Shown here: positions 1 to 64,000 of the stretch, one piece after another | How the letters are laid out: each line of letters opens with the position of its first letter | How positions within the stretch are numbered: the first letter of the stretch is position 1 | Origin: Entophlyctis helioformis | Taxonomy: Eukaryota > Chytridiomycota > Chytridiomycetes > Chytridiales > Chytriomycetaceae | Length of the DNA stretch: 64,000 nucleotides | Direction: 5' to 3' | Assembly (NCBI GenBank): GCA_025526915.1 | Contig: JAHLKH010000022.1 | Span: forward strand, 62,001-126,000 | Made by a program: the position numbers and the translations under genes | The notes under the pieces: model-generated | The model's input: only the letters and a program-made list of their open reading frames with translations | Database searches by the model: none | What the model was told of the DNA's origin: nothing

Positions 1-1003
1 TACATCAACCGCATCCTGCCAAACAACTACAACGACGTCAAAGAAATCACCATCTCGGTCTACGTCATCACTACAGCGGCCGTCGTAGGTTTGGCACAAG
101 GCTATCTCGGCAGCCAGTCGGCCACGTTCCAATTCCGCTTCGAGTCTGTTCTCGTGATGGGCTGCATCATGGTGCTCAATGCCACGCTCCTTGGCCTGCC
201 CATCCTCAAGTCAATCCGGTCGCGGCGGGCGGCCAATGCACAACGCCGCCTTGTTGCCAAGAAGATGGCCGAGAAAAGCGGCGCAAGTGACATGCCTGGA
301 TCTCATTCGGCGCAACCACAGATGTGGGAGCATTTCGATGCAGAGAACGAGACTGTGCTGAGGATTGTGGGCTCGACGGCTCATCAGTCACGCACAAGCC
401 ACGTCACTCGCGGCAACATTTACCGGTCTGACAAGGGTATGGCATTGGCGTTGGCACTCGCCCGAGCCGCGTCCTGACAACTGACTGGCCGTTGCTTTGT
501 CTGTGTGCAGTCATGGCCTTGTCGACAACATCTCCCTACCCAAGAGCCATCACACTAACGCTGGTCAGCGAGCCGCTGTTCATTTTCGGGTTCATGGACG
601 CAGCCACAGAGGTATGTGTGCCAGATGCCGTGCATTCACTCTGCAGACAGCCTGACGCGATCCAATGACACAGGAGCCGCGATACGTGCCGCTGAAAGCC
701 ATCCGATCCGTCAAAATACCAACCTCGTCAGACGAGCTGCCTTGGATGCAAAACGCGCTCGAGCTGCAAGTCCGAGACAAGACCGTCATGTTTATCTTTG
801 AGTCGACCGAAGAGGTGGGCCATGTCTGAAGGGCGTGCGAGCCGTCATTGCGCAACGCTGCCCACTAACACATCGAGAAGAGGGGATGCTGGGCAGACGC
901 GATTGCAAGCTGCATGATCCGCCATTGGGGGGCCACGCATCTCGAGTCCACTGGCCAGATTCTGAACGTCAGGGAGGTGGCCATCTTCCAAGTCGGTGCC
1001 TGA
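1..1003 (+). CDS. Class C (GABA-B-like) GPCR, 3' part, truncated by window edge
   Basis: This is the C-terminal part of a class C (7tm_3) receptor; the ligand-binding region and first membrane helices lie before base 1. Four exons fit in frame: 1-436, 511-611, 674-814 and 881-1003, ending in TGA. The first exon encodes the last helices (NATLLGLPILKSIRSRR) and a basic cytoplasmic segment. The remaining exons encode a tail of about 120 residues that resembles a PH domain: SEPLFIFGFMD, then VPLKAIRSVKI, then FIFESTEE, and after the last intron CWADAI, which matches the closing helix Trp of PH domains. The next gene downstream is a close tandem paralogue with the same exon structure and tail. Class C receptors signal through heterotrimeric G proteins at the plasma membrane; the ligand is unknown. 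The receptor call is firm; the PH call is inference. Confidence 0.82.
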
Positions 1004-1255
1004 CAGGCATTGTTTGCATGCACCTATGTACATAAAAACCTGATGATGATGCTGCGGCCAATCTGTGGTGGAAGCACGATGGTGGCTTGCGTTACGTATT
1101 GAAAGGGCTCGCAGCATAGGATCGGTCAAGCCTATGACCATAGCATGCATGACCGTCAGAGAATAGGCACCGGATTCGGCCGCCTTGTTTGGATCAAACA
1201 ACTGGTTCACGCGACATGACGCATCGCGCTTTTTCAAGGACTTTGACGGCCAAAC

Positions 1256-4200
1256 ATGATACATGGGACAGCCGGATTGGCTTGGCTGCTGTTGCTCTGG
1301 TCATGCCTGCCAGCCGCCTGTCTGGCCGCCCGCTCGGCTAACAAGTCCGAGTCGCTCTTGACGTTTGTCGTCGTCGGCGAGCCCATGGTGGACGTGGACC
1401 GTATCTTCTTTGGTACGTACACCTGCAGCCCATCTGCCATCGAGGATTCCACTGACCACGCCTGCGATTCTGCGCGGGATGACGCTTAGCATCACGCATG
1501 GTCGCCGCCGAAGTGAATGCAAGGACAGACGTGTTTCCTGACGCGACTCTGCAGATTGTGCGAGAGACCAACATCCACTTTTTCGACGACGACACGGCGA
1601 AGGTGTCTGACTATGCGACAAGGATGTGCGACGCACCCGGCAACATTGGTGCCTCGATGGATTTGACCAGCGGCGTGGTGATCCGAGCATTGCTTGTCTG
1701 CAAGACGGTGCGTTTGATTGTCGTATGCTTGCTTGAAAGCGTCGCTGATCCAGCGTGCTTTGTCGCTCCAGTTGCCCACATACTCGATCGGTTCGGCCAT
1801 TGACGACTTGAGCAACAAGGAAAAGTAGGTCGACTTGCCATGTCGATGGTGGCCTTCCAACTGAAACTTGCCTGCAGGTATCCGCTGTTCTGGCGGTACA
1901 CGAGCACATGGGGCCAGACGGTGCTTGCATCCGTCAGTATATACCATCACTTTGGATGGACAAAGACAGCCGTTGTCTACATCAGCTACGGCACATTCGC
2001 TCGTGTTGGCAAGTTGATCGTGGACGTGCTTCCAAGGCACGACATTGAGGTTGTTGCCAAAGTGGCTCTTGAGCCGTACCAAGCACCTGGACGGTACTAT
2101 GACCAAGTGCGGACATCATTCGAGTTTCTCAAGTCGACCAAACTGCGCATCTTTACGATTATTGGAATGGACTCGGACATCCCACTCATCATGATGGCAG
2201 CCAATGCGACGGGCTTGGTCGGGCCAGACTATGGTGGGTGGTCCAGCGCCGCGGACATGGATGCAAGCGTCTGACCTCGTTGGCCGTGAACAGTCTGGAT
2301 CACGCCACAGACATTCGCGGTCATTTCCACAGAGACTTCGGACCAATGGGGAGGACCTGTCGACCCATCCATCCTGCGTGGAGTGACGTTCTTGAGCAAC
2401 GGTGTTGAATCTGCTCCGCCAAACGACTACACACGGGCATGGAGGCTGCGATTCGAGGCTGCCCGACAGAACATGATCGCAAACGACTCGGCGCTGTATC
2501 CCACTGTTGATGTGACGGACACCAATCCCATGTCGGAGAAGAATCCGTTATTCTTCATGTACGATGATCCAGGAGAATACGAGCAGCCGAGTTACGCGAT
2601 ACAGTTTGGCTACGATGCATTATGGTCGTTGGTCACGGCATGGGACCATGTAGGATGATGACAAGGCGATGGCGCGTGAGCGATCGGATGTATGCACCCG
2701 ACTGACGCAGTGTTGTGGTCGTGATGGTGGGGATCCAGGTCATTAACTCGCACGGCACCACAGCACAGGCACTCGTCAATGGCACGCTAAGGAATGCAAT
2801 CACACTCCGGGATGTACTGCAGGAAGCGATGCGGTCGACCGACATCCTTGGCGCAGTCAACCTGACCTACAAAGGCGACTTGTCGGCAGATCCGGTCTAC
2901 ATGAGGCAATACGATGCAGACAACAATTTTGTTATTGTTGGTATACTGCGCGTCAACGACAATACGGGCTTGTCGAACCTGACTCTGTATCCCAACTTCA
3001 ACTGGTAGGCTTGGCCAAACGGGCTTGCGGGCTGGCCCTTGCTGACTGATTTCTGGCGTGATGGATACACAGGACGGGTGCACGAAGCCTCGACGATGTG
3101 CCGATCGACTTTCCTGCACCTGTTGTGGTGGCAGTCTCCTTGCAGTTCATCGCCACCAAACTGTTCCTAGGTATGCCACTCATGTGCCAAGCAAGATGTG
3201 CGACGAATGGCTGACACTGGCACCGGATGGCGGCGACAGCATGTTATGCCATTGCGACGCTTGTGTGCATTGCAAGTGGATGGTATGTGTGGCATTACAG
3301 AGCAGCACAAGGCATCTTCCATCGCATGCCGACGCTGCTATGCATCAGTTCGGTAAGTGAATGCCAATCGACGCGATGCTGGAACGGCGACACTGCGACC
3401 GCTGCTCACGATGGGCATGAATGACAGGCCGGCATGGTGATTGCTCTCGCCAATACCTTTACGCTGGTTGGCGGAGATTTGCCGATGCGGTGCAGGTTCA
3501 GGCCATGGCCGCTTGCTCTGGGGTTGACGCTGATTCTATCGTCAATGATTGCAAAGGTGAGCTCCGCAAGCCTTGCATCAACGGTTGCTGAGAGTCGGAT
3601 AAACCTGACACGCTGCCGACAGAGTTACCGCATGCACGTCGTGTTTCGGTGCATGCGAGCCGATGCGGGGTTTGAGCGGCACACGGTGTCTCTGGCGCGC
3701 TTGCTCAGGATGATCAGGATTGTGGTGTTGGTCATGCTGGTAAGTGCATGGTTGCTGCGAGCTTTTGGTCTTGTGTTTGTGATTGAGTCCAACATGAACG
3801 GGCATCGGCAGATACTGCTGTCGATCCAGACAACGTTTTTCCCGTACTACACCGAACTCGTGTACATCGAGGCCAACGACACGTACAACTCGGTATGCGT
3901 CGCATCAGGACTGCCAGCACAGATGATCTCTGGCGTCATCATGACGATCATCGGCGTCATGATTATCGCCGCAGCGGCGTTTGCATACATCAACCGCATC
4001 TTGCCGAAAGAGTTCAACGACGTCAGGCAGATCACGATATCCGCATACATCATCATCGTGCTTGCCGTTGTGGGGCTTTCGCAGGGTTACTTGAGCGCGC
4101 AATCGCCAAAGACGCAGTTCTACATCGAGTCGACAGATGTGATCCTGGGCATCATGGCGTTGAACGCCACGCTCCTTGGAGAACCGATACGCGACTCTAT

Positions 4201-4977
4201 ACGCCGGAGACGCGCAAACCTCAGCCAGAAGACCAGGAAGAAGGCGTCTGAGCGGACGACGTTGGCAGGACGGTCGACGCTGCATTCGGCGCAGCCGCAG
4301 ATGTGGGAGCATCTCGATGCAGAGTCTGAGACGATTCTGCGGATAGTGGGGCACGCGGTCACCCAAGCACGTCCAAGCCATGTGACGCGCGGCAACATTT
4401 ACAGATCCGATAAAGGCGAGTTGTGCAGACGAGCGAGCACGCGGGGTTGGGACTGACAGGTGTGCTCGCTGCAGTGCTGGCCATGTCGGCAAGTGCGCAG
4501 GTACAGAAGCAGGTCACACTGACACTGGTGTGCGAGCCGCTGTTCCTGCTTGGGGTCATGGAGAATCTGACCGAGGTAACGAGCAGGCCAGATGGCGGTT
4601 GGTATGGCTGACTGTGCACTGACGAGCCAGAGTGGACAGGAGCCGCGTTACGTGCCACTGCAAGCTGTCCGCCGTGTCAAGCTGGCCGTGGCGGACCAGC
4701 CGTGGCTGGAGCGGTCGCTTGAGCTGCAAGTGCGAGGCAAGCTGGTGATGCTGACGTTTGAGACGGTCGAAGAGGTGAGATGCGGCTGCCTTCAGCCTGC
4801 TCTGGATCTGCACAAAGGACTGACACTGACATGCGATGGTCATCCGCTGGACAGAGGGGATGCTGGGCAGACGCGATCACCAATGGCCTGATACGGCAGC
4901 GCGGGGCAACGCACCTCGAGGCCAGCGGCCAGATTGTAGATGTGCAGGAGACGATTGTCGAGGATGCCGGCAGCTGA
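1256..4977 (+). CDS. Class C (GABA-B-like) GPCR with Venus-flytrap domain and PH-like tail
   Basis: Thirteen exons can be joined in frame to give about 976 residues: 1256-1412, 1490-1707, 1754-1824, 1878-2233, 2294-2649, 2739-3004, 3073-3170, 3240-3352, 3428-3556, 3623-4415, 4460-4575, 4640-4774 and 4855-4977. A hydrophobic signal peptide (LAWLLLLWSCLPAACLA) is followed by a periplasmic-binding-protein-like ligand domain of about 450 residues with recognisable segments (LSLQLPTYSIGSAIDDLSNK, DYVWITPQTFAVIS). A seven-helix 7tm_3 core follows, including RPWPLALGLTLILSSMIAKS, typical of helix 3 in GABA-B-like receptors. The C-terminus has the same PH-like tail as the upstream paralogue. The intron after 4415 begins GC rather than GT. 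The 66-nt intron 3557-3622 is open and a multiple of three, so readthrough would be silent. It is probably a plasma-membrane environmental sensor with unknown ligand. Confidence 0.88.
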
Positions 4978-5085
4978 AAATGAAGCCGGCGGCTTGTCAA
5001 CGCGCTTGCCCCTGTATTCGGACACTGCCGATCGGACACTGCCGATACAACGACCAACAAGCAACACGACAACGGCCAAGAAGCA

Positions 5086-7755
5086 ATGACAATGGGCGAG
5101 CAGCAGTTTACGCAGCACAACTTTGAGCTGTCGACGGGAGTGCTGCGCACGGTCTACGAGGGCGAGGGCAACGACAGCTCGCCGCCGCAGCTCGTTGTTC
5201 AAGTGCTGACCATCAAGAAGATTCCCAACCCGCCGCAGACGGCCGGCGCTGCCCCGCCTCCCGACCGTTACAGGTGGGCTGCTGCTCTTGCCGTTGGCGC
5301 TGCCGTTGGTGCTGCGAGGCTGCACCGGTGTTTCTCACGCCGCCTGTCCTGTCCTGCCCTTGCCCTTGTCGCACCGTCTGCGTCTATCCGACCCTGGCCG
5401 TCTGTCTGCGTCATCGGTCGTCTTGGCCGTCTTGGCCGTCTTGGCTGTTGGCGCTATGGCCGTTCGGACACGCTCGGACACTTGCCGTCCTGCCAGGCTG
5501 CTCATCTCGGACGGCGTGTCGCACAGCCAAGGTAGGCAAGCCGCCTGCCCACCCTCACATGCATCCATCCATCCAGCCATCCATCCAGCCACTGACCGTC
5601 GGCCTCTGGTCTGCGTCCGTTCCCTCGATGCGTCATCCTGCCAGCGATGCTCACGACGCAGCTCAACGAGCACATCGTCTCCAACGCCATCACCAAGAAC
5701 AGCATCCTGCGCATCACAAAGTACATCTGCAACTCCATCTCTGTCAAGCGGTGAGTTTGTCCACTTGACCTGTCTGATCTGCCTGCACACATGACTCGCT
5801 CGATGTGTCTGGGCTGACTGGCGTGGCAGCGTTCTGATCATTCTGGCACTTGAGAACCTGATCCCGTACGACACCAACATTGCTCGCATCGGCAATCCCG
5901 TGTCCATTGAAGCGTCAGAGGGCAGCAACCCTGCTGTGCACGCTCAGGGCAGTGGCCAGGCTGCTCCCATGAGACAGCAGCAGCAGCAACCTACGGCCCA
6001 GATGCAGCCGCAGATGCAGCCGCAGCCGCAGCAGCACCAGCAACAGCAGCAAATGAACATGCAGCAGCAGCAGCCTATGCAGCAGCAGCCAATGCAGAAC
6101 GCGCCGTATGGACGTCCCATGGGTGGCGCTGCTTCTTCCATGCCGGGCGATGTGATGGGTGCGACCGTGTTTGCCATCAAGAGCCTCAACCCGTACCAGA
6201 ACAAGTACGTTGCGAGCCACGCCGCCTGGCCCCTGCATGCATGTATGCATGCATCCCATGCCAGCAGGCGTCTTGCTGACACTCCCGAGCAGATGGACCA
6301 TCAAGGCGCGTGTGATTAACAAGAGCCAGGTGCGCACGTGGAACAAGGGCGGCCGCGAGGGCCGCCTGTTCAGTGTCACGTTTGCAGACGAGTCTGGCGA
6401 TATCCGTGCCACGGGCTTCAACGATGCCGTCAATGCGTTTTATGACATCCTGGAAGAGGGCAAGGTCTTTTATGTGTCAAAGGCTGCGATCAAGGCGGCC
6501 AACAAGCAGTTCAATACGACTTCGAACGACTACGAGATGACCATTGAAGTGTCCACGACGATCGTGCCGGTAAGCGAGTCTGCCCGTGGTATGCCCATGG
6601 CCGCCAATGCGGCGAGATCCTCTCGAGTGGCTGACCTTACTTGGGGCGATGCGCGGCCAGTGCGTGGACGAGACGCAGTTCCCGACCATCAGGTACAACA
6701 CGGTCAGCCTCGACAAGCTGCTCGAGGTCGAAAAGGACACCAACGTGGACATTATCGGCGTCGTCAAGGAGTGCAACCCGTGCGCGACGATTGTGACCAA
6801 GGCAGCCAAGGAGCTCAAGAAGCGCGACCTACTGCTTGTGGATGAATCCGGCTGGTCCGTGCGTCTCACGCTCTGGGGCCGTCAAGCCGAGACGTTTGAG
6901 CACCACGACAATCCGATCATTGCCATCAAGGGAGCCCGTGTCGGCGACTGGGGCGGCCGGACGCTGTCGTGCCAGATGTCGTCGACTGTCGAGCTCAACC
7001 CTCAAATCGAAGAGTCGTACAAGCTGCGCGCGTGGTACGACTCTGTTGGCGCCAGCATGAACTTTCATGCGTACAGCAGCACGGGCGGTGGCGGTGGTGG
7101 CGCCGCTGGTGGCAAGTCGCGTGCCGTCAAGACGATTGCACAGGTCAAGGCAGAGAACCTTGGCATGGGCAGCGAGGTGCAGATTTTTGTCTTGCTGCCA
7201 TTGTGCAGATGGCGGCATGCTGGGATATGTTGGTTTTGCTGACACGGCGGGGATTCATGGACGGTGCAGTCTGACTTTTACACGATCCGCGCATGGGTGT
7301 CGTTTGTGCGCAACGAGAACATCTGGTACCCGGCGTGCCCCAACGACGCGTGCAAGGGCAAGAAGGTGGTCGAGGTTGGATCCGACTGGCGCTGCGAGCG
7401 CTGCAACTCGAGCTACCCAACGCCCAACTACCGGTACATTCTGTCGTTCAGCGTGAGCGACTACACGGGACAGACATGGCTGTCGACGTTCAACGAGGTT
7501 GGCGAGAAGCTGCTTGGCAAGAGCGCCAACGAGATGGTGGTGCTCAAGGAGAACAACCGGGCCGAGTTTGACCGCGTGCTGGAGCAGGCCGTGTTCCGGC
7601 AGTACACGTTCAACTGCCGCGCCAAGGCCGAGACGTACCAGGATGAGCTCAAGGTGCGGACAACGTGTCTGGAGGCCAATCCTGTTGATCTGGCGGCGGG
7701 CAGTCGCGACATGATTGCCATGATCTCGAGCGCACTTGGCCGCACGGGCATCTGA
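5086..7755 (+). CDS. RPA1: Replication protein A 70 kDa subunit
   Basis: This is the large subunit of the heterotrimeric nuclear ssDNA-binding complex used in replication, repair and recombination. The N-terminal RPA1N OB fold (QVLTIKKIP, then LLISDG and LEN..PYDTNIARIGNP) is split over exons 5086-5273, 5497-5531, about 5640-5752 and from about 5831. A Gln/Met-rich linker encoded near 5965-6100 by CAG/CAA runs leads to DBD-A (WTIKARVINKSQVRTW...), DBD-B (FPTIRYNTVSLDKLLEVE) and DBD-C. DBD-C holds the zinc ribbon Cys pattern CPNDAC...CERC at about 7337-7405. The protein ends at ALGRTGI. The start ATG ACA ATG leaves Met1 or Met3 open. The domain order and absence of frame breaks make this a confident call. 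Confidence 0.95.
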
Positions 7756-7782
7756 GCCGAGTGACTGTGCATCTCTGATTTT

Positions 7783-7823
<41 letters not shown>

Positions 7824-8702
7824 ATGCGTGTGCGTGTGCGTGTGCGTGTCTGAATGAAACTCATCTTATTGCAGCGTCTTGGTGTCCTGCCAGCTCTTAT
7901 ACCATCGCCGTCACTTACGCCGATTCTCGTCCAAGTCCACGACACAGGTCACGTGACTATTTCAAATTTCATGCGGGCTTGCCAGAGTCGTTGCAAAATT
8001 CCGAGCCGCCTCGGTTTCTCGGCACACTCATTTCTGTACGTGACGATTGCCGTGCGCCGCTGTGAGCCTCACGACAACGACAGCGACAGCGACCACAACG
8101 ACGACGACGACAGGCGGCGTGTGCTCGAGGGGACAAGTGGGAGCAGCCGCAGCAACGTCATACACGACCGCTGTGTGGATGCTGTCCATGGATGGATGGC
8201 CCTGTCTGCGGATGGGATGGGATGGATGCGATGGGATGCCAGCAGCAGGCCTGCCGTTTGCCGTTTGCCGTTTGCCGAATCCGATTCTGGTTCAACGGCA
8301 GCGAGACGCAACAACGACGACAGCGACGACGACGACTTGGCCGCCACTTGACTGCACCACGAGCGACTGGCGGTGGCAGAGCCTTCCAGCCAGCACATGA
8401 CCGACACACGGCGTGCTGGACAGCTCGACAGCCGCCCACAGCACAACTGCAACAGCACATCGACGTCTGCACCGGCAACACCAAATGCCGTCTGTTGGAC
8501 GCCCGCATACACAGACGCTGGGATGCACCCCGCTGGCCGCACCATCTCTCCCCACTCGAGCACTGCCGGCCGTCGTTGTCTAGCGTTGATGTCAAGCGTC
8601 GTTGTCTGTTGCTGCTGTTTGTGCGAGGCTTGTGATGCAAACGATCCATTCAACTAACGACTGATGGCTGGCTGGTCTGCTGGCGTTACAGAAACCGTTG
8701 TC
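7756..8702. other. Intergenic region, RPA1 to RPL9
   Basis: I see no supported gene here. The region holds a TG/TGCG microsatellite (7784-7849), short direct repeats of gatgg/gggat (about 8185-8240) and three tandem tttgccg units (about 8250-8278). The last 50 bases end in a pyrimidine/AG acceptor (gcgttacag) just before the RPL9 ATG, so RPL9 may have a 5'-UTR intron, which is common in fungal ribosomal protein genes. Confidence 0.6.
7784..7849. repeat. TG/TGCG microsatellite
   Basis: An uninterrupted TG run passes into tgcg units immediately downstream of the RPA1 stop. Confidence 0.9.
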
Positions 8703-9394
8703 ATGAAGTCCATCTCGCAGGAGCGTGACATTATCATCCCCGAGGGCGGTGAGTACTTGTGCGCACTGCTGTTCAGCGCAGTTGCAGCGGAAGAAGCGGG
8801 CAGACGAGACTGACGCATTGGATGCTGCTGCTGCGGTGGTTGTTATGGTGATTGTTTGGGGGGTTGGGATGGCCAGTTTCCGTCAAGGTTGATGCTCGCA
8901 TCGTGACCGTCAAGGGTCCCCGCGGCGAGCTCACCAAGAGCATCCGCCACGTCAACGTCGAGGTGACTCGTGCGTCCAAGGACAAGCTCCGCGTCCGCGT
9001 CTGGCACGGTGCCCGCAAGCACGTTGCCTGCATCCGCACCGTCTGCTCGCACATTGAGAACATGATCAAGGGAGTCACCAAGGGCTTCGAGTACAAGATG
9101 CGCTTCGTGTACGCCCACTTCCCCATCAACGCCAACGTGTCGGCGGACAAGAAGCTCATTGAGGTCCGCAACTTCCTCGGTGACAAGAACACCCGCCGCG
9201 TGCAGATGCTCGACGGTGTCACGGTCGACCTCACGTCGAACAAGGACGAGATTGTTCTTGTCGGCAACGACATCCAGAACGTGTCGCAGTCTGCTGCCAC
9301 CATCCAGCAGTCGGTTCTCGTCAAGAACAAGGATATCCGTAAGTTCCTTGACGGTATCTACGTTTCCGAGAAGGGTCTCCTCATCAAGGAGTAA
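8703..9394 (+). CDS. RPL9: 60S ribosomal protein L9 (uL6)
   Basis: Two exons (8703-8748 and 8877-9394) give about 187 residues, the usual length for eukaryotic uL6. The N-terminus [15 protein letters not shown] and the segments [20 protein letters not shown] and [16 protein letters not shown] match the family closely. The intron splits a Gly codon after the IPEG motif. The protein binds the base of the P stalk and sarcin-ricin region of the large subunit. Codon use is strongly C-ending, as expected for a highly expressed gene. A tract resembling a splice acceptor just upstream suggests a leader intron. Confidence 0.96.
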
Positions 9395-9680
9395 AGAAGT
9401 CGCCGTCCGCCCCCCTCCTTTTTTTACGACCACGACCGGGAATGAACTTGTGCACAATACGCCACCACACCACACCACACCACACCGACACTGCTCTTTC
9501 CCGGGGGGCGTTCCGATAGTCTATGCTGTGATGTAATGTGGGATGTTGGACGGAACCGACGCGACTCTGCCATTGGAAACACGACGCCTTCATTATGGAA
9601 GAGTTTGGGGGAGAGAGAACAGGGCGGCACACACACACGAGAAAGAGAGAGAGAAAGAGAGAGAGAGGGGAGAGACATGC

Positions 9681-12600
9681 TCAGTTAAAGACACCAAGAC
9701 GCTTCATGCGGCGCTGGAACGCAGCGTAGCCGCTCATGGCCATGATGACGCCGACAATGCCCATGACGCCAACCAGGCCCTCGATGACGACGGTGCCAAA
9801 AGCGCGCACAACAAACACCTGGAGGTAAGTATCCCAGATCCGCTCGACATGCAGGTACTCGGTCGCGCCGGTCGCCAAGAAGCGCGGGGCGAGCACGAGG
9901 GCAACGAGATCAGCCAACAGGACAGCGCCGGCTAGCAGACCAAACTTGACCGTGACGAGAAAGGAGAGTTCGCGGACGGCGCGCGACTCGCCGCCGCGCA
10001 GCACGGGGCGTTTCCACAGACAAAACAGGATCGGGGCGAGGGCGCCAAAGAGGGCCGACGGGGTGTAGGAGCGGGCGAGGAGGAGGAGCGTGTTCGAGGC
10101 CGTCAGGGCCAGCTGGGCGAGGTGCGAGCGCACGGCCGACGGCTCGGCGGAGCGGATGCCGCCGTAGCCGAGCGACGCGTCTGTCGGCAGGCGGAAGGCC
10201 AGCAGGGAGAAGAGCGGCGGCTGCGTCGAGGCGATGGCTGTGTAGCGCACAAGGAGCGACAGGACGGCCAGGATGCCCGTGACGAGGTAGGGGTTGGCAA
10301 AGACGGTGCGGAGGGCGAGATCGCTGGTGGTGGTCGCGGAGGCGGCGGCGTCGGACGATGCACCCGTGTTGGCAGCAACAGATGCGGCGGCAGGCTTCTT
10401 GGATCCCTTGCCCGTCTTGGACGACGATGACGACGACGAGAAGATGTCTGTCGAGGTCTCGGCCTTGTCGCGCCACACAGAGAACAGCTCAAGGAGGCCG
10501 AGGAGGATGAGGAGGCTGACGGCAAGGACAGCCGATCCGACCGACGGCTGCAAGAAGTTGAGTGCCATGTAGACGGCCATAAAGAGCGTAAAGAACGAGG
10601 CACCGATCGAGTTGGCAATGCCCATGAAGAAGATGGCCTTGCCGCTCTTCTTGGGGTCCTTGGCCGACGACGTGAGGGCGATGCCGGCCGCAGCAGCAGC
10701 CTCGCGCGCGGCCACGCCATCGAGCACCTCCATGCCAACGACGTTGGGGTCGGATCCCCACGAGTAGAGGGACGCGAGCGACGTGGACATGAAGCCAAAC
10801 TTGCAGGTCCAGAACTGCACAAAGTTGATGGTCCAGCCGGCAGCGGCCATGACGCCCGGGTAGTTGTGGAGGTTCTCGAGGAGCCAGTAAAAGGCCGAGA
10901 TGAACAGGCCCATGGGGGTGAAGAAGCCGCCCACGGAGCCGCCGACGGCGTGCAGGTTGTCCGAGTCGTACAGCGTGCGGCGCACCGACGCGGTGACGAG
11001 GCCGGCGAGCAAAAAGTTGACGAGCGCCACGAGCGACGGCATCATGGCCGTGTTGAGCTGCTCATTGTCCGACGCGAAAAAGGGCGACGACTGCGCGTCG
11101 AACGCGAGACCGAGGCGGACGAGCACAAAGATGAAAGCCGTGGTGGCCACGAGGCCGTCGCGCATCTCGGCGTGCTTGACGAGCAGCGCGTATCCAAAGT
11201 AGAGCGCAATAAAGGCCTGCAGACCGTAGAGCACGGCGTTGCGCTCGCTCATGCCGACGCTCGTGAACACGAGGAGCGGCGATGCGACCAGGAAGAAGGT
11301 GGCAATGGCCGCGGCCGCCGCGTGCACCGAGAACAGCGAGTACGGCAGCGACGGCGCAGACGCCAGCGGCACGTAGGCGGGCGGCTTGGTGATGTCGTAC
11401 ACCTTGAGCACAAAGACGGTGAGAATGAATGCCATGGCCGCCATGAACACGGCCTCCTGGAAGCGGGTCAGCACAATGGCGTGGCCCGGCACGATCGTGT
11501 CGAGGATGATGGTGAAGCCGTTGGTCATGCCGAGGATGGCGCCAAAGGTGATGGACGCCATGGCGGTCTCGTCCGGCAGCCACGGCTCCATGTTGTACGT
11601 CTGGAACAGGTGCATCACAGTGAGGAGCAGAGTGGAAAGGATGACAATGGCGCCGAGAACGACAGGCGTGAGCGTGATGGGCGAGTAGCTGGCCTGGATT
11701 TCCTGCGAGAGCGTGCGGATGATCTGCAGGTCGAGCACGGCGTTGGAGAAGAGGGCGTCCGACGACACGTCAGAGCCGGAGCGGAACTCGGACGCCTGCG
11801 TGTCCAGCAGGCCAAACAGGTTGGCGAGCGCGTCCTTTTTGTCGTCGGGGAGCGTGGCGTTGGCGAGGAGCTGCACCTGCTCGGCGTTGCGGCGGAGCGC
11901 GTTGCGGAGCGCCTGTGCACGGTCCATCTCGGTGCCCTGCGTGGCGTGCCAGAGGATCTCGGGGATGACCATGCCCTCGTTGGCAAAGGGGATGGGCATG
12001 CCGAGGAGCGTGGACACGGTCGGGGCCACGTCCTCGATGTCGATCTCGCGCGTCGGCTTGCCCGAGGTGATGCCCTCAATGAGCGAGGCCAGGAAGCCGT
12101 TGTTGGTGGTGGCCGCCTTGGACGACTTTGAGAAGCGGGCCGAGTGGAAGAGGACGTGGGACTTGTCCGAGGCATAGTGCACGACGACGGCGAGGGTGTC
12201 GGCGTCGACCAGAGGCAGGATGCGGGCAAGGAAGCCGTCGAGGCCGCTCGTCTCGTGCAAGTCGCGACGCGAGACGTGGGCGGCAATGAAGCCGTACGAC
12301 TTTGTGGCCAGACGCTCGGTCAGACGGGGCACGATCTTTGTGGCATTGCAGGCGACAAAGACGGACGGGTAGGCGTCCTGCCACGCGCCGTCGCCAAAGC
12401 AAGCAACGGGCGCAAACGGCGAGACGATCGAGGTGATACCTGCGGCAGCAGCCGCGTCCGCGTCCGAGTCGTTGTCGGCGTCGTTGTCGTCGTTGTCGTC
12501 GTTGTCGGCGTTGGAAGACGCCAGGTCCTCGTTTGCCATGGGCAGGGCAGCGTCGGAAGCGAGGAAGTGGGCAGGGAACGAGTCGTGGCGCACGGTCGAG

Positions 12601-13223
12601 ATCACGAGGCGGGCGAGCGACTCGGGCAGGCGGGCGTGCACGCCGGAGAGGGCCGAGACGGATCCGTCGAGCGGGGCGCGGTGCAGGTGGGCCTCGACGT
12701 TGAAGAGGAGGCCGTTTGCCGAGGCCGTCGAGGCACGCACGGCGCGCAGCTCGTCGAACGTGGCGTTGGCAAAGGACGCGGGCGTCACGGGTGTTGCGCC
12801 TCCCTGCGCAGCAGCAGCAGCAGCCGCACGGCGGTGAGAATCAGAAGACGACGACGAGGAGGAGGAGGCGGCACCGGAAGCGCTGGGGGCGGTCGAGGAG
12901 AGCACGGCGTCTTCGTCAAAGGACACAAAGAGCAGGCGGCGGAAGGCAGGCGCGGCGCACGGCAGCGAGCCGAGGGGCGCATCCGCAGGCAGGCCGTGGA
13001 AGCAGGCGGGAGCGGCCGAGTCGGGGGTGGCGAGCGGCAGCAGCGAGACGCCCGAGGCGACGAGAGCGACGCCGGCAGCATACAGCAGCACGATCCACAG
13101 CATGGCGAGGCCGATGGAGAGCAGGCCCTGGCGGGGCTCGAGGATGGGCGTCAGGTCGACGAAGCTCTCGCGCGGGCGGGCGGCGCGCTGTGCACCAGGC
13201 AAGGCCTTGGCATTCGATGACGG

Positions 13224-13256
<33 letters not shown>

Positions 13257-13376
13257 TGCATTCGTCGCGGCAATGGCGGCGGCCGTCGGGTCCTTGCCGG
13301 CGGCGGCGGCAGCACGGGCGGCAGCGAGCGCCTTGCGGGCAGCGGCCGGCGATGTGGGCATCTGCTGTCTGTTCAT
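9681..13376 (-). CDS. PIG-O/GPI13-like multi-pass membrane protein with eroded catalytic site
   Basis: A single exon of 1,231 residues; ATG at 13376 was preferred because upstream in-frame sequence is low complexity. The layout follows GPI ethanolamine-phosphate transferases: an N-terminal helix, a lumenal alkaline-phosphatase-like domain and about 12-14 C-terminal helices. The stretch DIEDVAPTVSTLLGMPIPFA followed by ALRRNAEQVQLL is the PIG-O/GPI13 signature. The metal-binding and nucleophile motifs are not recognisable, however: the usual 'DALRxD' reads FVSFDEDAV, 'GDDTW' reads GDGAW, and the 'DHGM' position reads YASDKSHVL. Poly-Ser and Asp/Asn-rich insertions interrupt the lumenal domain. 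It is probably an ER membrane pseudoenzyme or a strongly diverged transferase. A related but truncated gene lies 3 kb downstream on the same strand. Confidence 0.72.
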
Positions 13377-13879
13377 GGCAGCGGCGGGTCTCTCGGGGCG
13401 AGGAAGCGAGGGATCTGCAGCGAGTGGATGCGAGCGGGTGGGTCGGCGAGCGAGTGTGAGTGAGGAGGCGTGCACACACAGGCAGGCTGATAGGCTGATA
13501 GGCAGGCAGATAGGAGCACTGATAGGCAGATGGGCAGACAGGCAGACAGGCATATGGGCAGACAGGCAGGCAGCAGAGTGTGCACACACCAGAGAGCGTC
13601 TAGTCGGGCAGACGGGCAGCAGCAGACACACGACTGGCGGCAGAAGAGCTCAGCGCAAACCACGGGAACGGCCTTTGTTCGTTGGCTTTGTTCGTTTGTT
13701 TGCTGGCTGTTTGGTGTCGCGCATTGTCGCTCTGTGTCGCGCATTGCCGCTTCCATCTGCCAGTCTGTCTGTCTTCGTGTCTTTGTGTCTGTCTGCTGTC
13801 TGTCTTCGTGTCTGCCTTCCCACTGGCACTCACTCACTCACACACACACTCACACTCGCACTCACTCACTCGCACGCAG
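13377..13879. other. Intergenic low-complexity region
   Basis: This 500-bp region lies between the ATG of the PIG-O-like gene (minus strand) and the orphan SDR exon (plus strand). It is built of degenerate ggcagaca/gtctgtct and cactcactc repeats and ends in a splice acceptor (cgcacgcag). No coding exon for the N-terminal part of the SDR protein can be seen. Confidence 0.5.
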
Positions 13880-14065
13880 CTCTACGTCGCGGCCGATCCT
13901 GACATTGAGCGTCTGCAGTACCGCGGCAAGTACTTTGTGCCGTACGCGGCTCTTGCGTCGCCGAGCAGCATTGCCCTGGACGACAGCCAGGCCAGGAAGA
14001 CGTGGGAGTGGACGCAGGAGATCCTGCAGAAGCATTACCGCAAGGACTGGTCCTACAACATCTGA
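13880..14065 (+). pseudogene. Orphan C-terminal exon of a short-chain dehydrogenase/reductase
   Basis: The 61 codons read LYVAADPDIERLQYRGKYF and continue to an end at WSYNI. They match the C-terminus of retinol-dehydrogenase/WWOX-like SDRs, where 'lYaatdpe...GkYf.p' precedes a final helix containing 'lW..te'. The exon begins just after a good acceptor (gcag), but the Rossmann fold and YxxxK catalytic region are absent. The upstream space is only low-complexity sequence followed by the 5' end of an opposite-strand gene. It is therefore a fragment left by deletion, duplication or misassembly. The fold call is moderate and the incompleteness is clear. Confidence 0.6.
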
Positions 14066-14161
14066 TTGCCTCCCAATACAGTCGCTGTGCATTCAGAGAA
14101 TATCCTCTCATTTTGTCTCATTTTTCGCTTGATTTCTCTTACCATAACGCTCAAAACTCAC

Positions 14162-14780
14162 ATGGCCGAAGGTGCAGCAACATACCGGTCGTTCCTGGCT
14201 GCGCTGTCCAAGGTCGCTCTCAAGGTACTTCCTTCGCTTCCGACTCTCGCCCTCGCTATGCCGCTCTGCTGCAATACCGCTCTCTATTACTCACCCACTC
14301 GCCCGCCAACCCACCAACCGACAGGGCCCTGCGCCGCCCAAGCTGCTCAACTACCACACCCGAGTCCTGTCGCCCTTCCACACCGCTCCCGTCTCGGCCT
14401 CGGATCCCTTCCTCGCCTTCAACAGAGCAAAGACCGACAAGTACTCGGCCCGTCTGCATGCCGCCGCCTCGTCTCCAGAAGCCGCCGCCTCGCCCTTCCT
14501 CTCCGACATCCCCGTGCCCACCGTGCTCGTGCGCCACATGCTGCAGCCCGTGCCCGCCCTCGCTCAGGGCTCGTCGCTCGGCAAGATCATCGGCTTCCGC
14601 ATCGAGTCCAAGGGCCGCCGCGGAACCCGCACGTCGCGCCAGGTCGTCGACTATGGCCGCATGGACACGGGCATGGTCGGCGCTCTCGACGGTGTCTTTG
14701 TCGACTTTGGCCGCTCTGTCTATGTCAACAAGAAGGGTGCTACCGGTGTCAAGGTCTGGGTCACCTACGGCAGCAAATGA
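14162..14780 (+). CDS. Probable nuclear-encoded mitochondrial small-subunit protein uS3m
   Basis: Two exons (14162-14224 and 14325-14780) encode about 172 residues. The C-terminal half reads GKIIGFRIESKGRRGTRTSR, then VDYGRMDTGM, VFVDFGRSVYVNKKGATGVK and VWVTYG. This parallels the C-terminal domain of ribosomal protein S3 ('gikirisGRlgg...g.vpl.t..a.idyg.....tkyGviGvKVWi'). The N-terminal KH domain is not seen, so it resembles reduced mitochondrial S3 (Var1/Rps3). In many fungi this protein is mtDNA-encoded, so a nuclear copy is notable. The N-terminus is basic and Ala-rich and could be a targeting sequence. An alternative is an unrelated mitoribosomal protein; similarity is confined to the last 70 residues. 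Confidence 0.5.
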
Positions 14781-15118
14781 ACCCCCCCCCCCAACGTGTA
14801 ATGCAGACACTTTTCGGGGTTCTTCGAGACGCCTCCCATCTGGATCGGCTGTTGCACTGCGGGATCTGTGGCATCAGTGGCATCAGTGGGTCGATGCTCC
14901 ATTGCATTCGGGTGCCAGCCGCAGTGGAATCCGTGTTTTATTGGGTCAAGAGCGCCATTATAGCAAGCAGACGACCACTTTGCCGTTTGGTGGCATCAAG
15001 CGCATGCATCCAAGAGGCGAACAAAGGAAGGATAGGAGGAAAGAATGATATTCATTGGCAAGTATGCTTATAAGCAGACAGGCGAGCAGACAGGCGAGTA
15101 GATGGACGAGCAAACAGG
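14781..15118. other. Intergenic region between convergent genes
   Basis: This stretch lies between the uS3m-like stop and the stop of the minus-strand secreted-protein gene. It holds a C9 homopolymer at 14784-14792, short gtggcatca repeats near 14868-14890 and gcagacaggcgag repeats near 15074-15100. I see no gene in it. Confidence 0.5.
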
Positions 15119-15709
15119 CTACAGCATCATCACGGCACCAAGGACACCAGCATAAGCAGCCACAGCAGCCATGGTTCTGCCAATGGATGCAACACCAACA
15201 ACGGCATCGCTGCTGCTCTTGGGCGGGTACGAGTATCCCTCAAGAAGCACCGAGCAAGAGTAATCCGAGTGGTTGGCAGCGCCAAAACACGATCCGTTGA
15301 AGAAGACGCGCTCGGCGCCGTCCCTGAAAGTCGCAGGCGAGCAACCCCAGATAAAGTTGCGGATCGCCTCGTCGAGGTGCCCGGCCTTGTCCGTGTCGTT
15401 GGACGACCTGAGCAGCGTGGCCGTCAGACTGGCATTGGCGTTGTTGGTGTTGACCCAGACGGCCGTCGTGTTGTTGATGACCTTGACAGGGATACTCTTG
15501 CGGTCTGCGTATGGCGCAAAGACGCTGCAGGCCGGGTAGTCCTTGAACGATGGCTGCGCGGAATCCCTAGTGACGGCACCGACACTCTCCGATATAGTAT
15601 TTGTTTTCAAGTCGAGCGACTGCATGCCGACCTCGACCTGGCCTTTGGCATTGACGACGGAGCTAGGGACGAGAAGAGCCGAGAGGATCATGGCGAGCGT
15701 GACGAGCAT
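15119..15709 (-). CDS. Small secreted or GPI-anchored protein of unknown function
   Basis: This is an intronless frame of 196 residues from the ATG at 15709; the frame stays open a little further upstream only from a TTG. It starts with a clear signal peptide (MLVTLAMILSALLVPSSVVNA). The middle has several NxS/T sequons and about four cysteines (YPACSVF, WGCSP, GSCFGA, YSCSVL), consistent with an extracellular disulphide-bonded domain. It ends in a hydrophobic segment (AVAAYAGVLGAVMML) after a small-residue region, as in GPI-anchored or tail-anchored proteins. I do not recognise a family. A cell-wall or zoospore surface protein is possible. Confidence 0.6.
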   Translation of the reverse strand: MLVTLAMILSALLVPSSVVNAKGQVEVGMQSLDLKTNTISESVGAVTRDSAQPSFKDYPACSVFAPYADRKSIPVKVINNTTAVWVNTNNANASLTATLLRSSNDTDKAGHLDEAIRNFIWGCSPATFRDGAERVFFNGSCFGAANHSDYSCSVLLEGYSYPPKSSSDAVVGVASIGRTMAAVAAYAGVLGAVMML

Positions 15710-16230
15710 GTTGGCGGTAGCGATCAGCGATGAGATGGGTACCGACAAGCAAGCTGGAGACTGGCTTCTCTCTTTATGCGAGGCAGATCGATGCGAGGCT
15801 CTGCGTCATGCCTTGTTGAATCATTCTGAATCGACCTTGTGCTTGGCCGATCACATGGGCCGTGGGCACACCCGCATCACATGCCGCTCAAGTCACATGG
15901 TACGGGTAGTTGCCCGCCTCAAACTCCTGCCGCCACCTGCTGCAGCCACCTCCTGTCGTTGTCATTTCCACAGACTGAAACGTCATCAGTGGTGCACACC
16001 TTGGATCTGCACTTGGATCGACACTTGCCATACCGGTGCCTTGGCCGCGTTGCTCCACAGACAGTCATGCCCAATCTGCCCTCACGGGATGGATACACCG
16101 CTGTTCAAGGTGCAGAGCACATGCGGACGGATGAGCAGCATATCCTGGATCACGCAACAATGCAGCCCACTCAATGGACACGCTTGTCTCCTTGAAAACC
16201 AATGTAGAACCACCTTCAATCAGACCGCTC
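15710..16230. other. Intergenic region, no gene seen
   Basis: The open frames are short and overlap on both strands with no recognisable protein. It contains the upstream region of the minus-strand secreted-protein gene and the 3' flank of the GPI13-like gene. Confidence 0.4.
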
Positions 16231-18162
16231 TCATGCAAGGCACTGGTGCACAACACCCAGCATCACAATCCCAAGCGCAAAGATGCCAGAGTGGCCGACA
16301 AAGTAGAAGATGTACTTGGGTCCCCACACACGCCACGCCTGCGAGTGGCGTCGGAACCATCCCACAAACACCGTCACTCCAGTGACTTCTGCCCCAGAGA
16401 TCAGACCATGGTACACCAGCATCGCCTGTCCGACTTCCCGCGCAATCCGTGCCGCGAGCCGCCGCGCCTCTGGCCCACTCGGCCCACTCGGCCCACTCTC
16501 GCCTGCTGTCACTGACACTGACACTGAAGACGCCGTGCGTGCCGACCGCGGCTGTGGCCATGCTCCCCAGAGCGGCACGAGCGGCACCGCGAGTGCAAAG
16601 AGAATCGGCCCGCCGTACGTGTTGATGCCGATAAACATGGGCGACAGGATCCAGTTGACGCCGTCCAGCCCAATGAAGCCGACCTCGTACTGGATCGACG
16701 GCAGCGCGTTCTGATGGCCCGTTGAAAAGAAGGCACGCTGTCCACACAGCAGCAGGAGGACCAGATGCTCAAAGTAAACGCCAGTCAGATCAAGACCCGC
16801 CGCTCCGTCTGCAGCTGCATTGCAGTCGGCATTGCCATTGTCGTGTTTGTCATGGCCATCCTGGCCGTCTTGGCCGTCTTGGCCGTCTTCCTGCTTCTTG
16901 TTGCGTCGCTGGACCTCGGATAGTGCAGCCAGTCGCCACAGCGCCACATTGTCAATCAGACACAGCACTTGCAGAAACGCGAGTCCCATGGCAACGCCGC
17001 CTATGGGCTTCTGGAACAACGACATGGTCACATACACAAACGCCAGGATCACGAGGTACGTGCCCGGCGCCGTGCGAGCACGATCCACAAAGACGGACCC
17101 CCGAGCATCGGCATCTGCTGTTGCGGAGCCAGTGCCGTCCTGCTTCATGCCAGAACGCTTGGGAGCATCGGCCACATAGGCAGGCGACCGCATCAGCGTG
17201 CAGGACCCCAGTCCGAGTCCGAATCATTGCCTGTCGACGTGCGGGTACCAGCAGCACCAGTAGCAGCAGCAGCAGCAGACCGACGCCGCTTCTCCAGCGC
17301 AGGGAACAGGTGCGAGATGACGCCCTCATCGACGCTGTGCAGATCCCACACATCAAACGACGGATACGGATACGTCTCGTTGAGCGACGTTGGGAACAGC
17401 CGGTCCCAGGTATCGTCGCCCATGGACACCACGCGACGGCCGGCGCGCTGCAGATGGCCGACGAGGTTGTCCTCGCGGATGGCGGAGCTGCCAAAGTTCG
17501 AGCCGGCGTCGACGAGCGTGGGCAGCGCGCCTGTCATGAGCGCAATCAGCCGCTGCAGCGTCGTCGTGGGCGGATCGGCCAGTCCGCGGTACAGCAGCGA
17601 GTGCGCCGGCCGCGTTTTGAGCATGCGGGAGATGACGGGCACCTTGTTGATGTAGTATGGCGTGGCCGTTGGCGGGATGGACTCGTTGTAGGCGATAAAG
17701 TCGAAGCGCAGCGCATCGATCATGATGAGAAGCGTGCGGTGGAAGCGTGCGTGGGGCCAGCACGCCTTGCTTGTGGCGCCGCCTGCTGCTCTCGCATTGG
17801 CATGGTTGGCGACGGGCTGTGAGCGTGATGGCTTCACGATGGGCAGATGGACGGAGGGACAGACAGACAGCACAGATCTGGGACAACTTACCACTGGCAG
17901 CAGCGGCCGGCGGCACAAAGTCGGCAGACCACGGCGGGACCGTCGGGCACGTTGCCGTCGAGTTGAGCTCGAGGCGTGTCAGCAGGTATCCTTCCTTGAA
18001 CAGAAACAGGCCCGCGCCGTGGATGCCCAGCACCAGCAGCAGCACGGCGGCAATGCGGCGGAACTGGGCAGACGCCGAGAGTGGCAGCGGCAGCGGTGCT
18101 CGTGTTGGCGGCAATGGCGTCGCACCAGCACCTGCTGCGCTTGGCTGGCGTCGAAGCGACAT
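16231..18162 (-). pseudogene. GPI13: GPI ethanolamine-phosphate transferase 3 (GPI13/PIG-O) with the middle missing
   Basis: The 5' part (18162 down to 17193) has an N-terminal helix, the LTRLEL segment after it and, after one intron of about 120 nt, the intact catalytic start LLIMIDALRFDFIAY. It continues with TTTLQRLIALMTGALPT and MGDDTWDRLFP. It stops at 17193 just after an Ala/Ser-rich stretch. A second frame (17193 down to 16231) overlaps that stop (TGATG) and encodes the C-terminal helices, including STGHQNALPSIQYEVGFIGL and VFVGWFRRHSQAWRVWGPKY. PIG-O proteins are about 1,000 residues; here only about 600 are present, and the DHxGH/DHGM half of the phosphatase plus several helices are absent. 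One missing base at the overlap would fuse the two frames but not restore the middle. It may be an internally deleted gene or an assembly collapse. Confidence 0.75.
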
Positions 18163-18390
18163 GCGAATCGTGGCTCGCTGGATTCGTGGCGGAAAGAACG
18201 CAAAGCGCGACGCTCCGAGGCTTGCGCCAGCGCCTGGTCCAGCAGATCTGCTCGTCCACGCGCCTCAAGGCCGCTTCCAGCAGCATCGCCAGCATCGCCA
18301 GCCTCACCAGCAGCCTCACCAGCACACGCTTCTTCATTCGCGCGACCAGAGGAACACACGCACACAGCATCACACATCACACATCACACA

Positions 18391-19630
18391 TCACTTTTGG
18401 CGTCTCGTCTTCCACTTGTAGACCGCCAGTCCCTTGCTGTCACTGCCCACCTTCTTCCGCGCACCCTTGCCCTACACACAAACACAGCATCGCACAGATC
18501 AGCGTCACACAGAATCACGCACACACAGATCAGCATCGCTCTCGGTGGCATGGTCGCCCCCCTTCAACCGCTCTTACCATCAGATTCTTCTGCATCTTGA
18601 GCTCAAGCTCGACAGCGCGGAGCTTGGCCTCGCGATCCAGCCGCGACTCGAGCTCGCGCGCTTGGGCCAGCCGCTGGCGCTCGATGGTCTCTGCATCCTT
18701 GCCGCGGATCACGGGGATCTCCTGCGTCTCGAGCGTCGACTTGCGCAGCCGCATGGCCGGCTTGTTGACGAGTTCCGGCACCGTCTCGAAATGTGCCACG
18801 GGGTCAAAGTTGAGTGCTGTCCAGGCACGCATGAGTCTGTCGTTAGCTTCGCGCGGCTCGGTTGATGCACAGGTTGCGGCGAGCAAAAGCACGGCACCTT
18901 GCTCTTCGTCGTCAACAAAGACAATGTGCGAGGGTCGGTTGACGCGCTTGGCCTCTTTGCTGCCGCTCTTTCTGGACGAGGCATTGCCATCATCGCTGCC
19001 GCCCATGCTCATCTCGTCGTCGTCGTCGTCTTCGTGATCGTCGCCGTCCTTTTGATCAACGCCGCTTTGCTCCTCGTCATTGTCCTCGTCGACATAGTGG
19101 ATGCCCTCCTTGAGTCGGTCGATTTTCTGTTGTCCATGCACCAAGTCAGCACGCTCGTGCCAGCATCCATCGACCGACAGAGCAGACACAGCGCCAAGCG
19201 ATCGCACCGCACCTTGAGGTTGACGGACCGCTGGTACGCCACATAGTTCTGGTCCTGCGTCTTGAGCAGCGTCAAGAACTCGTGGTCGAACTTTTCGTTT
19301 CTGCGCTTGACGACGTGCACGCCTTTCTGCTCGATGCATGCCAGTCGGTCGGTCAGTCGCAAACGGGCCAGGGCATCGCACTCCAGGCCGCCACCCAGCA
19401 CCACGCACCTTGGTCTCCGAGTTGATCATGCCAAAGTAGAACTCGTCCGGGTTGCGGAAGGCGGCCTTCTCCTTGAGCGTCTTGATGGCATCCTCCTTCT
19501 TGTGAAAGTCCTTGGCACGCAGCACGTAGTCCTTGTGCTTCTCGAGCATGCCCAGCTTGGCGCGGGCGAGCGGCTGCGAGCGCTCTCTGTGCGTGCGCCG
19601 AGGCGCTACTTTGCGGATGGATGCAGACAT
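18391..19630 (-). CDS. UTP11: U3 snoRNA-associated protein UTP11
   Basis: Four exons, all phase 0, give 321 residues: 19630-19409, 19326-19213, 19126-18578 and 18471-18391. The N-terminus (HRERSQPLARAKLGMLEKHK, DYVLRAKDFHKKE, NPDEFYFGMINS) and C-terminus (GKGARKKV...YKWKTRRQK) are diagnostic. Acidic, lysine-rich middle sequence precedes the conserved HIVFVDD. UTP11 is a small-subunit processome component needed for pre-18S rRNA cleavage in the nucleolus. A 61-nt stretch in exon 3 after EEQG (about 18836-18896) looks like an unspliced intron but keeps frame only if retained. It shares a 115-bp divergent promoter with Gemin2. Confidence 0.93.
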
Positions 19631-19745
19631 GTGCCTATGCGTCTGTGTGCCTGTGCCTATGTGTTGGACGATGTCAGTCGCTGTGCAGGCGGCAAGCCCG
19701 CATATCCACATACTTGGCGTTTGTTTGACAAAGAAAAACTTTGCG
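19631..19745. promoter_or_regulatory. Bidirectional promoter, UTP11 / Gemin2
   Basis: Only 115 bp separate the two start codons, so both genes must share this upstream region. It contains a tgtgcctatg repeat and a short AT-richer segment next to the Gemin2 ATG. Both products act in RNP biogenesis. Confidence 0.6.
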
Positions 19746-20788
19746 ATGCCCAAAGGCAAAGACCACCGCGGCGGCGGCAGACCTGCAGGCAGCAAGCCGT
19801 ACGCCCGCCCTGTGCACGCTGCCGGCAGCAGCAGCAGCAGCAGCCACCACCACCACAGCACCAGCAGCAGCAAGCGCAAGGCTGCCCACCACGCCACATA
19901 CGACGACGACGGCGACGGCGACGATGTCGGCCTGCGCCGGCCTGCCCTTCCGATCGACGACGGCCCCTGTACGCCACAGCCGCCCGCCGACCCGTCGCGG
20001 CCGCCCGTGTCCGCGCTCGAGTACCTGCGCAGCGTGCGGCAAGAGGCCGCATCCGTGCCGCAGATCGTGGCCGTCCCCATGCCGCCGCTGGCTCTGCAGC
20101 CACAGACACGGCCGGCGGCAGGCTCGGAGGCGCACGTGCATCCGGCCCTGGCCGATGCCCACGACCACCAGATCGCGGCGTGCGACGGCATCCCCGACCT
20201 GTTCCGGCCGTCGGCCACATGGACCGAGTCGCTCATCCGCTCCGTCAGCGACCTGCGTGCCGTAAGTCGACCTCACGCGCACCTCGCACGAATGCACCTT
20301 GCACGCACTCACCTCGTCAGACACCACAGATCGTCGCCAAGATCCGCCGGCTGCCACAGAGGTCCGCATGGGACGTCCGCCCGCTGCCACACGCAGAGGA
20401 TGCCGCTTCCTGGCACGCGTTCTACGCATCCACTGCGCCAACCCTGCCCATCATCGCGTCGCTCTCGCACGCACAGACGCTTGCGCTCCTCTCCATGCAC
20501 ACACGGTGGCTGGCCGCCGACAACGCTCGGTCGCCCTCGCACGGCGTGTCGCAGCGGCAAGCGCAATGGATACTCGCGTCCCTCGTGCGTCTGGACACGC
20601 TGCTCGTCTCGGACGAGACGGCCCTCCTTCGCGATCTGTGCAAAGCGTGTCTGCGTATCCGTCGGACACTTGTTCAACCGCCGGCCGCGCTTGCAGAGCC
20701 GGTGGATCCTGGGGACAGTCGTCTGGCAGCCATCTCCATGACACTCGCCATCGCCCGACACTTTTACGGCCAGCACGACATGACCTGA
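19746..20788 (+). CDS. GEMIN2: Gemin2 (SIP1) subunit of the SMN complex
   Basis: Two exons (19746-20261 and 20321-20788) encode 327 residues. The N-terminal third is Gly/Ser/His-rich and of low complexity. The family starts at ALEYLRSVRQEAASVPQIV, the SMN-complex Gemin2 'YLrrV..EA...P.vv' motif. It continues with SLSHAQTLALLSMHTRWL, WILASLVRLDTLL, DLCKACLRIRR and AISMTLAIARHFYGQHD, the C-terminal helical domain that grips the Sm pentamer. Gemin2 binds the SmD1/D2/F/E/G ring during snRNP assembly. Its retention fits an intron-rich genome. Confidence 0.85.
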
Positions 20789-21586
20789 CGAGACCAGACA
20801 CGTTGACTGTGTCTTGCAAGTGGAATGGGCGAGGCGGGACGAGGCGTTTTTGAAGCAGCCAAGACTGGAGTGCAGCGAATGAAGCTGCTTCCCGACTATG
20901 CGAAACCAACACAGGATCGTCAAGCCAAGACGGCCGACGATAAGGCGCAGACCACGGTTCGTGCTTGCAAGTCAATGATACCCGCGCATACCTTGAAATG
21001 GGCACAACAAGGACCCAGACACTTTAATAGATCGAGAGTCGTGGGTTGGGGAGACTGATGGCCTTGTAGTTGTGCCAAGCAAGGCCAGCAATGCTATGCC
21101 GACCAAAGCTGTGCAGATGGCCGATGCAAGGCGACGGCTGCAGTAGCCCGCAGACAAGGCAGTAAGGTAGAACGACAGAGTCGAGTTCAGGGATGGGGAT
21201 TGGGTTTCTCCTCTGCAGTCGCATCCATCCATCCATCGCGCCGCTGTCCGTGGCTTGCAGGCACGTCACGCCTCAACAGTGCCACGACCATCTGTGCTGT
21301 CTCTGCAAGTGTCTGTCGCTGCAGATGGCATCGAGAGTGCTTGCCTACAACGGCATCCACAACCAACCGAAGCATCACGTCCATCCACGCTGGTGACATC
21401 AGGCTGGATCTCTGAAACTGGCGACGATAGAATGGCCGGCACACACCATCCAGAGCAACCCATTCCAGGGCAACCCTGCTTTGGAACAAGAACAGATTGA
21501 TGCATTTGAAGGGTTGGTCACACCTTAAAAGCCAGCCACGAGCAATACATGCACACCGAGTAATTATACACGTCGCCGCTCTCTTC
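20789..21586. other. Intergenic region, no firm gene
   Basis: No product can be recognised. A minus-strand frame around 21232-20972 contains one possible membrane segment (ICTALVGIALLALLG), but its neighbouring frames are equally open and no start or splice pattern supports it. A catc repeat lies at about 21224-21236. Confidence 0.4.
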
Positions 21587-23688
21587 CTATGCACCGCTCC
21601 CCTCAGCACCGCCACTGCCGGCATCCACGCCAAACTTGGCCGACTGGATAAAATACTCAATGTTGGCACGGTTCTCGGCCAGGTTCTCCATAAACGTCTT
21701 GCTCATCCAGTCGTCCACGACACGCACAGCCGCGCCAATCTCCTTGCCAGCAAGGTGCGGATGGTGTTTGCGCACCAGGTCGCCAATCGACACGTCTTTG
21801 GCAACGACGCTTGCCCGCGAGGCTCCCCGGCCAGCCAGCTTGACGTCGGTGATCATGACAACCGCGACGGTGCCGCGCAGCGTGAGTGGCGACGCCAACG
21901 GCGACCACTCGCCAATATCGTTCGACTGTCGCGCAGTGCCCGACGGTGAGATGCCGAGCGTGACATGCAGCACCGCGTTGGTCGAGAGGAGAGGTGTGGT
22001 CGAGCCCGCTGGTGGGCTGACTCGGACCGCCCGCACCGTGTCAGATATCTCCCCGACATGCGTCGCAACCATCGTCACGGTCGCGCCGAGGCCGCCCATC
22101 GGCGCTAAGAGCTCGTCGGGTGCTTGGCCAAGCGATATGGTCATATGGTGTGCAAGCGGCCGCCAACGGGCTGGCGTAGGGAACGTGTCCAGCAGCAGCT
22201 GGTGTGAAGCGTCGTCGAGCAGCACACAAGTGTATCGCACGGTATCAAAGAGCTCGAGTTTGTGCCGGAAGAGCGAGATGCTCACTCGTCGTGACACGTG
22301 GTGATCGTCGCTGCTGTCCGACCTGGATGGCGCAGTTGGCCCGGGTGCTGGGGCAGGTATCTTTGGTGCTGCTGTTGTTTCCAGCGACTCCTTGTCGGGA
22401 CTTGCCGACAGCGTGGCATCGTTGGTGGACACTACGCTGGCACGGGTCTCTGGTTCCTTGGGCGACTCGCAGGGCGTCGCAGTCTCTACATGGTATCCAG
22501 CGGCACAATCTCAATCGCCGGCTTGATCGCCGTGCCAGCGCTCCCTGTCGCCCATCGCTACGGTCAGTCACCACTCAGCCACCATCGCGCCAGCCCGTCC
22601 CCCGCCGTGCAATGCATCTGCGAATGCGTCAACAGACAACTCGGCCACACTCACGGTCCTGCGCCTTGGTGATGCGGTCATTGACGCGCTGCACAAGCTC
22701 CGTCACCAGCTCGCGCTCCAGAGCAGGATCCATAAACTGCTCCATGGTCTTTTCGTGCACGACATGGTGCGTGTCGTACGTCTGGATCCGGTCCTGTCCG
22801 ACCAGCTCGTCCAGATGCGTCTGGAACAGCTTCAGGTGGCGCTCGCGGTCGTCGTAGAGCTCCACGTGCTTGATGGTCGAGAAGGCGTCGAGCAGACGGT
22901 CGAGCACCGCGAGCTTAAAGTCGAGCGTGGTGGAATGGTGGCGCTCGGCAGTCAGGTCGTGGCCCTCTCGGAAAAAGAATCTGTGCGTGGCTGGCTCGTC
23001 AGCCTGTGTCGATAGATGGGCATCGCAAGCAGGCAAGCAGGCAGGCAAGGCAGGCAGGCAGGCAAGCAAGCAAGCAGCAGCAAGCAGGCAAGCAAGCAAG
23101 CAAGGCAAGCCAGCAAGCAGGCCCGACAGACGCACAGATCAAAGGACAGCGGCCTGGGCGACATGCTGCGACACATGTCCTGGATGCGCTCCGCAAACAG
23201 ATCGTGACGCCGGCCGTCAGCAGCACCGTGACGGTATCGGGCCGCTCCAGCGCGGCAAACACCTTGCTGGTGGTCTCGGCATGCCACCACTGCGGCCCGG
23301 GCACCGGCGGGATATAGGGCGGGTGCAGCGTGCGTGCCTCGGAGAACCAGGCGCAGTCCGAGATCAGGCGGCCCCGCAGCGGGTTCGTCCACAGGTCCGG
23401 GTTGGGCAGCGGCGAGCGGAAGAGCGTCGAGTCAAAGTCGAACACCTCGAGGCGGGTCACGTAGCGCGGCTGGGTGCCTGTGAGCGACAGCGAGCTGGCC
23501 GACAGGAGAACGTGCAGGTCTTTGGACGACGTGTACGGCCCGAGCGTCTTGCGGCTCAGGCTGCGCTGCAGGTCGTCCTTGGTCAGGCACGTCCGCGAAA
23601 AGTCTGTCGTCGTCGTTGTCGTCGTCGTCGTCGTCGTCGTCGTCGTTGTTGTTGTTGTTGTTGTTGTTGTCGTGGCCGCCGTCAGCAA
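21587..23688 (-). CDS. 'Swiss army knife' RNA-repair-like HAD protein, with one frameshift
   Basis: Exons 23688-23132, 23003-22655, 22544-22490 and 22436-21587 join in phase. The first contains the HAD motif I LEVFDFDSTLF and WW.. segments of the HAD_SAK_1 type. Motif II is broken: the frame reads VLLTAGV, where one extra base would give the expected TGRR followed by HDLFAERIQDM in the next frame (about 23208). Exon 2 has the motif III/IV-like DFKLAVLDRLL and ELYDDRERHLKLF. The last exon is a separate C-terminal domain (RYTCVLLDDASH, HHMTISLG) with an HxT reminiscent of 2H phosphoesterases. HAD-2H fusions are proposed RNA-end repair enzymes. The 5' end is uncertain: the first exon opens after a TAG into a poly-Thr run, so a further upstream exon is likely, perhaps to about 23850. 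Confidence 0.68.
23028..23125. repeat. Degenerate aagcagg / caagc repeat inside an intron
   Basis: This is a GCAA/GGCA-type low-complexity tract filling most of the first intron (23004-23131) of the HAD gene. Confidence 0.8.
23606..23670. repeat. GTC/GTT trinucleotide tract
   Basis: On the minus strand it reads as more than 20 consecutive threonine codons (ACA/ACG) at the start of the HAD-protein exon. Confidence 0.85.
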
Positions 23689-23937
23689 CTACATCCGCTC
23701 CTGCCGTGCGTGCCTGCAGCGCTACCCACCTTCAATGAGCTGCTCATACACAAACAGGTCGGACCCTGCGGTGCCCGTGCGGTGCATGCCTCGACTGTCG
23801 CCGCTGTCGCCGCTGTGGTCGCCAAGGCTGCGGCCGCCATTGTTGCCTGCATCGTGGACACGCGCTTGTCCAGCTGGAGGTCAGGTTCAGATCCACATGT
23901 CGATCGGCCGGATTCATTGGCACTGGCACGACAAGCT

Positions 23938-25159
23938 TCACTTGGCAAGCGCCATCAGGCGGAGAATGGCAGCCTTGTTGCCGCTCGTAATGATGGCATC
24001 AACGATGGCGTCACGTCGCGCACCAGAAAGACTCTTGACCAGAACAGCAGCAATCTCGTCGGTCTTGGCATTGATGATGGCATCGGCAGTGAAGCCTTCG
24101 GTGCGGTTGGCATGAGCCACTGGACGACGTCAAGATGTCCTTCTCGGCTGCCTGTCAATCGCATCTGCGTGCATCCTTCGGTGCGGTTGGCATGAAGCCA
24201 TGGACGATGTGAAGACGGCCACATTGGGCCGCCCAGTTCATCGCATTCCGTGCATCCTTCGTGCGGTTGGTGTGGAACCAGATGACAAGATCCAAGTTGC
24301 CCGATACTGCAGCAAGTCCATGGCGCGCGGTGTGCAGCGAACATCGGACGCGACAGCAGATACTGCACCATCTCGAGTCGGCCCAGAATGCAGCAAGATG
24401 AGGACGGATTTTGACCATAAGATGGCGCACCGCATGCTGGTTGAGCTCTCGATCGTACGAGCTCCTGTCAAGAGATGCTTGAGAAAGTCGACGCAGTTGC
24501 CCTGGCGCCATGATGCCGAGATCAACCAGAGGCACTGTCGGCGTTGCATCCAGCCACATCTTCTGCAGCGGGATGATCGAACCATTCACGTCGAAACGCT
24601 TGCACAGTCGTTGGTACATGCCGATCGACTTGACATGCACAACGTCCTCGATTCGCAACGACGCAGGCAGCAGGCCAAGATCGCCCTGCCAGTCTGGCTG
24701 GAAGCATCGACCCACAGCGCTCGCTTGGCGGCCGTCCATCGTGGCGACATCGAGACGGCCGTGAAGGAAGCGAGTGAGCGGGCCAGCGTGCGAGGCACTC
24801 CCCTGATCTCCTGCGGACACAGCAGCCAGTAGTCGGACGCCTGCTGTGCTCGCTGAGCGGCGAGTCTGGCTTGCGGCGACTGCACAACGACGCCGGCTTC
24901 CTTGAGTGCCGCTGGCGGAACGGCTGAACGAACGCAGCGACAATGGCTGCCAGCGAGTGGCCGGCAGTGACGAGGTCCTGCACGATGCGGCGGCCTTGGC
25001 TGCGAGGCTCTCCTGCTCTTGCTCATGGCCACCGTCCTCGTTGATGCTCAGCGACTGGCTTGTGCGACGGCGCTTTGTGTGTGTGCGGGTCTCAGGCAGC
25101 ATCTGTCCGAAAGTGTTTGTTGTTGTGGCGGCAACCACGACGCAACTGCACAGATCCAA
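23938..25159 (-). pseudogene. Ankyrin-like repeat protein, broken by several frame changes
   Basis: Pieces of the chytrid-type ankyrin family are spread over all three minus frames. One frame has DWQGDLGLLPASLRIEDVVH and SIGMYQRLCKRFDV, which parallel the N-terminal segment of the intact ankyrin gene at 33771. Another has HANRTEGCT and REGHLDVVQWL. A third has AHANRTEGFTADAIINAKTD and the usual C-terminal helices (IITSGNKAAILRLMALAK). At least four single-base frame changes are needed to read it through. It is either a decayed paralogue or a gene damaged by assembly deletions. The family call is clear and its status is open. Confidence 0.7.
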
Positions 25160-25285
25160 GTGGTGCGGCTGCTGGTCGCTGTGCTGCTCGTGTGCTCGAC
25201 ACTTGCCACGATCGCAGTGCCAGTGGCTGTGAGCATGCTGGCTGCCAAACGGACAAAGGGACTTTAATGGCTGAAGACATATCTA

Positions 25286-27104
25286 TCAAGAGAGCTCGTC
25301 AAACAGTCGCAGCGGCGGCAACACATTCTTGAAATCCTGTCGTGCAGACAGCACAAGGTCAGTCGAGCCGCCTCACTCTCCAGACGGCGAGGGTGCATGA
25401 CACCTTTTGACAAGCTGCTTGGATGGATCCGGCTTTCGAAACGTTCTGGAGCACTCGCAATCAGACACAGTGCACGGCACTCGCATTGAAAGGTATCCAA
25501 CCATTCACACTTACGAGATCTCTTTGGGGATGTACGGCTCGCCTGTGAGGAAACAGTCGGCCTTGTGCTCGCCACGGCCCGTCACAAACGGATGTTGCGA
25601 GACTGGCCAGCCAACGTCTCGCGAGGATCAGCAACCGACACCACGTGCACCACACACCCACTATGCACGGCACATGCACAGTTATGGTACCTCGCATCGC
25701 AATGTCCTTGCGTCGCTCTTCGCGAGCATATGTGCGCGTGTCATAAAAGTCGGTCTGGACACGCAGCGTTGGCCGCAGCGGCTTGAGTGTCTTGCGCAGT
25801 AGTCGATACTTTGGCTATCCATCCATCCATCCACACATAGACCCCATACGCGTCAGCCAAACAAGACACACTTGCTGCGTGACCAAGCACAAGCATCTTA
25901 CCAAGAAGGGCCCCTGAGCTAGTTTGACACGCTCCTGGTCACTGAGCTCAGGCGTCTCGACTGGCTTGATACGGACTCGTCGAGGATTCTTGCCGACATG
26001 CGACTCGAGCCATTCCTGCAGCTCCTGGTTGTCTCTCAACTTGGACTCGGGGATCTTGGCCATGGGGTCGAGCCTGCCCATCTCGTCAATGGCGTCTGGC
26101 TGGCGGACAGCCGAGGCGGTCCGCACACGTGCAAAGACGCCAGGGACAGCCTGTGTGCCAACGAGATGGTGCCGGAATCCAGCAGCCTTGTCCAGCTTCT
26201 CTTCGAGCAGGAGGATCTGCTGAGCAGCAAACGCCGTCTTTTGCTCACCTCGCGCAGCTGCAGCGCTTTGCGCATCTGGTCCATCTGGTGCATTGTGTCA
26301 GCCGCGTCGTGCGCACGGCAGGATCCAGCAGCTGCTCCAAGCTGGCGCGTGCCTTTGCAGAGACTTGCGCAATGTATCGCTTTCTGGCATAAAAGTCAAA
26401 CTTGTGCTTGCGGCTGATGTACCCGCGCCACCTGCCAGACCAAAGCAATGTCAATGCCGGCATCCGCAGTCATGCGGCATTGCAGCAGACTCGTGTACAC
26501 TCGCTGGATCTTGGTGGCCATGCCGTTGTAGAATCTGAACCGCCGTTTTCGGCTGAGATCAATGGCAATCTCTGCCGCCTTGAGCCTGCCACGGTATCCA
26601 CGAATCGTCTTTTGCAGTCTCAGCGCGAGTGACCTGTTAAGCCAGCCAGTCATCCAGTCGCCGCCGTCAGCCAGTCAGCCAGTCAGCCAGTCAGCATCGC
26701 GTGTGCTCGCTTGTGTGGCTGGCAAGACGCACGTGAGGCTGCTAAAGTAGGTTCGGCAGACATAGCCACGCCAGTGGCGCTGGATGATGGCAGCGGCCTC
26801 ATATTCGCGTTTCCGATTGTCTTCTGCGTCTCTGAGGCAGCGGACGGTTGGTTTTTGGATCGAGCCCCCGCGTCGGAGTGCGCCAGACGGCGATTGTGCC
26901 GCCAAGCGGGGCAGATTCGCATCGAGGCGGGGCCGCGCCGACGAGCGAGGGCGATGCAGCAAATGGGCAGCGAGACAGTTAGCGCAAGTGAGCCAGACGG
27001 TGGATGCCAGCGACGCACGCACGCACGCACTTGCTCAGACGGAAAAAGTCGTTGATTGCGTCCGTCGAGTGCTGCCGCCAGATCCGCGCAAAGGCCAGCG
27101 CCAT
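25286..27104 (-). CDS. SPATA17: SPATA17-like IQ-motif flagellar protein
   Basis: The start is MALAFARIWRQHSTDAINDF at 27104. Spliced exons carry three IQ motifs that bind calmodulin or light chains: AAAIIQRHWRGYVCRTYF, LRLQKTIRGYRGRLKAAE and ATKIQRVWRGYISRKH (split by an intron). The rest follows human SPATA17: GFRHHLVGTQAVPGVF, then LKPLRPTLRVQTDFYDTRTY with AREERR, QHPFVTGRGEHKADCF, RFRKPDPSKQLVK and the end DFKNVLPPLRLFDELS at 25286. Two places (about 26300 and 26235) need one extra base to keep frame between conserved blocks; they could instead be 29-32-nt introns, which is less likely. SPATA17 is an axonemal protein of flagellated organisms. It is divergent from DHCR7 with 56 bp between the starts. 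Confidence 0.85.
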
Positions 27105-27160
27105 GTTTGGAGTTGCGATCGTGGCAAACGTCGCCCGAATCTTGCCGCAATTCCCATCAA
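27105..27160. promoter_or_regulatory. Very short bidirectional promoter, SPATA17 / DHCR7
   Basis: The two ATGs are only 56 bp apart in divergent orientation, so core promoter elements must lie within this stretch or inside the first exons. Confidence 0.5.
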
Positions 27161-29118
27161 ATGGCCGGCCCGACAAGCACCGTCCGTGCAAGACCAACCG
27201 CAGCCAAGCAGGCCGCCGATGCCGCCGATGTGCCCGCCAAGGGCGACGCCCGCAAGGCCGCCAGCAACTGGGGCCGCTCGTGGGGTGAGTGCCGCCTGCC
27301 GCTGTTTCCGTGCGGCCGCACACCCGGGCCGTGCCGCTCCACGCCGTGCTCGGTCGTGCTCCTGCCGTGCTTGGTCGTGCCGTGCCGTGCCCAGCGATCG
27401 TGCCGCTGCGGCATGCACCACTTGAATCAACGGCCGGCGGCGTTCCTGCTGCGGTGCTGCCGATGCCGATGCCGCTGGTGCTGCCTGCCTGCCTGTCTGC
27501 CTGCATTCTGTTCTTGCAGATCCGCTGACTGAATCTGCATCAACCCGCCTGCCTGCCTGCTCGCCCACCTGCACCGCTCGCTGTCCCCGTCGTCGTCGCC
27601 GTTCCCGTCGCCGCGCCTCGCAGACATTGGCATTCTGACGGTCGTTGGCTGCTACTTCCTGCTCGCCTTCTGCCCGGTGCTCGTCACCTTCTTCTGGCTG
27701 TCGTGCACCTCGTTCCAGTGCTCGATCGTCGCCCCCGTCGAGTACGTGCTCGCCAACGACTTCCAGGCCCTCGTCGCCAACCACTTCCCCAAGCCCACCC
27801 TGTGTAAGTCGTCGATCTGTAAGAGCCTCTTTGAGAGCCTCTTTGAGAGCTCCGCTGCGAGGCTTGCAGGACACTGGCGGCTGACGCCCCCGCCCCAGTC
27901 GGCTTCCAGCTGTACTTTGGCTGGCTGCTCTTCCAGGCCGTGCTGTACACGTTCCTGCCCGGCAAGATCGGCTACGGCCAGACCACGCCCGCCGGCCACA
28001 CGCTGCCCTACGTCGTCAACGGCCTGCTCGCCTGGATCGTCACCCACGCCCTGTTCATTGCCGGCGCCTTCTACTTCAACCTCTTTGACGGCTCCATCAT
28101 CGCCGACAACTGGGGCGCCCTGCTCATCGCCGCCAACTGCTACGGCTACTTCCTGACCTTCTTCTCGTACGCCAAGGCCTACATCTTCCCCTCGCACCCC
28201 GAGGACCGCAAGATCTCAAACTCGTTCGTCTACAACCTGTTCATGGGCATCGAGTTCAACCCCCGCTTCGGCAAGTACTTTGACTTCAAGCTCTTCCACA
28301 ACGGCCGCCCGGGCATCGTCGCCTGGACCCTCATCAACCTGTCGTTTGCCGCCGCCCAGTACAAGCAGATCGGCTACGTCACCAACTCCATGGCCCTTCT
28401 CAACTTCCTGCACATTGTCTACGTCCTCGACTTTTTCTACAACGAGGACTGGTACCTCCGCACCATCGACATTGCCCACGACCACTTTGGCTTCTGTACG
28501 TTGCGTGCATTCGTTTACTCGTCTGTGGCGTCTTTCCGATGGCTGTTGCCGTTGCTTGCTTGTGCTGGGTCCAACTGACACTCGACTGGCTGCGTCACGA
28601 CAGACCTCGCCTGGGGCGACACCGTCTGGCTCCCGTACATGTACACCCTCCAGTCCCACTTCCTCCTGCGCAACACCATCAACCTCACCTGGGCCGAGTT
28701 CTCGATCGTGTTCGCCATTGGCATGATCGGCTACTACATCTTCCGCACCGTCAACAACCAGAAGGACCTTGTCCGCTCGACCGACGGCAAGTGCCTCATC
28801 TGGGGCAAGCCCGCCAGAGTCATCCGCACCGAGTTCACCACCACCAACGGCGACGTGCACCGCTCGCTCCTCCTCACCTCGGGCTACTGGGGTGTCTCGC
28901 GCCACTTCAACTATGTCGGCGATCTCCTCATGTCGCTGGCCATGTGCCTCACCTGCGGCGTTGGCTACATCCTGCCGTACTTTTACATTGTCTACATGAC
29001 GATCCTGCTCGTCCAGCGCATCGAGCGCGACCACCTCCGCTGCAAGGGCAAGTACGGCAAGTACTGGGACATGTACTGCACCCAGGTGCCCTACAAGCTC
29101 ATCCCCTACGTCTTCTAA
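27161..29118 (+). CDS. DHCR7: 7-dehydrocholesterol reductase (sterol delta-7 reductase)
   Basis: Four exons: MAGPTS... ending at WGRSW, then DIGILTVVGCYFLLAF..., a long exon from about 27901, and the last from about 28603. The long exons follow animal and plant DHCR7 almost block by block: FFSYAKAYIFPS, MGIEFNPRFGKYFDFKLF, NGRPGIVAWTLINLSFAAAQ, DFFYNEDWYLRTIDIAHDHF, GWGD-type AWGDTVWLPYMYTLQ, NNQKDLVRSTDGKCLIWG and GVSRHFNYVGDLLMSLA. The protein ends YKLIPYVF. This NADPH-dependent ER membrane enzyme reduces the C7-C8 double bond of the sterol B ring. Higher fungi keep this bond in ergosterol and lack the enzyme. The gene is intact with no frame breaks. Confidence 0.95.
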
Positions 29119-29415
29119 GGACGTTGACTACCGCCTCTGCTTCTCCAACTGCCCATCCAGCCCTCGTCCTCTTTGCGCCAGCATTTCATCCAACCTGGTC
29201 AACTCCCTTGACCGTCCAACATGCTCGCCTCTTGCCTTGTCCCTTTATTGTGTGCCCGTGCTCTCTCTCTCTCTCTCGTGTCGCGTCTCGTCGCTCTGTC
29301 AATGAACATTGATGACGTCACGACCACCTTTGCTCGTTTCGGAGATATCTGTAAGGCATTTCAGTCGCGTCCGTAAGGATTCTTCCAGACAACTCCAAGA
29401 CGATACGGGCAAGAC

Positions 29416-32400
29416 ATGATGCTACACGACGGCCTTCCGCCGCTCTCCATGACCCAATCGCCCGAGGCTTCGTTTCTGAACAGCAACGCCAACAACAATG
29501 GAGCAGGGGGCAACACCCTTCTCCCTCAGATCCCTGGCAATCCATCACAATCGCACGGCGGCAGCATCGGCACGAGCGCCAACCCCAACGGCAGCGAAAG
29601 CCTCACGATCGGCCACACCATGGGAGTGGCCATGCCCATGGGCGTCGGCACCGCCTTTGTGCCACCTGGCGGCCCCTTCCCACTCGAAGCGCTCGGCCCC
29701 ATCGACTCGAATGACAGCATCTACGACTACCGCCACCACGACGACATTCTGCAGAACCACTACGTGCGTGTCCAGCAGACGCTCATGGACTCGGTCGACA
29801 AAAAGGTCGCCGAGATCCAGTGCCAGCTCAAGGAAAACCAGGTGCTGTTGAAGCGCACCGAGGACGACAAAATCACCGTGGGCGAGGCCCTGTACCAGGC
29901 CAAGAGCGAGGTCGGCAAGCTCAACACGGCTCTGGCGACAACGTGAGAGCGTGTGCGCTGTGATTGGATTGTGCTGCACTGGCTGGCGGACTGACCCGTC
30001 CGACGACGATCGATTCGGCCAACGCGACGGGGTGTGTGCGTGTGTGTGTGTGGAACCAGGCGACATGCGTTGCAGCATGCTGTGGGTGAACAAAAGGCGC
30101 TCGGGCAGGAACGCGCGCTCGCCCAAAAGGACCTGCAAGATGTCGGCAAACGCAACAAGGTAGGTGGCCATCTCTGGCCATCCCGTTCTTTGCAGTGCCA
30201 GTGCTGACGCGGTCCCCGTGGTCCAGATGCTGGAAAAGGATCTTGGGTCGACGAGGGCACAGCTCGAAGAGGCACTGCTCAAGGTCAAGCAGCTGCAAGA
30301 GATCAACACCAACTATACGTCGGATCTCAAGATCCAGAAACGCATCCATAACAAGCTCAAGAAGGAGCTGGAGGTGTCGGATGAGCGTCGCAAGCACGTC
30401 GAGGAGATGCTCGAGACCGAGAAGCAGAAGCTCGAACTGGTGCGTGCTCGTCCAGTGCCATGGCTGGATCATCGGGATCCATTGATGAGTGGCGTTGCCT
30501 TGCCTTGCTGATGGTGGTGATGATGGTGGACAGGCTGCCAACAAGCGCAAGGAGCTCGAAGCGACACTCGAGAACCAGAAATCAGAGGCGTTGGTGGCGC
30601 AAAAGGCGATTGATAACATGCACAAAGGCAGGATCCCACCGACTTCCTGGACCTGTCACTCCTTTGCGGGTTGGGACTGGCTTCGGCTAACACTGTGTCG
30701 GTGGATGGCGCCATAGAGATCAACGAGCTCACGAGCACCAAGGAGGCGACAGAGAACCAGTGGGCAGAAGCCATCACGGCCATGTCCAAGCGCGACAAGG
30801 CGTTCCAAGTCATTGCTGACTCGAAGGAGCGGCTGTCGACCGAGACGCTCGAAATGTCCAACATGATCCGCGTGCTCAAACTCGAGCGCGACGAAGCGCT
30901 CAAGCGCCTGTCCGCCAAGGAAATCGGTGGGTGCTGTCATGCCGGCGATGGATCAGGGATGACAGATGCTGACAGAGAATGTGGCACAGAGTGCGACGGG
31001 CTTCAGCGATCATTGACCGATCTACGCATCTCGTCAAAGGCACTCGCCGAGAAGCAGAGCGAGACTCGCAATGCGCTGCTCCAAGCCGAGACTGCCGAGT
31101 CGCTCTACAGGCAAGAGGTCGACCAGCTCAAGAAGGAAGAGGAGGTGAATCGCAGTCGCCTGTGGGCGGGTACACCTGCACACTGCATTCTGACGGCACA
31201 CACAATATGCAGTTCAAAGTGTCCGAGATCCACAAAAAGGACGCGGCGATATCGACTCTCAAGTCCAAGCTGACCATGATGAAGTCTGACTTTGAGTCCA
31301 AGATGCGTCTCCACGTTCCAGTCGTACGTTGATGCGTGCATACGCCTCTGTTGTTGCGCATGGCGCTGATCGCGACGAGACAGGAACACGCTGTGCGGCG
31401 CGAAGAGGCTGTCAAGCAGCAGGCAGCACAGAAGTCAAGTCCATTGCACGGGACGAGGAGGCCAAGAACATCAACCTCCGACGAGACAACGCCACGCTGC
31501 AAATGAGTCTGACCGAGAAAGCCGAGCTGATCGTAAGACGAGCGGCACTCGCGTGTTTGGCGAGAGAGTCTGAGACGCTGACGCATGCTGTTACAGTTGC
31601 ATTTGACCCAGGAGCGCGATCTGCTTCAGGACCAGCACAGGGATATCAGCTCGCACTATTCCAAGCTGTACGAAGAAGCCAAGCATCTCATCTATGCGCT
31701 CGAGCGTCGTGAGCATGATCTCAACTACCTCAAGGCCAAAATGAGCCAAAAGGAAGCGGGTAAATCACGGCAGTGTTGCTTGCGACTGCCGATCCCCAAT
31801 GACTGACACATGTGGTGCAACATGGCGTGCGCGAGACAGACAACACGGGCACGTTCAACATCGTCATGGGCAAGCTCCGCAAAGATCTCTCGGACACACA
31901 GGCTGAAAAGGATAGGGTGCAGCAGCTGTGGCTTGAGTCGCAAAAAGATGCGCTCAAGGCCAAGGACCGCGTCACGCAGCTTGAAAAGGAGAATGAGTTC
32001 TTGCAGACCAAGCTGGGCATCACGGATGCAGTCAAGGCCAAGACAGCCACCGAGCTCACCGACAGCAAGACAGAGGCATTCGACCAGAAGCTGGAGGCAG
32101 CCAAGCTGTACAATGAGTTGCGGCGACTGCAGCCTGTGCTCGACGATCTGCGCCAAAAGAATGTGTGTGTCATGGGCTCGAGTGTGGACAGCGTGTCTCG
32201 GTTGTCGCTGACATCCCAGTGCGACTGGCCATAACCCCGAAACAGAAAACGCTTGAGCAGCAGCTGCACGAGTCCCGTCTGAAGCTCGAAGAGGCTCACG
32301 TCAACAACACAGTGCGTCTCCATTCGCCCAGCAACACCAACACTCGCAAATGTGCACAACGACAGCCAGACTAACATGCACCGCCAGACTGCCACGCAAA

Positions 32401-33699
32401 TGCTTCGCACCGAGATCCGCCGACTGTACCAAGACCGGTCCGAGCTCAAGCGCCTGCAGACGGAAAAGGAAGAGTCGTCGCTCAATATTGAGCGCAAGAC
32501 CGAGCTCTTTCGCGAGATGGTGGACAAGCTCAAGTCGGAGCGGTACGAGCTGCAGCGCGCAAACTACGCGCTCAAGCGCAAAGCCGAGGAGATGGAGCGC
32601 AAGTACTTTGATGCCAAGCTGCAGGCACGCCGTGCGGTCGAGAAGCAAAAGATTGACACGGCCAAATCGGTGTATGTTGCGTGCACGCGTTGTGTGCGAG
32701 TTGGCTTGCTTGTGAGTGTCTGTGCTGATCACGAACATCGTGTAGGTATCAGCAGATGCAACAGCAACAGCAGCAGCAGCAGCAGCAGCAGAATGGCGGA
32801 AAGAGTCTGAATGGCAGCACGAGCCAGCCTGCATGGTCGAGTCTGCTGTCTCTGTCCAACGGTGGCGATGGACTGGACGATCCGGCAGCCAGCATGCACA
32901 CTGGATTTGGCAGACAGGGAGCCATGAGCACGAGTGAGCTTCTTGGATTTTTGTGAGTGCAATCTCATGGCTGTTGACTGATACGTGCATGCGTGCACAG
33001 CATCGATGGACACGCAATCCGTCAAGGGTCAGCAGCCACGGCAAGTCAAGGAAGTGCCAGGTGAGCCATACCGCTGTTTGCGTGATTGCGCCTGCTCAGC
33101 CGCCAGCTCACATGCGCGCTGCACACCGGCCCTCGGCAGACTTTGAGGCATGGCGGCTCAAGATCGACAGCCTGTCCAAAGAGCGCGACTACCTCAATAC
33201 TGAGAACAAAACGCTGCGCGAGCAGATCGACCAGCAGTCGGATCGTATCGGCAAGATCGAGCGGCAGCTGTTTGACGAGCGCATGAAGAACCGCGTGGCC
33301 GACCGCGACTACAAGAACCTCGAGAGCCAGGTCAAGTCGCTCAACACGCGCTACTCTCGCGCCGAAAAGGTTGCTGCGCACATGGAGCAGCAGATCAAGG
33401 CAAGTGTGCGCTTCGAGTGAACGCTGTCTGCATATGCGTCTATATGCATGCGGTGCTATGCTGGTGGGCGATGCGCACGACTGACGCTGACGCTGACGTT
33501 GCAGGAGGCCAAGCCAAACATCAAGATCGACTACCAGATGCTGGGCAGCGATCCCGAGCCGTCGACGCAGCTGCTCGCGGCGCTGCTGGCCACCGAGACG
33601 AGCGCGCGGCCGCAGCACCGTCAGTCCGTGATGGCCAGCGACCCGAACCCGCCACTGCCCGGGGCGTCCAACCGCCGGGTGTCGGGCCTGCGCATGTGA
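29416..33699 (+). CDS. Long coiled-coil axonemal-type protein (CCDC40/FAP172-like, tentative)
   Basis: At least twelve exons encode more than 1,000 residues that are nearly all heptad coiled coil after a disordered N-terminus. Blocks include HYVRVQQTLMDSVDKKVAEI, ELTSTKEATENQWAEAITAM, RDEALKRLSAKEI, LRRDNATLQMSLTEKAELI, VMGKLRKDLSDTQAEKDRVQ and LRTEIRRLYQDRSELKRLQ. The first block and the 'K..ENQWA' block resemble CCDC40/FAP172, the 96-nm axonemal ruler protein, but other ciliary coiled-coil proteins (CFAP58, CCDC146) cannot be excluded. A poly-Gln run lies at about 32757-32793. One base appears to be missing at about 31430 (the frame changes between EEAVKQQAAQ and VKSIARDEEAK). The neighbourhood favours a flagellar role. 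Confidence 0.6.
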
Positions 33700-33770
33700 C
33701 GCACAATAAACAGCAGCCAAAACAAAAACTTTGCCTTGAACGAGTGTCGCGCAGTTGACCCGAGTGCACG

Positions 33771-36005
33771 ATGCGCCAACGCAGCGAGGCCGAGATTGGC
33801 GGTGTTGGCAACGGCGACGGCGGTGGTGGGACACATGGCGGGGCAGACGCCTGGCTGCCAGCTGGCGACTGGTGGTTGCTGCTGCCGTACGAGCTGCACG
33901 AGCACATCCTGCGGCTGGCCGGCCCGCTCACGTACTTTCTGTGTCGCGGGTTGCCCATGCGTCTGCCACGGCGGCTGTCGGAGGCGGCGGAGGCGGCGGC
34001 GTCATCCATGCGTCCACTTGGCGCTGACCCGCAACAGCAGCAGGAGCAGCAGCAGCACAAGGAGCAGCACGCACGGCGGCAGGTCTGGCTCGACGCCTTT
34101 GACCTCGACTGGCTGGGCGACCTTGCGCTGCTGCCGTGCGCAGCCTTGACGCCTGCCGACATGCGCCGAGTGCGGTCCCGCTCCATGTACGCCAGGCTGT
34201 GCACCGCTCTCCCGCACCACTTGGATGACGGCGTGCTGGTGCATGCCGCCCTGCACAACGCCTGGCTCGACGAGCTCGAGACGCTCGGCCTCTATATGCC
34301 GCTCGACGCCAACGCCGATGCCAACGCCGATGCCAACGCCGATGCCGATACCAACGCCGATGCAGATGCAGATGCAGATGCCGATACCAACACAGATGCC
34401 AGCACCAACTCCGCCGCCGAGATGGTACATTACAGTCGTAGACACCGCTGGTCAATGCTGCCGCGTCGCAACAAAAGCTCCAGCAGCATCAGCAGTCTGG
34501 GCAGCCGGCTGCGAGAGGTCGTGTCGCTGGCCATCAAGTTTGGGCACACGGCGCTGCTAGACCGGCTGCTGGCGCTGGGCCGCATCGCCGTGAACGATCT
34601 GCACGTCAAGCGACTCAACGACCACGCCATCGCTGTCTCGGGATGGCCGTTTCCCGCGATCCAGAGGCCCGGCCCCGAGCGCCACTCCGAGTCCGAGCGC
34701 GGCTCAGAGGACACGCTCACTCTCGCCGACACCGACACGGACACGCAAGACGAGCTGCTGCAAGCGCCGGATGATCCAGACGCCATCGTCTCGTACTCGG
34801 ACAGCGACGACGACGACAGCGAGTTTGGCGCCGTGCCGTGGTCCGATCTGGTCATGGACGCCGCCGCATCCAACGGCCACCTGGAGCTGGTCCGCTGGCT
34901 GCACAGCCACGGGTCGACGGGGTGCACAACCAACGCCATGGACCTGGCCGCCGAGCATGGGCATCTCGACGTGGTGCGGTTCCTGCACGCCTACCGCACC
35001 GAGGGATGCACGACATGGGCCATGACCGGCGCTGCCTCGAACGGCCATCTGGATGTCGTGCAGTTTCTGCACGCGAACCGGCGCGAAGGATGCTTGCCGC
35101 GCGCGCTGGACGATGCGGCTGCCGGCGGGCATTTCGACGTGGTGCAGTGGCTGCATTGGTCCGTGCCCGGCGTGCCGTCTACCACATACGCTATGGACAG
35201 CGCGGCCAAGCTGGGCCGGCTGGACATTGTGCAGTGGCTGCATGTACATCGGCAGAGCGGATGTACAGCACAAGCGATGGACAAGGCGGCGTGCGGCGGG
35301 CACCTGCATGTCGTGCAATGGCTGCACGCTGCCCGCAAGGAAGGATGCACGAGCGCTGCCATGAATGGAGCAGCTGCCAGAGGCCATCTTGCTGTCGTCC
35401 AGTGGCTGCATGCCCACCGACACGAGGGATGCACGACGGCCGCCATGGACGATGCGGCAGCCGGTGGCCATCTTCACGTCGTCCAGTGGCTGCATGCGAA
35501 CCGCTCGGAGGGATGCACCAGCAAGGCGATGGATCTGGCGGCCCGAAACAACCATCTGGCAGTTGTGCAGTGGCTGCACGCCAACCGGACCGAAGGGTGC
35601 ACGGTCCAGGCCATAGACAGAGCCGCGTCGCTCGGCCATCTCCAAGTCGTGCAGTGGCTGCACGCGAACCGGACAGAAGGATGTACAAAGAACGCGATGG
35701 ACCTTGCTGCACGCGACGGACACCTGAGCACCGTCCAGTGGCTGCACGAGCACCGCACCGAGGGATGCACCGAGTGGGCAGTCACGTACGCGGCACTCAA
35801 CTCGAACCTGCCCATGGTCGAGTGGCTGCTGGCTCACCGGCCCGCGGACGGCCTGGCGGTGCATGCGTTTGGATGCCACGACGAGCGGATCGCGCGCGTG
35901 TTGCGAGACAGCCTGACCAAGGATCGGCGACTGGCTCTTTTGCAGGAAGCCGAGAAGCTCGGATCGGCCGGCAAGCTCATGGTCGACCGATTGTCGAGAC
36001 CCTAA
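33771..36005 (+). CDS. Ankyrin-like repeat protein with chytrid-type 27-residue repeats
   Basis: A single exon of 744 residues. The N-terminus has an F-box-like segment (WWLLLPYELHEHILRLAG). A poly-Gln tract and an Asn-Ala-Asp repeat (about 34312-34400, gatgccaacgcc units) follow. From about residue 360 there are roughly twelve repeats of about 26-27 residues of the form 'AMDxAAxxGHLxVVQWLHANRTEGCT', an ankyrin-derived solenoid. The last part (ERIARVLRDSLTKDRRLALL) is a helical cap seen also in the broken paralogue at 24 kb. An F-box plus ankyrins suggests an SCF substrate adaptor, but that is inference. Repeat similarity at DNA level suggests ongoing unit exchange. Confidence 0.85.
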   Translation: MRQRSEAEIGGVGNGDGGGGTHGGADAWLPAGDWWLLLPYELHEHILRLAGPLTYFLCRGLPMRLPRRLSEAAEAAASSMRPLGADPQQQQEQQQHKEQHARRQVWLDAFDLDWLGDLALLPCAALTPADMRRVRSRSMYARLCTALPHHLDDGVLVHAALHNAWLDELETLGLYMPLDANADANADANADADTNADADADADADTNTDASTNSAAEMVHYSRRHRWSMLPRRNKSSSSISSLGSRLREVVSLAIKFGHTALLDRLLALGRIAVNDLHVKRLNDHAIAVSGWPFPAIQRPGPERHSESERGSEDTLTLADTDTDTQDELLQAPDDPDAIVSYSDSDDDDSEFGAVPWSDLVMDAAASNGHLELVRWLHSHGSTGCTTNAMDLAAEHGHLDVVRFLHAYRTEGCTTWAMTGAASNGHLDVVQFLHANRREGCLPRALDDAAAGGHFDVVQWLHWSVPGVPSTTYAMDSAAKLGRLDIVQWLHVHRQSGCTAQAMDKAACGGHLHVVQWLHAARKEGCTSAAMNGAAARGHLAVVQWLHAHRHEGCTTAAMDDAAAGGHLHVVQWLHANRSEGCTSKAMDLAARNNHLAVVQWLHANRTEGCTVQAIDRAASLGHLQVVQWLHANRTEGCTKNAMDLAARDGHLSTVQWLHEHRTEGCTEWAVTYAALNSNLPMVEWLLAHRPADGLAVHAFGCHDERIARVLRDSLTKDRRLALLQEAEKLGSAGKLMVDRLSRP

Positions 36006-36165
36006 ATGAAGGCTATTGGCTATTGGCTGTTGGCTGTTGTTGTTCGCTTGGTTGCCGATGCCACTGTTGCTGCTGCTGTTGCCCGTGGCTCTTCAATGGC
36101 GTGTTGGGCAAAGAGGGACGCTGGTGGTACCTTTCTTCTTGCTGGCGATCTGGCCAACCGGTTGA

Positions 36166-36923
36166 ATGGCTGGCGATGGCCACGACGGCGATGCTCCCGA
36201 CCGGTACAGCATGTATCCAGACCTGATGCTTGAGGCACCGCGGCCACGCAGGCTGTACGGCTTCGACTGGCAGGCCGGCTATGTCTCGCCGTTCAGAGAA
36301 ACACCCGCACACACCATCGCTGCCATCGGCCTGTTCCTCTCGGACCACATCGCCCACAGCACATCCACTACGGACAGCAGCAGCAGCAGAAGCCGATCCC
36401 GCCAGCGGCCGCACTGGACCATCAGCGACCTTGGCTGCGGCACTGGCACGGTGCTGTACGGCCTGGCGCAACAGGACTGGGCTGTGGCACTGGTCCGGTC
36501 AGGCGGCTTGCGGTTCGCTGGCATCGACCTTGACCTCGCCCTGCTGCAGGAAGCCGCGCACACGCATCCCGACATGGCCAGCGTCGATCTCTGGCACGGC
36601 GACATGCTGTCGAGCGATGCGCTGGTGCGGGTCGGTCCTGCGCCACACGCCGCTGCTGCCGAGAACGCACAGGCGGCGCAGACGGTGACGGCTGCCGACT
36701 GATCAGGTCGACTGACGTGCTGGTGTTCTACTTGCTACCAGAAGCGATCCGCAGGATGGCGCTGCTGCTGCAGGATGTGCTGGACGCTGGCACGCTGGTC
36801 GTCAGCATCAAGTGGGCGATCCCTGCCTACCAGCTGCATGCGTCCACCGTCATCACTGAACACGACGGCGGTTTCTGGTCGTACCAGAGTCCGCTCGTTG
36901 CCACCAATACAGACAGAAGTTAG
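36166..36923 (+). CDS. Class I SAM-dependent methyltransferase, FAM173/ATPSCKMT-like
   Basis: The first exon, from ATG 36166, carries motif I ISDLGCGTGTVLYGLA and the acidic residue loop FAGIDLDLALLQEA, then WHGDM. A second exon, after an acceptor near 36706, carries STDVLVFYLLPEAIRRMALL and GTLVVSIKWAIP. The latter matches the 'adVv.lYLLPe....l...L..G..vVS..f' region of FAM173-type lysine methyltransferases (mitochondrial ATP synthase c-subunit or related substrates). It ends at TAG 36921-36923. The donor is uncertain: several GT sites around 36625-36690 exist and none was clearly best. Substrate unknown. Confidence 0.6.
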
Positions 36924-36949
36924 CTGTAAAAGCATACGTTTCGTGTGGC

Positions 36950-38608
36950 ATGTCCGTGTCTGGTCTGGATCTGTCGTCGTTGCAGATTACGTCCACGGCC
37001 GTGGCGGGAAGCAGCGACGCCCACAGCCATGGGGCTCATAGCCAGAAGCAGCGGCCGCACCAGCCGACGCGAGCTGGCCACCCACAGCAGCGCAGCGCGG
37101 CCGTCCCCGCATCGCCCCCGCCGCACTCTGCCCACAGCCAAGCGTCGCAGCAACCGTACATGCCCGCGTTCTTGCAGGAAACCGCGTCGCCCGCATTGTC
37201 GGCCAGCTCGGCGTTCAAGCAGCACCAGCAGCACCAGACGATGGCAGGACCGCCGACCTTTGAGCTCAAGGTGCCGCTGCACCACATCAGCCAGCATGCC
37301 GCGCACTCGGCGTCCCCAGCCCAGTCGCGCTCGGCGTCCCGGCTGTCCACATCGTCGGCAACGGGCATGTCGGGGCCATCGCACCACATGCGGTCGGCCA
37401 AAGACGCGGATCTCAGTCCCAACACGCGCATGCTGCTCAAAAGCAAGTATTCCGCAGCGACACGCTCAGCACTCATACATGCATGCACGCATCCGCCTAC
37501 TGCTGACGCCTGCTGATACGGGCATTGCCGCACACTGCTGTTAGGTATGATGCGATCTCCAAACTGTCGTACTCGCAGCAACGCTTTCTGGACGGTCTTG
37601 TCAGCGGTACGTGCCCGTTCTCAACCGTGAGCATGCCGACCAGACGCTCAGTTTCACACTCACACTCTCCTCTACCAGATGCAGGATCGTTACCGCCGAG
37701 ACCAACAGCCAGCATGCACCAGCAGCCAGGCACAGCGTCGCCCTATCCATACACGCATGGTGCAGCGACACCGTCCCACGCCGCCAGCGACCGCGACCGC
37801 GACGGCAGCGTGGCAGGCGACGCGCGCAACACGCCTGACATGGACATGTTGTCGCGGCTCGCGTTCCACATGACGCCTGACCAGCGGACCGCAGCGCGTG
37901 CGGCCGAGCTCGCCGAATGGCGGTCCAAGCCGGGCATACGCACGCTCGAGCAGATCAAGCAGACCGGCTCGTACGAGCCTGAACGGTTCCGCACACGTCC
38001 GCTGAGTGCGTCGCCTGGCCACTGTGTGTGTGTGAGCGTGAGGTCGTGATGGGAAGGAGTGACTGACACGCGCGCACATGTGTGCGTGTGTGTGTGGTGC
38101 CATATAGAGAATATGGATACGGAGAAACAGCGGTTCCAGGATCTGCTGGAAGGGGTTGAAGCGCCAAAGGACTCACTCAAGGCGCCGCGGAGACGAGTGC
38201 AGGCTGATATGCAGGGCAGTGGCAGTGACGAGATGGGTGATGGGCACGGCAGTACGGCGATAGGCCGGATCTTGACGAGTTTGTCATGTGTAAGCAGTGT
38301 TGCATGTGCATGTGCATGGCGCCAGTTGGTTGGCTGATACTGGCGGTGGCAGTGCAACAGGAGATTGCCGAGAGACGGCAATGGCTGGATGACATGATCG
38401 CGTTGGGACGTGGCGACCAGTTCAAGCGGCAGATTCAGGCAGAGATCGCGCTGGTAAACATATATGGCTATCCAAGCATGTTGGTGTACAGCCAGCAGCA
38501 AACTAACGCCAGAGTGGGCATGTTCAGCGCGTGTCGCGGCTGGAGCAGATCCACAAAGAGCGGCTCAAGCAGGAATCAGGCGGTGCGGCCGCTATCCATG
38601 CCACGTGA
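36950..38608 (+). CDS. UPF0193 family protein (C22orf23/EVG1 homologue)
   Basis: Exon 1, from ATG 36950, is His/Gln/Ser-rich and ends NTRMLLKSK. Exon 2 gives YDAISKLSYSQQRFLDGLVS, exon 3 ends with GIRTLEQIKQTGSYEPERFR, and exon 4 has MDTEKQRFQDLLEG. Later exons give EIAERRQWLDDMIALGRGDQ and RVSRLEQIHKERLKQE. This order and spacing is that of UPF0193 proteins, which occur mainly in organisms with motile cilia; function is unknown. Near 38255 a one-base gain would turn the local sequence into PDLDEFVM, closer to the family ('RFEELV'), so a missing base is possible there. It converges with gamma-tubulin. Confidence 0.8.
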
Positions 38609-38919
38609 TCAGCCGCATTCACACAAAACACCTGAGCAGTCATGGCTGGATAAAAGGGGATACGTTCAATAGGAAGGACGAGTAGAAGAAGGAAACGGCA
38701 TGAATCAACGAATCAACAGGAAAGCACCGGCGAGACTCAGCCAAGGCGCGACGTCAGATCGGCCAGCTGTGCACTTGCCGTGGATGGCCTGCTGGACTGC
38801 GGACCAAGACCCGTGACGGGGCTTGCACCCTAGAGTAGATCCCGCCAATGAACCGCGTCGAGCAGATGCACACGTCAGTCTTGGGCTTTCAAAGGCAGAC
38901 ACACAGAAGGTGCGGCAAA
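38609..38919. other. Intergenic region between convergent genes
   Basis: About 310 bp between the UPF0193 stop and the gamma-tubulin stop. No gene is seen; both transcripts must terminate here. Confidence 0.5.
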
Positions 38920-41078
38920 TCAGAGCCGTACCCATGTGGCATAGTCTGGGCTTTCACACGCCTCGTACTCGGCAATCAGCTGCTGGACAACCTCTCTGCA
39001 GACAAGCCACGTGTGTCAGATCCATCACGCGCCAAGACCCACACAGCACACAACACGAGCAATACTGCTACAATCCAGCATACCGTGACGAGTCAAACTC
39101 CTCGAGCATGTCAACGCCAGAGGTTGTCTCGCGCTTGTACTGCTCCAAGAACGCATTGCGCTTGCGGAGCCGGTCGTACTGGTCAAGAATGCGTCTGAAC
39201 AGCTGCACAAGCAAAAGTCTGTCAGTACCATGCCGACATGTCAACGCAACGGCAATACTCGTTGCTCACATTTGCGATGCTGGTGTGGTTGGCGAGCATC
39301 AGTCCCGACACGCGGTGGGGAGTCTGCACATAGGGACTCTTGCGTGACAGGGCCACCTGGATACTGGCTGGACCCCAAGGAATGAACTGTGCCAGACGAC
39401 GCTCGCGGATGCGCAGCAGCGACTTGTGCACCTCGGTGGGATCTGCCTCGCCCTGGATGATGTTGAGGATCGAGATGTAGCAGGACCGCTTGGACTGGAT
39501 GGTCGACACCATTTTGTTGTTGGGCTGCAGCAGACGGCGCATGACATCCAGAACCGTGGTCTTGCGGATGCTCTTGGTCTGGTTGTCCAGGTGCAGCAAG
39601 AGAGTCGTCAGACGAGATGGGCATCGGCAAGTGCGAGAGAGGCTGCAGACTCACCTTGTCCGCTTGATCGCTTGTAAACGGCGTGTAGCTTGTCATGAGG
39701 TAGTGGCATCGCGGCGTGGGAATGAGCGACGCAATGAGGCCCACGAGGTCGTTGTTCATGTATCCAGGATAGCGGAGCGTGGTTGTGCTTGCGCTCATGA
39801 CCGTGGACACCTGCCACGGAGGGGATTGCACATGTCAGACCATGACCAAGAGGTGCGGTGAGATGGAGAGAAGGAGGATGCGATCGTACCAGCTGGTTTG
39901 TCTGAGCAAACGTCGGGTTCTGGATGTGCAGCATATCCGAGGCAATGCGGTTGAGAGCAGCATTGTCCAGCACGACCTGAGACGGATGGATCGCGCACGG
40001 ACACGGTCAGCACATACAGCATGCCGACAGAAGCAGCCAGCGACCAGACACTCACGACCGAGTCGGCGTTGTTGGTCAGACGCTTGAGAGAGAGCATCGA
40101 GTTGTATGGCTGCACGACGACATCGCTCGTCTCGGAGTTATTGGGAAAGACCGAGTAGGTCTGGATGAGCTTCTTGGGATACCTGTCGTTGAGGCACTCG
40201 AGCATGTACGATCCGAGGCCAGATCCAGTGCCGCCGGCGATCGAGTGCAGGAACATGAATCCCTGCCACGGCCCAGTCGGAGCCACGCACGGTCAGACAC
40301 GTATGGCCAGACACGCAGACACGTATGGTCAGACACATACCTCGAGCGAGTCGGAGCCGTCGGCCTCTCTGTCGACCATCTCCATGATCTGCTCCGAGAA
40401 CTGCTCGCCCTGCGAGTAGCCGTGGGCCCAGTTGTTTCCGGCACCGCCGCCCTCCTTGGACACCATGATGTTCTCTGGGTTGAACAGGTTGGCGTAGGGC
40501 GACTGCAGGATGTTGTTGATGACCTGCATGGAGGGGAGGCAGCCAACAGCCAGTCGTCAGTCGTCAGCCAGGCTGCAGCCAGACAAGCAGGCGACGGGCC
40601 ACTGCGCAGGTGGCAAGCGTGCCTGCATGGACAAGGCCGGCACGACGTACTCGAGGCTCCAGGTCGATGAGGATGGAGCGGGGGATGTAGTGCTCGTCGT
40701 CGGCCTGTCGTGGCAGATGCGGCTGTCAGTGCATAGAAGGCAGGCAGGCAGCAGGCAGGCACGCAGCCACGCCCACCTGGTAGAAGAAGACGTCCTTGCG
40801 GTCGCCGCTGCCCTCGGTCGCAAAGTCCTCGAGGATGCCGTCGGGGCGGATGCCGTGCTCGGCGCAGAGCATCGACCAGAACTCCTGCCCGACTGCGCGC
40901 AGTGTGAGCAGCGTGTGAGCGCGTGTGGGCAAGCGTGCCTGCAGCAGGTGTCCAGCTACTGCCAGCCTGCTACTGCCAGCCAGCTACTGCCACCGCAACT
41001 GCCAGCAGCCAAGCCACAGCGGCACCCACTCTGGTTGCCGCACTGGCCCGCCTGCAGCGTGATGATCTCGCGTGGCAT
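38920..41078 (-). CDS. TUBG: Gamma-tubulin
   Basis: Starts [16 protein letters not shown] at 41078 and ends [24 protein letters not shown] at 38920. About eight exons carry all tubulin landmarks: [20 protein letters not shown] (split by an intron), [16 protein letters not shown], the GTP-binding loop [51 protein letters not shown] and [35 protein letters not shown] and [20 protein letters not shown] are the gamma-specific blocks. It nucleates microtubules at the spindle pole and, in zoosporic fungi, at the basal body. The first exon is only 46 nt. No frame breaks were found. Confidence 0.96.
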
Positions 41079-41272
41079 TTGCGGCCTTGGACGTGTCTGC
41101 GCCAAGGGGCAGGTAATTGATATCGTTCCCATTGAGCACCCTGTGCCGGCACCTGATTGGTCGGCTGGTTTGCCTCGAATTTTGTTCAATTTGGCATCCA
41201 ATTTCCAATCTTTTTGAATCCAATTTCATATTCTTGTCCGAATTCCCAGTCACTCTGAGCAGCCTGCAGCCG
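41079..41272. promoter_or_regulatory. Gamma-tubulin upstream region with CCAAT box
   Basis: This AT-richer 190-bp stretch contains a CCAAT box on the minus strand (attgg at 41156-41160), about 80 bp upstream of the gamma-tubulin ATG. A possible plus-strand membrane-protein gene starts at its other end. Confidence 0.4.
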
Positions 41273-41754
41273 ATGCCTTCTCAAGTCGTGGTCGCTTTGG
41301 CGCTGGCTTGTGGACTGCTGAGCCTGTCCAGGGGCAGCAGTTGTCTGCGTGTTGGTAGTGTCACGAAGGACTGTCCTTCGACTGCCTGTTGCAGCTGTTG
41401 GCCTTCTGCGTCCAGTCGGCGCACTTGTGCGTGCTGCTGGGGCTGCCTGCTGCAATGTCCGAACAGTCAACGTCACAGCCGACACAGACGCACTGGCATC
41501 TGCTGCTGCTGGTGTCTTCCGCTTGCTTGGTGCTCCACGGCGGCTGGCTGTTGGCGTGGCAGCTACAGCAACGGCTGGCTCTCCAGGCTCGCCGTAACGT
41601 CCTTGCCGTCGTCGAGATTGTCAAGGCACACAGTGTCAACAGAGTCGCAACTGTTGACAGCCATCGCACAAGAGGCAGACGAGCTCACCAACAAGGACGT
41701 GGATGGATCACTCAGCGTATCGTTGAGCTGCTGCGTGTCGTCGAGCTGCTGTAA
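41273..41754 (+). CDS. Possible small membrane protein (low confidence)
   Basis: ATG 41273 opens a hydrophobic start (MPSQVVVALALACGLLSL). If an intron removes about 41347-41390 (ending gttgcag), a second exon adds LLAFCVQSAHLCVLLGLPA and HWHLLLLVSSACLVLHGGWL, two likely membrane helices. The reading then becomes uncertain; a Ser/Cys-rich or an Arg-rich end are both possible. I recognise no family. Splice sites are weak, so this is only a candidate. Confidence 0.25.
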
Positions 41755-43145
41755 GGCCTCGTGCTTGGCTTGGTCTGACTTTGAGAACTGTCGAGGCGAT
41801 ACACACAGAATGCCTGCAGCAATTCTGCTCACTCATGTCAACCTGTCCTGGCTGCCTTTGTGTACACAGCAAGGTCGCAGCGACGAGTGTCTTTGCAACA
41901 GCCAGCAGCGCAGGTGACCAGCAAGTCTTGCATTCAAGGCACGATGCCGTCGCACCCCGTCATCCACAGCCAACAGCCACGCCCACCTGACTTGTCAGCA
42001 TGCCCGCGAATGCAATGACGAGCAGCATGCACAGTCTCGGTCAACAACAAAGGGCTGATCGACTGCAGGCTGCAAAGAACAAGTCGCCCCAGACCTGCTG
42101 GCGACTGAAGTCAACAGCATCCAAAGTCGGCAATGAAGACACTGAGCCCAAGGAGAAACTCGCCTTGCACCATCATCACAAGAAAGTGCGACACATTTGT
42201 GAGATCTGGGATGACTACTCGGTCAAAGATTGGAGGATTGCCATGGTGTTGGTTGGCAATCTCTGTTCCAAAGAGCCGGATAGTGATATGGCGCATCTCA
42301 GTACTGCTCAGAGCACAAAGGAGGACTGGACATCAGGCTGGAGGTATTCACACGGATGAGATCTAGCAATTCCATGCGTACTTGGTGATTCCAACTGCGG
42401 CATGGACCCTATGAACAAAGCTGGATGGGCAACCAGTGCTGTGGCTACCATGCCAACACCCAAACCCCGTTGAGCATCAAGCAAGTCTTTGGTTGCTCAT
42501 TCAACCAAGGCATCCAGGTCTGCTATGGCACGGTTGTCTCTGCAGCACGCAAAAGAGTGCCGGCTGGATGCAAAGAGCGCCAGTTGAGCCTGCCACAGGA
42601 AGGAGAGCTCTTGGTGTGCCACCGAGTGGCCATCAAGCCACCACCTCCAAGATGGGCTGCATCAATGCCATCTGTTCACTGATCAGAGTGACTGTGTATC
42701 CATGAATATTCAAGTTGAGTTTGGTGTCAACTGATCAGATATCAAGGCGAGCCAGCTGCGCATGCTCATCGACAAGAGCACACGCCTCGTGCCAGACTCA
42801 CCGCCGAGGCCAGCTTGCCATCCACGACTGCGCTTGTGGAGGATGAGGCATGGTGATCTTTTGCAATCAACACTCCAGATCAACGCGTTCATGTGCCTGG
42901 GTCGCGTTTTGGTGACGCGCCACTGATCATGAATCAAACATTGCAAATCTCCGACACACAGATGTGATCATCTGTGGCAGTCGCAACAACACGGCCGCTG
43001 TGTTTGTCATAAAGAGAGCGGTTGGCCCGTCTGTTGTTGCTCGACCATCCACATACACTGATACATTTTTGACGAGACTCCCTGTCGCTCATTGCCCTCT
43101 TCAGCACACCCTTGCCTGTCCATAACGCAACCCCATACACACATA

Positions 43146-43187
<42 letters not shown>

Positions 43188-43261
43188 CGCACAATCACGC
43201 ACGCACAACCACACACACGCACACACAAGCACACGCACAACCGCGCACACACGAGCACGAC
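41755..43261. other. 1.5-kb region without a recognisable gene
   Basis: Open frames are short and none resembles a known protein. The end of the region is a CA microsatellite and degenerate cacacgcacaa repeats (43134-43260) directly before the ATG of the nuclease-Fanzor gene. The region may hold the left flank or promoter of that element. Confidence 0.4.
43134..43260. repeat. CA microsatellite and degenerate CA-rich repeats
   Basis: The sequence acacatacacacatacacac passes into an uninterrupted CA run and then into CACACG/ACGCACAA units. Confidence 0.9.
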
Positions 43262-43406
43262 ATGGGGGTCCCTGCGGTTGTTTCGTGTGTGGTGGAGAAT
43301 GGCGGCGGCAGCGTACACAAGGACGTGCCCTGGTCCTTGGTGTCAAAGCTTGTGCTTGGCAGCGCACGACTGTCACAAGATCCAAGCGACACCAACACGG
43401 CCACAC
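43262..43406 (+). CDS. First exon piece of the FEN/XRN-like nuclease-Fanzor gene (interrupted)
   Basis: This exon starts [16 protein letters not shown], like the conserved 'MGVPxFF' or 'MGI.GL' start of XRN and FEN/XPG 5'-nucleases, whose N-terminal residues take part in the active site. It breaks off after 145 nt at the left target duplication (cacac, 43402-43406) of the chromovirus. The frame stays open only two codons into the LTR. The other half of the same exon resumes at 50010, and its phase (1 nt + 2 nt) fits exactly. The start codon was chosen because it follows the CA repeat and begins the nuclease-like motif. Confidence 0.6.
43402..43406. other. Left target-site duplication (cacac)
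   Basis: Five bases directly before the LTR TG; the identical cacac follows the other LTR at 50005-50009. Confidence 0.92.
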
Positions 43407-43590
43407 TGTAGCACTGGGCCTCCAGACGGGCTTGCCGGCTGGTTGCAGGGGCAGTGAGTATGCACGCGAGGAAGGGCGGGCAGACGACTGCAAGAACGGG
43501 GGCAACCAGAGCGGGGGACGCGGCCGGGTGATGTCTGTCCGGTCACGTGGGTCACGTGGATCACGTGACCGCGACCGAGCATCCGTTACA
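43407..43590 (-). repeat. 3' LTR of the chromovirus (184 bp)
   Basis: It starts (minus strand) TGTAACGGATGC and ends GTGCTACA. It contains three closely spaced cacgtg E-box-like palindromes (tcacgtgggtcacgtggatcacgtga, 43543-43568). Compared with the 5' LTR it lacks a 72-bp insertion and differs at few other bases (for example t/c in gccggg[t/c]gatg). Confidence 0.92.
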
Positions 43591-46500
43591 CTCCCCCCAG
43601 CGTAGACAGCCACTTATAGGAAAGAAGAGTGGATGAACAGCGACTAAGAGGATGCAGGGGCATTGCACACACGAGAGGCAGAAGTGCGGGCAACGATGGA
43701 CGCATAGGACACAGGACGGGGAACCGTGCGCTCAGAGCGGCGAGGTGGGGCGGGATGGTTGAGAGGGGGGAGAAAGAGAGAGAGAAGGAAGGGGGAGAAG
43801 AGGGAGGAGGGAGAGGAGGGAAAGATGGAGAGAGAGAGGGAGACGCGGGTGCAGCAGGTGCGATCGGCTCGTCAGCCGGAGCAGGTGCCGCGGGCGTGGC
43901 TGCAGACGGAGCAGGGGCCACTGGTGCAGGAGCAGGCACAGTGCGCTTGCGGCGAGAGGACTTGGATGCCTTGGGCTGCGTGGGAGCAGGCGCCGCGGCG
44001 GGAGCGGGGGCAGCCGGTGCAGGAGCAGCGCGCGTGGGCTGAGCCGGTTTGGATGCCTTGCCTTTAGGCGCCTTGGACGGCCGAGCGTGGAATGCCTTGA
44101 CGAGGTCCTGGGCCTTGCGCATGTCGGCGGCTGGGACCCATGTGTTGTCGTCGGCTGGATAGCCAACCCACTTGACCAGATACTCGATCTTGCCGCGATA
44201 AGTGCGCGAGTCGACGATCCGCTCGACCTCGTAGTTGTCCGACGTGCCGTCGTCGGCGTGGTACTCGGGGTCAGGCCGGGAGGGCACATCCTTGCGGCCG
44301 GTGGGTGCAGACAGAGGGTCGACGTACGGGCAGATCCGGTCGGCATGGAACACGTTGTGGACGCGGTGCAGCGAGGCAGGCAGCGCGAGCGTGTAGTTGA
44401 GGCCAGATTCACCAGAGTCCAGGCTGGTGATGGCAAAGGGGCCGAGCCACTTGGCGGCCGTGAGCGGCGGGCGGTGCGAGTCCGCCGGCCAGGAGATGCC
44501 CTCAGCGTTGAGGAGCACCATGTCGCCGACCTTGTACGCAGGGTGACGGCGGCGACGCTTGTTTGCCTGGACGGCCATGGCCGCCTGAGCTTTGCGCCGA
44601 TTCAAAATGGCCGAGTCGCGGGCAGCGGCCATGTCCAGCAGCAGGTCGCGGGCCGCGGCAGATGGTGCCAGGGCCGGCTCGGACGGGAAGGACCGCGGGT
44701 GGCGGCCAAACGCCAGGAAGAGGGGGCAAAGCCAGACGACACAGACGGCGCGCAGTTGAGGCCAAAGCAGGTGGGACCAAGCAGCAGCGGCCAGTCAGAG
44801 CCGTGGTAATCGGCCGCCTTGGCGAGCGCATCCTTGATGGTGCGGATGCTGCGTTCGGCCAAGCCGTCAGTCTGCTGGTGGCGAGCCGTGCTGAGGTTCT
44901 GCTTGATCCGGGCAGCGGTGCAGAGGCTCGACCAGAAGGCCGACAGCCAGCGGGCGTCGCGGTCCGAGACGATGTCGACGGGGAAGCCCTTGCCCGAGCA
45001 GACCCAGCGAGTCAGGAAGAGCTCGGCCAGCTCCTGGGCCGACGACGAGCGGCGGCATGGGAACGCGTCGCAGAGACCGGACAGACGATCACCACGACCA
45101 GAGCAGCATCAAACGCATCGTCTTGTCCGCCCGCGGGCAGGAACATGACGTCCATGGCGACGCTCGAGAAGCAGTCGTCCGGGATCGCGAGTGGATGCAG
45201 CAGGCCGTCAGGCCGGTGGTTGGGCGTGTGGTGGCGCTGGCACACGTCGCATGAGGCGACATAGGCAGCAATGTCCTCAGACATTCTGGGCCAGAAGTAC
45301 CGGTTCGACAAGCGGCTGGTGGTCCGCTGACGTCCCTGGTGCGCGCCAAAGGGAGAGTCGTGGTAGTGGGCGAGCAGATCCGCGCGCAGAGACTGCGGCA
45401 CATACAAGCGGTTGCCTTTGTACCACCACGCACCATCCAAGCACTCCATGTGCACTACGACCTTGCGGTCGGCCGGTGTGGCTGACGACGGGTCAGCCTT
45501 CCAGCCAGGCAGTCTGGAGGCAATGGGTCGGCCGGCAACGCCGCACGCACGTCTTTCGCCCAGTCAGAGTCAGTGCGCAGATTGGCAGCACGGATCGGGA
45601 CAGGCGAGCGACAGTTTGTGCAGAGAGGGGCCTTTGAGGGATCGCGGGACAGCAGATCGGCCAGCGAGTTGAGCTCGCCAGGCACGTACTCAATGGATGT
45701 ATCAAACTCCTGCAGAGACAGGACCCATCGAGCCTGCCGATCCGACAGGTGGGGCTGCGTGGCCAACCAGACCAGCGCCTTGTGGTCAGTGTGCGTGACA
45801 GAGCGCACACTGGACAGCAGATGACGGAAACGCGAGAAGAACTCCACGATGGCGAGCAACTCGCGTTCGTGGGTTGGATAGTTCATCTCGGCTGGGCTAA
45901 GCTTACGTGACCAGCAGGCCACCAGCTTCTCGCCATCTGGGTGGATCTGCGACAGGTAGCCGGCAATGACGTAGTTGCTGGCATCAGTGTAGACATGCGT
46001 TTCCAGAGCCGGGTCAAAGAACCGCAGCTCGGTTGCCTTCAACACTGCCTGTCGCAGGTCTTCCACAGCCTGCTTTTGAGCAGGGCCCCATTCCCACTTG
46101 GCATTCTTGGCCAGTAGCTTGTATAGTGGCAAGCACATGGTGGCGTACGCCTTTGCAGGGTTCGGCCCACCAATGAATGACTTTAGCCACACAAGCTTAC
46201 CTAGCCAAGTTGCCAGAGTGGATGTGTTTGAGATGTGGGGGCTGCGCCATGTCCTGCAAGTGCTTTGGCGCAATGGAATAACCAGTGGGCGAGAGCACGT
46301 GACCGCAGAACTCAATGTCCTGCTGCAGGATCATGCACTTGACGGCTTAATGTACAATTGAGCCTCCAGTAGCAGCTTGAGAACAGTGCGTAGGTGTTTG
46401 ATATGCTCCTTGTACGTCGCGCTGTAGATGTAGATGTCATCCATGTACACCGAGACGCACGTGCCCAGCAGCTCATTGAGCGTCGACTGGATGGCCTGTG

Positions 46501-47649
46501 TAAACACAGCCGGAGCATTGGTCAGCCCAAAAGGCATGACCGTGAACTCAAAGTGACCAAACTGGGTGGAGAACGCAGTTTTCCACTGGTCCTCCGCCTT
46601 AACACGAATGTTAAGGAAGCCCTCGCGGATGTCAAGCATCGAGCGGAAGGGTTTGTTTGCCAAGTTATCACGGAGGGTCTCAATCTCCGGGATCGCACTG
46701 TGGAACTTCACCGAGATGTTGTTCAAGCCGCGGTAGTCGATGACCAACCGCAGCGAACCATCCTTTTTGCGGACAAAGAGCGTGCCGGCGCCCAAAGGCG
46801 ATGACGAGCGGCGGATGTAACCTTTGGTGTACCACTCGTCCAGCTGCTTCTTGAGCGCTACGGATGCATCCTGGTTCAGTTTCTTGAGGCCACGACGCGG
46901 CGGCAGCTGCGCATCCTTAATGAAAGGGATCGCGATCTCGAACTCCGAGTCGTGCGCACGGCCTTGCGGCGGGCAGCAGACCTCGTAGTACTCGATGAAT
47001 GCCTTCTGCGTCTCCTCGTCCGGGCAGACTGGAAGGTAGGGGTACTTCTCCTTCAGCTCGTCCGGGGTGAGGCCGTTTGCAGCCGCGACGCGAAGGCGCG
47101 CATCAGCAGCTGCCTCACGGTCCTCGGGCAGGTCATCCACATAGACCAGTTCCGCGTACTCGTCCGGATGGGCGAGGATGTCCGACATGGTAACCACGAT
47201 GTCAGAGTGCGGCCGGTTGTGGGGTGCAGCGACGGCGGAGCGTCTTCGTGCTGCCAGATGTGGTGCACATCGGGGCGCGACTTGGTCGAGAAGCGGAAAG
47301 ACACCGGACGGAAGTTGAACGACGCCTTTGCGGTCGTGCGCAGCCATGGCATGCCCAGGATGACCTCATCCACACCGTCATAGACGAGGAACCGCACCTG
47401 GCTGACAGCATTTGATCTGTCAGCGAGCGTGAGGTAGACCTCCGAATCAAGTCTCTGCAAGTTGCCGTTGGCAAACTCGAGAGTCACCGCCTGCCGGGTG
47501 AACGGCCGGGCAGCGGCGAGCAGGCCGTTGGCATCCAACCAACGGCGAGCTACCAGATTCGCGCTGCTGCCAGTGTCCACCAGGACACTGGCGCTGCGGT
47601 TGTCCAGGAACACTGGAAAGGTGCACCGGTTCTCTGTGATGGGCTTCAC
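43591..47649 (-). CDS. pol: Chromovirus pol: protease, RT, RNase H, integrase, chromodomain (frames interrupted)
   Basis: The retropepsin motif VLVDTGSSANLVARRW lies in the frame 47649-47053. Reverse transcriptase is in another frame (47347-46331) with KKDGSLRLVIDYRGLN, FSTQFGHFEFTVMPFGLTNA and the YMDD box VSVYMDDIYIYS. RNase H (46315-45455) has THVYTDASNYVIAGYLSQ and ELLAIV. Integrase follows with the H2C2 zinc site (SPFGAHQGRQRTTSRLSNRY, then CDVCQRHH) and core pieces down to about 44600. The final frame (44632-43591) carries a GPF/GPY-like segment (WLGPFAITSLDSGESGLNYT) and a chromodomain (YEVERIVDSRTYRGKIEYLV, KWVGYPADDNTWVPAADM), then a Pro/Ala-rich tail. Frame changes at about 47220, near 46320 and within integrase mean no full polyprotein is readable as given. 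Confidence 0.88.
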
Positions 47650-47705
47650 AGGAGCCAGGTGCCCCTCCTTCAGCGCGACGGCGGCAACACGGGTATGCAG
47701 GATGA

Positions 47706-49653
47706 TCAGGGCCCAGAGGGCATCTTTTTATTCGCAATGCCACCCAGAGGGTCACTCTTCTTCGTCTGCGTCGCTGTACTGCGTCCCGTCGTCTGAGAAC
47801 GACGAGACGGTTTCGAGCGACCGCGAGCCGGAGCCATTGCTGGTGCGCCGTCGTCACGGGCAGGGACCGATGGAGATTCGGTGTCAGCATTGGGCTTACG
47901 CACGGCTGCAGGCATAGCCGCCGAAGCGCGCTTAGCCGCAGGAGCAGGAGGAGCCAGAGGGGGCGAGCGAACATACCCGGGTGCCTTGGCCTTTGCCGCA
48001 ATGCGCCCGACCTTAGAGTGGGGCGGGCGCTGGCTAGGCGATCGGCCAGCATGGTCGGCTGTCGCAGCAGGCGAGGCAGCCTTACGCGTCTCAGACGCGC
48101 TGTTGTTGCCGGAAGGCGCAGGAGTGGCAGCCTTGGGCGATGAGGAGCTCCAAGAACGCGGCGGCGCGGCAGCCGTCTTGCTCGGGCTGGGCTTCGACTT
48201 GGGCTCAAGGGCCTTGGCGGCGGCCGCCTCGGCAGTGGCCAACGCGGTTGACTGCTTGTGGTTGGCCTTCCGCGTGTGCAGGGCCATGAGGTACTCACGG
48301 ATGGCCGCGTACGAGGAGAACGTTTCCGAGGGCGCCGCCTTGAGGCGGCCCAGGATGAAGTCGATCTTGAGCTGCTCCGTGTGGCCGGCGACCTTGAACA
48401 GCGCCTCAGCGCGGGGTACCCAGTCCTGGGGGCCCAGCCGTGGCACAACAGCGGCGGGAAGTCGGAGGCGAGCTTGGCCTTGGCGCCAATCCGGGCCGAG
48501 TCCTGGTGCGTGTAGGTCGACCGGAGGTGCTCGAGGAAGCGTTGAACGTAAACGACAAGGCGTCGGCCTTGTTGTCGCCATACCAGGTGGTGACCTCCTG
48601 GAGCGCGGCTCCCTGGAAGGCATTCAGGAGCTGCCCAAAGATCCGCGGCATGGGAATCGAGGTGCACGACAGCGACTCGCAGGTGTTGCCGTAAGCCATC
48701 TCGATGGCGAGGGCGAACGGCTTGAAAGCCGCGTGGGTGGCCGTCCAATCGACGTCCATTGAACCGTCAACCATCACAAAGCCCTGGAATGGCGCGAGCT
48801 TGCTGCCCAGGTTGTCTGCAAACAGCTTGGCAGGGCTGCGGGCATCCACCGAGGGTCCAGACGTGAGGGCCGGACGCGAGTCCACCGAGGACCCAAGCGC
48901 CTGGACCGGATGCGCAGCCTGCAGGGCGGCTGTGGCTGAGGCCTGCGCCAACGCGGCGTTTGCCGTTTTGGTGGCCTTGGCGACGGCATCCGAGAGGGCC
49001 TGCTCCAGTGCGATCACGGATTCCGACGTGTTGGCGACGCTCTTCTGCAGGCCCTGTATGGCCTCTGAGTTGGCCTCGACGGAGTCGAAGAGTGCCACCA
49101 TGCGTTGGTGGTGGAGCTGGATGGCATTGGAGTAGGCCTCGGCCTGCCTGGCGGCCATGTCGCGGTCCGACCGCAGCTGAAGCCGCAGATCGTCGATGGC
49201 TGCGTGGGCAGCGGCCGCAGACGACGTGGTCGCCTTGAGCGCGCGGCCGGTGTCGAATGTCACCGTGCCAAGGCGTGCCAGCTCTGCAATCATGTAGTCA
49301 TCGACTGTGGTGCCAGGCTGCTCAGGGCGGCTTGCGGCGCCCGGCTGGGCGGCCGGCGTGCTGGAGAGGAACGCCTCTTGGTGCCGACCGGAACCCGCAT
49401 CGTGGCGGCCCAACAGGTCGGCCGAGGATTGGCGGCGCGCCGCTGAGGCGCCAAAAGACACGCCCAGAGCAGAGTCGGCCATCAAGGCGGACGACGTACC
49501 CGCAGGGTCGAGGCGGCGCTGGAACCTTAAGGGGGTGGCGTCAATGAACGAGGGGGCCGTATCGAATGAGGCCTCGCCGAGGAGGTCCTGGTCGGTGCCT
49601 GAGGGGGCGGCGACCGAGTGAGCCGAGGCCCTGGGCGAATGCTCGACGGCCAT
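47706..49653 (-). CDS. gag: Chromovirus gag-like protein (two frame changes)
   Basis: Reads from ATG 49653 (MAVEHSPRASAHSV). The N-terminal half is a coiled coil (about 49150-48960). The capsid-like part contains FALAIEMAYGNTCESL and VTTWYGDNKADALSFTFN. At about 48540 the conserved reading moves to FLEHLRSTYTHQDSARIG, and at about 48450 to LGPQDWVPRAEALFKVAGHT, each explained by one missing base. The C-terminal part is basic and Pro/Ala-rich to a stop at 47706. No CCHC zinc knuckle was seen; some fungal chromoviruses lack one. Confidence 0.7.
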
Positions 49654-49748
49654 CCGAAAAAACGGAAAAATCGACGGAAAAATCGACGGAAAAATCGATC
49701 GACGGCGGCGGGAAACGGCGGCCGACGGCGTCGAAGGGGGGTTCTTGC

Positions 49749-50004
49749 TGTAGCACTGGGCCTCCAGACGGGCTTGCCGGCTGGTTGCAGGGCAGTGAGT
49801 ATGCACGCGAGGAAGGGCGGGCAGACGACTTCATTGAGACATAGGCACGGACCTGGTTGCAGGGGCAGTGAGTATGCACGCGAGGAAGGGCGGGCAGACG
49901 ACTGCAAGAACGGGGGCAACCAGAGCGGGGGACGCGGCCGGGCGATGTCTGTCCGGTCACGTGGGTCACGTGGATCACGTGACCGCGACCGAGCATCCGT
50001 TACA
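49749..50004 (-). repeat. 5' LTR of the chromovirus (256 bp, internal tandem duplication)
   Basis: Same ends as the other LTR, but with about 72 extra bases (49834-49907). The block gcagtgagtatgcacgcgag...gcagacgact occurs twice, separated by tcattgagacataggcacggacctggttgcag. The rest is almost identical to the 3' LTR. Because the two LTRs of a new insertion start identical, the duplication arose after integration or through an assembly or recombination event. Confidence 0.9.
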
Positions 50005-50009
50005 CACAC
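50005..50009. other. Right target-site duplication (cacac)
   Basis: Matches 43402-43406. Its presence shows that the element integrated here as one unit. Confidence 0.92.
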
Positions 50010-52994
50010 CCAGCCACTGCGGCGCTTTCCTTGTCGATGTGATGAGTGTGTGTTTTCCGCACTTCAGGAGAGGAGGGTCCGATCACCCGTTGTCAAAGGC
50101 CGAGTGGATACCGATCCTCAAGCCGGTACTCAGCTTGTTCACAGACAAGTTTGGCCCCGAGTACGCCTACATGTTCCACGTTGACAGCAGGCTCGGCGAC
50201 TCTGGGATTAAGATTGTCCACAAGGGCCGTGCGATCAAGGTCCTGAATGCGGTGGGCACAGTTCTACGGTGTATTCGCAGACGCCGCAAACGCAAGAGAT
50301 ACAAGCGCTTATCCAAGTATGTCCACTTTGTCCTGCCGCATCGAGGCGATTCTAACTCTCAGCCAATGATCCAGGAAAGAGAAGCGTGCGCTGCTGCTCT
50401 CGTTCACGCTCACGCACAATGACAAGCAGCTGATTTACGAGGCAATCGCGGAGATCTTCAGTTCTGAGCCGCGGCGTGCAGTATGCTGGTGCAAGCACGA
50501 AGCGGACATTTGCATTGCCCGCCATGTAGCCTACCATGCAAGCAAGCCAAGGTATAGATCGCCATGGCAACTGTCTGTTTTGATCGACAGCTAACAGTCT
50601 TTGTCTTGCAGCAGCGACATTCCCATTGCCGTCATTTGTAACGACTCTGATCTCGTGGCACACTGTGCTGGACGTTGTCCTGTCATCATGATGTCCACGC
50701 GGAACGCGGAGGCCACCAACCTGCGGTCTTTCAACCATTCAGGCATCGTATCTCTTGCGTCTGCCCTCGGAGTATACGAGTTCCCTGGAGCTTGCCAACT
50801 TGTGGTTGCGTTGAGCAAGAGTGACTATTTCGATTGCTACGGGCGTGGTGCGTGCGATTCCTGTCTTGATGCTCTGTATTGTCGTCCAAACTGTGGTGTT
50901 GACTAACACGTGTTGCTACTCACATTGTCTTGCAGGTCTGCGCACCGCCGTCAACACCGTCAACAGGTACGTTGAGGAGGCGGCGCACAAGAGGAATATC
51001 ACGCCAGAGGAGTTCTGTGCCCTGCTCCACACCCCCAAGATTGCCAGCGACTTCAAGAAGGATGTCAGGGCCGCCTACTCTGACGAGTTGTTGGCGATCG
51101 GAGGCGAGGACCTCGTCAAGTCGTTCCTCAACGCCTTCTCCGTTTTCGTGTACCACGACGAGTCGGGAAACATTGCCAGCCAGTTCAAAGCCCCAAGCAG
51201 CAACAACGGTCAATCTGGTGATGTGCAAGGGCAGAGGCAAGTCATTGCATGACTGGCCAAGCACGTGGCACTGTAGATGCATTTGCAAGCATAGAACCAT
51301 ACTGACCACCCATTGCTACGTGGCAATGACAGCAGCCAGGCTGCCAACACGACCGCCGCGGCTCAACCAAGGTACGCATGCATGCGATCTCTTGAAGTCT
51401 CTCACATTGCTGACTCTGCATTCCTGTCTTTGATGTCATCAATGCATCATGGTGCAGATGCTCATCTGCTGGCTGCCTCCTTGTACACTCCAAGTGGCAA
51501 GAACGCAATCCTGATTCCGACATTGTGCACCTGACGCAGAAGGATATCGACGGGCACCTCGACAAGATTGTCAACAACGGCGAAATGGCCACAACTTTTT
51601 ACGAGGTCAAGCGATGTCCGATTGCATTCGACTGCATTGTCAAGCACGTGCCAGGTTACCTTGCTCGCAACCCCGATGGAGTCGCGGGCCGAGATATTCT
51701 AGCCAAGATCAGCAGGACAGCAAGTGCGCAGCTGTTGGAGCTTGTCCATGAGCAATCCCTTTTACCGACAGTTCGCGCAGAGCTTGGCCCTATTGATCGG
51801 CTTGTTTGGGACACACATGTACGTTATGGCATGACTTGGATGCATGTGCATCTCTCACCTTGAACTGTCTAACTCAATCCGCTGTGCATCGGACAGGGCG
51901 CCGCTCGGAGGATGAAGGTGCAGCTGGGCAAAATTGTGAATCCTTGCTGCGTATCCTTTCAGGATATTTCAACTCCACGTACGTTTGGCTTGCATTGGAA
52001 TGACTCGACGCCATGTACTGACAACACCTTCTTTGCTGAATGTGATATTCAAGAACCAAAAACGCAGCCAGGCACGCAGAAAGGCAAGCAAAAGCCCAAG
52101 CAGAAAGGCAAGCAGAAAGGCAAGGTCATCAAGCAGGACGATCCCCAGAAATCCTTGGCCGAGATCCACAGAAAGGCCACCGAACGGCTGAACGACCTGA
52201 AATCTCGCACGGATGGCGAATCAGTGACACTTGTCGAGCAGCTGAAAGAGGCCACCGAGATGCTATTTTTGATCATCAATCAACCCTCGGTGCGTCTTCA
52301 TCTTGACTGTCTGTGTGCGCATGCAATGACTTGTCGCAATCACTCATTTCTCCAATTGGCAGGCGGCTCCATCTAGAAAGCGGCACAAGCGGCGTAAGCG
52401 ACCACAGCCATCTGTTGACGCTCAGGTGGAAGAAGCACAGCCCGTGGTCTTTTCTCTCAATCGACATTTAGACACCAAGACGACGGTTAGTTCTGATGTA
52501 CCATTGGTGCTTGCATATGCATTGTGTGCACTCGGAATGCATTGCTCATGCTGCATCCGACCTCCACAGCCACGACTTCAATTCACAAAGAAGCAGGAGG
52601 CCGCGCTCATGAAGAGTAGCGCATTGCAAGCTGCAAAGGCCGCGACACTGAAGGCCATCAAGGCCAACAAGGGAAAGTCAAGCCGGTTTGCCCGTAGTAG
52701 TTTGCCTGGTGGCTCGAGACATGGGTAAGTGATGTATGCTGTGCCATTTGCCTTGAGTACTCTTGCTGACATACGTGTTTTGGCAGAATCGTGCGTCGCT
52801 CACGATGGGCACTACATCTGCTGATTCGAAAGCTGGGTCGCACTGTTACAGGGCCACTCATGTCCCTCTCTGCGGCGATCGGCAGCAATGATCAACAAAC
52901 GGCAGAGCAAGCAACCAATCAACCTGCTGTGGATGCGCCAGATCAGCCAGCCGTGGACGAGCCTGATCATCGTGGCGCGAGAGTGCTGCTTGAG
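50010..52994 (+). CDS. FEN/XPG-like 5'-nuclease (PIN-type) part of the nuclease-Fanzor gene
   Basis: Exons 50010-50316, 50375-50551, 50612-50847, 50936-about 51240 and several more join in phase. The first continues exon 43262-43406 with GAFLVDVMSVCF, fitting the first catalytic Asp of FEN/XPG nucleases. Next come CKHEADICIARHV (the XPG-I 'EAD' pair), VICNDSDLVAHC (the 'DSDLL' motif) and ALSKSDYFDCYGRGLRTAVN, which parallels the 'gnDY..GIG..tA' turn before helix-two-turn-helix. So at least four acidic active-site positions appear present. Later exons are Lys-rich (QKGKQKPKQKGKQKGK) and coiled, ending ARVLLE before a phase-0 intron into the Fanzor part. The product would be a structure-specific DNA or RNA 5'-nuclease. 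It could be a separate gene, but no stop is forced before the next exon. Confidence 0.65.
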
Positions 52995-53070
52995 GTATGG
53001 TTCAGGATCGCCATTCTGCCTGCATGCATGACTTTGCATGGACTGACTCAGAGGTTGGCGTGGTGCGCAG

Positions 53071-56000
53071 AAAATGTTGTCGGGCGATCCAGGAAGCGCC
53101 AAGGTCTATGGCATCGAAGCCAGGAAGACGCCAAAGAAATGGACGCGGCGTCTGATCATCGAGGACACATTCGTAAAGGTGTACTCATTCATCGTTGGTC
53201 TTCGGCACGCTGGGTTCGTTGTGATTGGCGCCATCGTCGAAGAGATGCTCGATCTTGTCCCGGATGCCCTGCTCCCGCCCAAGTACCACGTGTACAAGTG
53301 GATCGATGACAAGACGACGCGGTATTGTTTCTTGGACCTTGATTTCAAGGGCATCAACGACCTGGGCGACCATGCCAGCATCAACGGCCTCGGCGGCGTG
53401 ACCAAGGCGGAGCTCTTGTCAGGACGATTCACCCTCGGAAAGGACATCACCGCCCGCCTCATGTACGGCTCGAGTTTGTACAATCACAAGAGCAAGAAGC
53501 CTCGGTATGGCCATCCGGTGCAACTGGCGACGGGTACAAGACTCGAGATCTGTCTGCACAAGCAGCCCAATCAGCCTGATCAGCCTGCAGCAGCAGCACC
53601 AGCAGTGCCGACATCCAACCAGCTGTTCACGGCACTCATCAACAGCACCTCGGGTGGTGAGACAACTGTGGCCTGCATCTTTCGCCACCTGTCGTTCATT
53701 TTCACCGGCAAGGAGATGGCCAAGCCGCAGCATGACATGGACACGATCAATGCATGGGTCGTCACTGTCATGCAGTTGATGATCCACCGTGCATGGACGC
53801 GCGGGATGGTGCAGGCCAGTGCGGACAAGATGTATGCGGACAAGAATGGCGCGCAGCAGGCCGACACAATCCAGACGGACATGCAGCAGGACGTCACGTA
53901 TCAGGCAGCTCTACCATACCGCCTGGACGACACTCTCTGTGGGAGCGCGACGAATGACATCTTCAGCAACCTCGCCAGAGAGGTGAGCACCATACTCGCG
54001 CGGCACTACATTGTAAGTCAGTTGACCTGGCGGTTGGTGCAGCCATCAAGCTTGCTCCCGGAATGTCTCGCGAGCAGGCGAAAGAGTTGGTTCAATCCCT
54101 GTTCGATGAAGCCGATGCCGCCAAGGCTGCTGCTGCCAAAGCCGCCAAGGCTGCTGCTGCCAAAGCCACCGCGCCAAGACCATCGGCGGCCAAGAGAGGG
54201 AGACAAACGAGTGTGGCGTCAAGCACTGAGGACACCGCGTCAAGCCCGACGCAACCCAAGAGAGCAAGGCGCAAGAGTGCAGTGCCAAACCCATTGTCGG
54301 CCGATCTTGACACCACCCCTCCTGCAACAAGCCACGAGCAGACCGCGTCAAGCTCATTGTCAGCCAACAAGGGCGGCAGGCCCAAAAAGGCACGCGGCAA
54401 GAAGCCGGCCGCCAAGGACGCCGCAGGGAACAAGAGCGCTGTCGTGACCCCGCCAGCATTGCACAAGCTCGTGGCCATCATACGCAACATGTCGCTGTCG
54501 ACTGTTGGACGCTTCAAGCAGCTGCGCGATCTTGCTGGAAGAGAGAGCATCAAGCTCTGTCCTCAAGCGGCAAGTCGTGATCCCTTTGTTCTTATCACCG
54601 AGACCGTCCTCTTCTGGGCGGTTATGGGGCTGAAAAGGGATCGCATCAGCGAGGAGCAAGATCCCGTCTTGCGAGCATTGAGATCGGAGCTTCTTGCTGC
54701 CATAAGTCAGTCACACTGCCTGTCTATGCCATCTTTTTATGATTTGATGCTAACAATCCACTCGTCTCAAAGAGCCTGGCTGGCTTCTCAAAGAGCTTGA
54801 CTGGAAAGACTCGGAGCTTGCATTGCCCAACAAAGCCATCGAGAAGGCGTTCAGTTCAAGTGACGAGCTGTGCGTCATGGATCTCCTCCTCCCTGGACTC
54901 GCCTCCGATACACGACGCTATCAAACGCCAGCGCAGGCCAAGTTGCAGATTGACCCAGCCGACACCGTGGAAGAGGCCAGAGCAACTCCTGATGTGACAC
55001 AAGAAGCCAAGGCTGACGATCTTCAACTGGACGACAAGCAGTCGGCGGACTTGATCAAGGCCAAGGTTGATGCTCTTCCTCAAGTGCTACCAACCAAGTC
55101 GGTCAGATTTGGCAGCATCAAGACCGACGGGAAGAGTGTCTTTCAAACTGTTCTGGAGTTTCGCACAAACCGTCCAAAGTCACCTCGCAGTATGTGGCGT
55201 GCTTGGATGCTTTGGTGCACGCATTGATTCTGACCACTGCCTTGCTCTGCAGATCCCAACGCGGCGACTTCAGACGAGCAGCCCAGTCACGTTGAGGATG
55301 CTGATGACTCTGATTCTGACGATGACTTGGATGACGATGACTTGGATGATGACTTGGATGATGTCCTTGATGGCGAATGTGAGTTGCTGTGCCAATCCAG
55401 ACGCGCACTTGTTGACCACACCGACTGACATGCCATTCACAGCCGCCAATCCAGCCAACCCGTCAGCCGCCAAGCCATACACACCCAATCCTGTAAGCCA
55501 CTTGCATGCCAACCTCGCGCATTGGTGCACATGCATTGCACATTCCTCACTCATGCCATGGCATGACAGGTCAAGCGCAACTTTTACGCCTCGCAGCGAC
55601 TGCCCGATGTTGCTGATGCCAACAAGCTGCTCGCCAACAAGGACTTTGTTCGCGTTGTCAGCTTTGACTGGGGCGAGCGGTACCTGTTTGGCGCGTCCAG
55701 CATGCTAGTCAATGTCAAGGAGGAGACATACACGCTGAGGCCAACTACGTGCTCTCCTCTGGCGTATTTCATGCTGAGCGTGACCTTCAGCGGTGGTATG
55801 CATGCAATGACTCTGCCACATGCACTCTTGACCAGATCAACTCACAGCACTGCCTCTTGTGCCAGGCTCAACAATCGATATGCCAAGGCGACCGACGTCC
55901 ACGAGGCCATTGCATTCAAGACAGCAAAGCATGCCGATCCAGACGCCACAGCAGGCAGAGAGCCTTTTGGGATCTGCGCTGCCATGCGTACTGCACGCCA

Positions 56001-56932
56001 TTCCTGAATGCACGGGTACGTTTTCTCTGTTTCTGGATGTCCATTGACATGGCCGCCATGCTGCTTGATCGCCTGCTGATTGCACTGGATGGCATGGCAT
56101 GACATGGCATTCCACAGAAGGTCAAGGACAAGCGGTTTGCCATGCGCTGCAAGCGCATGTCTGATCGCGGAAACGCTCTTGAGGGCATCATGAAGCTGGC
56201 AGGATCGAAACTAGATATCGCGCATCAGCTGCATCTCAAGGCCTCCCTGTCAGCAACCCTGAGAAGGACATTCCCGTTGTCTGGGCATTTGGCATCGACT
56301 TTACAGGCCAAGGTGGCCGGCACGCTGTGTTTGAGAAGTTTCTCATCAGGCATCTGCGGTCGTCTGGATATGCCTATGTGCGTCTGATGCCACGCTGTCC
56401 ATCCATCCATCCATCCATCTGTGCACCAACTGACCACACACACACACACACACACACACAGATCTACCGCTGCAACGAGAACCTGACCAGCCAGATGTGC
56501 CCGCAGTGCAAGCAGCGGATCCCATACGAGAACCGCACCAACCTGCGACGCTACGAGTGCACAGACTGCGAGACTGTCTACCACCGCGATGTGCTTGGAG
56601 CCACCAACATCGGAATGGTTGCACTGGAGCATCTGCTTTTTGGACAACGGCCGCTCTACTTGACGCACACGCCAGTCGATCCGCCTGTCGTCCAGCAGCC
56701 TCCAGCACCAGATCCGCCTGTCGTCCAGCAGCGTTCTAGACACGCCATCAAGCGACGTCTAGAACCAGATCCGACGGTCGACCAGCAGCGCCCAAGACGT
56801 GCCATCAAGCGGCGTCCAGCACCGGATCCGCCTGTCGTCCAGCTGCCTCAGCACCGGATCCGCCTGTCGACCAGCAGCGTCCAACACGCAGACAGCGTGC
56901 CAGCAAGTCAAGTGCCACTCCACGTGCTCTGA
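53071..56932 (+). CDS. Fanzor (eukaryotic TnpB-like RNA-guided nuclease) part of the gene
   Basis: Starts KMLSGDPGS (own ATG at 53074 possible). An N-terminal region of about 600 residues, including basic AKA repeats, precedes an acidic linker. RuvC-I is VVSFDWGERYLFGAS (about 55650-55695). RuvC-II is VVWAFGIDFTGQGG, lacking the TnpB Glu. The last exon (56462-56932) has NENLTSQMCPQC...CTDCETVYHRDVLGATNIG: a CX2C/CX2C zinc ribbon, the displaced Glu before 'TS' typical of Fanzor, and the RuvC-III Asp. The C-terminus has imperfect repeats of PDPPVVQQ and RAIKRR. Frame changes at about 55736, 55960 and 56240 each fit one missing base. Fanzors cut DNA guided by a noncoding RNA and ride on transposons. 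No transposase or terminal inverted repeat was identified. Confidence 0.8.
56378..56461. repeat. Intron with catc and CA microsatellites
   Basis: The last intron of the Fanzor part is made largely of catc units followed by a CA run ending in the cag acceptor. Confidence 0.8.
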
Positions 56933-57180
56933 CTTCCAGCACAACCACCAACACTTTGAATCGGGGCACCTCCCGATCGACCTAACGGGTCACTTATCAC
57001 ATCATTGTTCAAACAATGGTGCAAGGTGAGCATCTCGCTGGTGTGCCACGCCCGCCTGTCGTCGCATGCTCGTTGCTGACTCGAACCTTCCATCGTGTGA
57101 TGTGCTGCTTGCATTCGTCGCCTCTCGGGTCGAATCCAATTCCAAAACGCTTGGTAATTGTTTGAATGTCCGGCCATTTG
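56933..57180 (+). ncRNA. Candidate guide-RNA (omega/fRNA) region downstream of Fanzor
   Basis: Fanzor guide RNAs usually arise from the noncoding sequence next to the 3' end of the gene and run to the element end. This 250-bp stretch has no coding frame. It contains a perfect short hairpin (cattgttcaaacaatg, about 57003-57018) and GC-rich blocks that could pair (for example the cggggcacctcccgatcg region near 56962). The assignment rests on position; the structure has not been computed. Confidence 0.2.
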
Positions 57181-57684
57181 CCGGCGGTTTGCCGGCATTC
57201 CCTCGCCCTATTGCCTACCCCTCGTCTGCGCCAAGCTGAGTGGTGGACAACAATTCGCCTGCACAACTGCCGCCCGCCTGCCGCCTGCCTGCCGCATGCA
57301 CATCGCCCACGGCCTACCCCTCGCACCTCGACCGCATGACCGCAAGCAAAGCTTCGTGTGCCAGCCTTGTGCCAGCAGCGCTCGGTGCACAATCTCAGCC
57401 ATCAGTGCACCACATGCGTCGTCACATGCCCGCCGCTGCCTGATGCCGTCCCATGGTATCTCGCATGCAGCGACTGTCCGTCCGTCCGTCTGTCCGTCCG
57501 TCCTTGCTTCACATCGCATCGCATCCCATCGCATTGTCCGACTTTGCTTCCGGGGCCCCGAGCCAGCAGTGCCAGCCCCGTTGCCCTGCCAGGACACAGG
57601 CCAAGCCACAAGAAAACTACCAGCAGCCGCAAAAACGCTTCCGAGTTCAGCGCAACTTTCCCTCACCGCCATTGTCTGACCGCC
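57181..57684. other. Intergenic region before the zf-RVT gene
   Basis: It holds ttgccgg repeats (about 57175-57200), cctgccgc repeats (57275-57300) and gtccgtcc repeats (57475-57510). The frame of the next gene is open upstream, but the first plausible ATG is at 57685. Confidence 0.4.
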
Positions 57685-57897
57685 ATGCCGACCGCCAGCC
57701 ATCCCGAGCCGCCCACGACCTGGCTGCGCCAACAGCCCCAGCAGCCCCAAATCCAGCCGCGCATGTCGAGCATCAACCACGCCCACGGTGCACGGCGCTC
57801 GCTGCATTCGTCGTCGTCATCGTCGTCGTCATCGGCAAGCCTCGACGCCCGCTCTGTATCGAACGGCGTGCACCCCGCGTCGTCGCTCCAGTCGGCC

Positions 57898-57934
<37 letters not shown>

Positions 57935-59496
57935 CGCACCGTGCCGCATGCGCCAGATCCCGTTGGATGCAGACGCTCGGCCCCGTCGACTTTGACGCCC
58001 TCTTCGAAGCGCTCGAGTCGGACGCCCGCACCCACACCGAGGCGTCGCTCATGTGGAAGCTGCTCGCTCGGCGGCTGCCCGTGAACAGCTATCTGCGCAG
58101 GCGTCCAGCGCCATCATCATCATCGTCGTCATCGTCACCGTCGCCCGCACCGCCCGCTGTGGATCACGCGCTGGACACCGCCATGCCAGCGCCCGCACCG
58201 GCCTCGTTTTCCGCTCTCCCAGCGGCAACGGGGGTAATGGCTGAACTGCCACACACGTTGCCGCTGCCGCTCCACGTGAACGTCTCCCCAGCCATTCCTG
58301 CGCCATCAAGATCCGCCGCCGTCCAGCACGACAGGCAAACTGCGCCAGCAGCCACGCCAACCGAGACAGCTGCTGTCGCCACCGCCGTCGCTGCCACTGC
58401 CGCTGCCGCTGCTCGTCCCTCGACCCCTGATCGCAGCAGCCCCTTGCCTGCGGCCCTGTGCGTTGAACCCTTCCACAGCTGCCAGCGGTGCCACGCGCCT
58501 CTCGAGACAATCGAGCACGTCTTCTTCGAGTGCCCTGCCATCGCCTCGTTCTGGCCGGCGTTCAGGAAGCAGTTCCTGGCCGTCATCGGCATGTCCGACG
58601 CCGAGTTCCCCGCCATCGATCTGCGCGCCGTCGTCTTCTTCTTCCCAGAAACCCGCAACGCCTTGTGCGCCGAAGAGCTACATGCCCTGCAGGTCATGCA
58701 TTCGATCGCCATCTGGTGTCTGTGGTCTGTCCGCTCCATGACCGATGCTGATCCCCGCTTCATCTGGTCGTCGTTCCTGAGCCGTCTGCACGCCCGCATC
58801 TCTCTCGAGTACAGCAACGCCATCGCGGCTGACGACACAGCCATCACCGCCATTCCGTCGCCCACGCTCTCCAGTGCACCATCCGCCGAGATGCGTGTCT
58901 CTGGCGCATTCTCCCTCTCGCAGTCAACGCTGACGGTTGGAGCGGGACGCGACGATTCTCCTCCCGCCTCGCCGACGGCATCGCAGCTGTCGTCGGTTGG
59001 GTCGGTCTGGTCCAGTTATAGCCAGTCGGCTGCAATGTCGGTCGCGGCCAAGCGCAGACTGAGCCCGACCTACGGCACGATCGGTGTCAGTGCACCAGGC
59101 AATCCACGCCAGCATCGCTCTCGCAGCATCTCGGCCAACTCGGCCATCCTGCCGCCACTGTACGAGAGTCCATACGACCACCAGCAGTCCTCGTCGCAGA
59201 TCCAAGACAGTCAGCACCACTACCAGCACCACCAGCTGTACAGCCAGAGCAGTGTCAGCAGCTCGCAGCTGTCGCTCTCGCCATCGCAGTACTCGCAGCT
59301 GTCGATATCGCCCTCGCGATCATTCATGTACCCGCACGCCAAGAAGACTCTGCCAGGCAGCAGGCCGTCGTCTGTGCAGTCCCACTCGCAGCTGTCGCGC
59401 TTTATCGCGACATGGAGCAACAACGGCAGCACGCCGATCGTGGCCATCACGCAGACTGGACTCGCGTTCCGTGCAGTGCCATCCATCTCTGTCTGA
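57685..59496 (+). CDS. Low-complexity protein with an RT-type zinc knuckle (zf-RVT)
   Basis: A single exon of 603 residues. Poly-Ser, poly-Gln (57902-57933) and Ala/Pro-rich stretches surround two conserved pieces. ASLMWKLLARRLPVNSYLRR resembles the helix before the zinc-binding domain of non-LTR retrotransposon reverse transcriptases. CQRCHAPLETIEHVFFEC (CX2CX8HX4C) is the zf-RVT knuckle, followed by the family's aromatic WPAFRKQF. No reverse transcriptase, endonuclease or RNase H is present. The C-terminal 200 residues are Ser/Gln/His-rich. It may be a domesticated LINE remnant used as a nucleic-acid-binding protein; an open 1.8-kb frame argues for selection. Function unknown. Confidence 0.6.
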
Positions 59497-59695
59497 AATG
59501 GGTGTCCGCCTTGCCAGTGTACATTAGCCCACCATCTTCATCTCGCTTTGCATTGCATTATTCCCATGTCCCATGTTGGCTGCAACAACAATGGCCGCAT
59601 CCTCGACCCGTTTGTCTTCCTTCTGCTTCCATTCTCTGCGCTCAGAACAGCACCCAGATCAGATCACAGAAGCCGACCGCAGACAGACACACAAG

Positions 59696-60301
59696 ATGAA
59701 GCTCCTCACAACCGCATCAGCGCTCACAGCCGCTTTCGTATCGCTGCTTGCGTCGCCCATGTTGACAGTCGCTGCGATGCCATCCAGCCATGCGAGCGCC
59801 GTGGACGTGGACCAGGCCCGCCCGATCGCCGACACTCTCAACACGGGTGCAAAGCTCTTGCGCCGTGCCAACACGGACAGCCTACAGATCCTCGACAGCA
59901 ACACGGTCGTCCTCAAGGGCAAGCTGATGAAAAAGCTGCTCCACAACAAGACGCCATCCGCTGGCGATCGCGCCAACACGAAGCGGCTCCGCTGCCCATC
60001 GCCCGTGCCGCTGTCGTTCCTCCGCCACCTCGGCGTCACCGACGACCATGTGACGGAGATCCGCAAGCGCGAGGCCGAGGGCTGCGAATTCATGGACTAC
60101 GTCAACGAGTACTTCCCAAAGTATGTGTCGCCGTGCGCGCTGCTGAATGTCGACGGCGGCGAGTTCCATCCCATGACCGAGGACGAGGTCAACATGCTCA
60201 AGGCCAAGTACGACACGTTTGTGAGCGGGTACCAGGACTACGTGACCGCGTTTGGCGAGGCGACGGCGCCGGCCGAGCCCATCACTCCTGTTGGCCCGTG
60301 A
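59696..60301 (+). CDS. Secreted protein of unknown function
   Basis: An intronless frame of 201 residues. It begins MKLLTTASALTAAFVSLLAS, a classical signal peptide with likely cleavage after TVAA or near MPSSHA. The mature part is charged, with a dibasic site (KLLRRAN) that could be a pro-region cleavage point, and only three cysteines (RLRCPSP, EGCEFMDY, SPCALL). The C-terminal half (DEVNMLKAKYDTFVSGYQDY) is predicted helical. I recognise no family. A secreted effector or wall protein is possible but unsupported. Confidence 0.6.
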   Translation: MKLLTTASALTAAFVSLLASPMLTVAAMPSSHASAVDVDQARPIADTLNTGAKLLRRANTDSLQILDSNTVVLKGKLMKKLLHNKTPSAGDRANTKRLRCPSPVPLSFLRHLGVTDDHVTEIRKREAEGCEFMDYVNEYFPKYVSPCALLNVDGGEFHPMTEDEVNMLKAKYDTFVSGYQDYVTAFGEATAPAEPITPVGP

Positions 60302-60380
60302 GCGCTGCGATGTCGCTGGCTTGCAGTGCGCCAGGTGATCCAGATCCAAAAATTAAATTTCTTTCTGTTCCTTTCCTCGG

Positions 60381-62212
60381 ATGGCCGTTTCTGACCCGCT
60401 GATATATGTAGGCGCTCGTGGTGCTCGATGGATGGCGTGCCCGGCAGCCGCTGGAGGGTGCCCGATGCGCACTGGATGCTGCGCTGGCTGCTCGTGGTGC
60501 ACTCTGCCATGCCCAGCATCGGCCTGCCAGCAGCCAGCAGCAAGCATCCGGCACGGCAGGCAGACACCAAGCCGCAACCGGTGCTCCAGTGGAGCGTTGG
60601 TTGCTGGTGTTGCTGGTGTTGCAGGCCAGTGCTGCCAAGCCCGCCTGCACAGGCTGGCTGCCGATCGACCCACACACAAGGACACTAGGCACAGGCAGCA
60701 CCGCTGACATGCTTGCTTGCTTGCTGCGACAGATTACCATCGCGGGCGGCGTGGGCGGCGCTGTCGCCGACTCGCTGATGCACAGGTGCGTCGCTGCGCC
60801 AGGTGCTTGCAGACGCCTGCTTGGGCGGCCAAACTCGACGGCCTTGCTTGGGCGGGGCCGACGCTGACTTGACATGCCGTGGGCCTGTGCACGCATGCGG
60901 ACGGCACAAACGAATCCATCTGGGCGATGTGCATATCGATGTGCATGCAGCATGGACACGGTCAAGACCCGGCTGCAGGGCCAGCTGACGTCTCGCCATG
61001 TCAAGTACTCGGGTCTGTCGCAGGCATTCCGCACGATCCTGCGTGAAGAGGGCGTCCGTGGTCTCTATGGCGGGTTCGCTTCTGCTGCCATCGGATCCCT
61101 CGTCTCGACGACAGTCTACTTTGGCGTGTACGAGGCGGTCAAGCGCAAGTTCATTGGCGACGGATACAACCCGACGGGCACGTACCTGTTCGCCGGTGCC
61201 GTGGCGGACGTGGCGGCCAGTGTGCTGTATGTGCCGTCGGAGGTGCTCAAGACTCGGCTGCAGCTGCAGGGCCACTACAACAACCCGCACAGTCTGTCGG
61301 CGCACAACTACCGCGGCACCTGGGATGCGCTCACCTCTGTGAGTGTGCACTTTTGTGTGGTCTTGCCATCTCGTGCGTCTGCCCGGATGATCGGCTCTGG
61401 CAGACGCCCAACGGTCGCTTGGCTGGCAAGGCTGACCGTGATGCCGCTGCCGAGCACAGATTCTCAAGAAGCGCGGCGTGCGCGGCGTGTACTACGGATG
61501 GGGTGCCACGCTGCTCCGCGACGTGCCGTTTGTGTCGATCCAGTTTGCCATCTACGAGACCATGAAGACGCACTTTATCACAACACAGTGCGGCGGCGAT
61601 CCGACGCAGCTGACGACGCTGCACGACATCACGTCGGGCGGTGTCGCCGGTGTGGTTGCCGGCGCTGTCACAACACCACTGGATGTCATCAAGACGTATC
61701 TGCAAACACAGAAGCGTTCATCGACTGCGCGCGCATCGTTCCTGGCGGATGCGCCTGTCATAGATGTGTCTATACCTCACGCATCTGCATCTCCGGAACT
61801 GGCATCCGCAGCCACCACCAGCACCAGCAGCACCGCCACTACGAGCAGCTTAGCCGGCAGCAGCATCCACAAGCGTGCACCAACTGTGGCGCCTCTGTCT
61901 GCTGGCGCCGCCACGGCCAGCTCGTCCACGCTCTCGTCAGCAGCAACCGGCCTTTCAACCGCAGCAAAAACAGTCGCGTCGACAGCCGCAGCGCATGCAG
62001 CAAGCCACAGCCACGGCCACGCGGCGTACTACGACGGCGTGCTGTCGGCAGGACTGGGCATCTACGGACGGTCTGGCGTGTCGGGACTGTTCAGCGGCAT
62101 CGGGCCACGCATGCTGTGGACGGGCATGCAGAGCACCATCATGTTTGTGCTGTTTGAGTTTGCCATGGACCTGACCCGAAGGAAAGACGACGATGATAGT
62201 TATATTCGCTAA
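60381..62212 (+). CDS. Mitochondrial carrier, MME1 (YMR166C)-like
   Basis: Exon 1 is MAVSDPLIY. After a 310-nt intron, exon 2 gives ITIAGGVGGAVADSLMH, and further exons complete three carrier repeats. The signature motifs are SMDTVKTRLQ, LYVPSEVLKTRLQLQG and TTPLDVIKTYLQTQ (Px[DE]xxKx[RK] variants; the first has Ser for Pro, as in MME1). SAAIGSLVSTTVYFGVYE, GWGATLLRDVPFVSIQFAIY and GIGPRMLWTGMQSTIMFVLF match the MME1 subgroup closely. A Ser/Ala/His-rich insertion of about 90 residues lies before the last helix pair. MME1 exports magnesium from yeast mitochondria; that substrate is inferred from similarity. Confidence 0.85.
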
Positions 62213-62365
62213 ATACAGACATGGAGGGTGTGACCAGACCTCGCATGCATCCATCCATTAGTTACAGATCCTCCAGATCTACCTGAACAGTCGCATTGTT
62301 AAAGGTTGCACACGTGCGGATGTCCACTGGCCGTCCGTGCAGGCTGCTGACCCGTTGGTCATGGT

Positions 62366-63812
62366 ATGATAGCGATGTACGGGCAGCGACGGCAGCGGCT
62401 CTACGGCCTTGGCTTCAACGGCTTCGGACAGCTGCGACCGCAGAGCAAGCCGCATGGCAGCAGCGCAGATGCATGCGTCTGTCGCACATCGCCGGTGCTC
62501 ATGCTCGACTGGCCTGTGCTGAACGAAGCCACCGACACGCTGCTTGGCGTCTACGCCGAGTTCCAGACCGTCGTCGCATGGACATCCAACCGCATCCTGC
62601 TGTGGGGATGGACGCTGCCATACACCGGCGGCAAGAGCGACCCTGCTCTGTCCAGCAGCGATGCCACTGCGCCATGCACTCTGCGCGTGCTTCCAGAGTC
62701 AGAGTCGCTTGTCAAGTGCCAATGCACAGCTGTTGCCACGAACGGTCGAGGTGACTGTGGCCAGATCGTCGCGCTCACATCAGCCTCGCGCCTGGTGCTT
62801 CTGCGGCCTGGGCTGCAACCGATGCAGCAAGCCGATGACGACGAGGCACAAGCCAGACCATCCAAGCGCACCAGGCGCGATCACAGCACCATGGATGCAT
62901 TCACGGCAAACCTCGACGGCAGCAGCACATTCACCATCGTTGCGGCAGGCTGTTCCGACTTTGCCATCTCGTCGGCATGGGGCTCGGCTGCCACAACAGA
63001 CGGCCGCGTACTGTGCTGGCCATTGTCCGACCCAGCATCACACCGCGCACTGTCGATATGGCAAGACGACCTGCCTCTGTCCAGACACGCCAGATTGTCT
63101 TGTCTGTCGGCTGGTGCTGTTCACTTTGCTGCACTGGTGGACGGCACAGGCGATGTTGCCACCTGGCGCTGCGGACCAACACGGGCGTTGCACGGACAGC
63201 TGGGGTATATAGACCAGACATCGCCAGAGACAAGCAGAGGCAGCAGCCATTGTAGCCGTTTAGACGCGGATGATCAGATCGGCAGGGTCGTCGAGGCATT
63301 GCAGGGTCTGCATATCGTGTCTGTGGCGGCTGGCAGTGGTGGCACGGGCGGTGGATGGCACACGATGGCTGCATCGCAAGACGGCACGCTGTACAGCTTG
63401 TAAGCTTTGCGAGGGGTTGCCAAGAGCGACCGGTTTGGATGTCTGCATGACTGACACAAACATGGCCATCCACGCAGTGGTGCAGATGGAAACGGCCAGC
63501 TCGGCCATGCATCTGATCACGCGGGGTCGAGGGGACTTCCCGAGCCACTGGAGCTGGACGTGTTGCCCGAAGGCACAGATAACGCGGACAGGCGGATTCA
63601 GATTGCATGTGGCACGCACCACAGCGTTGTGTCGGATGGGACGCCGAATATTTGGCTGCGGCTGGAACAAGTACGGGCAGCTTGGACGATCGCAAACAGA
63701 GCGCGTATCGCCCATGCAGATACTTGACATGGGCGATCAGGAACTGGTACCTGCGACGAGCAGCATACAGGTGTATGCAGGTGGATGGAACACGTTTTGG
63801 AGCCACATGTAA
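62366..63812 (+). CDS. RCC1-repeat protein (RCCD1-like), one frame change
   Basis: The first exon (62366 to about 63401) starts MIAMYGQRRQRLYGLGFNGF and has beta-propeller blades with variable insertions (VYAEFQTVVAWTSNRILLWG, GAVHFAALVDG). After an intron, the second exon gives FGADGNGQLGHASD and CGTHHSVVSDGTPN. The next blade, FGCGWNKYGQLGRSQTERVS, is in another frame; one missing base at about 63647 explains the switch. The protein then ends WNTFWSHM at TAA 63812. It has roughly five to six weak repeats. RCC1-like propellers act as exchange factors or scaffolds; no specific role can be assigned. Confidence 0.7.
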
Positions 63813-64000
63813 CAATCCCAAACAATAGACTGTCCAGCACAGGCCGTTGTTCATTGTTATCCTTCATGAAGTGAGTGCAACAACTGCTTGGACGCGCGTC
63901 TTTTACAGTCATTGCCGAGTCAGATGGAGACGGCAGCAGCATGCCAACGCGACCAAAAGATCGATGATGGTGGGAGACGTATATCGGAATGTATTTTGGG
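63813..64000. other. Right window edge, no gene assigned
   Basis: 188 bp downstream of the RCC1-like stop; open frames are too short to judge. Confidence 0.4.

Follow-up and report, generated by a model that had tools for sequence, protein, structure and literature searches.

A FEN/XPG-like nuclease and a Fanzor-like nuclease, probably encoded as one protein by a transposon family of Entophlyctis helioformis

Fanzors are eukaryotic relatives of TnpB, and of CRISPR-Cas12, that employ a noncoding guide RNA and are often borne by transposons. What such RNA-guided nucleases contribute to the elements that carry them is a question on which a locus in the chytrid Entophlyctis helioformis may bear, located within a window of 64,000 nucleotides (contig JAHLKH010000022.1, positions 62,001 to 126,000 of the forward strand). 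A first-pass annotation of that window described region 43262..56932 as one gene in which a FEN/XPG-like 5' nuclease is joined to a Fanzor nuclease. Here, the organization of the window copy, its siblings in the same genome, the identity of both halves and the junction between them were analyzed.

The transposon and its copy in the window

The gene does lie where it had been placed, but within a larger unit, a transposon extending from 41104 to 57223. Homology between siblings stops sharply at both ends of this element. Siblings L012 and L014 start at the left terminal inverted repeat, AAGGGGCAGGTAAT (41104..41117), and the right one, ATTGCCTACCCCTC (57210..57223), coincides with the end of sibling homology. 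The inverted-repeat pattern GAGGGGYRGGCAAT occurs 103 times in the genome, compared with 0 occurrences of its reversed control. Immediately outside both ends the same 9 bp, GTCTGCGCC, are found (41095..41103 and 57224..57232; 9/9 identical), representing a target-site duplication (TSD), while in five other pairs the 9-bp flanks agree at 8, 7, 6, 2, and 2 positions. The element was not filed as MuDR because the MULE transposase model (PF10551) matched nothing in the whole genome. A transposase in the left part was likewise rejected, the six open reading frames of 41117-42679 having no Pfam match at E 0.1.

The FEN half begins on the plus strand with MGVPAVVS in the first part of exon 1 (43262..43406), an exon that is uninterrupted in siblings L009 and L023. 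In the window it is split by an LTR retrotransposon on the minus strand (43407..50004), assigned to the Ty3 type by eye and lying outside the system under study. Its LTRs begin at 43407 and 49749, CACAC is duplicated at 43402-43406 and 50005-50009, and minus-strand frames within it match the RVT_1 (reverse transcriptase) and Chromo (chromodomain) models. L009 and L023 preserve the empty site, aligning straight across it with a 5-bp overlap, CACAC. The earlier description of 43262-52994 as a plain run of exons is therefore incorrect. Exon 1 resumes at 50005-50316 and is followed by 50375-50551, 50615-50847, and 50936-51236, which together form the FEN-like catalytic exons (50005..51236), located by spliced alignment and their acidic positions. 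Linker exons between the two halves, also from spliced alignment, occupy 51333..52994, the last of which (52787-52994) ends in phase 0.

Beyond the junction intron (52995..53070), the Fanzor-like half starts with a long exon (53071..54705, its end set by eye) that is shifted in the window copy, followed by the exon carrying the TDG motif of Fanzor1 (54773..55189, both ends set by eye). Spliced alignment and motif reading then place the RuvC-I exon (FDWGERYLFG, 55570..55795) and the exon of the RuvC-II region (VVWAFGIDFTGQGG, 56118..56377), and PF07282 identifies the exon with the zinc ribbon and RuvC-III (NENLTSQMCPQC...YHRD, 56462..56932), whose 3' end is that of the open frame in the window copy. 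All of these exons lie on the plus strand. The FEN and Fanzor motifs quoted previously are present in the window, with SKSDYFDCYGRG and LRTA contiguous only across an 88-bp intron (50848-50935). From 49991 onward, the spliced alignment of the window copy requires 10 frameshifts and 2 stops, and its Fanzor half is frame-shifted relative to the siblings. Because of these lesions and the LTR insertion in exon 1, the window copy cannot make the fusion protein and is a dead relic.

Identity of the two halves

Within the FEN-like half, the acidic positions D58, D108, D196, D221, D223, and D281 are invariant among ten aligned members, and E194 is retained in 9/10. These seven residues, in order, reproduce the active-site pattern of FEN1, and the Met-Gly start is a trait of the FEN/XPG superfamily. 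With the predicted structure, the top 22 Foldseek matches were all FEN/XRN-type nucleases, with weak scores; T5 FEN was the top match, and EXO1, XRN1, Rat1, and XRN2 were among the top matches. DNA nucleases came first in this ranking, the scores of which do not split DNA from RNA nucleases. It should be noted that exon 4, where the H3TH DNA-binding element would fall, was left out of the prediction, and that a fold family missing from the match list was not counted as excluded. No XPG or exonuclease model of Pfam exceeded its cut-off, XPG_I_2 being seen below cut-off in 5/10 members (best E 0.029), and for this reason the half is named FEN-like. A PDB search with the single sequence gave no match above threshold, and a PDB profile search gave ribosomal protein L23 as its best match, at 0.13. 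Nothing was found in PHROGs, nor was there a match among the 8000 candidates scored in the protein database. The FEN/XPG-like identity proposed at first is thus upheld by the acidic residues and weakly by the fold, but not at the Pfam cut-off. Compared with the superfamily as a whole (FEN1, EXO1, XPG, XRN, T5 FEN, Asteroid), the half shares the seven ordered acidic positions and the fold matches, whereas its sequence is too distant to reach the Pfam or PDB threshold and it is joined to a Fanzor and borne by a transposon.

Regarding the C-terminal half, the OrfB zinc ribbon (PF07282) of the window copy scores 41.6 bits against a cut-off of 26.3. The Fanzor1 motif given in PMC3627910, D-X(125,275)-[TS][TS]XX-C4-X(5,50)-RD, is found in the L029 reference, where D and TS are spaced by 191 residues and C4 and RD follow. 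A TDG motif in the WED domain is a further Fanzor1 feature, according to PMC10711439. Among 18 copies chosen by their DWG, it was present in 13, replaced by SNG in 3, and not found in 2. PMC10711439 also describes DPG at RuvC-I as nearly exclusive to Fanzors, and here RuvC-I reads DWG, not DPG, in 19/19 readable copies (22 listed). Because DWG replaces DPG, the half is named Fanzor-like and, from these sequence features, is classed as a divergent branch. The earlier identification as a Fanzor therefore stands with regard to the zinc ribbon, the D...TS...C4...RD order and TDG, and departs from expectation at RuvC-I. Judged by eye, NENLTS agrees with the alternative RuvC-II glutamate. The first post-junction exon was predicted to fold with a pLDDT of 44 and a pTM of 0.27. 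A PDB sequence search with the C-terminal part of the Fanzor half returned two matches, to unrelated molecules (E 0.13 and 0.86), and no match to this half was found among the 8000 candidates scored in the protein database. Viral and prokaryotic contigs were also searched and gave no match.

Linkage of the halves and the junction

Across the genome surveyed (29,569,594 bases in 482 contigs), 150 scored zinc-ribbon matches among 205 candidates were each above the Pfam cut-off. At least 213 matches to FEN-half exons were also obtained, of which 134 were clustered into 78 FEN loci. At 36/78 loci a zinc-ribbon match is located 4.9-8.3 kb downstream on the same strand. When the Fanzor markers were widened to include RuvC, right-end, and terminal-repeat markers, partly added by hand, a downstream marker on the same strand was found within 9 kb of 48 loci and at 9-14 kb in 8 more. 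Such a marker therefore lies within 14 kb at 56/78 FEN loci, equivalent to 56/61 of those with room, since for 17 loci a contig end is closer than 5.2 kb; within 9 kb, about 3% would be expected by chance. Among the matches listed, no opposite-strand marker occurs within 9 kb of any of the 78 loci, and five loci with room (C32, C52, C427, C60, C292) have no Fanzor marker. Chance neighborhood was rejected on the basis of the 56 linked loci among the 61 with room. In 12 of 20 loci compared both sides of the junction are represented in the same order and on the same strand, some of them by linker exons only. The other 8 display only Fanzor exons; for two of these loci, L011 and L013, a FEN locus lies 11-12 kb upstream, beyond the sequence retrieved. 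Consequently, the association of FEN-like and Fanzor exons agrees with the original suggestion and exceeds chance, with ordered exons recurring across the genome and the halves remaining linked. The suggestion of a fusion largely holds for the repeat family in this genome, and not for the copy in which it was originally noticed.

Proximity would also be observed if one transposon carried two tandem genes, one FEN-like and the other a Fanzor with a separate start near the junction, yielding two proteins that may cooperate. The junction itself bears on this alternative. The phase-0 exon end at 52994 and the phase-0 restart at 53071 were confirmed, and the intron between them (GTATGG...GCAG, plus strand) is kept in sister copies: a phase-0 GT-AG intron of 76-84 bp was observed in 11/11 copies read, including more distant ones in which the post-junction exon is 29-54% identical to that of L029. 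If the intron is retained, the reading frame in the eleven copies meets its first stop at one of eight positions, from codon 2 to codon 105, and because of this scatter no FEN stop codon is common to them. The conserved splice sites and phase, the lack of a shared stop and a gap between the halves of just one short intron all argue against two genes. Conversely, in 11/11 copies an ATG is present no more than six codons from the junction, on one side of the intron or the other, which lends a second start some plausibility. An open frame is seen in sister copy L029 (C15), for which splice sites were placed by hand: 1,729 codons in 16 exons with 0 stops lead from MGIIGQS through the FEN half and the junction to RuvC-I, and a single frameshift is apparent against the 2,025-residue reference, most of which is L029's own protein. 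Judged from these reading frames, it is probable that sister copies encode the FEN-Fanzor architecture in one protein, and two separate genes are considered unlikely. The one-gene reading of the first-pass annotation is therefore retained for the family, on the strength of the phase-0 intron, the order and strand, the stops and the L029 frame, and withdrawn for the disrupted window copy.

Possible function and relation to known elements

A guide RNA of a Fanzor is expected at the right end of its element, past the stop codon. Here, a noncoding region of approximately 220 bp past the stop codon (56954..57174, plus strand) is conserved, with column identity averaging 82% in 18 aligned copies, and folds into hairpins, making it a candidate guide (omega) RNA. 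Its folding energy is below that of shuffled sequences (z = -1.6 in the window, -2.9 in L029), and changes on both sides occur in 2/42 predicted pairs. Neither a tRNA nor a known RNA family was accepted at the right end: no tRNA was found, and the two family matches (E 3.3 and 4.7) were far under their gathering scores.

At sequence level, the order and linkage of the halves, the continuous frame, the junction intron and the element ends are established, as are residues of catalytic type in each half and purifying selection on the FEN part. The explanation that we favor by a modest degree extends this architecture to a mechanism of end processing. A multi-copy transposon with terminal inverted repeats and 9-bp TSDs would bear one long spliced gene, with the junction intron presumably removed by splicing in the cell. 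The sister-copy protein of approximately 2,000 residues would carry a nuclease resembling the FEN/XPG superfamily at its N terminus and, beyond a linker, a Fanzor-like RNA-guided nuclease at its C terminus. The structured RNA candidate that follows the stop codon and precedes the right end would guide the Fanzor half to matching DNA, for example a site vacated by excision or an element-free allele, which would then be cut. Subsequently, the FEN half may trim the 5' ends or flaps of the break so that 3' tails are exposed and repair copies the element. A natural cut-and-resect enzyme of this kind, in which one polypeptide combines targeting by guide RNA, breakage and its own FEN-type processing of 5' ends, with repair copying the transposon, would amount to eukaryotic RNA-guided homing, a tentative proposal that we consider conceivable rather than probable.

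Other roles for the FEN-like domain were weighed against end processing. XRN-type nucleases degrade RNA from 5' ends. The presence of XRN1, Rat1, and XRN2 beside T5 FEN and EXO1 among the top fold matches, together with an RNA candidate directly 3' of the coding region, would suit a real fusion in which the domain acts on RNA, trimming the right-end RNA from its own transcript to generate the guide RNA; DNA nucleases nevertheless top the fold ranking, though without separation of the groups by score, and this role is rather unlikely. The domain could instead serve movement of the element, for example by processing ends at insertion, with the join to Fanzor reflecting no more than a shared transcript. 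The failure to find a MULE transposase in the genome or a Pfam family in the six left-part frames leaves room for such a role, as does the difference in TSD length between Academ lineages with a helicase and those with a nuclease (PMC10045372). Nonetheless, no transposase was recognized alongside the FEN-like domain, the TSDs here are of 9 bp against 3 or 4 in AcademX (same source), and we regard this role as improbable. Finally, frameshifts and stops in the window copy and in siblings raise the prospect of a decaying, functionless family whose linkage arises from co-amplification only. This is very improbable, as diverged FEN halves keep their catalytic positions, dN/dS is 0.21-0.43 in nine diverged pairs between subfamilies, and 12/20 FEN loci align over at least 3 introns with no frameshift or stop. 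By these ratios, the FEN half is under purifying selection across diverged subfamilies of one genome.

AcademX transposons carry a nuclease of the XPG type. The likeness to the present family lies in a nuclease-carrying transposon, AcademX being the nuclease-bearing Academ lineage; it has 3- or 4-bp TSDs (PMC10045372) and is not known to carry an RNA-guided nuclease, in contrast with the Fanzor and 9-bp TSD found here. The MuDr-like elements ROr-4, PBl-3, and MCi-4 of Mucorales carry Fanzor1 (Bao and Jurka 2013, PMC3627910). As in E. helioformis, the Fanzor resides in an element with terminal inverted repeats and 9-bp TSDs but no MuDR transposase, whereas the element described here has short inverted repeats, a far longer protein and DWG at RuvC-I. 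In the main text of PMC3627910, the words XPG, exonuclease, and fused have 0 occurrences and no FEN-type domain is named. SPu-1/SpuFz1 of Spizellomyces punctatus is likewise a fungal, transposon-borne Fanzor1 with a C-terminal RuvC and zinc ribbon (PMC3627910 and PMC10432273), and SpuFz1 is an RNA-guided DNA cutter (PMC10432273). A single exon of SPu-1 encodes 633 residues, and its target sites are TA, compared with approximately 2,000 residues, many exons, a FEN half and a 9-bp TSD here. A fusion between a Fanzor and a nuclease of the FEN type was not found in the literature searched, a partial set without subscription papers and supplements.

A natural FEN-type fusion under purifying selection hints at a step after cutting, in which end processing steers repair, and this role becomes testable because either active site can be removed. 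Man-made fusions of T5 exonuclease with ErCas12a and of EXO1 with Cas9 have been reported (PMC8945719 and PMC11107001). These are artificial, whereas the present join, to a Fanzor, is natural, and the family could therefore supply evolved versions of such tools. The engineered proteins likewise pair a 5' nuclease of the FEN superfamily with an RNA-guided nuclease, and it is T5 FEN that heads the fold matches of the half described here.

Possible exchange or homogenisation of the 3' module, and right-end classes

In the final exons of the Fanzor half, compared across the region 56118-57223 of the window and the sibling copies L009-L029 of the same transposon family, near-identity between subfamilies was observed, synonymous sites included. 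Between subfamilies, the median pS was 0.11 in these last exons versus 0.64 in the exon that directly follows the junction, and the guide RNA candidate at the right end is likewise conserved. From the low synonymous divergence of the last Fanzor exons together with the conservation of the right-end RNA, the 3' module that they jointly form seems to have been exchanged or homogenised between subfamilies. Right ends of a second class, which account for 6 of the 21 (L010, L011, L015, L017, L024, and L028), terminate at ...ATCGGGCC with unrelated flanks and without the inverted repeat. The copies L022 and L024 are almost the same in their coding part, but their right ends differ.

Within the conserved right end, AGGTTCGAGTCA lies at 57077-57088 on the minus strand and resembles a Pol III B box. 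No tRNA was found when one was looked for at the element's right end. The short copy L014 (C40:2609-5050), which keeps both inverted repeats and little of the coding part, looks like an internally deleted element.

Intron and linker within the gene

A GC-AG intron (AG|GCAAGT, 51237-51332) between the FEN-like catalytic exons and the linker exons is shared with siblings L009, L023, and L029. In the Fanzor half, an Ala/Lys-rich, histone-H1-like linker of variable length (54085-54450; also in L029) separates the first conserved domain from the TDG exon.

Surroundings of the element

A 718-residue ORF on the plus strand (57340-59496) adjoins the element, with a zf-RVT match (E 0.0015) below the cut-off. 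On the other side (41078-41104), the transposon lies 26 bp upstream of the start codon of a minus-strand tubulin gene, which matches Pfam Tubulin and, read by eye, appears to be gamma-tubulin.
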